From the IMG/VR virus record IMGVR_UViG_3300033143_005935, positions 1 to 29,416 of that record: a stretch of DNA of 29,416 nucleotides; one strand, given 5' to 3'. This document shows positions 1 through 29,416 of the stretch, in pieces. Below the pieces are notes generated by a model. The model was not told the origin of the DNA. It did not search any database and worked only from the letters and a program-made list of their open reading frames with translations. The translations under genes were made by a program, and so were the position numbers. This stretch comes from a virus. Numbering within the stretch: the first letter of the stretch is position 1; every line of letters starts with the position of its first letter.

Positions 1-690
1 AATCGAATGAGTGTAGATGATATTAGTGATTTAGAAATGTTACGAGATGATATGATTCTTGGTACCAGAGTACCAAAAGGTTATTTAATTGTTGACCGTG
101 CTTCTTTTGGAACAAGTGGGCAAGCGTTATTGCAGCAATTTAAACCATTTGGACGAGCAGTTTTTGGAATTCAAACTTGTATTTTAGAGGAGTTAACTCA
201 ACTAGTAAGACTTCATTTTATAATGACAAATACTTTTGTGGATGAACCATTTGAGCTGAGTATGACTTTTCCCGTTATTGAAGAATCAAGTGACCGTTTA
301 CGAATGAAAAGTGATACAATTAGACTTGCGAATGATATTATAACAAATATTCAAAGTGCTCTTGGTTTGGGGCGAGGTGAAGCTTTACCACCAAATGTTG
401 TAAAAGATATTTTTTCAAAACTTTCATTTTTAAATTCAGAGGATATTAATAAGTGGATTGATGAAATAAAACCTCCAGAAATATCAGAGAATCAGAAAAA
501 ATATATTCAGGAAAAAGTTAAACGTATAAATTTAACTATGATTATGGAAGCATATTTTCTATCTAAAGAATTACAAAAATTTGAAGAAGGTATTATAAAT
601 AATCGTCATTTTTATTCTTCTTCTAAAATAACAAATCAACAAAAAATTATATTGGATTTAATGAAAACTAATAATAAGTTGAATGAATAA
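1..690 (+). CDS. Portal protein, C-terminal part (T4 gp20-like), cut by window edge
   Basis: The reading frame is open to the first base of the window, so this is the 3' end of a longer gene; the ATG at 7 is probably internal. The segment D-I-S-D-L-E-M-L-R-D-D-M followed by R-V-P-K-G-Y-L resembles the part of gp20-type portals where a helix precedes the conserved V-P-x-x-x-L stretch. A long polar, helix-rich tail follows, as in portal C-termini. Portals form the dodecameric ring at the head vertex through which DNA enters and leaves. The protease/scaffold and capsid genes downstream fit the order gp20-21-22-23 of T4. The call rests on motif recall plus gene order. Confidence 0.8.
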   Translation, partial: NRMSVDDISDLEMLRDDMILGTRVPKGYLIVDRASFGTSGQALLQQFKPFGRAVFGIQTCILEELTQLVRLHFIMTNTFVDEPFELSMTFPVIEESSDRLRMKSDTIRLANDIITNIQSALGLGRGEALPPNVVKDIFSKLSFLNSEDINKWIDEIKPPEISENQKKYIQEKVKRINLTMIMEAYFLSKELQKFEEGIINNRHFYSSSKITNQQKIILDLMKTNNKLNE

Positions 691-740
691 TTTTTTACAC
701 TATTTTAAATTACCTACTAATATGGTAGGAGGGTAGTATT

Positions 741-1478
741 ATGAAGAAAAAATTTTTAATTTGGTTTTTAAGTGCTTTATTGTTTTTCTCTGCCACAATA
801 TTAATAGCAGGAAATGGTTATCTTGAACATAAAGTTTTACCGTCAACAGTTGCTATTACCACAGAATTTGCTCTTGGTGCAGGATGTATTGCTACTGAAG
901 ATGGGTATATTATTACTAATAAACATGTTGTGGTTGGAGCGGACACAATTTATGTGTGGTTACATGATTTTACAAGGTATAAAGCTCGATTAGTTGGTTT
1001 TCATTCTGAAACGGATATTGCTGTTTTAAAAATTGAACCAATTGACCCATTAGTACCATTTACAAAAGGAAATATCGCAAATACAAATCAAATTTTTATT
1101 GGTGATACAGTGTATGCTATTGGACATCCATTTGGATTTGTATGGTCTATAACAAAAGGTATTATTAGCCAAAGATTGCAGGATAAGAATGGTATACGCT
1201 ATTGGCAGATTGATGCTTCGATTAATCCTGGTAATTCGGGCGGACCATTAGTAGATGAGTATGGTAGATTAATTGGTATTAATACTCTTGGATTTCCACC
1301 AGCTTTTGTAGAAAATATTGCACTTGCTATTTCTGTTCAATCTTTCATTGAAGAAGTTGAAATGCTTATTGCTGCTGATATGAAACGAGTAAAACCAATC
1401 GAAAATGTTCGTGAATATGATCAAGAAAATAACGCAATTCCAGAAAGTTCAATTAGTTATTTTGATTTTTACTACTAA
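741..1478 (+). CDS. Secreted HtrA/DegP-like trypsin-fold serine protease without PDZ domain
   Basis: This 245-residue protein has a Sec-type signal or anchor (M-K-K-K then a hydrophobic run, residues 5-23). A chymotrypsin-fold protease domain follows with all three catalytic residues in canonical contexts: His62 in T-N-K-H-V-V, Asp92 in E-T-D-I-A-V-L-K-I, and Ser166 in N-P-G-N-S-G-G-P-L. The domain ends near residue 210 and the last 35 residues are polar, so the PDZ domains usual in host DegP/HtrA are absent. A strong ribosome site (AGGAGGG at 727-733) precedes the ATG, and a terminator follows immediately. The signal peptide predicts export to the host envelope, so it is unlikely to be the prohead protease, which is encoded separately at 2505. 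Possible roles are envelope proteolysis, superinfection control or lysis; the role is not known. Confidence 0.88.
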   Translation: MKKKFLIWFLSALLFFSATILIAGNGYLEHKVLPSTVAITTEFALGAGCIATEDGYIITNKHVVVGADTIYVWLHDFTRYKARLVGFHSETDIAVLKIEPIDPLVPFTKGNIANTNQIFIGDTVYAIGHPFGFVWSITKGIISQRLQDKNGIRYWQIDASINPGNSGGPLVDEYGRLIGINTLGFPPAFVENIALAISVQSFIEEVEMLIAADMKRVKPIENVREYDQENNAIPESSISYFDFYY

Positions 1479-1521
1479 AACCATATATGATTTCCAATAG
1501 GAGTCATATATGGTTTTTTTT
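1477..1521 (+). terminator. Rho-independent terminator after the HtrA-like gene
   Basis: A 13-bp perfect stem (1478-1490 with 1504-1516) encloses a 13-base loop and runs into eight consecutive T at 1514-1521. It overlaps the stop codon of the protease gene. Confidence 0.85.
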
Positions 1522-1546
1522 ATTTTAGATTATATGGGAGAAATCA

Positions 1547-2488
1547 TTGTATAGCTTAGAGGAAAAAGAAAAAAAATTAAAAGAAGAAATTATTTCCGAT
1601 GAATTAGAAAGCATAATTGATAGAAATGGTTTATTAAATGTTCTTGGAACAATTGAAGAAATTTGTTATCTAAAAGCAGACCATTTAAGAACAAATTGGC
1701 AAGACGAAGTATCCGCGAAAGCATGGGAAAATGATGGGAAATTAATTAGTAAAATTTTAAATAGAATTATTAATGAAGAAATTTCTAATAAAAAAGAAAA
1801 AACTCAAGAATTTGGTGTTAAGGATGGTTCTGAAAGGGGAAAGAAAAAGGGTGGTTTAAGACGGAATCAAACACCAGATTGTAGACATCCAGAACTTAAA
1901 AATAAAAAAGAAGAGCAAAATCGAAATAATAAAATTCAAATTAAAGAAGATGTTCGAGTAGGTAATTATATTATTGAGACTGGAGAACAAGTTAAAATTA
2001 TTGAGCCATATACTCTTCAAGATTTTGCTAATGTAATTAATTATCCAGCTAATACAGAATCTGAAATTGTAGATGTTATTATTCAAATGGCTTCATCTTG
2101 GACTTTAGGAAATATTGTTGTAGATTTTTCTGAGGTTTCACACCATATAACTAGTAAAATTTGGGATAAACTAAAAATGCAAGTTGGAAATAAATTTCTT
2201 AAAGAATTAGAAAGATATCTTGATAAACGTTTTGATAAAAATCCAAATATTATAAAAGAAATAAGAGGAGTATCCACACATTTAGAAAAAGAACTTCGAA
2301 AGTTATTTAAACCTTTTGGTTTAAAAGTAAATTGGACACCTGATAGTATTGAAATTGTAATGCCTAATGAAGATTGGTATTGGAATGAACTTTCTGCTTC
2401 TGGAAAATTAGAAGAGTTCAATGAACTTATTCAAGAGTTTGGCGTAGATTATGATATTGTTGATAATGTAATTGTTATTTTTATTTAA
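1547..2488 (+). CDS. Unknown phage protein, 313 aa, with central basic linker
   Basis: I do not recognise a function. The start is TTG at 1547, chosen because GGGAG at 1536-1540 sits six bases upstream and no ATG offers a better site. Three parts are visible. Residues 1-80 are helical and contain A-D-H-L-R-T-N-W-Q-D-E with A-K-A-W shortly after, a motif I have seen in unassigned phage proteins. Residues 85-130 are a basic, low-complexity linker with G-L-R-R-N and C-R-H-P. Residues 135-313 form a mixed alpha/beta domain rich in Trp and acidic residues. It lies between a terminator and the protease/scaffold gene, so a head-assembly role is possible but unproven. Confidence 0.75.
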   Translation: MYSLEEKEKKLKEEIISDELESIIDRNGLLNVLGTIEEICYLKADHLRTNWQDEVSAKAWENDGKLISKILNRIINEEISNKKEKTQEFGVKDGSERGKKKGGLRRNQTPDCRHPELKNKKEEQNRNNKIQIKEDVRVGNYIIETGEQVKIIEPYTLQDFANVINYPANTESEIVDVIIQMASSWTLGNIVVDFSEVSHHITSKIWDKLKMQVGNKFLKELERYLDKRFDKNPNIIKEIRGVSTHLEKELRKLFKPFGLKVNWTPDSIEIVMPNEDWYWNELSASGKLEEFNELIQEFGVDYDIVDNVIVIFI

Positions 2489-2504
2489 TATACGAGAGGT
2501 TATT

Positions 2505-4244
2505 ATGGATAACACAATATTAGAAAAACGAGAAGATGGAAAATATAAACTTATTGAAAATATACTTGTAAAACCATCTCAAGTGGAGAAGCTAGATAAA
2601 TTAGTTGAAAAAGTAAATAAAATATTATATGAAGGAAAAGAAATTGAGTGTATAGGAGTTTATACTTTTCCAGTTTCAAAACCGGGAATTAAAAATTTAA
2701 ATGAAAGAATTTACCCAAAAAAACTTTGGGAAAACGTAATTCAAAAAGGTTACGGTGAAGGTTCTTATGGATTAATGGGACATCCTGAAGATGATGGTAA
2801 TCCAAAAGATGCTTGGTGTGTTTGGAGAAATTTAAGATTCAACGAATCACAGGATTTAGTTGTTGTAGATGCTTATTTATTTGGTCCATATGGGAAATTT
2901 GTTGAGGATGCTATGAAAGCAGGTGGAAATGTAGGACTTTCTACAGTAGGATATGGAGATTTTAAAGATGATGGCATTACTATTGAAGAGTCATCTTATG
3001 AACTAGCACGTGTTGCTGATTTTGTACTAGACCCATCAGCAGGTGTGTTTGGAAGTTTTGAGGATAAAGTAGTAAATGAGCAAAAAGAAAACTCAGAAAA
3101 ACAACTTTTAATTAAAAATCCTACTAATATAAATAGTAACAATACCAATATTAAGACTTATTTTAAGGAAGAAAATACAATGAGTGAAAAATCTCAAAAG
3201 TTAATTGAAAAGAACTTTAGATTATATGTCGAAAATAGATTTAAAGAAATTCAAAAATTAAATTCTATTAAAGAAAAATATCAGAGTTATCAGGAACTTC
3301 TTGAAAATTTTGATGATGATATAACATTTGCTGATGATTTAAAAGCAAAAATTGTTGAGGCAATGACACCAATTAAAGCTGAACTTGATAAGTTAGTGGA
3401 TAAAGGACAAGAATTTGATACTATGAAGGAATCTAAAGAAGAATTGATTGAAAAGGTTAAAGAACTTGAAGAAAAACTTAAGGATATTACTGAGAAATTT
3501 GAGAAAGAAACAACAGAAAAAGAAGCAGCAATAAAAATTTTAGAAGAATTAAAAGTATATACAAATAAGCTTAGAGATTTATATGAGATTTCTAATGCTG
3601 AAAAAAATGGTATGGTGACTGCGACAGAATATAAGCAATTATCTGTATATACGGAAAAGATTGAAGAAGAATTAAAAAAAATAAAAGATAATCATACTAA
3701 AGCAGCTATTCTTGCTAAACAAAAAATAGAAAAAGTAAAAGCAAAAGTAAAGGAAAAAGAAAATAAAAAGACTGTTCAGGAACAAGAAAAGAAAGAGGGT
3801 GAAAAGTGTAAAACTGAGGATGATAAAGAAGGAACTTGGGAGAAAGATGATGATGGAAAATTAGTATGTACAATTAAAAAAGAACAAAAAAAAGAAGAAG
3901 CTATTGAAAAAGAAGTTGAAAAGGAAACTAAAAAAGAAGAAAGCGTTGAAAAGGAAACTAAAAAAGAAGAAAATATCACTCAGGATTTTACTTTGAACTT
4001 AAGAAATGATGAAGAAGTTCAAGCATATTATAATGATTTGTTAATTGCAGATTCAAGGGTAGAAAAGATTAGAGAAGATATTTTAAAGTGTAAGACTTTG
4101 ATGGAAGCACAAACTACATATTTACGGTTAAAACATTTGTATGAAGAAAATGAATCTGTATATGATAGAAGTATTAAAGAAGATATCCAACCTACAATAC
4201 GAACTATTCAAATTGATAATATAAGACGAAAAGATTGGATATAA
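2505..4244 (+). CDS. Prohead maturation protease fused to scaffold (gp21-like protease, S80 type)
   Basis: The start is ATG at 2505, seven bases after GAGAGG at 2494-2499; the in-frame upstream TTG has no such site. The product has 579 residues. Residues 45-190 match the T4 gp21/S80 prohead protease pattern: N-L-N-E-R-I-Y-P at 64-71, the histidine motif G-L-M-G-H-P-E-D (His93) and the serine motif G-N-V-G-L-S-T (Ser146), followed by D-F-V-L-D-P-S. From about residue 200 the protein becomes a long charged coiled coil, broken by a Cys-pair segment (K-C-K-T-E-D to L-V-C-T) and a short tandem repeat, and ends in a compact helical domain. The C-terminal half is scaffold-like. This protease should cut capsid and core proteins after Glu during head maturation. 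Confidence 0.88.
   Translation: MDNTILEKREDGKYKLIENILVKPSQVEKLDKLVEKVNKILYEGKEIECIGVYTFPVSKPGIKNLNERIYPKKLWENVIQKGYGEGSYGLMGHPEDDGNPKDAWCVWRNLRFNESQDLVVVDAYLFGPYGKFVEDAMKAGGNVGLSTVGYGDFKDDGITIEESSYELARVADFVLDPSAGVFGSFEDKVVNEQKENSEKQLLIKNPTNINSNNTNIKTYFKEENTMSEKSQKLIEKNFRLYVENRFKEIQKLNSIKEKYQSYQELLENFDDDITFADDLKAKIVEAMTPIKAELDKLVDKGQEFDTMKESKEELIEKVKELEEKLKDITEKFEKETTEKEAAIKILEELKVYTNKLRDLYEISNAEKNGMVTATEYKQLSVYTEKIEEELKKIKDNHTKAAILAKQKIEKVKAKVKEKENKKTVQEQEKKEGEKCKTEDDKEGTWEKDDDGKLVCTIKKEQKKEEAIEKEVEKETKKEESVEKETKKEENITQDFTLNLRNDEEVQAYYNDLLIADSRVEKIREDILKCKTLMEAQTTYLRLKHLYEENESVYDRSIKEDIQPTIRTIQIDNIRRKDWI
3180..4244 (+). CDS. Probable scaffold protein from internal in-frame start
   Basis: An in-frame ATG at codon 226 of the protease gene has its own Shine-Dalgarno-like AAGGA at 3165-3169, ten bases upstream. 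It falls exactly between the catalytic domain and the coiled-coil half. The region just before it (residues 200-225) is Asn-rich and looks like an inter-domain linker. Initiation here would give a 354-residue, almost wholly helical, Lys/Glu-rich protein, as expected of a scaffold. Lambda C/Nu3 is the known precedent for a protease gene with a nested scaffold. The start is inferred from sequence only. Confidence 0.6.
   Translation: MSEKSQKLIEKNFRLYVENRFKEIQKLNSIKEKYQSYQELLENFDDDITFADDLKAKIVEAMTPIKAELDKLVDKGQEFDTMKESKEELIEKVKELEEKLKDITEKFEKETTEKEAAIKILEELKVYTNKLRDLYEISNAEKNGMVTATEYKQLSVYTEKIEEELKKIKDNHTKAAILAKQKIEKVKAKVKEKENKKTVQEQEKKEGEKCKTEDDKEGTWEKDDDGKLVCTIKKEQKKEEAIEKEVEKETKKEESVEKETKKEENITQDFTLNLRNDEEVQAYYNDLLIADSRVEKIREDILKCKTLMEAQTTYLRLKHLYEENESVYDRSIKEDIQPTIRTIQIDNIRRKDWI
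3915..3972 (+). repeat. 30-bp tandem repeat in the scaffold coding region
   Basis: Two copies of a 28-base identical unit occur at 3915-3942 and 3945-3972 with a 30-base period. They encode two copies of V-E-K-E-T-K-K-E-E-[SN]. The unit lies in the charged linker of the scaffold half and probably arose by slippage. Confidence 0.85.
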
Positions 4245-4284
4245 ATTTAAATAATTTTAGAAAAATAATTTAGGAGATTAAATA

Positions 4285-4563
4285 ATGTCTGTTACTGTTA
4301 CAACTAGACCAACAAACGGTGTTTCATATGGAAATAAACATACTGTTACTACAGCAGAAGCTGCAGATGGAACTATTGTTTTTGATTTTCAAAACAGTGA
4401 AGATCTTGTTTGTACTGTACTTATTCTTAATAGTAGTGGTGTTTATCAAGTACCAACAGGTTTGAAAATTGAATATGATACTGGAAAGATTACTCTTTCA
4501 GGTTATTCATTTAGCGCAGGTGAAGTAATTCAACTTATTGCTAATACTGCAAGAACTGACTAA
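4285..4563 (+). CDS. Small beta-rich protein, possible capsid decoration protein
   Basis: This 92-residue protein is rich in Thr, Val and Ser with no charged helices, consistent with a small beta-sandwich. The segment I-E-Y-D-T-G-K-I-T-L is like I-D-Y-D-T-G-A-L-T-V in the domain inserted in the capsid protein at 4753. AGGAG upstream gives a clear start. It sits between scaffold and major capsid genes, where decoration or capsid-stabilising proteins are often encoded. No specific family is recognised, so the role is inferred from position and composition. Confidence 0.7.
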   Translation: MSVTVTTRPTNGVSYGNKHTVTTAEAADGTIVFDFQNSEDLVCTVLILNSSGVYQVPTGLKIEYDTGKITLSGYSFSAGEVIQLIANTARTD

Positions 4564-4576
4564 TATATAAAACTTT

Positions 4577-4614
4577 AACCAAGAAAGGTAATAATGTTAT
4601 TACTTTTCTTGGTT
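4577..4614 (+). terminator. Long 18-bp hairpin before the capsid gene, terminator or processing site
   Basis: Bases 4577-4594 pair with 4597-4614 over 18 positions with one G-T wobble and a minimal loop. It lacks a proper T-tract (ATTTAT follows), so it may be a weak terminator, an RNase III-type processing site or a stabiliser of the RNA 3' end. The intergenic stretch 4564-4752 holds this hairpin and a promoter candidate, and no gene. Confidence 0.55.
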
Positions 4615-4669
4615 ATTTATACTAATCTATAAATGAGAAGTATATTACTTGGTAACTAAATTTACCTAC

Positions 4670-4697
4670 TTACCTATTTATTATATCATATTATAAT
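4670..4697 (+). promoter_or_regulatory. Candidate promoter for the major capsid gene
   Basis: A perfect TATAAT at 4692-4697 has only a weak -35 (TTACCT at 4670-4675, 16-base spacing). Transcription would start near 4704 and give a leader of about 49 bases before the capsid ATG. AT richness makes chance matches common, so this is tentative. Confidence 0.4.
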
Positions 4698-4752
4698 ACA
4701 ATCAAATCACAGTTTTATTGTTTTAAAAAATTTATTATGGGAGAAATTTATT

Positions 4753-6192
4753 ATGCGTACAGCAATGCATGAACAACAAAAAATTATTGAATCAAAAAAG
4801 CGGCTGTCCGAAAGAAATCAAAAAGCAGAAGAACTTATTGAAGAATGGTCAAAAAAGCCTAATATTGGTGAAAACCTTATTGAGGCTTATGATAAGAATC
4901 CTGCTGCTGTTCGTAATCTTGCATTTGTTCTTAAAAATCAAGAAAAACATTTACAAAGTCTTACTGAAACCCAAATTTCAAATGCTTTTTCTACAACTCC
5001 AGAAAATGTAATGCGAATTGTTCGATTAGGTTATCCTAATTCAGTTCGTGGTGAAATTTTCCTTGAATGGGGAATGGAAACAGCAAGAGATAGTATCTAC
5101 TATCTAGCACCAATTTATGCAGCATCTAAACGAGGTTCAACTGCTGATGCAGTAACTCATGAATCTACAGCATATCGTTATGCAACAGAAATTGAGGAAG
5201 AAAGCATTGGTACTGGTGATGATACTACTTTAGTATTTACTGGCGATGATAGTGGAAAAGTTTCTAATCCTCCACTTCGACCATATACAGTTAAGATTCT
5301 CGTAGATAATGAGTTTGTAGCTACAGATAATGGTAGTGGTACTCTTACAGGTACTCTTCTTGATTCTTCATCAACAAATACTATCGATTATGATACAGGT
5401 GCTTTAACAGTTACCTTTACGACAGCTCCGACTACAGGCGCTGCTATTGTAGTTCAATACTTTTATGATTCAGAAGATTCAGACCAATATACAGACCTTG
5501 GAGAAGTTGAGCTTCAATTAAGAGATTATCTTTTTAGAGCAAAACCATATCCACTTGGAGTATCTTGGAGTAAAATGACTGAGTTATTGCTTGGAACAAC
5601 ACTTGATATTGATGCAGAAGAAGCATTAATTAGGGGTGTTGCAGATGAACTTAAGAAATCTCTTGATTTCCATGCTTGTCGTTTAGGATATAGACGTGCT
5701 TTAGCTAACAGTACGGTTACTTTTGATGCTGACTTTGCAAGCTCAGGTGCTGATTCAGAAATGGCTCACGCACAAAGTATTACTAGAAAAATTGATGATG
5801 CTGGTGATGTAATTTATGCAGCTCTTAATCGTGGAGGTGTTACAAAGATGTATGGTAATGCTGATGCGGTTAACTACTTAAAGTTACATAGCAGATTTAC
5901 TTCAGAAGGACGTCAACCAAAAGTTGGTATTTATAGGGTAGGTAGTCTTGATGGTATGGATATTTACAAAGCTCCAACAGCTATTGTTCCAGCAGGAAAA
6001 ATTGTTTGTGTTTATAGAAATGAACAAGTTCCTGAAGATGTATCGATTGCATTTGGTTCTTTAATTCCTCTGTACCAAACTATGACACTTGAGCACAAAA
6101 ATATGTACAAAGAAACTGGTCTTGCATATTTTGGAGATTATAAAGTACTTCAATCTAACTATTTAGTTCTTTTGAATGTTTCTAATCTTTAA
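4753..6192 (+). CDS. Major capsid protein (T4 gp23-like, HK97 fold) with inserted beta domain
   Basis: The product has 479 residues. Residues 1-72 are a helical, charged N-terminal region typical of a removable delta domain. Then come V-M-R-I-V-R-L-G-Y-P-N and G-E-I-F-L-E-W-G-M, resembling the start of mature gp23 (M-V-R-R-A-I-P-N). A likely prohead-protease cut is after L70-T71-E72. Residues 151-240 look like an inserted beta domain, starting I-G-T-G-D-D-T-T-L and ending with L-T-V-T-F-T-T-A-P, which recurs in the tail sheath. The C-terminal part carries P-L-Y-Q-T-M-T-L-E-H-K-N-M-Y and the closing L-N-V-S-N-L. The gene forms its own unit: leader hairpin and promoter candidate upstream, GGGAG at 4739-4743, terminator downstream. 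This is consistent with very high expression. Confidence 0.88.
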   Translation: MRTAMHEQQKIIESKKRLSERNQKAEELIEEWSKKPNIGENLIEAYDKNPAAVRNLAFVLKNQEKHLQSLTETQISNAFSTTPENVMRIVRLGYPNSVRGEIFLEWGMETARDSIYYLAPIYAASKRGSTADAVTHESTAYRYATEIEEESIGTGDDTTLVFTGDDSGKVSNPPLRPYTVKILVDNEFVATDNGSGTLTGTLLDSSSTNTIDYDTGALTVTFTTAPTTGAAIVVQYFYDSEDSDQYTDLGEVELQLRDYLFRAKPYPLGVSWSKMTELLLGTTLDIDAEEALIRGVADELKKSLDFHACRLGYRRALANSTVTFDADFASSGADSEMAHAQSITRKIDDAGDVIYAALNRGGVTKMYGNADAVNYLKLHSRFTSEGRQPKVGIYRVGSLDGMDIYKAPTAIVPAGKIVCVYRNEQVPEDVSIAFGSLIPLYQTMTLEHKNMYKETGLAYFGDYKVLQSNYLVLLNVSNL

Positions 6193-6219
6193 TCTCTAAA
6201 ATTAACTAGATTTTAAATT

Positions 6220-6253
6220 AAAATCCCCTCTTTATTTAGAGGGGATTTTTTTT
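6220..6253 (+). terminator. Rho-independent terminator after the major capsid gene
   Basis: An 11-bp stem (6220-6230 with 6239-6249, core CCCCTC/GAGGGG) has an eight-base loop and a run of eight T ending at 6253. Confidence 0.92.
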
Positions 6254-6264
6254 GATTAAAAAAT

Positions 6265-6293
6265 TTGACAAGTTTTAAAAAATGTATTATATT
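6265..6293 (+). promoter_or_regulatory. Sigma70-type promoter for the homing endonuclease
   Basis: TTGACA at 6265-6270, a 17-base spacer and TATATT at 6288-6293. The predicted transcription start is near 6300, at or next to the ATG at 6301, so the message may be leaderless. Confidence 0.7.
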
Positions 6294-6300
6294 AAATATT

Positions 6301-7869
6301 ATGAATGATAAATTAAAAAAAGAAATTGAAAAATATCTTTTAAGAAAAGATGGGATTCTAATAAGAAAATGGTCAGTGGCAAAAAATAAAGATATTAAAA
6401 ATATAATTCAAAAAGTTATTAATACTACTCAATTTTTGGATGATAATACAGAATTTCGTGCTCGAATTTATGCTATTTTAAATGATATTACTGTGAAACC
6501 TACTTGTAAGTATAGTAAATGCAATAATCAGACCAAATACTTTAATAGACAAAGGGGATTTTTAAAATATTGTAGTTTAGAATGTCGAAAAAAAGCTAAT
6601 GCTTTTTCAACAAACAGGGGGAGAAAATTTAATGATGATTTTAAGAAAAAAATTAGTAATAGTATAAAAAAACGAGGTGGACATTTTGGAAAAAATAATC
6701 CAAATTATGGAAATAAACATTCAGAAAAAACTAAAAAATTATTCAGTGAGCAAAGAAAAGGTAAAAAACAAACTAAAGAGCATATTGTAAAACGAATAGC
6801 AACTATAGAAAAAAATTTTTATATAAGAATATTAAAATCTTCTAAATTTAATAAAATTATAAAACCCCTTTTTACGTTAGATGAGTATAATGGAATTACA
6901 AAAGAATATTCTTGGAAATGTTTAAAGTGTGGTTATACTTTTAAAGATACAATTAAATCACCCCATTTACCAAGATGTCCTAAATGTTTTCCTATAAAAA
7001 GTTCTATTGCAGAAAATTTATTAGCAGATTGGATTGAAAATTTAAATGTTGTTGTTAAAAGACGAAGTAAAATTATTTATCCATATGAAGTAGATATTTA
7101 TTTACCAGAATATAATTTAGCAATTGAGTACGACAGTTTATATTGGCACTGTGAAAGAAATGAAAACATTGATAAAAATTATCATATTCATAAAACAGAA
7201 TTATGTCAATCCAAAGGAATTCAATTATTACATATTTTTGATAATGAATGGGCTGAAAACACTGAAATTATAAAATCGATTATTTTGAATAAACTAAAAA
7301 AAACAAGTAATAAGATTTATGCACGAAATACTATAGTAAAAGAAATTTCAAATTCTTTATATAGACAATTTACTGAAGTTAATCATTTACAAGGATATAC
7401 TCCAGCTAATATTAAATTAGGATTATTTTATAATAATATACTAGTTCAGATACTTACATTTGCTATACCACGATTTAATTATCAATATGATTATGAAGTT
7501 ATAAGATTTGCCACTTTAATAAATAATTCTGTTATTGGGGGTTTTTCAAAATTATTTTCATATTTTAAAAAACATTACGAATTTAAATCTATTATAACCT
7601 ATGCTGATAGACGTTATAGTACTGGTGATGTGTATATTAAAAATGGATTTCAATTTATTACTTTTAGTAAACCAAATTATTATTATACAAAAGATTATAA
7701 AACTTTAGAAAACAGATTAAATTATCAAAAACATAAATTAAAGGATAAATTAAAAACTTTTGATTCTACGTTAACTGAATGGGAAAATATGCAGTTAAAT
7801 GGATATGACAGAATTTGGGATTGTGGAAATTTAGTTTTTACTTATGAAAATTTTAAAAAATCACTCTAA
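6301..7869 (+). CDS. Free-standing homing endonuclease with NUMOD3 motif and Vsr-like (EDxHD-type) nuclease domain
   Basis: The ATG at 6301 is preferred over an upstream TTG that overlaps the -35 box. The protein has 522 residues. Residues 69-95 hold a Cys4 zinc site (C69, C74, C91, C95). Residues 127-160 carry NUMOD3-type repeats (N-Y-G-N-K-H-S-E-K-T-K-K). A second zinc ribbon is C207/C210/C226/C229. The nuclease core follows: S-I-A-E-N-L-L (E238), Y-E-V-D-I-Y-L-P (D265), A-I-E-Y-D-S-L-Y-W-H (E276, H283), Y-H-I-H-K-T and L-L-H-I-F-D-N-E-W (D314). This order matches the Vsr-related EDxHD homing endonucleases. The C-terminal 170 residues, ending with Y-D-R-I-W-D-C-G-N, form a domain often seen after such nucleases. 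It sits between the capsid terminator and structural genes, a typical invasion site beside a conserved gene. Confidence 0.88.
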   Translation: MNDKLKKEIEKYLLRKDGILIRKWSVAKNKDIKNIIQKVINTTQFLDDNTEFRARIYAILNDITVKPTCKYSKCNNQTKYFNRQRGFLKYCSLECRKKANAFSTNRGRKFNDDFKKKISNSIKKRGGHFGKNNPNYGNKHSEKTKKLFSEQRKGKKQTKEHIVKRIATIEKNFYIRILKSSKFNKIIKPLFTLDEYNGITKEYSWKCLKCGYTFKDTIKSPHLPRCPKCFPIKSSIAENLLADWIENLNVVVKRRSKIIYPYEVDIYLPEYNLAIEYDSLYWHCERNENIDKNYHIHKTELCQSKGIQLLHIFDNEWAENTEIIKSIILNKLKKTSNKIYARNTIVKEISNSLYRQFTEVNHLQGYTPANIKLGLFYNNILVQILTFAIPRFNYQYDYEVIRFATLINNSVIGGFSKLFSYFKKHYEFKSIITYADRRYSTGDVYIKNGFQFITFSKPNYYYTKDYKTLENRLNYQKHKLKDKLKTFDSTLTEWENMQLNGYDRIWDCGNLVFTYENFKKSL

Positions 7870-7927
7870 TACACACAAAAAGCAACTCCTTTCTAATACC
7901 ATAACTAATAGTAACAGAGGATATACC

Positions 7928-8125
7928 ATGAAAAGAACTGTAATAAGTTGGAATAGACTTTACGAAATTACTGGAATGGGAAAACGTGATTTTCAAAAAC
8001 TTTATGATATTGCTCTAAAAGAATATAAGAACAATCCGTCAGATGATACTAGGAATTTACAACAAGCATTATTGAGATTGATTTCTCATGGACCATATGA
8101 TATAATAGAGAGGGAACCAAAATAA
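7928..8125 (+). CDS. Small unknown protein, 65 aa
   Basis: The start is ATG at 7928, with AGAGGA at 7915-7920 seven bases upstream; longer in-frame readings reach into the homing endonuclease gene and lack a ribosome site. The protein is helical, with W-N-R-L-Y-E-I-T-G-M-G-K-R-D-F-Q-K-L suggesting a compact helix-turn-helix-sized fold. It is translated just ahead of the connector-like gene at 8128, only two bases after its stop. No family is recognised. Confidence 0.7.
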   Translation: MKRTVISWNRLYEITGMGKRDFQKLYDIALKEYKNNPSDDTRNLQQALLRLISHGPYDIIEREPK

Positions 8126-8127
8126 TT

Positions 8128-8862
8128 ATGTCAATTACCATTGATTCAGATACATTTAATGAAATAATGTTAGTAACTGGTTATCCGATAATAACTACTT
8201 CAGATTTAAATTTAACTGAGGAACAAATTAAGCAGTTACTTATTTGGCCAGCTATGCGAATTTATTTTAATTTTTTTCCAAAAAGAATTGAAAATCAATA
8301 TACTGTTGGAACTTCAACTTTTTCAATTGATTTTCCTAGAGCAACTACTTTTGGAGTTTTGGATGCACGATTAAGTACAGCTAGATTTAGTGGATTAGGT
8401 GTTACTAATAATCCTTTTATTAATGCACAGAATATTGCTGTTTCTGGTGGTAGAAGAATTGGAAAATATGGTACAGAAAACAATTATGATTTTAATTTAG
8501 TTAGAATTCTTGAGCGTTCGGAAAGACAATCTATTATTGATTCAAGAAAAGCATTTAAAGTTCGAGTAAATGAGACAGATAGGACATTGAGTGGATATTC
8601 AAATATAACAGGAAAATTAGCTGTTATTTGGGCAGATTATAGTGAAGATTGGGATGATATTGTTTTTAGCAAAATTGAAGATGTAAAAAAATTAGCACAA
8701 GCAAATATTCTTGAATATTTTGGTACTTTGAGAGGACAACAAAATAGTGATGTACCAAATTCCTTTAATTACGATTTATTTTTAGATAAAGCTAGAGATT
8801 TAAAAGATGAAGTTATGGAAAAATTTAAAGCATATTCAAAAGTTATTTTATTGAGAACATAA
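8128..8862 (+). CDS. Putative neck/connector structural protein
   Basis: This 244-residue protein starts with a helical segment containing L-T-E-E-Q-I-K-Q-L-L-I-W-P-A-M. A beta-rich middle holds G-T-S-T-F-S-I-D-F-P and T-F-G-V-L-D-A-R-L. The C-terminal third contains W-A-D-Y-S-E-D-W-D-D-I and helical L-A-Q-A-N-I-L-E-Y-F-G. The mix of a helical base and a beta barrel-like centre, and the location after the capsid gene, fit a head-tail connector or neck protein. I cannot tie it to a named T4 protein. The stop abuts the next start codon. Confidence 0.65.
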   Translation: MSITIDSDTFNEIMLVTGYPIITTSDLNLTEEQIKQLLIWPAMRIYFNFFPKRIENQYTVGTSTFSIDFPRATTFGVLDARLSTARFSGLGVTNNPFINAQNIAVSGGRRIGKYGTENNYDFNLVRILERSERQSIIDSRKAFKVRVNETDRTLSGYSNITGKLAVIWADYSEDWDDIVFSKIEDVKKLAQANILEYFGTLRGQQNSDVPNSFNYDLFLDKARDLKDEVMEKFKAYSKVILLRT

Positions 8863-9423
8863 ATGATAAAAATTAAATTTTTTAAAGAAAGCAAAGATAA
8901 TAATTTTGATAAATGGATTTCTATGACCCCAGAAAGTTTTATGGAACTTATTGAAAATGAGGGATTGCCTAAAATTGCTTATAGGAATAATCAACCAATT
9001 CAAGAGGAAATAAAATTTTATGATGGTAAAGTAGGCCAGTCTAACCATATAACTTGTGAAGCTAAAATAAATCTTCCACTTGATTATGTTAAGACATTAA
9101 AAGGGGAGGTTGGAGAAGTTAGAGAATGGCATATAATTAATCTTCCAAAGAAAAATGTACCTTTTTATATGTTTGGAAATTATGGAATTGATGAGTGGTA
9201 TGAATTTATAAAGGATATTGCAGAAAATGGGTTAAAGTGGCCAATCTTTATAACAGTTGATTGGAATGAAAGACCAAAAATTAATGAAGGAAATCATAGA
9301 GTTCAAGCTTTTTCTCAGCTTAAATTGACTACAATTCCTTGTAATGTGCGTTTTTTTGGAAAAGCAGAAGATACTTTAGAATTAATAGATAAAATTTTAG
9401 TTGATAAGATTAAAGAGGTATAA
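8863..9423 (+). CDS. ParB/sulfiredoxin-fold protein with capsid-targeting-like N-terminus
   Basis: The 186-residue product begins M-I-K-I-K-F-F-K-E, one of the recurrent tags of this window. Residues 113-165 carry a ParB-like core: a helix (F-I-K-D-I-A-E-N-G-L), a strand W-P-I-F-I-T-V, then I-N-E-G-N-H-R-V-Q-A-F at 140-150 and L-T-T-I-P-C-N-V. That pattern is the nucleotide-binding G-x-H-R motif of ParB/sulfiredoxin-type domains. No DNA-binding helix-turn-helix follows, so it is not a classical partition protein. Function could be a nuclease, CTPase or NTP-dependent modifier. The tag suggests packaging in the head; that part is inference. Confidence 0.7.
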   Translation: MIKIKFFKESKDNNFDKWISMTPESFMELIENEGLPKIAYRNNQPIQEEIKFYDGKVGQSNHITCEAKINLPLDYVKTLKGEVGEVREWHIINLPKKNVPFYMFGNYGIDEWYEFIKDIAENGLKWPIFITVDWNERPKINEGNHRVQAFSQLKLTTIPCNVRFFGKAEDTLELIDKILVDKIKEV

Positions 9424-9424
9424 A

Positions 9425-9673
9425 ATGAAAAAATTACAAGAAGATTTTCAGTCCTTGCATGGTAAAAAAGTACGAATGAGTATTACTATAGAAGGATTAG
9501 CTATTGGTAGTGCTATCGTAGAATTTCGTTATGATAGTATTCTTATGCTACATGGTACTGATGTCGCATTTAATTTTAGTGCAAGAAATATTGATATGGA
9601 ATATGACTATAGACGAGATATATATATTCTTCATATAGGAAATAATTCTTTTATAGAAATATGGGAACTGTAA
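9425..9673 (+). CDS. Small beta-rich unknown protein, 82 aa
   Basis: ATG at 9425 lies six bases after AAAGAGG (9412-9418), which itself overlaps the end of the previous gene; a TTG at 9401 is in frame but lacks a site. After a short basic N-terminus (M-K-K-L-Q-E-D-F) the protein alternates hydrophobic and polar residues (V-R-M-S-I-T-I-E, I-V-E-F-R-Y, I-Y-I-L-H-I), suggesting a small beta barrel. It is not recognised. Confidence 0.7.
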   Translation: MKKLQEDFQSLHGKKVRMSITIEGLAIGSAIVEFRYDSILMLHGTDVAFNFSARNIDMEYDYRRDIYILHIGNNSFIEIWEL

Positions 9674-9694
9674 TAATATTTATAGGAATTTTTT

Positions 9695-10390
9695 ATGCCT
9701 CCAGCAATACATGGGACATTTACATTACGACAAGTACTTTATTTTACACAACAATACGCAAAAACTCGCTTTAAGCATTATGAGCGTGACGTAGTAAAAC
9801 GAATTATTATAAATAAAATTAAGAGATATGAACCTGATAGAGTAGGTGGTCCGAGTATTTTATTTCAAATAGAATCTAAATCATGGCCTCAGTACAATCC
9901 ATATTATACTAAACGTGATAAAAGAGGTAGATTAAGAAGTTACCAAAGAACTATATCCCATTATTATGACTGTATTCTTCAATTTGATAGATTGAGTATA
10001 GACACTAAATATTGGAAAGGAAGAGTTGGAAGTGGTAAAATTTGGGATTCTCATCCTCCACAAAAGTTTATCAAACAAGTTTATAAAGAAACACGAGCAA
10101 AGTGGAAAAAAAGGTATTCTCCTGAAGAATTAAAAAAGATTATTAAAAGACATAAGGGTAGAGCAAAATATTTAGATGTGGGAGATTATAACAGCCAGGT
10201 TAAGGGAATCAACGGCGACTTTACATTTCGCTGTAGTTTTGCATGGTGGAAAGCAGGCCATCTTTTCGGCCGGAACTACTATGGGAATGTTCCATCATCA
10301 TTGAACCCTAAAGGCGTAGTTTTTTTACCTAAGCATATGATAAATTTTATACAGATTTTATTAGCAAAAGGGGTTTTAAAAGAAAAATGA
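9695..10390 (+). CDS. Basic unknown protein, probable virion or assembly component
   Basis: The 231-residue, Arg/Lys/Tyr/Trp-rich protein contains Y-Y-T-K-R-D-K-R-G-R-L and S-I-D-T-K-Y-W-K-G-R-V-G-S, a conserved-looking core. A helical Lys-rich segment (residues 130-155) and a C-terminal domain with F-A-W-W-K-A-G-H-L-F-G follow. Its place among connector-type genes suggests head completion or head-tail joining, but the family is not recognised. Codons for residues about 164-208 use many C- and G-ending triplets (AAC, GGC, GAC, CGC, TAC) unlike the A/T-ending codons of the rest. The stop overlaps the next ATG. Confidence 0.65.
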   Translation: MPPAIHGTFTLRQVLYFTQQYAKTRFKHYERDVVKRIIINKIKRYEPDRVGGPSILFQIESKSWPQYNPYYTKRDKRGRLRSYQRTISHYYDCILQFDRLSIDTKYWKGRVGSGKIWDSHPPQKFIKQVYKETRAKWKKRYSPEELKKIIKRHKGRAKYLDVGDYNSQVKGINGDFTFRCSFAWWKAGHLFGRNYYGNVPSSLNPKGVVFLPKHMINFIQILLAKGVLKEK

Positions 10391-10851
10391 TTAGAATTTA
10401 TAAGGAAGTTAATTTAGGTAATACCCCAAAAGTTCAAAGAAAGATTTTAGAACAGCTTGGATTTGATTTATTATATATTGGAGCTAAGGATTATCCTATA
10501 ATTGATACTACCAATTTTAATTTTAAATCCATAGATGAAAACATTGATGATGATGAAAATACAAGAGGAACTTATCACCTAATAACTACAAAAAATATTA
10601 AACCTATAGGAGAATATTTTGTAGCATATGATAATATTAACGATAATGGGCAAATGTGTGAAAGAACAATTATTGGAAATCAACTTAGAAATGTTTTTAA
10701 TATTCTAGTAAATTTTGATATGTTTCAAGTTTTGGTAATGCCAATTTCTTTAAAAAAGAAAAAATATTCTTTTATACAAGTATTTCCATTGGAAAAAGAT
10801 GCTGATAATATTTTGTTAAATATTGAAAATTATTTTAATAGGTGGTTTTGA
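10387..10851 (+). CDS. Unknown protein, 154 aa
   Basis: The start overlaps the preceding stop as ATGA, so translation is probably coupled. The N-terminus M-I-R-I-Y-K-E-V is a loose version of the recurrent tag. The body is mixed alpha/beta with an acidic stretch (D-E-N-I-D-D-D-E-N) around residues 48-56 and a beta-rich second half with V-L-V-M-P-I-S-L. No family is recognised. Confidence 0.65.
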   Translation: MIRIYKEVNLGNTPKVQRKILEQLGFDLLYIGAKDYPIIDTTNFNFKSIDENIDDDENTRGTYHLITTKNIKPIGEYFVAYDNINDNGQMCERTIIGNQLRNVFNILVNFDMFQVLVMPISLKKKKYSFIQVFPLEKDADNILLNIENYFNRWF

Positions 10852-10852
10852 A

Positions 10853-11113
10853 ATGAATCCAAAAGAATTAGATAATATTTCAATTGAATATCAAGATTTA
10901 ACAGAGTTTCAATTAAATAATGATATTTCGCTTATTTACAATAAAACAAGAAATTTTTGGTATGCTCAATCTAATGATTTGGAAAAAAATTCGGATATTG
11001 AAATAATTGAGGATTTGGGTCGTGATATAGAAATGATAGCCGATATTTATATTTTTGATACATATCCACTAACTATAGAAAAATTTAATGAAATAAAGAA
11101 AATTATGAAATGA
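10853..11113 (+). CDS. Small acidic unknown protein, 86 aa
   Basis: ATG at 10853 follows AGGTGG (10840-10845) by seven bases; an in-frame TTG at 10823 is less likely. The protein is acidic (M-N-P-K-E-L-D-N at the start, then E-D-L-G-R-D-I-E) with an isolated N-F-W-Y-A-Q strand. It lies immediately before the nucleotidyltransferase gene and overlaps it by ATGA, so the two are probably co-translated. It could be a partner of that enzyme, but no antitoxin family is recognised. Confidence 0.65.
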   Translation: MNPKELDNISIEYQDLTEFQLNNDISLIYNKTRNFWYAQSNDLEKNSDIEIIEDLGRDIEMIADIYIFDTYPLTIEKFNEIKKIMK

Positions 11114-11676
11114 TTAAAATAGAAAATAAATTATATCTTTTAGAAAATTTTATACAAAATTTGAATATAGCATTAAATGCTATTGCCAAAGTTTTTAGGA
11201 ATAACAATATTGATTTTTGTTTTATTGGTGGTTGTGCTGTAATAGCGCATAATTACATACGAACATCAGATGATATTGATATTTTAATTTCAGTAAAAGA
11301 TATGGATTTATTTTTTAAATTATTTCAAGAAAATTTTTTTTATAAAAATCCAAGTAATGAAAGTATGTATTTGTGGTCAAATCCGCCATATGCTTTTGAT
11401 GTATTTTATTCAGGACTACGAATTTTAAATTCTGGAATAAGACTTGAAGAACCAAGAAATATTACGGAAATTATAAATGGAATTCCTTTTCTTTCGTTAT
11501 ATAAACTTATTGAATATAAAATTGCTACTGATAGGTATAAAGATTTTGGAGATGTTGAACAATTAATTCTAGTTAATAATTTAAGTATAAATTTTGGTGA
11601 TAAATTTATTCAATCTATAAGAGAGAGTTATATTAAAATTTGGTATCATGTACAAGCACTAAGAAAAAGAAATTGA
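11110..11676 (+). CDS. AbiEii/MNT-like nucleotidyltransferase
   Basis: The 188-residue product has the hallmarks of the Pol-beta nucleotidyltransferase superfamily: F-I-G-G-C-A-V-I-A-H at 38-47 (G40-G41), T-S-D-D-I-D-I-L-I with metal-binding D55 and D57, and a third acidic position D97 in F-D-V-F. The segment L-Y-K-L-I-E-Y-K-I-A-T-D-R-Y-K-D-F-G-D-V-E is the typical Lys/Arg-Asp helix of AbiEii/minimal NTase proteins. Such enzymes add nucleotides to proteins or tRNAs, often as toxins or anti-phage effectors. In a phage it may modify host components or be a captured defence gene. The start overlaps the previous stop, and a terminator follows directly. Confidence 0.8.
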   Translation: MIKIENKLYLLENFIQNLNIALNAIAKVFRNNNIDFCFIGGCAVIAHNYIRTSDDIDILISVKDMDLFFKLFQENFFYKNPSNESMYLWSNPPYAFDVFYSGLRILNSGIRLEEPRNITEIINGIPFLSLYKLIEYKIATDRYKDFGDVEQLILVNNLSINFGDKFIQSIRESYIKIWYHVQALRKRN

Positions 11677-11677
11677 A

Positions 11678-11726
11678 ATTACCCTACAAAAGTAATCATT
11701 TGCGAATTTGTAGGGTAATACTTTTT
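11678..11726 (+). terminator. Rho-independent terminator after the nucleotidyltransferase
   Basis: A 13-bp perfect stem (11678-11690 with 11707-11719) has a 16-base loop, followed by AC and five T. Confidence 0.8.
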
Positions 11727-11758
11727 AAGTTAAAAGTGTTCTTTTTAATAAATAAGAT

Positions 11759-11790
11759 ACTAACTTAATAGATTACAAAATATATTATTA
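11759..11790 (+). promoter_or_regulatory. Candidate phage promoter with ACTAACT element
   Basis: ACTAACT at 11759 is followed by TTAATAGATTACAA and a TATATT at 11781-11786 within ATATTATTA. The arrangement resembles the sequence before the tail sheath gene (24483-24510), with 16 of 20 bases shared over the first part. No sigma70 -35 is seen, so it may be a phage-specific late promoter. Confidence 0.4.
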
Positions 11791-11804
11791 CGGGGTTTAT
11801 TAAA

Positions 11805-12170
11805 ATGGCTGCAGCAAGCAGTGTTATTGTAAAATTAACAGTTACAGGTGAGGAACTTGTTACTCAGGTATTAGAGAGTAAAAGTATTGATTTAGCTGAA
11901 AAAATTGAATATGATATTGTTTTAAATAACTCATCAAAAGAAATTGATTTTTCATATGTCAGTAATATAGAAGCTATTTTGTTTATAACAGATGCTGATG
12001 TTACAGTTGAGTTTACTATTTCTTCTGAGACTGTAGATTTTGAAATAAATGGTATCTATTTACTTAACCCAACTTCTAGCTTTATCACATCATTAGATTC
12101 CATTGTTATTAGAAATGATGCTACTACAAATAAAACTGTTAAGGTTAGAATATATGGAGGAAGTAGTTAA
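11805..12170 (+). CDS. Small beta-sandwich protein, possible virion decoration or fibre component
   Basis: The 121-residue protein is almost entirely beta-prone: alternating V-I-V-K-L-T-V-T, V-E-F-T-I-S-S-E and V-K-V-R-I-Y-G-G segments, with no Cys and few aromatic residues. It is the first of three consecutive small beta-rich genes with their own promoter candidates after a terminator. Such proteins are common capsid-surface or tail accessories. No family is recognised and the ribosome site (CGGGG) is weak. Confidence 0.65.
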   Translation: MAAASSVIVKLTVTGEELVTQVLESKSIDLAEKIEYDIVLNNSSKEIDFSYVSNIEAILFITDADVTVEFTISSETVDFEINGIYLLNPTSSFITSLDSIVIRNDATTNKTVKVRIYGGSS

Positions 12171-12175
12171 CGAAG

Positions 12176-12204
12176 TTGACACCATCAGATAAAAGATTTA
12201 TATG
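12176..12204 (+). promoter_or_regulatory. Sigma70-type promoter before the jelly-roll-like gene
   Basis: TTGACA at 12176-12181, 17-base spacer, TATATG at 12199-12204. It lies in the 85-base gap before the gene at 12256. Confidence 0.55.
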
Positions 12205-12255
12205 ATGTATTAAGAGGAAAAGAAAAATTTTGGATTAAATAAATAAGGAGAAATA

Positions 12256-12696
12256 ATGAGTTGGTTGACCCCAAATGTACAAACTAATGATAATTTTACT
12301 GATCCTGAGAAAGCTTGGGATGGTAATGAAGATACATATGCAATTTCAGCTAATCAAACTTTTAGTTTAGCTTTACAAAATACTAATATAACTTCTTGTA
12401 ATCGAATAAGACTTAAATGTAATAACCAAGGTAGTGGTGGTGTTGCCATAGATATTGGAGCTTGGTATAATGGAACTTGGAATCTAGTTTATGATGGAAG
12501 TGTTGAAGGAGACTTACTTGATGGTCAATGGAATGAATTAGTTTTTGCAGATATCCCTGCGGGTGTTAATAATTTTAGATTTAGTCTAGGAAGTGCTGCT
12601 GATGTACTTTATTTGTATGAGGTTAATTTCTGGAAAGAAGATGAAAGTTCTAAGCGGAAATATAGAAATAGAGTTTTAATAATTTCAGATTTATAA
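12256..12696 (+). CDS. Discoidin/jelly-roll-like beta protein, possible adhesin or decoration protein
   Basis: The 146-residue protein has a pattern like F5/8-type or carbohydrate-binding jelly rolls. It opens with F-T-D-P-E-K-A-W-D-G-N-E-D-T-Y-A, where discoidin-like folds have A-x-D-G-x-x-x-T. A beta core follows with C-N-R-I-R-L-K and I-D-I-G-A-W-Y-N-G-T-W, then W-N-E-L-V-F and F-R-F-S-L-G near the end. The C-terminus is basic. AAGGAG gives a strong start, and a promoter lies just upstream. On virions such domains bind glycans or act as head fibres; which applies here is unknown. Confidence 0.7.
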   Translation: MSWLTPNVQTNDNFTDPEKAWDGNEDTYAISANQTFSLALQNTNITSCNRIRLKCNNQGSGGVAIDIGAWYNGTWNLVYDGSVEGDLLDGQWNELVFADIPAGVNNFRFSLGSAADVLYLYEVNFWKEDESSKRKYRNRVLIISDL

Positions 12697-12719
12697 TAAA
12701 TAAGAAGGAGTAGAATAAT

Positions 12720-13010
12720 ATGGCAATAACACAAAGCACTAAACCCTATATTTTGATGACAGCTCTTAATGATACTCTATCAACAAGGGTGAATGTTAAT
12801 TATTTATATTGGTATTCAAAAGAAGCTACTGCTGGAGATGATATCAAAATTGTGGATGGAGATGGGGATATTGTATGGGAAGATGTTGCTGATGGTTCAA
12901 ATTATACAAAACTTTTTCCAGTTAAAAGCCAAATAACTGGATTGAAAATTGCAACACTTGATAGTGGAAAATTATTTGTATTAACAAGTGGTGTCTTTGA
13001 ATATGATTAA
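12720..13010 (+). CDS. Small beta-rich structural-type protein, 96 aa
   Basis: The protein contains Y-L-Y-W-Y-S-K-E-A-T-A-G-D-D and I-K-I-V-D-G-D-G-D-I-V-W-E, followed by L-K-I-A-T-L-D-S-G-K-L-F-V. This is a compact beta-sandwich pattern typical of small phage virion proteins expressed in sets. AGAAGGAG precedes the ATG. It follows the jelly-roll-like gene by 23 bases and is probably co-transcribed. Confidence 0.7.
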   Translation: MAITQSTKPYILMTALNDTLSTRVNVNYLYWYSKEATAGDDIKIVDGDGDIVWEDVADGSNYTKLFPVKSQITGLKIATLDSGKLFVLTSGVFEYD

Positions 13011-13024
13011 ATTGGGATAGAAAA

Positions 13025-13294
13025 ATGCGAAAATTACTTAAAACTTATGTTATTAATAATGGAGCTAAAGCCTGGACATTAAAGAATGAGTATGGGGAAA
13101 GAATTTTTTATGGTGATACTGAAGATTTTACTAGGTTATTAAAACGATTAAAAGTAAGTGATAATTTAACAGACCCACGAAGTAAAAGAAATTTAACATA
13201 TGTGGATATAGTTCAAGGAATTTTAAACCATACTAATCCATATATTTATATTTGGTCTAATAGATATCCAAAAAAAACAATTTTAGATACATAG
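13025..13294 (+). CDS. Small basic unknown protein, 89 aa
   Basis: A basic N-terminus (M-R-K-L-L-K-T-Y-V) is followed by W-T-L-K-N-E-Y-G-E-R-I-F-Y-G and a helical segment with L-L-K-R-L-K-V. Its ribosome site GGGATAG lies in the short gap after the previous gene. No family is recognised. Confidence 0.6.
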   Translation: MRKLLKTYVINNGAKAWTLKNEYGERIFYGDTEDFTRLLKRLKVSDNLTDPRSKRNLTYVDIVQGILNHTNPYIYIWSNRYPKKTILDT

Positions 13295-13305
13295 AGGAAC
13301 TTTTT

Positions 13306-13677
13306 ATGACAATTTATAAGTATAGACTTAAAAATTCTGTTAAAGAAGATTGGAAAATTATTAATGGCGTTACTTTAAAAAAGAATATGGATTATACTTC
13401 TAATAAAAAATTAAATTTTGGAAAGTTCGATTATTTAATTATAGAAAAGAAAATTATCAATGCAAATCCTGTTGTTATAAAACCTACTAATAATATAGAA
13501 AGGAAAATTTATAAAAAATTTGATTTACATAAGTCAAGAAAAAAAACTTTAATTGACCATATTATTGTTAATACTAATGACCCATTATTACAGGATAAAA
13601 TTTTATTATCTTCTTTAAAAAAAGATGATTTAATAAGTATTATTCAGCTAATGGATGACCTTGAGGATACAGAATGA
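13306..13677 (+). CDS. Basic unknown protein, 123 aa
   Basis: The first 50 residues look like a small beta unit (I-Y-K-Y-R-L-K, W-K-I-I-N-G-V-T-L), followed by a basic stretch (E-R-K-I-Y-K-K-F) and a C-terminal helix ending in an acidic tail (D-D-L-E-D-T-E). AGAGGA overlaps the previous stop, and the stop overlaps the next start by ATGA, so the gene is within a translationally coupled series. No family is recognised. Confidence 0.6.
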   Translation: MTIYKYRLKNSVKEDWKIINGVTLKKNMDYTSNKKLNFGKFDYLIIEKKIINANPVVIKPTNNIERKIYKKFDLHKSRKKTLIDHIIVNTNDPLLQDKILLSSLKKDDLISIIQLMDDLEDTE

Positions 13678-14330
13678 CTTCATTATATTTAAAAGCTTTA
13701 GTAAAAGAAACTGGAAAATCAGAAGATGAACTTAGTTTGGTATGGGATAAAGCCAAACAAGTTACAATAGAAACTTTTGGAATTCAAGAAAAAGATTTTG
13801 GTAAAAAAGAATATCGATATGCGCAAGAAATTGCTAGAAGTTTACTAAAAATAAATGAAAATACTATAAATTCAATTGATTTTCTTAATTATAAGGGTAA
13901 AGCTATAGATTTTATTGAAACCCTAGTATCTGGAAGTTTTCCAAGTCTTAATAAAGATATTCATAAAAAAAAGAAAAAGAAAAAGAAAAAATATGTTGTT
14001 CAGGTACGAGAACAGGATAAAGAAACTGATAAAGAAAGAGAAAAACAAGATAAAGAACGGGAAAAAGAAAAACAAGCACGGGAAAAGGAAAAAGAACGAC
14101 AAGATAAAGAACGGGAAAAAGAACGAGAACGAATTGCAAAAGAAAAGGAAAAAGAAAAAATTGCAAGAGAAAAAGAACAGGAAAAAGAATTGCAGGCAAA
14201 AAAGGCAGCAAATAGAGCTAAAAGTGCAACTTCGGTAAATGAGATTATGAAAGTAAAGAAAATTTTTATAAAAGAAAATAAATATGGTGATGAAGAAATT
14301 ATTGAAGAAAAAGTAGAAATTATACAATGA
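13674..14330 (+). CDS. Helical-domain protein with long Lys/Glu coiled coil
   Basis: Residues 1-95 form a helical domain with L-S-L-V-W-D-K-A-K and K-E-Y-R-Y-A-Q-E-I-A-R-S-L-L, a pattern I associate with unassigned phage proteins. A run of about ten Lys (near residues 97-107) is followed by some 80 residues of K-E-R-E-K-Q-D repeats predicting a single long charged helix. The gene ends with a short acidic tail. The coding run of A8, A5, A5 and A6 blocks around 13966-13990 could cause transcriptional slippage. A terminator follows. The role is unknown; an internal core or filament role is possible. Confidence 0.65.
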   Translation: MTSLYLKALVKETGKSEDELSLVWDKAKQVTIETFGIQEKDFGKKEYRYAQEIARSLLKINENTINSIDFLNYKGKAIDFIETLVSGSFPSLNKDIHKKKKKKKKKYVVQVREQDKETDKEREKQDKEREKEKQAREKEKERQDKEREKERERIAKEKEKEKIAREKEQEKELQAKKAANRAKSATSVNEIMKVKKIFIKENKYGDEEIIEEKVEIIQ

Positions 14331-14361
14331 TTCATAAAAGTTATTAAAGAATGATTGTTTT

Positions 14362-14391
14362 AAAGACCACTTCAAATAGTGGTCTTTTTTT
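14362..14391 (+). terminator. Rho-independent terminator
   Basis: A ten-base stem (14362-14371 with 14378-14387, core GACCACT/AGTGGTC) with a six-base loop and seven T at 14385-14391 closes the cassette at 11805-14330. Confidence 0.92.
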
Positions 14392-14414
14392 ATACTATTT
14401 AATTTAATAATATC

Positions 14415-14443
14415 TTGACAATCTCTTAATTTTGTGTTAAATT
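14415..14443 (+). promoter_or_regulatory. Sigma70-type promoter of the 10-kb accessory operon
   Basis: TTGACA at 14415-14420, 17-base spacer, TAAATT at 14438-14443 (TTAAAT one base earlier gives a 16-base spacer). It follows a terminator and precedes a run of genes to 24460 in which I see no further terminator. Confidence 0.7.
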
Positions 14444-14474
14444 GAAAATATATATTATATAAGTGAGGTTTGCT

Positions 14475-15005
14475 ATGAATTATATTGAATATGTAACAAA
14501 ACAATTAGAGATTTTTCGAAAAGGTACGAAACTTATTGATGATAACTTAAATGAAGTAACACCATATTTATTGAACTCAAGTTTATCTGTATATACTCAG
14601 GTGAATATTACATTAAATGGGGAATATCAAAGAAAAAAATTAGAATTATCAGAAATTCAAACACAATTTAATGTATGGTGGGATGAGAAGTTTATTGAAA
14701 TTAAGTATAAACTGAATCCAAAAGATATACCTACTTCAAAATGGTCTAGTAAAGCAGAGATTGAAAGTGAATTGAGAGCAACATATAAAGATGAGTATTT
14801 AGTGTGGAAAAGAAAACTAAATATAAGTGAAATGGGCGTTGCATTTATTCGTAGATTATTAGAGCAATGGAAACTTCATTGTCAAATATTAATTACTTTG
14901 AGTTATAATATGCGAACAGAAATGAAATCCCTTAGTGTTGGTGAAATGAGCGAACGACCTTATGTGCCACTACCAGAGAAACCAGTTAGAAAAAAGAAAG
15001 AATAA
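14475..15005 (+). CDS. Helical unknown phage protein, 176 aa
   Basis: ATG at 14475 follows AGTGAGG (14462-14468) by six bases; the in-frame GTG at 14463 is part of that site. The protein is helical and Trp-rich, with Y-Q-R-K-K-L-E-L-S-E-I-Q, F-N-V-W-W-D-E-K-F-I-E-I-K and E-S-E-L-R-A-T-Y-K-D-E-Y. A Pro-rich basic tail (P-L-P-E-K-P-V-R-K-K-K-E) ends it. The conserved-looking motifs suggest a real phage family with coiled-coil packing; I recall related unassigned phage proteins but no function. Confidence 0.7.
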   Translation: MNYIEYVTKQLEIFRKGTKLIDDNLNEVTPYLLNSSLSVYTQVNITLNGEYQRKKLELSEIQTQFNVWWDEKFIEIKYKLNPKDIPTSKWSSKAEIESELRATYKDEYLVWKRKLNISEMGVAFIRRLLEQWKLHCQILITLSYNMRTEMKSLSVGEMSERPYVPLPEKPVRKKKE

Positions 15006-15074
15006 TTAACTTATATAAAATTTTATAACTAAAACATTGAAAGAAAATTTTAAATTTTAAAGAGGAGTATTAAA

Positions 15075-15476
15075 ATGGTTGATTCTAGTAATTATTTTTC
15101 AATGAGTATTCTTGAAAGAGAAACACAAAAAGCTTATGATGATGTAATAAAAAATTTTGATTTATATGAATTTGAACCTGGGAGAGCTGAGTATACTATT
15201 GAAATAATAGGCTCATCTGCCGCAGGAATATATATGCTTGATGAAATTATTGAGGATTTTGGGATACCTCTTTCTGATTACAATGGTCCAGAAGATGAAT
15301 TTTATTTAGATTACTGGGATGATGTACAAAATTTCTTTGATGATATATCAGCCGATTTAGATGAAAGAATTCCTCCATTACCCAATGAAAAGGAAGGGTA
15401 TGACTGGTTTTACTCTTTTGGTTTCAGCGAAGGTGATGGTTCTTATTGTTTATTTATTATTGTTGAAAAGATTTAA
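15075..15476 (+). CDS. Very acidic unknown protein, 133 aa
   Basis: About 32 Asp/Glu against about 7 Lys/Arg give a strongly negative protein. Acidic residues cluster at 54-60 (D-E-I-I-E-D), 72-100 and again near the C-terminus, mixed with aromatic residues (D-Y-W-D-D-V-Q-N-F-F-D-D). A strand-rich end (Y-C-L-F-I-I-V-E) suggests a folded alpha/beta domain and not a disordered tail. AGAGGAG gives a strong start. The charge pattern resembles DNA-mimic inhibitors such as anti-restriction proteins, but no family is recognised. Confidence 0.68.
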   Translation: MVDSSNYFSMSILERETQKAYDDVIKNFDLYEFEPGRAEYTIEIIGSSAAGIYMLDEIIEDFGIPLSDYNGPEDEFYLDYWDDVQNFFDDISADLDERIPPLPNEKEGYDWFYSFGFSEGDGSYCLFIIVEKI

Positions 15477-15490
15477 AAAGGATGTAAAAA

Positions 15491-15988
15491 TTGAGTATTC
15501 AGGATAGATTAGCTAATAACTTATCATCATTACAAAGAAAATTATTTAACCAGCAAATTGAATTAGTTGGTAGTGAACTTGAAGTTATTAGACTAAAAAC
15601 TACTTTAGATAAATATGAAGATGAAACTATTGAAGTTATTTCTTCTGATGTTATTGTAGTACAATTGGATATTCCATCTGAAATACCCCTATATAGACTG
15701 AGAGGTACAACACAAGATACTATCGATGATACAACAGGTTTATATTTATATGAAATACTTCCAATTGAAGGGTATAGCCGATTTGAGGATAATGTAGAAA
15801 AATTTGATATTATCATTAAAAAAATAAAAGATGAAAATGATGTTACAAACCCAATGTTAATGGTTTTAAGAGTTTCAGAAGTCTTTGGTAGTATTAATGC
15901 AAATGCATTAGTATGGAAAAAATTTAATTGTGCTCCATATAATATGACTTTAACAGCAGAAATACAAGCTATAATTGATGCTTATTGA
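15491..15988 (+). CDS. Unknown protein with N-terminal coiled coil, 165 aa
   Basis: The start is TTG at 15491, with AAGGA at 15478-15482 eight bases upstream; no ATG is suitably placed. Residues 1-45 are a coiled coil (L-S-S-L-Q-R-K-L-F-N-Q-Q). A beta-rich domain follows with S-S-D-V-I-V-V-Q-L-D-I-P-S-E-I-P-L and E-I-L-P-I-E-G-Y, then F-E-D-N-V-E-K-F-D. The coiled coil plus beta domain would suit a virion or assembly protein, but no family is recognised. Confidence 0.68.
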   Translation: MSIQDRLANNLSSLQRKLFNQQIELVGSELEVIRLKTTLDKYEDETIEVISSDVIVVQLDIPSEIPLYRLRGTTQDTIDDTTGLYLYEILPIEGYSRFEDNVEKFDIIIKKIKDENDVTNPMLMVLRVSEVFGSINANALVWKKFNCAPYNMTLTAEIQAIIDAY

Positions 15989-16001
15989 AAAGGACGATAT
16001 A

Positions 16002-16217
16002 ATGATAAAAATAAAAAATTTTGGAGAAGCAATCCTTAATCCAGATTTTGATTATAACTTTCCAACTTTTAGTAGGTTTTATACATGGATGAAATTACAT
16101 CCTGAAATGAATTTAGCTCAAAAGAAAAGTATTCATATTGATGGTATTGCTTATGATTCACCATTAGAGGTTTTGCAAAAGAATCCTGATAAGTTAAGGG
16201 GTATTTTTAAGAAGTGA
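16002..16217 (+). CDS. Small tagged unknown protein, 71 aa
   Basis: ATG at 16002 follows AAAAGGA (15988-15994). The N-terminus M-I-K-I-K-N-F-G-E is the recurrent tag. The rest is aromatic-rich (F-P-T-F-S-R-F-Y-T-W-M-K-L) with an I-D-G-I-A-Y-D-S-P-L-E-V-L segment. The gene at 18712 has a comparable N-G-V-K-Y-K-S-P-W-D motif after its tag, suggesting a shared small module of the form G-x-x-Y-x-S-P. Function is unknown; packaging in the head is inferred from the tag. Confidence 0.65.
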   Translation: MIKIKNFGEAILNPDFDYNFPTFSRFYTWMKLHPEMNLAQKKSIHIDGIAYDSPLEVLQKNPDKLRGIFKK

Positions 16218-16450
16218 AAAAATTTTTAGAAAATAATATAGTTACTTATCAAATTTTAGTAGATAATGAAAAATTTTTTCAAGCAATTAAAGAAGATTTT
16301 GAAGAATTAAATGGAACTATATTAAGTGCTATTTATAATCCCCAATTATATATTTATAGTGTAAGGATTAGTGCTACAGATAGGAAAAAATTTGAGCATA
16401 TATTGGAAATTTTTGATATTACTATTTGGGATATTTTAGATAAAGGATAG
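16214..16450 (+). CDS. Small unknown protein, 78 aa
   Basis: A GTG start overlaps the previous stop (GTGA), so translation is probably coupled. The N-terminus M-K-K-F-L-E-N is a short, loose form of the tag. The body looks like a ferredoxin-like alpha/beta unit: strand T-Y-Q-I-L-V, helix F-F-Q-A-I-K-E-D-F-E-E-L, strand Y-I-Y-S-V-R-I. No family is recognised. Confidence 0.6.
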   Translation: MKKFLENNIVTYQILVDNEKFFQAIKEDFEELNGTILSAIYNPQLYIYSVRISATDRKKFEHILEIFDITIWDILDKG

Positions 16451-16455
16451 TATAA

Positions 16456-16827
16456 ATGATACAAATAAAAAAATTTAAAGAACAATCAAAATATTTTCAA
16501 GTTGATTTACGAGATAAAGGAGTTTTATTACCATCTTATACTCGTAAAAAAGCAAGTAAGGAACTTTATAATTTAACCTATAATACTTATTTTGATGGTA
16601 TTCCAATAGATAAAATTGAGGCTATTCTTAGAAAATATGATATATACCTTATGAATGAAGATGGAACTCCCTTTTCGGCTATTTTTGTAGGACGGAGTGC
16701 AGATTGTTATATTGATTTGGCTTTATATACGAATAGTGAATATAAAAGAATTAAAAATGCATCTTTAGCTCTTCAATGGTACAAATTAGAAAGTGGAAGA
16801 TATGAAATAAATGCATATCTTACTTAG
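16456..16827 (+). CDS. Tagged unknown protein, 123 aa
   Basis: The N-terminus M-I-Q-I-K-K-F-K-E is the recurrent tag, after an AAAGGA ribosome site. The body contains a helix-loop segment (K-A-S-K-E-L-Y-N-L-T-Y-N-T-Y) and a second domain with Y-D-I-Y-L-M-N-E-D-G-T-P-F-S-A-I-F-V-G, ending in L-Q-W-Y-K-L-E-S-G-R-Y-E-I. This resembles small alpha/beta proteins, but I do not recognise a family. Confidence 0.65.
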   Translation: MIQIKKFKEQSKYFQVDLRDKGVLLPSYTRKKASKELYNLTYNTYFDGIPIDKIEAILRKYDIYLMNEDGTPFSAIFVGRSADCYIDLALYTNSEYKRIKNASLALQWYKLESGRYEINAYLT

Positions 16828-16839
16828 GAGAGTATTTTA

Positions 16840-17079
16840 ATGATTAAAATAAAAAAGTTTGAAGAAGGATTACATACCCGTCAAATAAAACCATATGTTT
16901 TGGATGCCCTATATCTTAATGGGAAATTGGTTGGTTTTAATTATTATGGGCATACTTTTGTAGATGATAATTATTCAGAGCTTAAAGGTTATAATTATAT
17001 TGTAGACCCACACATTTTAGACCCAAAAAGGTCAACACCGGCAGAATTATTTGCACAATTAGAGGAAACTAAGAATTGA
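16840..17079 (+). CDS. Tagged unknown protein, 79 aa
   Basis: The N-terminus M-I-K-I-K-K-F-E-E-G-L is the cleanest copy of the tag, with a predicted cut after Glu9. AGGAG precedes the start. The remaining 70 residues contain L-Y-L-N-G-K-L-V-G-F-N-Y-Y-G-H-T-F and an acidic C-terminal helix (A-E-L-F-A-Q-L-E-E-T). No family is recognised. Confidence 0.65.
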   Translation: MIKIKKFEEGLHTRQIKPYVLDALYLNGKLVGFNYYGHTFVDDNYSELKGYNYIVDPHILDPKRSTPAELFAQLEETKN

Positions 17080-17480
17080 ATAAAAATAGTACTGGTTTAA
17101 TTTTAAAAAAGAATTTAGGACTTGAAAAGTTTAAGTATGTAAAAATTGCTAGAGCACTTGTAAGTTCTTATAAAATTCTTTTTATATGGTATGATAGTAG
17201 ACGTCCTACTATACCACTTACTACTTATAGAATTCGACAATGGCCATGGAATGCAATGATTTTTAGTGGTACTGAATTGTTTCATAATACTGATAAAGGT
17301 ACGGTTTTTACTCCACCCATTTCAATAGAAAATTATAACGGTATAATTCGTGGTGCATTAATTGTTACTGTTGATATGGTAGGAAATAATTTGATTGATG
17401 ATAAATTTTTTACGAAAAAATTTAAAGAAAACTATACTCCTATGAAGATTAAATATTATGAATATAATAAATTACAATAA
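17076..17480 (+). CDS. Unknown protein, 134 aa
   Basis: The start is TTG overlapping the preceding stop (TTGA), with AGAGGAAA about eight bases upstream. The protein is basic and aromatic: L-F-I-W-Y-D-S-R-R-P-T-I-P-L-T-T-Y-R-I-R-Q-W-P-W is striking, and a beta-rich part (G-A-L-I-V-T-V-D-M-V-G) follows. It could be a virion protein. The next gene begins inside its 3' end. No family is recognised. Confidence 0.62.
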   Translation: MNKNSTGLILKKNLGLEKFKYVKIARALVSSYKILFIWYDSRRPTIPLTTYRIRQWPWNAMIFSGTELFHNTDKGTVFTPPISIENYNGIIRGALIVTVDMVGNNLIDDKFFTKKFKENYTPMKIKYYEYNKLQ

Positions 17481-17997
17481 ATTTGTGAATAATGCTTCTA
17501 CCAAATACCAAAATAAGTATCTTGAACTTTGGGACGAACAAAAAAAAATGACAATCATTGAACTAAAGAAAAAAGAAAAAATTTTACTTAATAACATTAA
17601 AAAGAAACTATCAGAACTAAGAAAATTCTTAGAGGGATTAAATGAGTGTTATGAGGATGTTGTATATCGATTTTATCATCAATCTTATAAAGTAAGTCTT
17701 TATAAACCATTTATTTCTGATGCTGTTGAATTATTGGAATCTTTGTCACCTTTAGATTATAAATATTTAGAAATTTTAAAAATGTCTTTTCAGAAAATTA
17801 AAATAAATGCTACGGGTAAAGATATTTTTGAAACTTGTCAAAAAGATAAATTTTCTTCCAAAGAAACTGTTGAAGCATATTTTCATATTAAATATCTTTT
17901 TGAAATGATAGTTAAATATGGTCAAAAATTAGAAACACCACCAGAAATATTACCTATAGGGTGGGCAGCAGTTTTATATTTGTATGGATTAAGATAA
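17458..17997 (+). CDS. Helical unknown protein, 179 aa
   Basis: The ATG lies 23 bases inside the previous gene in another frame, an overlap seen elsewhere in compact phage operons. The N-terminus M-N-I-I-N-Y-N-K-F-V is a loose tag. Residues 20-60 form a Lys/Leu-rich coiled coil; the rest is helical with F-E-T-C-Q-K-D-K-F and ends with P-I-G-W-A-A-V-L-Y-L-Y-G. No family is recognised and the ribosome site is weak. Confidence 0.6.
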   Translation: MNIINYNKFVNNASTKYQNKYLELWDEQKKMTIIELKKKEKILLNNIKKKLSELRKFLEGLNECYEDVVYRFYHQSYKVSLYKPFISDAVELLESLSPLDYKYLEILKMSFQKIKINATGKDIFETCQKDKFSSKETVEAYFHIKYLFEMIVKYGQKLETPPEILPIGWAAVLYLYGLR

Positions 17998-18016
17998 ACC
18001 ATAAGGAAATAGATAA

Positions 18017-18709
18017 ATGTCGATTCGTATAAGAACGAAATTTTTCAGTAATCAATTTAAATTAAATGAATGGATAAATTTATCAGATTTAAAACAATCA
18101 ATGGGTATGTCCGATTTTACAAAAAAAACACGAAAACAAAGAAATAAAGAATTTGGAACTGAAAATAAAAAAGCGAAACTTATTGATGTAAAGCTTAATG
18201 AAAAAGAAAAATATATTGATTTTTATTGGTTAACAGAACCAACTTATCCAATTTATCCAAAAGATTATGTTTATAAAAATACAAATCCAAAAGTAAATTT
18301 TAAACTTGAACCAGATAATTCTAAAACTTATACTCTCATTATTAGGGTTATAGATTTTTTTGAGTGGCTGAGTACTTATCCAGATAAAACAGAAATTACA
18401 GAAAAAGATATTAAGGACATTTTTGATGTTTCATATATTCAGGTTTGGTCAGATGACCCAAGTTTTCATTGGCAAGGAATGAATTATTGGATATCTCAAT
18501 TAGACGGTAGTATATATCCAACTAAAATTAAACCAAAAAGATGGAATTCTCCTAAATTACATGGTGATGGTAATGCTTTTGTATCAAAACACTTAGGTGG
18601 TTTAATAAATAATATTAGATTTTGGTATAATCCTATGGCAAGTATGTTAACAAATAGATTGAGAAAAGCCGGCTATATCGAAAGAGAAAAAGGTAAAATA
18701 CGGAAATAA
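18017..18709 (+). CDS. Unknown protein with S-F-H-W-Q-G motif, 230 aa
   Basis: The product begins with a basic segment (S-I-R-I-R-T-K-F-F) and a Lys/Arg-rich helix (K-K-T-R-K-Q-R-N-K-E). A domain with F-Y-W-L-T-E-P-T-Y-P-I-Y-P follows, then the conserved-looking W-S-D-D-P-S-F-H-W-Q-G-M-N-Y-W and I-K-P-K-R-W-N. The tail is basic (R-L-R-K-A-G-Y-I-E-R). AAGGAA precedes the start. I believe similar proteins occur in other large phages, without function. The basic charge would suit nucleic-acid contact inside the head. Confidence 0.68.
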   Translation: MSIRIRTKFFSNQFKLNEWINLSDLKQSMGMSDFTKKTRKQRNKEFGTENKKAKLIDVKLNEKEKYIDFYWLTEPTYPIYPKDYVYKNTNPKVNFKLEPDNSKTYTLIIRVIDFFEWLSTYPDKTEITEKDIKDIFDVSYIQVWSDDPSFHWQGMNYWISQLDGSIYPTKIKPKRWNSPKLHGDGNAFVSKHLGGLINNIRFWYNPMASMLTNRLRKAGYIEREKGKIRK

Positions 18710-18711
18710 TA

Positions 18712-19191
18712 ATGATTAGAATTAAACAATTTCAAGAAAAATGGGTTAATGGTGTAAAATATAAATCCCCATGGGATATAATGGAATACTATGAGATATT
18801 TCAAAATCCCTCATTGAGAGAATTAAAAGATGCAAGTAATTCTAGGGTAAGGGGTGTTGTATTAAAAAATGGCGATTTTTATATTGTTAAAAACTCTCAA
18901 GGATTGATTCATGATAATATTCTTGAAATACTTTTTAAAGCTGGTAATATTATAACAAATAAATGGGTTGAAGATTGGTATGCAAAACTAGATAGTTTAG
19001 ATGAATTTTTATGTATAATACAAATTACACAATCATTAAAATTTGCTATTGCAGAAAGTTATGGTTTTACTGGTTTAGATTTTGATGATGAAATTCTTAA
19101 TCAGTATAAAAAAATGTTTGAGAAGAAAAATCCACAGTATAGTTTGTCATTGGAACTTATTTCATCATTGGAATGGGGATTAGATTTATGA
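18712..19191 (+). CDS. Tagged unknown protein, 159 aa
   Basis: The N-terminus M-I-R-I-K-Q-F-Q-E is the recurrent tag, followed at once by V-N-G-V-K-Y-K-S-P-W-D-I-M. A small beta unit (V-R-G-V-V-L-K-N-G-D-F-Y-I-V) precedes a helical, acidic half with E-D-W-Y-A-K-L-D-S and F-A-I-A-E-S-Y-G-F. The stop overlaps the next start. No family is recognised; head packaging is inferred from the tag. Confidence 0.65.
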   Translation: MIRIKQFQEKWVNGVKYKSPWDIMEYYEIFQNPSLRELKDASNSRVRGVVLKNGDFYIVKNSQGLIHDNILEILFKAGNIITNKWVEDWYAKLDSLDEFLCIIQITQSLKFAIAESYGFTGLDFDDEILNQYKKMFEKKNPQYSLSLELISSLEWGLDL

Positions 19192-20228
19192 AACAAATGG
19201 AACAAGATTTATTTTTAAAATTATTTGAACATAGTATGGCAGAAATACATAGTTTAGAAGTTAATGATTTTGTTGATAGTGATGAATCAGAGATTTTATC
19301 AATATTTGAAATGTGGTACGAAATTGAATATAAATATAATCAAATATTAAATAAAGATTTTAAAGGTGTTCCTCAAAGAAAAGAAAAATTATTAGAATTA
19401 CTTGAAGAAAAGGCTATCGATATTAATATTATTATTGCAGAATCATTAGCCATGGTCTTTGAAGAATGGCTAGATAGTCATGCGATATTAAATCCAAAAC
19501 AATGGGCTGAAGCACGTTATAAGGTTGCAGAAGAACTTGGTTTTTACGAACTCTGTAATTTAGCCTTTACAGAATATCAAAGATATAGTAATTATTATTT
19601 TGATGATGCTCTTGATATCATCTTAATGGATATTGAAAAGTATCCACTTTTTATGGAAGTTATTTCAAATCTCACTAGAGAAACTTTTCAATTTGAACTA
19701 GAGGATATGAATTGGAATGAATTTGTTGAAACATATCCAGATTTACAAAAAGAATTTGGTTTTAAAAATAAAGATGACGTGGAACGATTTTTATCACAAC
19801 CATTATCTGGAAATTTTCTTAGAGAATATTTTAATATAGGCTTATTGAGTTTAAATATTAAAAATTTTACAGATATAATAGAAAATGTTTTAGATAATTT
19901 GCTTTTTTCAAAAAAAGAATTCCTTGTAGAATTATATGAAAATTTAGTTTTTCCAGTATGGTTTGACTATTGGAAACAACAAGGAATAGTTGAAACTCGA
20001 AATAATGTACAAAAAATTTATGATATTCTTGAAAAAATAGAATCTTTTTCAATACAAGGACAATTTATGAATATTAATATCGCAATTAATACTACACATC
20101 AAACAGGTAGTATGATGGATTATTATGAAGAACACTTTGGAATTAATAAAGAGGATTTAGAACATTTATCAGAAATGGATACATCAGAATGGGATAAAGA
20201 ATTAAAAGAAATTGGGGTAATAGTTTAA
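19188..20228 (+). CDS. Acidic helical unknown protein, 346 aa
   Basis: ATG at 19188 is chosen because it overlaps the previous stop as ATGA and has GGGGA upstream; an in-frame ATG lies 15 bases earlier. The protein is helical and acidic throughout, with A-M-V-F-E-E-W-L-D-S-H-A and N-P-K-Q-W-A-E-A-R-Y-K. The end carries N-I-A-I-N-T-T-H-Q-T-G-S-M-M-D-Y-Y, which reads like a conserved helical motif. It is the largest gene of the accessory operon. No family is recognised. Confidence 0.7.
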   Translation: MKQMEQDLFLKLFEHSMAEIHSLEVNDFVDSDESEILSIFEMWYEIEYKYNQILNKDFKGVPQRKEKLLELLEEKAIDINIIIAESLAMVFEEWLDSHAILNPKQWAEARYKVAEELGFYELCNLAFTEYQRYSNYYFDDALDIILMDIEKYPLFMEVISNLTRETFQFELEDMNWNEFVETYPDLQKEFGFKNKDDVERFLSQPLSGNFLREYFNIGLLSLNIKNFTDIIENVLDNLLFSKKEFLVELYENLVFPVWFDYWKQQGIVETRNNVQKIYDILEKIESFSIQGQFMNINIAINTTHQTGSMMDYYEEHFGINKEDLEHLSEMDTSEWDKELKEIGVIV

Positions 20229-20251
20229 AATATAAGAAAAGGATATTAAAA

Positions 20252-20941
20252 GTGTTTAAAATGTTTAATTCAAAAAAATTAGAAGAAGGTGTTTATGATT
20301 ATGGAATTTTTAAAGCTTTCTTTTTAGCGGGTGGTCCAGGTTCTGGAAAATCTTTTGTTACTCAAAGAGTTACTGGTGGTTTAAATCTAAAACTTATTAA
20401 TTCAGATTTAGCTTTTGAAGTAGGATTAAGAAAAGTAAATTTATCTTTAAATATATCTACAATGACAGATGAAGAATATGAAATAGCTATGAATATTAGA
20501 AATAGAGCAAAAGATATTACCAATTTAAGACAAGAACTAGCAATTCAGGGAAGACTTGGACTTGTTATTGATGGAACAGGTAAAGATTATAATAAAATTG
20601 TAGGTCAAGCAAAAGCACTCCAAGAAATTGGTTATGATACTTATATGATTTTTGTTAATACATCCCTAGAAATTGCTTTAGAACGAAATAGAAAAAGAAA
20701 TAGAACTGTACCAGAAGAAATTGTTGTAAGGGGTTGGAACGCAGTACAATCAAATACGGGATTGTTTCAAGATTTTTTTGGAACTCAAAATTTTATTATT
20801 GTTGATAATAATAATATAACCGAGGATATTCTTTTAAAAATTTGGAAAAAAATAAATAAATTTATTGATGAACCTGTTGAAAATTATATTGCAAAACAAT
20901 GGATTCAGAAAGAATTAGAACTAAAGAAAAGAGAGGTTTAA
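20252..20941 (+). CDS. P-loop kinase, zeta-toxin/polynucleotide-kinase-like
   Basis: GTG at 20252 is the start: AAGGA (20239-20243) is eight bases before it, whereas the ATG nine bases later would be 17 away. The 229-residue protein has a short N-terminal leader (M-F-K-M-F-N-S-K-K-L-E-E-G-V-Y-D) and then A-G-G-P-G-S-G-K-S, Walker A at 27-34. N-S-D at 50-52 and L-V-I-D-G-T-G at 104-110 follow, then a basic lid with E-R-N-R-K-R-N-R (144-151). This is the layout of zeta-toxin/AAA_33-type small-molecule or nucleotide kinases. The L-E-E-G leader resembles a cleavable capsid-targeting sequence, so the enzyme may be packaged. The substrate is unknown. Confidence 0.8.
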   Translation: MFKMFNSKKLEEGVYDYGIFKAFFLAGGPGSGKSFVTQRVTGGLNLKLINSDLAFEVGLRKVNLSLNISTMTDEEYEIAMNIRNRAKDITNLRQELAIQGRLGLVIDGTGKDYNKIVGQAKALQEIGYDTYMIFVNTSLEIALERNRKRNRTVPEEIVVRGWNAVQSNTGLFQDFFGTQNFIIVDNNNITEDILLKIWKKINKFIDEPVENYIAKQWIQKELELKKREV

Positions 20942-20942
20942 A

Positions 20943-21356
20943 ATGCCAATACCAAAACCAAATAAAAATGAAACAGAAAAAGATTTTCATAGCAGATGTA
21001 TGTCTACAATATGGGATGAATATAAAGAAAATCCTAAGCAAGCAAATGCAATTTGTTATAGTGCTTGGGATAGAGCAAAAAAAGAGGAGAAAGATATGAT
21101 TAAAATTAATTCAAATGTTATAATCAATAAAAATATTATGCTAGAAAAAGGTGATAAAATTAAATTGATTGAGGCTTTTAATATTGGTGATAAAGTCAAA
21201 ATGACTGATGCTGGTCTTATGATGTATGGTAATAAATATGAAAATCAAATATTCACTATTAAAAAAGTCATTTCAGATGATAGAAGAGGTGTCTTTACTT
21301 ATGAGTTAATGGGACTTCCATTTATAGTTAGTGATGTTGATATTCAAAGAATATAA
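20943..21356 (+). CDS. Two-part unknown protein with R-C-M-S / A-I-C-Y-S-A-W module
   Basis: The 137-residue product begins with F-H-S-R-C-M-S and, after a helix, A-N-A-I-C-Y-S-A-W-D-R-A-K. This short module is one I associate with head-morphogenesis and protease-linked phage proteins. After a charged linker (K-K-E-E-K-D) a second part starts at Met52 (M-I-K-I-N-S-N) and contains K-L-I-E-A-F-N-I-G-D-K-V-K-M and a beta-rich end. The linker DNA contains a strong ribosome site for Met52, so the gene may make two products. The start is one base after the kinase stop. Confidence 0.68.
   Translation: MPIPKPNKNETEKDFHSRCMSTIWDEYKENPKQANAICYSAWDRAKKEEKDMIKINSNVIINKNIMLEKGDKIKLIEAFNIGDKVKMTDAGLMMYGNKYENQIFTIKKVISDDRRGVFTYELMGLPFIVSDVDIQRI
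21096..21356 (+). CDS. Possible nested product of the gene at 20943
   Basis: GAGGAG at 21084-21089 lies six bases before the in-frame ATG at 21096, better than most start sites in the window. The 86-residue product starts M-I-K-I-N and contains L-I-E-A-F-N-I-G-D-K-V-K-M, which reads as a tag-like leader and then a small beta domain of the kind beginning G-D-x-V. It may be the remains of a separate tagged gene now fused in frame, still independently translated. Confidence 0.5.
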   Translation: MIKINSNVIINKNIMLEKGDKIKLIEAFNIGDKVKMTDAGLMMYGNKYENQIFTIKKVISDDRRGVFTYELMGLPFIVSDVDIQRI

Positions 21357-21371
21357 TCAGGAGAAATTAAA

Positions 21372-21638
21372 ATGCGTATATTAAAAAATTATAAAACAAA
21401 AATTAATGAACAATTTAAAAATATGATTGAACAGAAATTTATTGTATCATCATATGGTGACCCAAGTGTTGGGTTTTATGGTATGTATGCTGAAGTTACT
21501 TTTGCTTCAGATAATAAACTTGATTCACAAGATATAAAAGAAATTAAAGAATTTTTACAAGAATTTTATGATGTTTTACCAAATGAAGTATTTACAGAAG
21601 AAGAAATGGATGTTTTAAATAAACAGCCATGGGATTAA
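21372..21638 (+). CDS. Small unknown protein, 88 aa
   Basis: The N-terminus M-R-I-L-K-N-Y-K-T-K-I-N-E is a looser form of the tag. A beta segment (F-Y-G-M-Y-A-E-V-T-F) and an acidic helix (I-K-E-I-K-E-F-L-Q-E-F) follow, and the tail is acidic. CAGGAG precedes the ATG. No family is recognised. Confidence 0.62.
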   Translation: MRILKNYKTKINEQFKNMIEQKFIVSSYGDPSVGFYGMYAEVTFASDNKLDSQDIKEIKEFLQEFYDVLPNEVFTEEEMDVLNKQPWD

Positions 21639-21641
21639 AAG

Positions 21642-21941
21642 ATGGATAAAAATATGTTTAAAATGAGAAAATTTGAAAAAAAGGATACAAGTACTTTCAA
21701 ATGTCCAAATTGTGGTACGAAAGTTTTAAAAGCTACAGGTTATTGTCTTAAATGCAAGAAAAAAGTAAAACCAGCTAAAAAAGAAAGTGTGTCTCGATAT
21801 TGTGAAATTTGGAGAACACAGGATAATAAATGGTATGTATCTCTTAGTGAAAAAGAATATGGAACAGAATCTTCAGCTAATCCTGATGGCTTTTTTGTGG
21901 ATAATTCTGGAAGTACTTATAAACGTAATCCCATTCTATGA
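21642..21941 (+). CDS. Zinc-ribbon protein, 99 aa
   Basis: Residues 21-38 hold a classic zinc ribbon: C21-P-N-C24-G-T-K and C35-L-K-C38, followed by a Lys-rich loop. The C-terminal half has Y-C-E-I-W-R-T-Q-D-N-K-W-Y-V-S-L, a beta hairpin type unit. The start is uncertain: ATG at 21642 or the in-frame ATG at 21654, which would begin M-F-K-M-R-K-F-E-K and match the recurrent tag. Zinc ribbons usually bind nucleic acid or protein; the target is not known. Confidence 0.7.
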   Translation: MDKNMFKMRKFEKKDTSTFKCPNCGTKVLKATGYCLKCKKKVKPAKKESVSRYCEIWRTQDNKWYVSLSEKEYGTESSANPDGFFVDNSGSTYKRNPIL

Positions 21942-21971
21942 TATTTAAAAATAAACAAGGAATAAATAATT

Positions 21972-22226
21972 ATGCTATATATAAGAAAACGATTTGAAAG
22001 TGCTATGATTGCTGATTTAAAAGATTATGCTAGACAACAAATATTACAAGGTTGGAAACCAAAAGATAATCTTTTCTCAGTAGATACTATTAATTCTATT
22101 CCTTTCATGGTTTTAACTCAAGGTAAGAAAAGAATGCTATTATATAAAACCCCCTTTGGTGGAATTAAACAAAAGATTTTAACACAAAAAGAATTAGATG
22201 ATTACTTATATAAAATGACCTACTAG
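21972..22226 (+). CDS. Small basic unknown protein, 84 aa
   Basis: The N-terminus M-L-Y-I-R-K-R-F-E-S is tag-like. A helix (A-D-L-K-D-Y-A-R-Q-Q-I-L-Q-G-W) and a beta hairpin (F-M-V-L-T-Q-G-K-K-R-M-L-L-Y) follow, and a last helix ends the protein. CAAGGA precedes the start. No family is recognised. Confidence 0.62.
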   Translation: MLYIRKRFESAMIADLKDYARQQILQGWKPKDNLFSVDTINSIPFMVLTQGKKRMLLYKTPFGGIKQKILTQKELDDYLYKMTY

Positions 22227-22261
22227 TTTTTCAAATACTAATAATAATGGGAGTGGTAATC

Positions 22262-22555
22262 ATGAAAATTTTTGAAAAGGCCAAAAATATTTTGAGTAAA
22301 ATATTTGGAGCTACGACTATCTTAACGATTTTATCTTTTATTGTTATTCTGATTATTAAATTAATACGTGGAAAGAATACTGAAGATTTTTCTGATGTTG
22401 ATAATTTCCTTGATACAATAAATGAAAGAATCATTAATCTTAAGACTGAAAAAGAAAGAATTCAGAAAGAAAAAGAAAGAATAAAAGATTTTCGTAATAA
22501 TCTAGAAATAAATAAAGCAACTCGTGAAAAAGTTGTTAAGAAGTACATTAAATAA
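22262..22555 (+). CDS. Single-pass membrane protein with coiled coil, possible i-spanin
   Basis: ATG at 22262 follows GGGAG (22249-22253) by eight bases. The 97-residue product has a short basic N-terminus (M-K-I-F-E-K-A-K), one membrane segment at about 18-35 (I-L-T-I-L-S-F-I-V-I-L-I-I), then Lys/Glu heptads (K-T-E-K-E-R-I-Q-K-E-K-E-R-I) to the end. One anchor plus a periplasmic coiled coil is the shape of Rz-type i-spanins, and a secreted protein follows 19 bases later. No sequence family is recognised and lysis function is inference. Confidence 0.62.
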   Translation: MKIFEKAKNILSKIFGATTILTILSFIVILIIKLIRGKNTEDFSDVDNFLDTINERIINLKTEKERIQKEKERIKDFRNNLEINKATREKVVKKYIK

Positions 22556-22574
22556 CTAAAATGGGGGATTTATA

Positions 22575-23078
22575 ATGAAAAAATTATTAATTTTTACAAT
22601 ATGTTTTTTTATGTTATTTGGAATTTTTACAACAACTACTCTTGCAAAAACAATTAAAATTCAAACTCCAAATGGAGAGGAAAAAGAACTATATATTCCA
22701 GATAATTATAATGATTTAAAAGAAGCATATATTGAAATGGCGAAATTATATCTTAGCGCTGAATATGATGTGGACCAAAGTCTAGAAAAGATTGATATGC
22801 TTTTAAAGATGTTAGACCAAATGGGTATTTTGTTTGATATGTCTCAAGAAACAAATAAAGAATTAAGTGCAAAATTACAAGAAGTTATAAAAAGAAAACA
22901 AAGAGAAAATTTATTTCAAGGTTATTGTGTAGCTTTTTATCAAAAAAGCCCATTAGGTCAGGATAGTAATTCACTTCTGGGTGTTGGTATTCAGCTTGTT
23001 ATTAAAGAACAAGCTTTGATAGGCGTTAATTTCTCTTTTGATATAATTCAATTATCATTGGGATGGAAAATATTTTGA
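22575..23078 (+). CDS. Secreted protein with helical and C-terminal beta region, possible spanin partner
   Basis: The protein has a clear signal peptide (M-K-K-L-L-I-F then a hydrophobic run, likely cut after T-L-A at 22-24). It has no lipobox Cys, so it is not a classical Rz1 lipoprotein. Residues 35-115 are helical (L-K-E-A-Y-I-E-M-A-K-L-Y-L, then a coiled coil with M-L-L-K-M-L). The last 45 residues are alternating strands ending in L-S-L-G-W-K-I-F, like an outer-membrane insertion segment. Pairing with the membrane protein just upstream suggests an envelope-disrupting set. This presumes a two-membrane host, which is not proven. Confidence 0.65.
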   Translation: MKKLLIFTICFFMLFGIFTTTTLAKTIKIQTPNGEEKELYIPDNYNDLKEAYIEMAKLYLSAEYDVDQSLEKIDMLLKMLDQMGILFDMSQETNKELSAKLQEVIKRKQRENLFQGYCVAFYQKSPLGQDSNSLLGVGIQLVIKEQALIGVNFSFDIIQLSLGWKIF

Positions 23079-23533
23079 TAAAAATTAAAAAATTTAATGA
23101 AATTGCATTAACAAATTCGATACCATTTAAAATAACTAGAGATTTAAAAGAAAATTTTGCAGCAGAATTTATAATTAATGAAAATAAATTTTTAGTTCTG
23201 TTTAAAGAAGCATCTCATGGTGGTTTAGCTATAATCGAACTTTCTTTTGCTATTTTTGATAAAAATGATGAACTTCTTTCTTTTGATTTAACAAGAAAGA
23301 ATAGAAATCAATTTTTAATCTTCTCAACAATTATAACTATTTCAAAAGTTTATTTGGATAAGTATAAACCGGATATGTTTATGTATTCCTCTGATAAAGG
23401 AGAAATGAGTAGAACAAAGTTATATTCTCTTTTTGCGGATAGTATTGAGAAGTATATTTCTGAATATGAGTTGTATGAGATTGATAAAACCCATCCATGT
23501 GATGTTTATTTTATTTTCAAGAGGCGAAATTAA
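23075..23533 (+). CDS. Tagged unknown protein, 152 aa
   Basis: TTG at 23075 overlaps the previous stop (TTGA) and follows GATGGA by eight bases; it yields M-I-K-I-K-K-F-N-E exactly as in the other tagged genes, whereas the in-frame ATG at 23063 has no site. The body contains A-A-E-F-I-I-N-E-N-K-F-L-V-L-F and, later, F-M-Y-S-S-D-K-G-E-M-S-R-T-K-L-Y-S-L-F, a pattern I recall from unassigned phage proteins. It ends with V-Y-F-I-F-K-R-R-N. Function is unknown. Confidence 0.68.
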   Translation: MIKIKKFNEIALTNSIPFKITRDLKENFAAEFIINENKFLVLFKEASHGGLAIIELSFAIFDKNDELLSFDLTRKNRNQFLIFSTIITISKVYLDKYKPDMFMYSSDKGEMSRTKLYSLFADSIEKYISEYELYEIDKTHPCDVYFIFKRRN

Positions 23534-23534
23534 A

Positions 23535-23747
23535 ATGCAACTTATAGAAAAACCAATAGATATATCATTAGTACAATGGAATACAATACAAGAGGATATT
23601 TGGTTAAAACTAGTTAGAAATCACTTAGTTAAACGAAATGATATAGATATTTTTTTAGTTTTTAGCAGATTTTTTAGTGATTATTATATTAAGTATCATA
23701 GAATTGCAACTTATGATGAAGTTTTACATATTCTTGAATTGGATTAA
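23535..23747 (+). CDS. Small unknown protein, 70 aa
   Basis: ATG at 23535 follows AGAGG in the end of the preceding gene; the longer in-frame reading starting at 23433 lies wholly inside that gene. The protein is helical with W-N-T-I-Q-E-D-I-W-L-K-L-V-R-N and S-R-F-F-S-D-Y-Y-I-K-Y. No family is recognised. Confidence 0.6.
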   Translation: MQLIEKPIDISLVQWNTIQEDIWLKLVRNHLVKRNDIDIFLVFSRFFSDYYIKYHRIATYDEVLHILELD

Positions 23748-23752
23748 TTTAA

Positions 23753-24460
23753 ATGCCAAGTTTTTTTGCAGATAAAAATTTTCTTAATACAAAATATTCT
23801 ATGGATATAGCTCTAGAACAGCATCTCTCTAATCTTATTTTAGAAGATGAAATTTCAAGAATTATATATGCTTCTAATGAATATGCTTTAAGAAAAAGAG
23901 CACGAACACAGGAGCATAATAATTTAAATTTACCTTTTCTAAATTATAAATTAGATGATTTTGATTTTGGTGCAACTCCTTGGTGGAATAATTCTTTATT
24001 TTCAAGAGGGCTTTATATTCCAGAATTAGGAGCTAAAGTTCGTATGTCTCCTGTTTTACTAAAATATGAGGCAACTTTATGGTTACATCGGGATGATGAA
24101 ACTTTATTTGCTTTTTCTGAATTACGATTTGATGCTGATTCGAAAACAACTATAACAGCATCTATTGAAATTGGTGGAATTGATGTAGATTTTCCCGGAC
24201 AATTAGCTTATAGTAATTTAGCTTTTGACCCACAATATAACGAAATGGATTGGATAGAAAGAAATAAAATTCATACAATAGCATTGGACTTTGATGTTAT
24301 AACCTGGAACATGAAAACTAATTTAAATATTTCTATACCTAAAAAAGTAATTTTAGAATTTCAAGCTACTCATGGACTCGATGATACAATTTCTTATGAA
24401 GAAACAATAAACTCAATTATAGACCACTTTAATGAAACTGTAACAGAAGAAACCCCATAA
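23753..24460 (+). CDS. Putative tail-terminator or neck protein
   Basis: This 235-residue protein directly precedes the tail sheath gene. Residues 1-60 are helical; then N-L-P-F-L-N-Y-K-L-D-D-F, T-P-W-W-N-N-S-L-F and I-P-E-L-G-A-K-V-R-M-S-P-V lead into a beta domain with L-W-L-H-R-D-D-E-T-L-F-A-F and D-W-I-E-R-N-K-I-H-T-I-A-L-D-F. These look like well-conserved structural motifs. Position before sheath and tube suggests a tail-completion or sheath-stabilising role, in the manner of T4 gp3/gp15; this is inference from order. Confidence 0.65.
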   Translation: MPSFFADKNFLNTKYSMDIALEQHLSNLILEDEISRIIYASNEYALRKRARTQEHNNLNLPFLNYKLDDFDFGATPWWNNSLFSRGLYIPELGAKVRMSPVLLKYEATLWLHRDDETLFAFSELRFDADSKTTITASIEIGGIDVDFPGQLAYSNLAFDPQYNEMDWIERNKIHTIALDFDVITWNMKTNLNISIPKKVILEFQATHGLDDTISYEETINSIIDHFNETVTEETP

Positions 24461-24482
24461 GTCACTTTTAACAAAAAATATT

Positions 24483-24510
24483 ACTAACTAATTAGAGTAT
24501 AATATTATTA
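24483..24510 (+). promoter_or_regulatory. Candidate phage promoter for the tail sheath operon
   Basis: ACTAACTAATTAGAGTATAA (24483-24502) includes a perfect TATAAT at 24498-24503 and is followed by ATATTATTA. No sigma70 -35 is present at the right spacing. The block is similar to the one before the gene at 11805, suggesting a shared phage-specific element. Confidence 0.45.
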
Positions 24511-24532
24511 TAGATAATCAAAGAGGTATACT

Positions 24533-26347
24533 ATGGGAAGCGAAAGCTGGCGTTTAACAGTTAACGAGATAGATAGAAGTCGGACTGTATCAACTGAAGT
24601 TGGTTCAGTAGGTGCTTGTGTTATACGAGCTGGTAAGGGAAAACCAAAACCAGTTTATATTAATACAAGAGATGAACTAAGAATTTTACATTTATTTGGA
24701 TATCCTTCTGTTAGTTATCCTGATGTATGGGAAGCCATTCAATACAATAAAGAAGCTCCAATTAGAATATCAGCACCATATAGCTCTGACGCAAAATATG
24801 GTGGAGTGTTAGTGACTAAAAATGGTTCTATTCCCCTTACTGGAGGAATTGATGACCCTGATAATATAAATTTTAGCAGTGTTGCTTTTAAGGAATCAGT
24901 TGGAACGGGTGATGGTACTACTTTGACATTTGAAGCTACTTTATCAAATTTACCTTATGTAGCAGAAAGTTTGGATATTGAAATTGATGGAGTTGCACAA
25001 AATGTTACCATTGGAACAGGTGATACTGAAACCATAACTCATGCAGATTTTACTGGTACTCTTGTTAAAAGTACTGGAGAATTAAGTATTACATTTATTA
25101 CAGCTCCAGCTACAAATACAGTTATTAAATCAACTTATAATTCCAACCAACTAACAAATGCTTATTTTGCATTATTTTGTGCTTCACCTTGTACTGATGA
25201 TACTGGAGTTATAGTAACATATGATACTTTAACTGGTTTATTCAAAATTAAAGTTTATTTAAAAAATAATAAAAGTGTCTATAATTTAGTAGCAACTTAT
25301 GATGTTTCAATTACTCCAAATACTTTTGATGGATTTGGTACAAATGTTTATATTGATGAAGTTTTAGAAGATAATGATTATTTAATTGCAAAAGATAATA
25401 CTTTAACTTTTTCAACATTTACAAATGACACAACACGAGTTAATTTTCAAGGTGGTTCTAGGGGAACTGCAATTACTTCTACCGAGTTAACAGAAGGTTG
25501 GAATTATTTTCAAAAGAAAAGCACATATCCTGCTGATATTTTTATGGATTTCTCAGCAGATTCTTCAATTCCAGATATTTTTAATACATTAAGAAATTCG
25601 TATCAAAAATATAAAGATTATATTTTACCATTACCATATACTGATGATGAAGCAGCATGTATTGTGACAAAACAAGGATATTCAATTAATAATAGAGGAT
25701 TAGCATTTTATTGGAATTGGGGCAAAATAAGAGATACTTATAATAATTCAAGTTTTTGGACTTCATTAATTGGTAAAGTTGGAATTAAGTGGGCACAAAT
25801 GAATAATATTTATAATGGACTAGCTCCTTGTTGGATTGATGAAAATAGTCATGGTGGTCAATTAGGAAGTGGAATTATTGAACTTAAACATGATCCTACT
25901 GAAGATGAGTTAGAAACACTTGATAAAAATGGTATTAATGCGATTGTTTTTGACCCTGTTTATGGAGTAATGATTACATCACAAAGAACAGCTCAGTCTC
26001 CTGGAAATCTTTCAGATTCTTCTTGGATTGGTCATAGTAGACTATTTGATTATATTATTAGAAATACTTTATCTCAGATTTTGGTTTATCAAATTACAAA
26101 ATTAAATGATGAGTTACATAGACAACTTGCTACAAGTCTAGGTCAAACATTAATTAATCCAATTTTAAGTCTAAATCTATTACGAGATGCTATTCCAAAA
26201 TGTGATTCAGAAAACAATACTGATGATGTATTAGCAAGACGTGAATTTAGATTTACCTGGGGAATAAAAGTCACTCCATTTTCTGAAACAATTATATTCG
26301 ACTTTGTAAATGTAGGTCAGCAGGTAGAGGTAACTGAGATTATATAA
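24533..26347 (+). CDS. Tail sheath protein (T4 gp18-like) with inserted beta domain
   Basis: The 604-residue protein has the sheath N-terminal pattern (S-R-T-V-S-T-E-V-G-S-V-G-A-C-V, F-G-Y-P, W-E-A-I-Q-Y-N, P-I-R-I-S-A-P-Y). The C-terminal handshake domain follows with L-I-G-K-V-G, P-C-W-I-D-E-N, Q-R-T-A-Q-S and the final F-R-F-T-W-G-I-K-V-T-P-F-S-E-T-I-I-F-D-F. Residues 121-203 form an inserted beta domain starting S-V-G-T-G-D-G-T-T-L-T-F and ending L-S-I-T-F-I-T-A-P, akin to the one in the capsid protein. Sheath subunits contract around the tube to drive injection. Ribosome site AGAGG is at 24522-24526. Confidence 0.93.
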   Translation: MGSESWRLTVNEIDRSRTVSTEVGSVGACVIRAGKGKPKPVYINTRDELRILHLFGYPSVSYPDVWEAIQYNKEAPIRISAPYSSDAKYGGVLVTKNGSIPLTGGIDDPDNINFSSVAFKESVGTGDGTTLTFEATLSNLPYVAESLDIEIDGVAQNVTIGTGDTETITHADFTGTLVKSTGELSITFITAPATNTVIKSTYNSNQLTNAYFALFCASPCTDDTGVIVTYDTLTGLFKIKVYLKNNKSVYNLVATYDVSITPNTFDGFGTNVYIDEVLEDNDYLIAKDNTLTFSTFTNDTTRVNFQGGSRGTAITSTELTEGWNYFQKKSTYPADIFMDFSADSSIPDIFNTLRNSYQKYKDYILPLPYTDDEAACIVTKQGYSINNRGLAFYWNWGKIRDTYNNSSFWTSLIGKVGIKWAQMNNIYNGLAPCWIDENSHGGQLGSGIIELKHDPTEDELETLDKNGINAIVFDPVYGVMITSQRTAQSPGNLSDSSWIGHSRLFDYIIRNTLSQILVYQITKLNDELHRQLATSLGQTLINPILSLNLLRDAIPKCDSENNTDDVLARREFRFTWGIKVTPFSETIIFDFVNVGQQVEVTEII

Positions 26348-26362
26348 AATAGTGAAATAATA

Positions 26363-26413
26363 ATGTTTATGGGGAAACACCATACAGATGAAACAAAAAG
26401 AAAAATAAGGGAG
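26363..26413 (+). pseudogene. Remnant of a NUMOD3 homing-endonuclease motif
   Basis: In the gap between sheath and tube genes one frame reads M-F-M-G-K-H-H-T-D-E-T-K-R-K-I-R-E. This fits the NUMOD3 pattern (G-K-x-H-[ST]-x-E-T-K-x-K-I) found in GIY-YIG and HNH homing endonucleases, and resembles G-N-K-H-S-E-K-T-K-K in the intact endonuclease at 6301. The frame begins after the sheath stop and ends at 26455 inside the tube gene, so no functional protein remains. It looks like the scar of a deleted endonuclease gene. Confidence 0.6.
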
Positions 26414-26420
26414 TTTTTAA

Positions 26421-26954
26421 ATGTCAATAGAACACGTTTTCAATCTTGGGGATGACGCCCTGCAGAATTTATTCGATGTAATAATTCCACCTTTTCCTGG
26501 TGCGTTAGATCCTGTTTCAGTCAATTTTCGAGTTCAAAATTTTACTATTCCAGAAACTGGTGTTGAAACATACGAGATTCATTATAAAACACAAAAAGCA
26601 ACAAAACCATCTGGAAAAATAGCAATGCCAAATGAATTCAGTTTTGAATTTAGAGCTGATAAATATTGGCTTATTTATAATGGATTTAAGAATTGGAAAA
26701 ATATAATAGCTCATACTAAAACAGGTGCAATGGCAGAAGACGTTAAGATGGGTCAAACATCCTCAATTAGACGTCCTGTAACAGTTATTAGCACAGATGC
26801 TAATGGTATACCTACAGGTGGAAGATGGGTATTTGAAGGAGCATTTATACAATCACTTGGAGAAGTAGGATTTGATTATACAGCAGGTGAACCACTTACT
26901 ATTTCAGTTACAATGGGATTTCTTGTATTAGATGATACATTTCCGTTAACTTAA
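26421..26954 (+). CDS. Tail tube protein (T4 gp19-like)
   Basis: This 177-residue protein follows the sheath gene, the standard position of the tube. It carries the tube pattern: N-terminal F-D-V-I-I-P-P, the strand F-R-V-Q-N-F-T-I-P-E-T-G, then Y-K-T-Q-K-A-T-K-P and E-F-S-F-E-F-R-A-D. The C-terminal part has G-A-F-I-Q-S-L-G-E-V-G-F-D-Y and a final strand T-I-S-V-T-M-G-F. Hexamers stack to form the inner tail tube. AGGGAG precedes the ATG. The first 80 bases use more G/C-ending codons (GAC GCC CTG CAG) than the rest of the gene. Confidence 0.88.
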   Translation: MSIEHVFNLGDDALQNLFDVIIPPFPGALDPVSVNFRVQNFTIPETGVETYEIHYKTQKATKPSGKIAMPNEFSFEFRADKYWLIYNGFKNWKNIIAHTKTGAMAEDVKMGQTSSIRRPVTVISTDANGIPTGGRWVFEGAFIQSLGEVGFDYTAGEPLTISVTMGFLVLDDTFPLT

Positions 26955-26961
26955 ATAACTT

Positions 26962-26989
26962 TTGATTTATTTCATTTTCCGGTTATAAT
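26962..26989 (+). promoter_or_regulatory. Sigma70-like promoter before the second tube-like gene
   Basis: TTGATT at 26962-26967, 16-base spacer, TATAAT at 26984-26989. The transcript would start near 26996 and run straight into the hairpin at 27030. Confidence 0.55.
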
Positions 26990-27029
26990 GTCTAAATTTA
27001 TGATCGGAAAGATATTTTTTTAATAATGC

Positions 27030-27067
27030 ACCCCTTTTATATTACTAATATATAAGAGGGGTTTTTT
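27030..27067 (+). terminator. Terminator hairpin that also contains the ribosome site of the next gene
   Basis: Bases 27031-27042 pair with 27050-27061 (12 bp, one G-T pair, core CCCC/GGGG) with a seven-base loop and six T at 27062-27067. The 3' arm includes AAGAGGGG (27054-27061), the only good Shine-Dalgarno for the ATG at 27070. The structure can therefore end transcription of the tube operon and mask translation of the next gene. Confidence 0.75.
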
Positions 27068-27069
27068 AT

Positions 27070-27663
27070 ATGTTAGATTATTTTAAAAAAGGTAGTCTTG
27101 TTAGCGAAATCAGAAATGTTACCAATGTTGGATTACAAAATTCTAATTTGTGGGAATTAGTAATACAAGGTTATGAAAAAGTTAGATATAAAGTACAGTC
27201 AGTAACATTACCATTTTTAAAGCTCAATACCGAAACAAGAAAAATTGGTACTAAACATTATATATCTTATACACCAGAAGAAGATTTTAATATTTCATTT
27301 TTGGAAACAACAGAATTTGAAGTACTTAATTTTTTACAAAATTGGAAGGATGATATTTTTGATAAAGAAAAACGAGTTTTTAATGTTGGTGATTTTTCAA
27401 AAACATTTATTCTTAGATTTCAAGTAGATACTGTTACACGATTTTTTGGTCCATTTATGTCTTCTTCTCGTGATAATAATAAAGCATTTCAACTTAATAA
27501 AGTTAAACTTAAATCTGTTGAAAATTTTAATTTAAATTATACTTCTACAGACCCATTAATAATAACAGCTTCTTTTACTTGTGATAAAATAGTTGAATTA
27601 CCACCAGGACAAGCAAATTTTACTTCAATAAGACAAACAATAGAAACTGTATTTGGTAAATAA
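27070..27663 (+). CDS. Second tube-fold protein (tail tube or baseplate cap-like)
   Basis: This 197-residue protein shares the tube-fold layout with the gene at 26421. N-L-W-E-L-V-I is an N-terminal strand, V-Q-S-V-T-L-P-F is the I-P/L-P strand, and E-D-F-N-I-S-F-L-E-T and F-L-Q-N-W-K-D-D-I-F follow. The end reads L-K-S-V-E-N-F-N-L-N-Y-T-S-T-D-P-L-I-I-T-A-S-F. The L-x-Y-T-S-x-D-P-L motif parallels F-D-Y-T-A-G-E-P-L of the tube. It could be a tube paralogue, a tail-cap protein or a T4 gp54-like tube initiator. Expression seems to be separately controlled by the hairpin over its ribosome site. Confidence 0.78.
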   Translation: MLDYFKKGSLVSEIRNVTNVGLQNSNLWELVIQGYEKVRYKVQSVTLPFLKLNTETRKIGTKHYISYTPEEDFNISFLETTEFEVLNFLQNWKDDIFDKEKRVFNVGDFSKTFILRFQVDTVTRFFGPFMSSSRDNNKAFQLNKVKLKSVENFNLNYTSTDPLIITASFTCDKIVELPPGQANFTSIRQTIETVFGK

Positions 27664-27691
27664 AAATTTAAAATAAATAGGGGTAAAAAAA

Positions 27692-28696
27692 ATGGATGAA
27701 AGCATGAATAAAGAAAATGAATTTTTTGTTACAGAAAAAAAACCAAATAAAAAAATAGAGATACAAGAATCTTCAGGGAAAAAAATTATTCCACGAGATT
27801 ATATTCCTATAAAACTAAATTCTCTAGGAAAATTACACGCTCCAGCTATTTTACATGTTAGGAATTATAATATGGAAGATGCACTTCAATTATCTTTAGT
27901 TGATGAAGAAAGTGCTCTTGAAACAACAATAGGAATATTAGATAAAATGTTTTATGAATCTTTTGACCCTGTTTATTTACATCTTGATGAGTTAAAAGAA
28001 ATTTTATTAACAGTTTATACTAATTTTTGGAGTACTACTCTTATAAGTTTTCCATATCCTTATGAAGATGAAGAACTAGAGAAAGTTGAAGTTAACCTTA
28101 AGAAAAAAATTCTATCAGGAAAAGAAGATGTAACCGTGGATATTCCTATAGACCTTATTAAAACTAACCCAATTCATAATAATTTTAAAGAACCTATTAA
28201 AATTACAATAAAAGAAAAAGAGGTTTACTTTAGATTATCAAGAATTAAGGATATACTTGATGCTAAAAAGTATATTGAACAAAAATATTTAACACAGGAA
28301 AAAGAATTTTCTAATTTTAAAGAACAGTTAGAATCTGGTAATGATGAAAATGTTCCAGATGATATTAAAAAAAGATATTTAGGTTATCAAAAAGCAAGAA
28401 ATTTTGATTTAGTAAAAACAATCCAAGCTCAAGTACTCATAAAAGTATTTGGTAAAAAGTTAAATACACTAAATGAAAAAATTAAGTATTATACAAAAGT
28501 TGGAATTAAATTTTGGAAAGCTTATAATGATGTTGTTGAAAAGTATGCCACATTTGGTATAAATCCAGAAATTAAAATAAAATCTCCACTAACAAATGAA
28601 ATTGCTATACGGAGGTTTCAATTTCGATATTTGGACTTCCTTCGTGCCCTGGACATACAAGGACATAATGAGTATACTGTATCATTTGGAGAGTAA
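27692..28696 (+). CDS. Probable tail-assembly chaperone or baseplate-hub assembly protein
   Basis: The 334-residue protein has a disordered Lys/Glu N-terminus, then K-L-N-S-L-G-K-L-H-A-P-A-I-L-H-V-R-N-Y and helices with L-H-L-D-E-L-K-E-I-L-L-T-V-Y-T-N-F-W. The second half is charged and helical. It lies between tube genes and a probable tape-measure gene, where tail chaperones are usually encoded, and its 3' end overlaps a short ORF in the +1 frame, as with lambda G/GT-type chaperones. Tandem CGG AGG Arg codons, unusual here, occur at 28610-28615 within the overlap region. AGGGG precedes the start. Confidence 0.65.
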   Translation: MDESMNKENEFFVTEKKPNKKIEIQESSGKKIIPRDYIPIKLNSLGKLHAPAILHVRNYNMEDALQLSLVDEESALETTIGILDKMFYESFDPVYLHLDELKEILLTVYTNFWSTTLISFPYPYEDEELEKVEVNLKKKILSGKEDVTVDIPIDLIKTNPIHNNFKEPIKITIKEKEVYFRLSRIKDILDAKKYIEQKYLTQEKEFSNFKEQLESGNDENVPDDIKKRYLGYQKARNFDLVKTIQAQVLIKVFGKKLNTLNEKIKYYTKVGIKFWKAYNDVVEKYATFGINPEIKIKSPLTNEIAIRRFQFRYLDFLRALDIQGHNEYTVSFGE

Positions 28697-28826
28697 TATA
28701 TCAGCTAATTCTTATTTTGATTATTTAAAAATGCCATGTCATATTATACGATATAAGGTAAAACTTTTAAATAAAGATTTAAAAGAACAGCAAAAAAGAC
28801 TTCAGAATTTTAAAACAAAAAGGTAG
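28668..28826 (+). CDS. Short overlapping ORF, possible T-type extension of the tail chaperone
   Basis: The ATG at 28668 has AAGGA (28659-28663) four bases upstream and yields 52 residues (M-S-I-L-Y-H-L-E-S-N-I at the start, Lys-rich helical end). The frame is open further back to 28593, entirely inside the preceding gene, and is +1 relative to it. It may be an independent small gene or the extension made by a +1 frameshift. It ends five bases before the tape-measure ATG. Confidence 0.55.
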   Translation: MSILYHLESNISANSYFDYLKMPCHIIRYKVKLLNKDLKEQQKRLQNFKTKR

Positions 28827-28831
28827 TTTAA

Positions 28832-29416
28832 ATGCCAAAGACACAAGACATTACTCTTATGAAACGAGTTGAAGAAAGCAAATCTGTTGCTATATATGAG
28901 GAAGTTGCTGCTATAAGAAAATTATTAGAAACTGAGGGTATTAAATTAGGAAAGGGAAAAAATGGCGAACCAGAAGTAATAAAAGAAAAAATAAAAAAAA
29001 CAACTCCAGCAAAACCTTCTCCACAAAAAACAACTGAGAAAGTCCAAAAAGAACAAATTAATACTGGTGCTGAGTTTAAAGAAACAACTGAGAAAGTCCA
29101 AAAAGAACAGAGCAATTTTCTTAATACTATAAGTGCTAAATTTAAAGAAACAACGGAAACCATTGGAGGTTCTATTAAAAATGTAAGTAAAGGAATCGCT
29201 GAAGCAAGTTTTTCAATGTTGCTAGGGCCATTACAATTAATTACAAAACCATTTGAAGAATTAATGGGTGGTAAAATTTTTGATAAATTACTTGGATTTC
29301 TTAAACCTAAGAAAAAATTTAAAGGAAAAGCCACAAAGAAAAAAGTATTACCAAAAGACCCTGGTGCAGTATTAATTGCTGAGACTATTGAAGGAGAAGA
29401 AAAGAAAAAGAAAAAG
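28832..29416 (+). CDS. Probable tape-measure protein, N-terminal part, runs off the window
   Basis: The frame is open from ATG 28832 to the window end (195 codons, no stop), with AAGG upstream. The N-terminal 50 residues are helical (L-M-K-R-V-E-E-S-K-S-V-A). A Lys/Pro/Thr-rich linker with an 18-residue repeat follows, then L-N-T-I-S-A-K-F-K-E-T-T-E, a hydrophobic helix (I-A-E-A-S-F-S-M-L-L-G-P-L-Q-L-I) and a Lys-rich stretch. Repetitive helical and hydrophobic segments after tube and chaperone genes fit a tape measure, which sets tail length and enters the host envelope. The window contains too little of it for certainty. Confidence 0.68.
   Translation, partial: MPKTQDITLMKRVEESKSVAIYEEVAAIRKLLETEGIKLGKGKNGEPEVIKEKIKKTTPAKPSPQKTTEKVQKEQINTGAEFKETTEKVQKEQSNFLNTISAKFKETTETIGGSIKNVSKGIAEASFSMLLGPLQLITKPFEELMGGKIFDKLLGFLKPKKKFKGKATKKKVLPKDPGAVLIAETIEGEEKKKKK
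29028..29109 (+). repeat. 54-bp-period direct repeat in the tape-measure gene
   Basis: An identical 28-base unit occurs at 29028-29055 and 29082-29109. It encodes T-T-E-K-V-Q-K-E-Q twice, and a diverged third unit (F-K-E-T-T-E-T) begins near 29141. Period variation in such repeats is a known way for tape measures to change length. Confidence 0.85.

Follow-up and report, generated by a model that had tools for sequence, protein, structure and literature searches.

DegS, a member of the HtrA proteases, possesses an N-terminal hydrophobic segment. Its PDZ domain was reported to sense unfolded outer-membrane proteins and to trigger RseA cleavage (PMC10202637). With respect to phages, a trypsin-like serine protease was noted for the Pootjesviridae phage cluster (PMC10783043), and with the protease of the T4-like Pootjesviridae as query 29 phage records were matched, 24 of them over at least 80% of the query length. 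In RHph_N34 and AF3 the HtrA gene adjoins the genes for capsid, scaffold, maturation protease and portal and is located on the opposite strand, and in RL2RES it adjoins the capsid gene, also on the opposite strand, with the record ending there. Beyond this family, a PDZ-less protease was found upstream of terminase and portal genes (L027), a longer one near genes matching phage families (L025) and another one beside phage exonucleases (L028), and Vibrio phage LP.1 encodes a distant HtrA-like protease. Phages with such proteases are already in print and in PHROGs, and the gene described here is one more case. As to the function of phage HtrAs, no functional study was found in the literature searched on that question, and phage genes acting in the host periplasm are in general poorly understood.

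The gene resides in a viral DNA stretch of 29,416 nucleotides (IMG/VR record IMGVR_UViG_3300033143_005935), which is referred to as the window. As phages with such genes are already known, the window gene is most likely an accessory one, with a product that acts in the host envelope and not in the shell, and its assignment to the class of exported accessory HtrAs is made with high confidence.

The protease gene and its product

The open reading frame at positions 741-1478 is complete, i.e., it starts with ATG, ends with TAA (1476-1478) and is preceded by a ribosome-binding site (Table 1). Its product matches Pfam Trypsin_2 (4.7e-28), the NCBIfam Do-family model TIGR02037 (4.8e-47) and PDB HtrA sequences (down to 1e-32), and the His-Asp-Ser triad, the trypsin fold and the GNSGGP motif of an S1C/HtrA catalytic domain were all identified, whereby the triad residues are conserved in the HtrA alignment. 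The predicted model (mean pLDDT 83) comprises a helix (residues 2-24), the double-barrel domain, a second helix (199-215) and a disordered tail, with residues past ~228 being of low confidence. Foldseek gave DegS without PDZ as best matches (~40% identity), and in VIA-align the catalytic domains of AlgW, DegS and DegP were tied with a Z of ~28. Judged from these matches and the model, the product is an S1C (HtrA/Deg) serine protease which is predicted to be catalytically competent. Within PHROGs, phrog_11383 (3.3e-49) and phrog_9683, the latter named protease (6.8e-18), match the protein. No PDZ model of Pfam was matched, the barrel being followed by just the helix and the tail, and the cut-offs of the full-length Do/DegS families were missed (160.9 versus 416.2 and 126.7 versus 422.95 bits). 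After loop L2 the protease reads ENIALAIS, where most aligned HtrAs read GIGFAIP or similar, so that its specificity or activation may differ.

Table 1. Features in and around the protease gene (window coordinates)
Feature	Position	Strand	Basis or remark
Portal protein gene, C-terminal part, cut by window start	1-690	+	matches end of 591-aa portal of L002
Ribosome-binding site GGAGGG	728-733	+	7 nt 5′ of ATG; identical in L002
PDZ-less HtrA-like (S1C) serine protease gene, 245 aa	741-1478	+	sequence, profile and structure matches
N-terminal export signal or membrane anchor (putative), residues 1-24	741-812	+	hydrophobicity peak 2.38; model helix 2-24
Double-barrel trypsin-fold protease domain, ~residues 36-200	846-1340	+	Pfam match 46-180, predicted model, structure matches
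Triad codons H62, D92, S166	924-926, 1014-1016, 1236-1238	+	
C-terminal tail replacing PDZ domains, disordered from ~228	1386-1475	+	L002 comparison, predicted model
Intrinsic terminator hairpin, 18-pair stem, then T run	1477-1517	+	fold z = -7.5; stem kept in L002
Downstream neighbor, ORF without assigned function	1547-2488	+	similar ORF directly 3′ of portal gene in L005
gp21-like prohead protease, probably fused to coiled-coil scaffold	2508-4244	+	hhalign, weak PDB match
Major capsid protein	4753-6192	+	PHROGs 138 (major head protein) and 1014

The N-terminus of the protease is among the three most hydrophobic of the 46 ORFs of the window, but it exceeds shuffled sequence to a moderate degree only, its hydrophobicity peak being reached by 59 of 2000 shuffles. 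Besides the HtrA of the near-identical contig L002, six further HtrAs from phages or viral contigs were inspected, and the N-termini of all six are hydrophobic, whereby the segment of Vibrio phage LP.1 resembles a lipoprotein signal. The protease is thus exported-looking and probably exported. The sequence-only reading had described a complete, signal-bearing trypsin-fold protease devoid of PDZ domains, a description which agrees with these findings.

Envelope export would be the right place for superinfection exclusion, where the protease would cut either an envelope receptor or the machinery which incoming phages use for entry, and a precedent is given by T4 Spackle, a periplasmic exclusion protein which inhibits the tail lysozyme (PMC7677548). 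A patchy accessory distribution, as described below, would fit this function, too. However, the place of the gene among head genes suggests late expression, past the time at which exclusion would be of greatest use, and no exclusion-named family was matched in the Pfam, PHROGs and NCBIfam scans; exclusion is considered unlikely.

Gene neighborhood and distribution among relatives

Upstream of the protease gene the end of the portal gene is found, the identity of which is based on its conserved place in the family and on the profile, with no PHROGs match. The location between portal and prohead protease, as proposed from sequence alone, holds true, but the two protease genes are not immediate neighbors as the 1547-2488 gene intervenes. 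Relative to the 427-aa version of L002, this intervening ORF carries two in-frame deletions, which are either real or an assembly effect. The subsequent ORF (2508-4244) matches annotated head maturation proteases (hhalign, 93.5% probability, E 2.4e-7) and, weakly, the PDB prohead core protein protease (E 0.29), and by these matches its product is the phage's own head-maturation protease. Directly 3′ of the capsid gene a homing endonuclease gene (6265-7869) is located, which is present in L002 and L004 as well.

Eleven loci, L002 among them, were scanned with profiles of portal, prohead protease, capsid and HtrA. In L002 the protease gene was identified at the same place with 94% protein identity, but it is missing in all seven more distant relatives which cover the portal/prohead-protease junction (L005, L006, L012, L013, L119, L122 and L123), each of which possesses the prohead protease gene. 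Excluded from this count were L120 and L121, whose sequence stops within or at the portal, and L124, which gave no prohead-protease match. HtrA was not found elsewhere on the ten possibly incomplete relative records either (L005, L006, L012, L013 and L119-L124; four of them 90-164 kb), with L002 being found as positive control, and L004, which starts downstream, is likewise without it. Consequently, looking for the gene at the same place in relatives, as had been proposed, yielded L002 and none of the others; at one and the same junction HtrA is present in some close relatives and missing from others. On this comparison, the protease gene is most likely an accessory gene of a single small clade within a myovirus lineage, inserted between portal and the head gene that follows.

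These data bear on two further functions. An assembly protease, which would act on head or tail proteins either in the cytoplasm or carried in the virion, would be in keeping with a gene inside the head cluster and with the match of the protease to phrog_430, a baseplate-hub PHROG whose C-terminal region is protease-like, and to Atu_ph07. Nevertheless, the phage possesses a gp21-like prohead protease in addition, relatives manage without HtrA at the junction and the N-terminus resembles an export signal, so that assembly appears very improbable. For head maturation in particular, a role is very unlikely because of the gp21-like protease and the missing HtrA in seven relatives, which gives a better basis to the conclusion drawn earlier from export and the lack of PDZ domains. 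The second function, an aid to lysis, would mean that the protease degrades proteins of the envelope or regulators of lysis at a late stage of infection, with which the late-looking position and export would be in keeping. Yet a lysis gene should have been retained by relatives, which the HtrA gene was not, and the spanin-like pair of the window lies 21 kb away; a lysis aid is thus judged to be decidedly unlikely. Lysis and exclusion of other phages had both been suggested beforehand, and no pointer towards either was found in sequence or neighborhood.

The first gene of said pair (22247-23078) encodes a protein of 102 aa that possesses a membrane segment at its N-terminus and a coiled coil, and the second gene encodes one of 167 aa whose N-terminus is signal-like and whose C-terminus ends in SLGWKIF. 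Together they look like a spanin pair, which gives a hint of a Gram-negative host. In five relative records no match to the pair was found, this search being one without positive control.

The terminator of the protease gene was examined by comparison with L002, whose stem shows a C-to-T exchange on one side and a G-to-A exchange opposite to it, a compensatory change by which the stem is preserved. In the intergenic sequence of L005 inspection by eye revealed no such hairpin. The protease gene does have a terminator of its own, as had been claimed, but is not unique in the cluster in this respect, since terminator-like hairpins are likewise located 3′ of the 92-aa gene (4576-4615) and of the capsid gene (6220-6249). 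Further strong terminator-like hairpins are located later in the window (14362-14387 and 27030-27062). The T4-type late promoter TATAAATA was not clearly enriched (16 found, a number reached in 10 of 100 shuffles) and none was located just upstream of the protease gene; matches to sigma-70-like promoters were no commoner than in shuffles.

Selection and origin

Between window and L002 a dN/dS of 0.24 was obtained for the protease, as compared to 0.04 for the portal C-terminus, 0.11 for the prohead protease and 0.12 for the capsid protein; the protease gene is under purifying selection, weaker than that on the head genes. GC3 and codon choice of the gene are within the range of other phage genes, which together with purifying selection points to a resident accessory gene. 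The protease C-terminus differs from that of L002 through a 62-bp deletion. This alteration and the patchy presence would be compatible with a fortuitous passenger of host origin without selected function, against which the dN/dS, the conserved triad, the compensatory terminator change and the phage-like codon usage argue, leaving a very small probability for this reading.

Phylogeny had been proposed as a means to see whether the gene was captured from a host, but no donor could be traced. A scan of genome contigs with the protease alone yielded nothing, and a scan with alignment A8 yielded common bacterial HtrAs (37-50% over the matched segment). No bacterial donor can be named, the window protease residing on a long branch of the tree and its identity to the bacterial HtrAs under comparison not exceeding 46%. 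The grouping of phage proteases in this tree is not trusted since long branches meet. Many matches from the phages collection were set aside, as those inspected were bacterial contigs under phage names. Bacterial-looking genes surround HtrA in the phage-labelled records MT835515.1 (L015), MT835589.1 (L016), MT835582.1 (L017) and MW462191.1 (L008), and such content calls for caution in similarity-based annotation.

Proposed role and comparison with known systems

Considering the above, an exported accessory HtrA cassette that encodes an unregulated envelope protease is the best explanation overall and is held with moderate confidence. The cassette would consist of the protease gene and its terminator, both inserted after the portal gene and ahead of the head gene that comes next. 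The HtrA protease domain would be exported by the Sec route and would then either be released by cleavage or stay anchored in the inner membrane through its N-terminal helix, in the manner of DegS, to work in the host envelope during infection. Being devoid of PDZ domains, it would lack the peptide sensing that gates DegS and would probably be active in an unregulated manner. Since an unfolded-protein signal should be dispensable for a DegS-like domain that is devoid of PDZ, an unregulated envelope protease is favored. The likeliest role for such an enzyme is envelope quality control or the cleavage of a regulator, by which it would keep the envelope workable or tune the host stress response during phage protein synthesis. 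A role in proteostasis or the stress response, taken by itself, is plausible with chances somewhat below even. With an HtrA catalytic domain that is without its sensing domain, it could readily be tested whether the envelope stress response of the host is managed or misused by phages, and since such genes recur in other phages, this question is a general one. That unrelated tailed phages independently took up exported, often PDZ-less HtrAs, sometimes beside head genes, for a general and so far unrecognized envelope function is a tentative and rather doubtful idea.

Among known systems, the Pootjesviridae protease (Rhizobium phages RL2RES, AF3, RHph_N34 and P10VF) resembles the window protein in being phage-borne, PDZ-less, ~230 aa in length and equipped with a hydrophobic N-terminus, and in three genomes examined it is likewise encoded beside T4-like head genes. 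In contrast, its identity to the window protein amounts to ~29% and its gene is located on the strand opposite the head genes; the tree gives no demonstration of a phage ancestry common to both. The family phrog_11383 is longer than the window protein (462 positions), the proteins of L025 and L028 matching further towards its C-terminal end. From the T4 gp21-type prohead protease the window HtrA differs in being trypsin-like and not gp21-like. With HtrA, DegP, DegQ and DegS (S1C; TIGR02037) it shares the catalytic domain, the triad and the predicted fold, and with DegS in particular a hydrophobic segment at the N-terminus, whereas it is without PDZ, reads differently after loop L2 and stays far below the family cut-offs.
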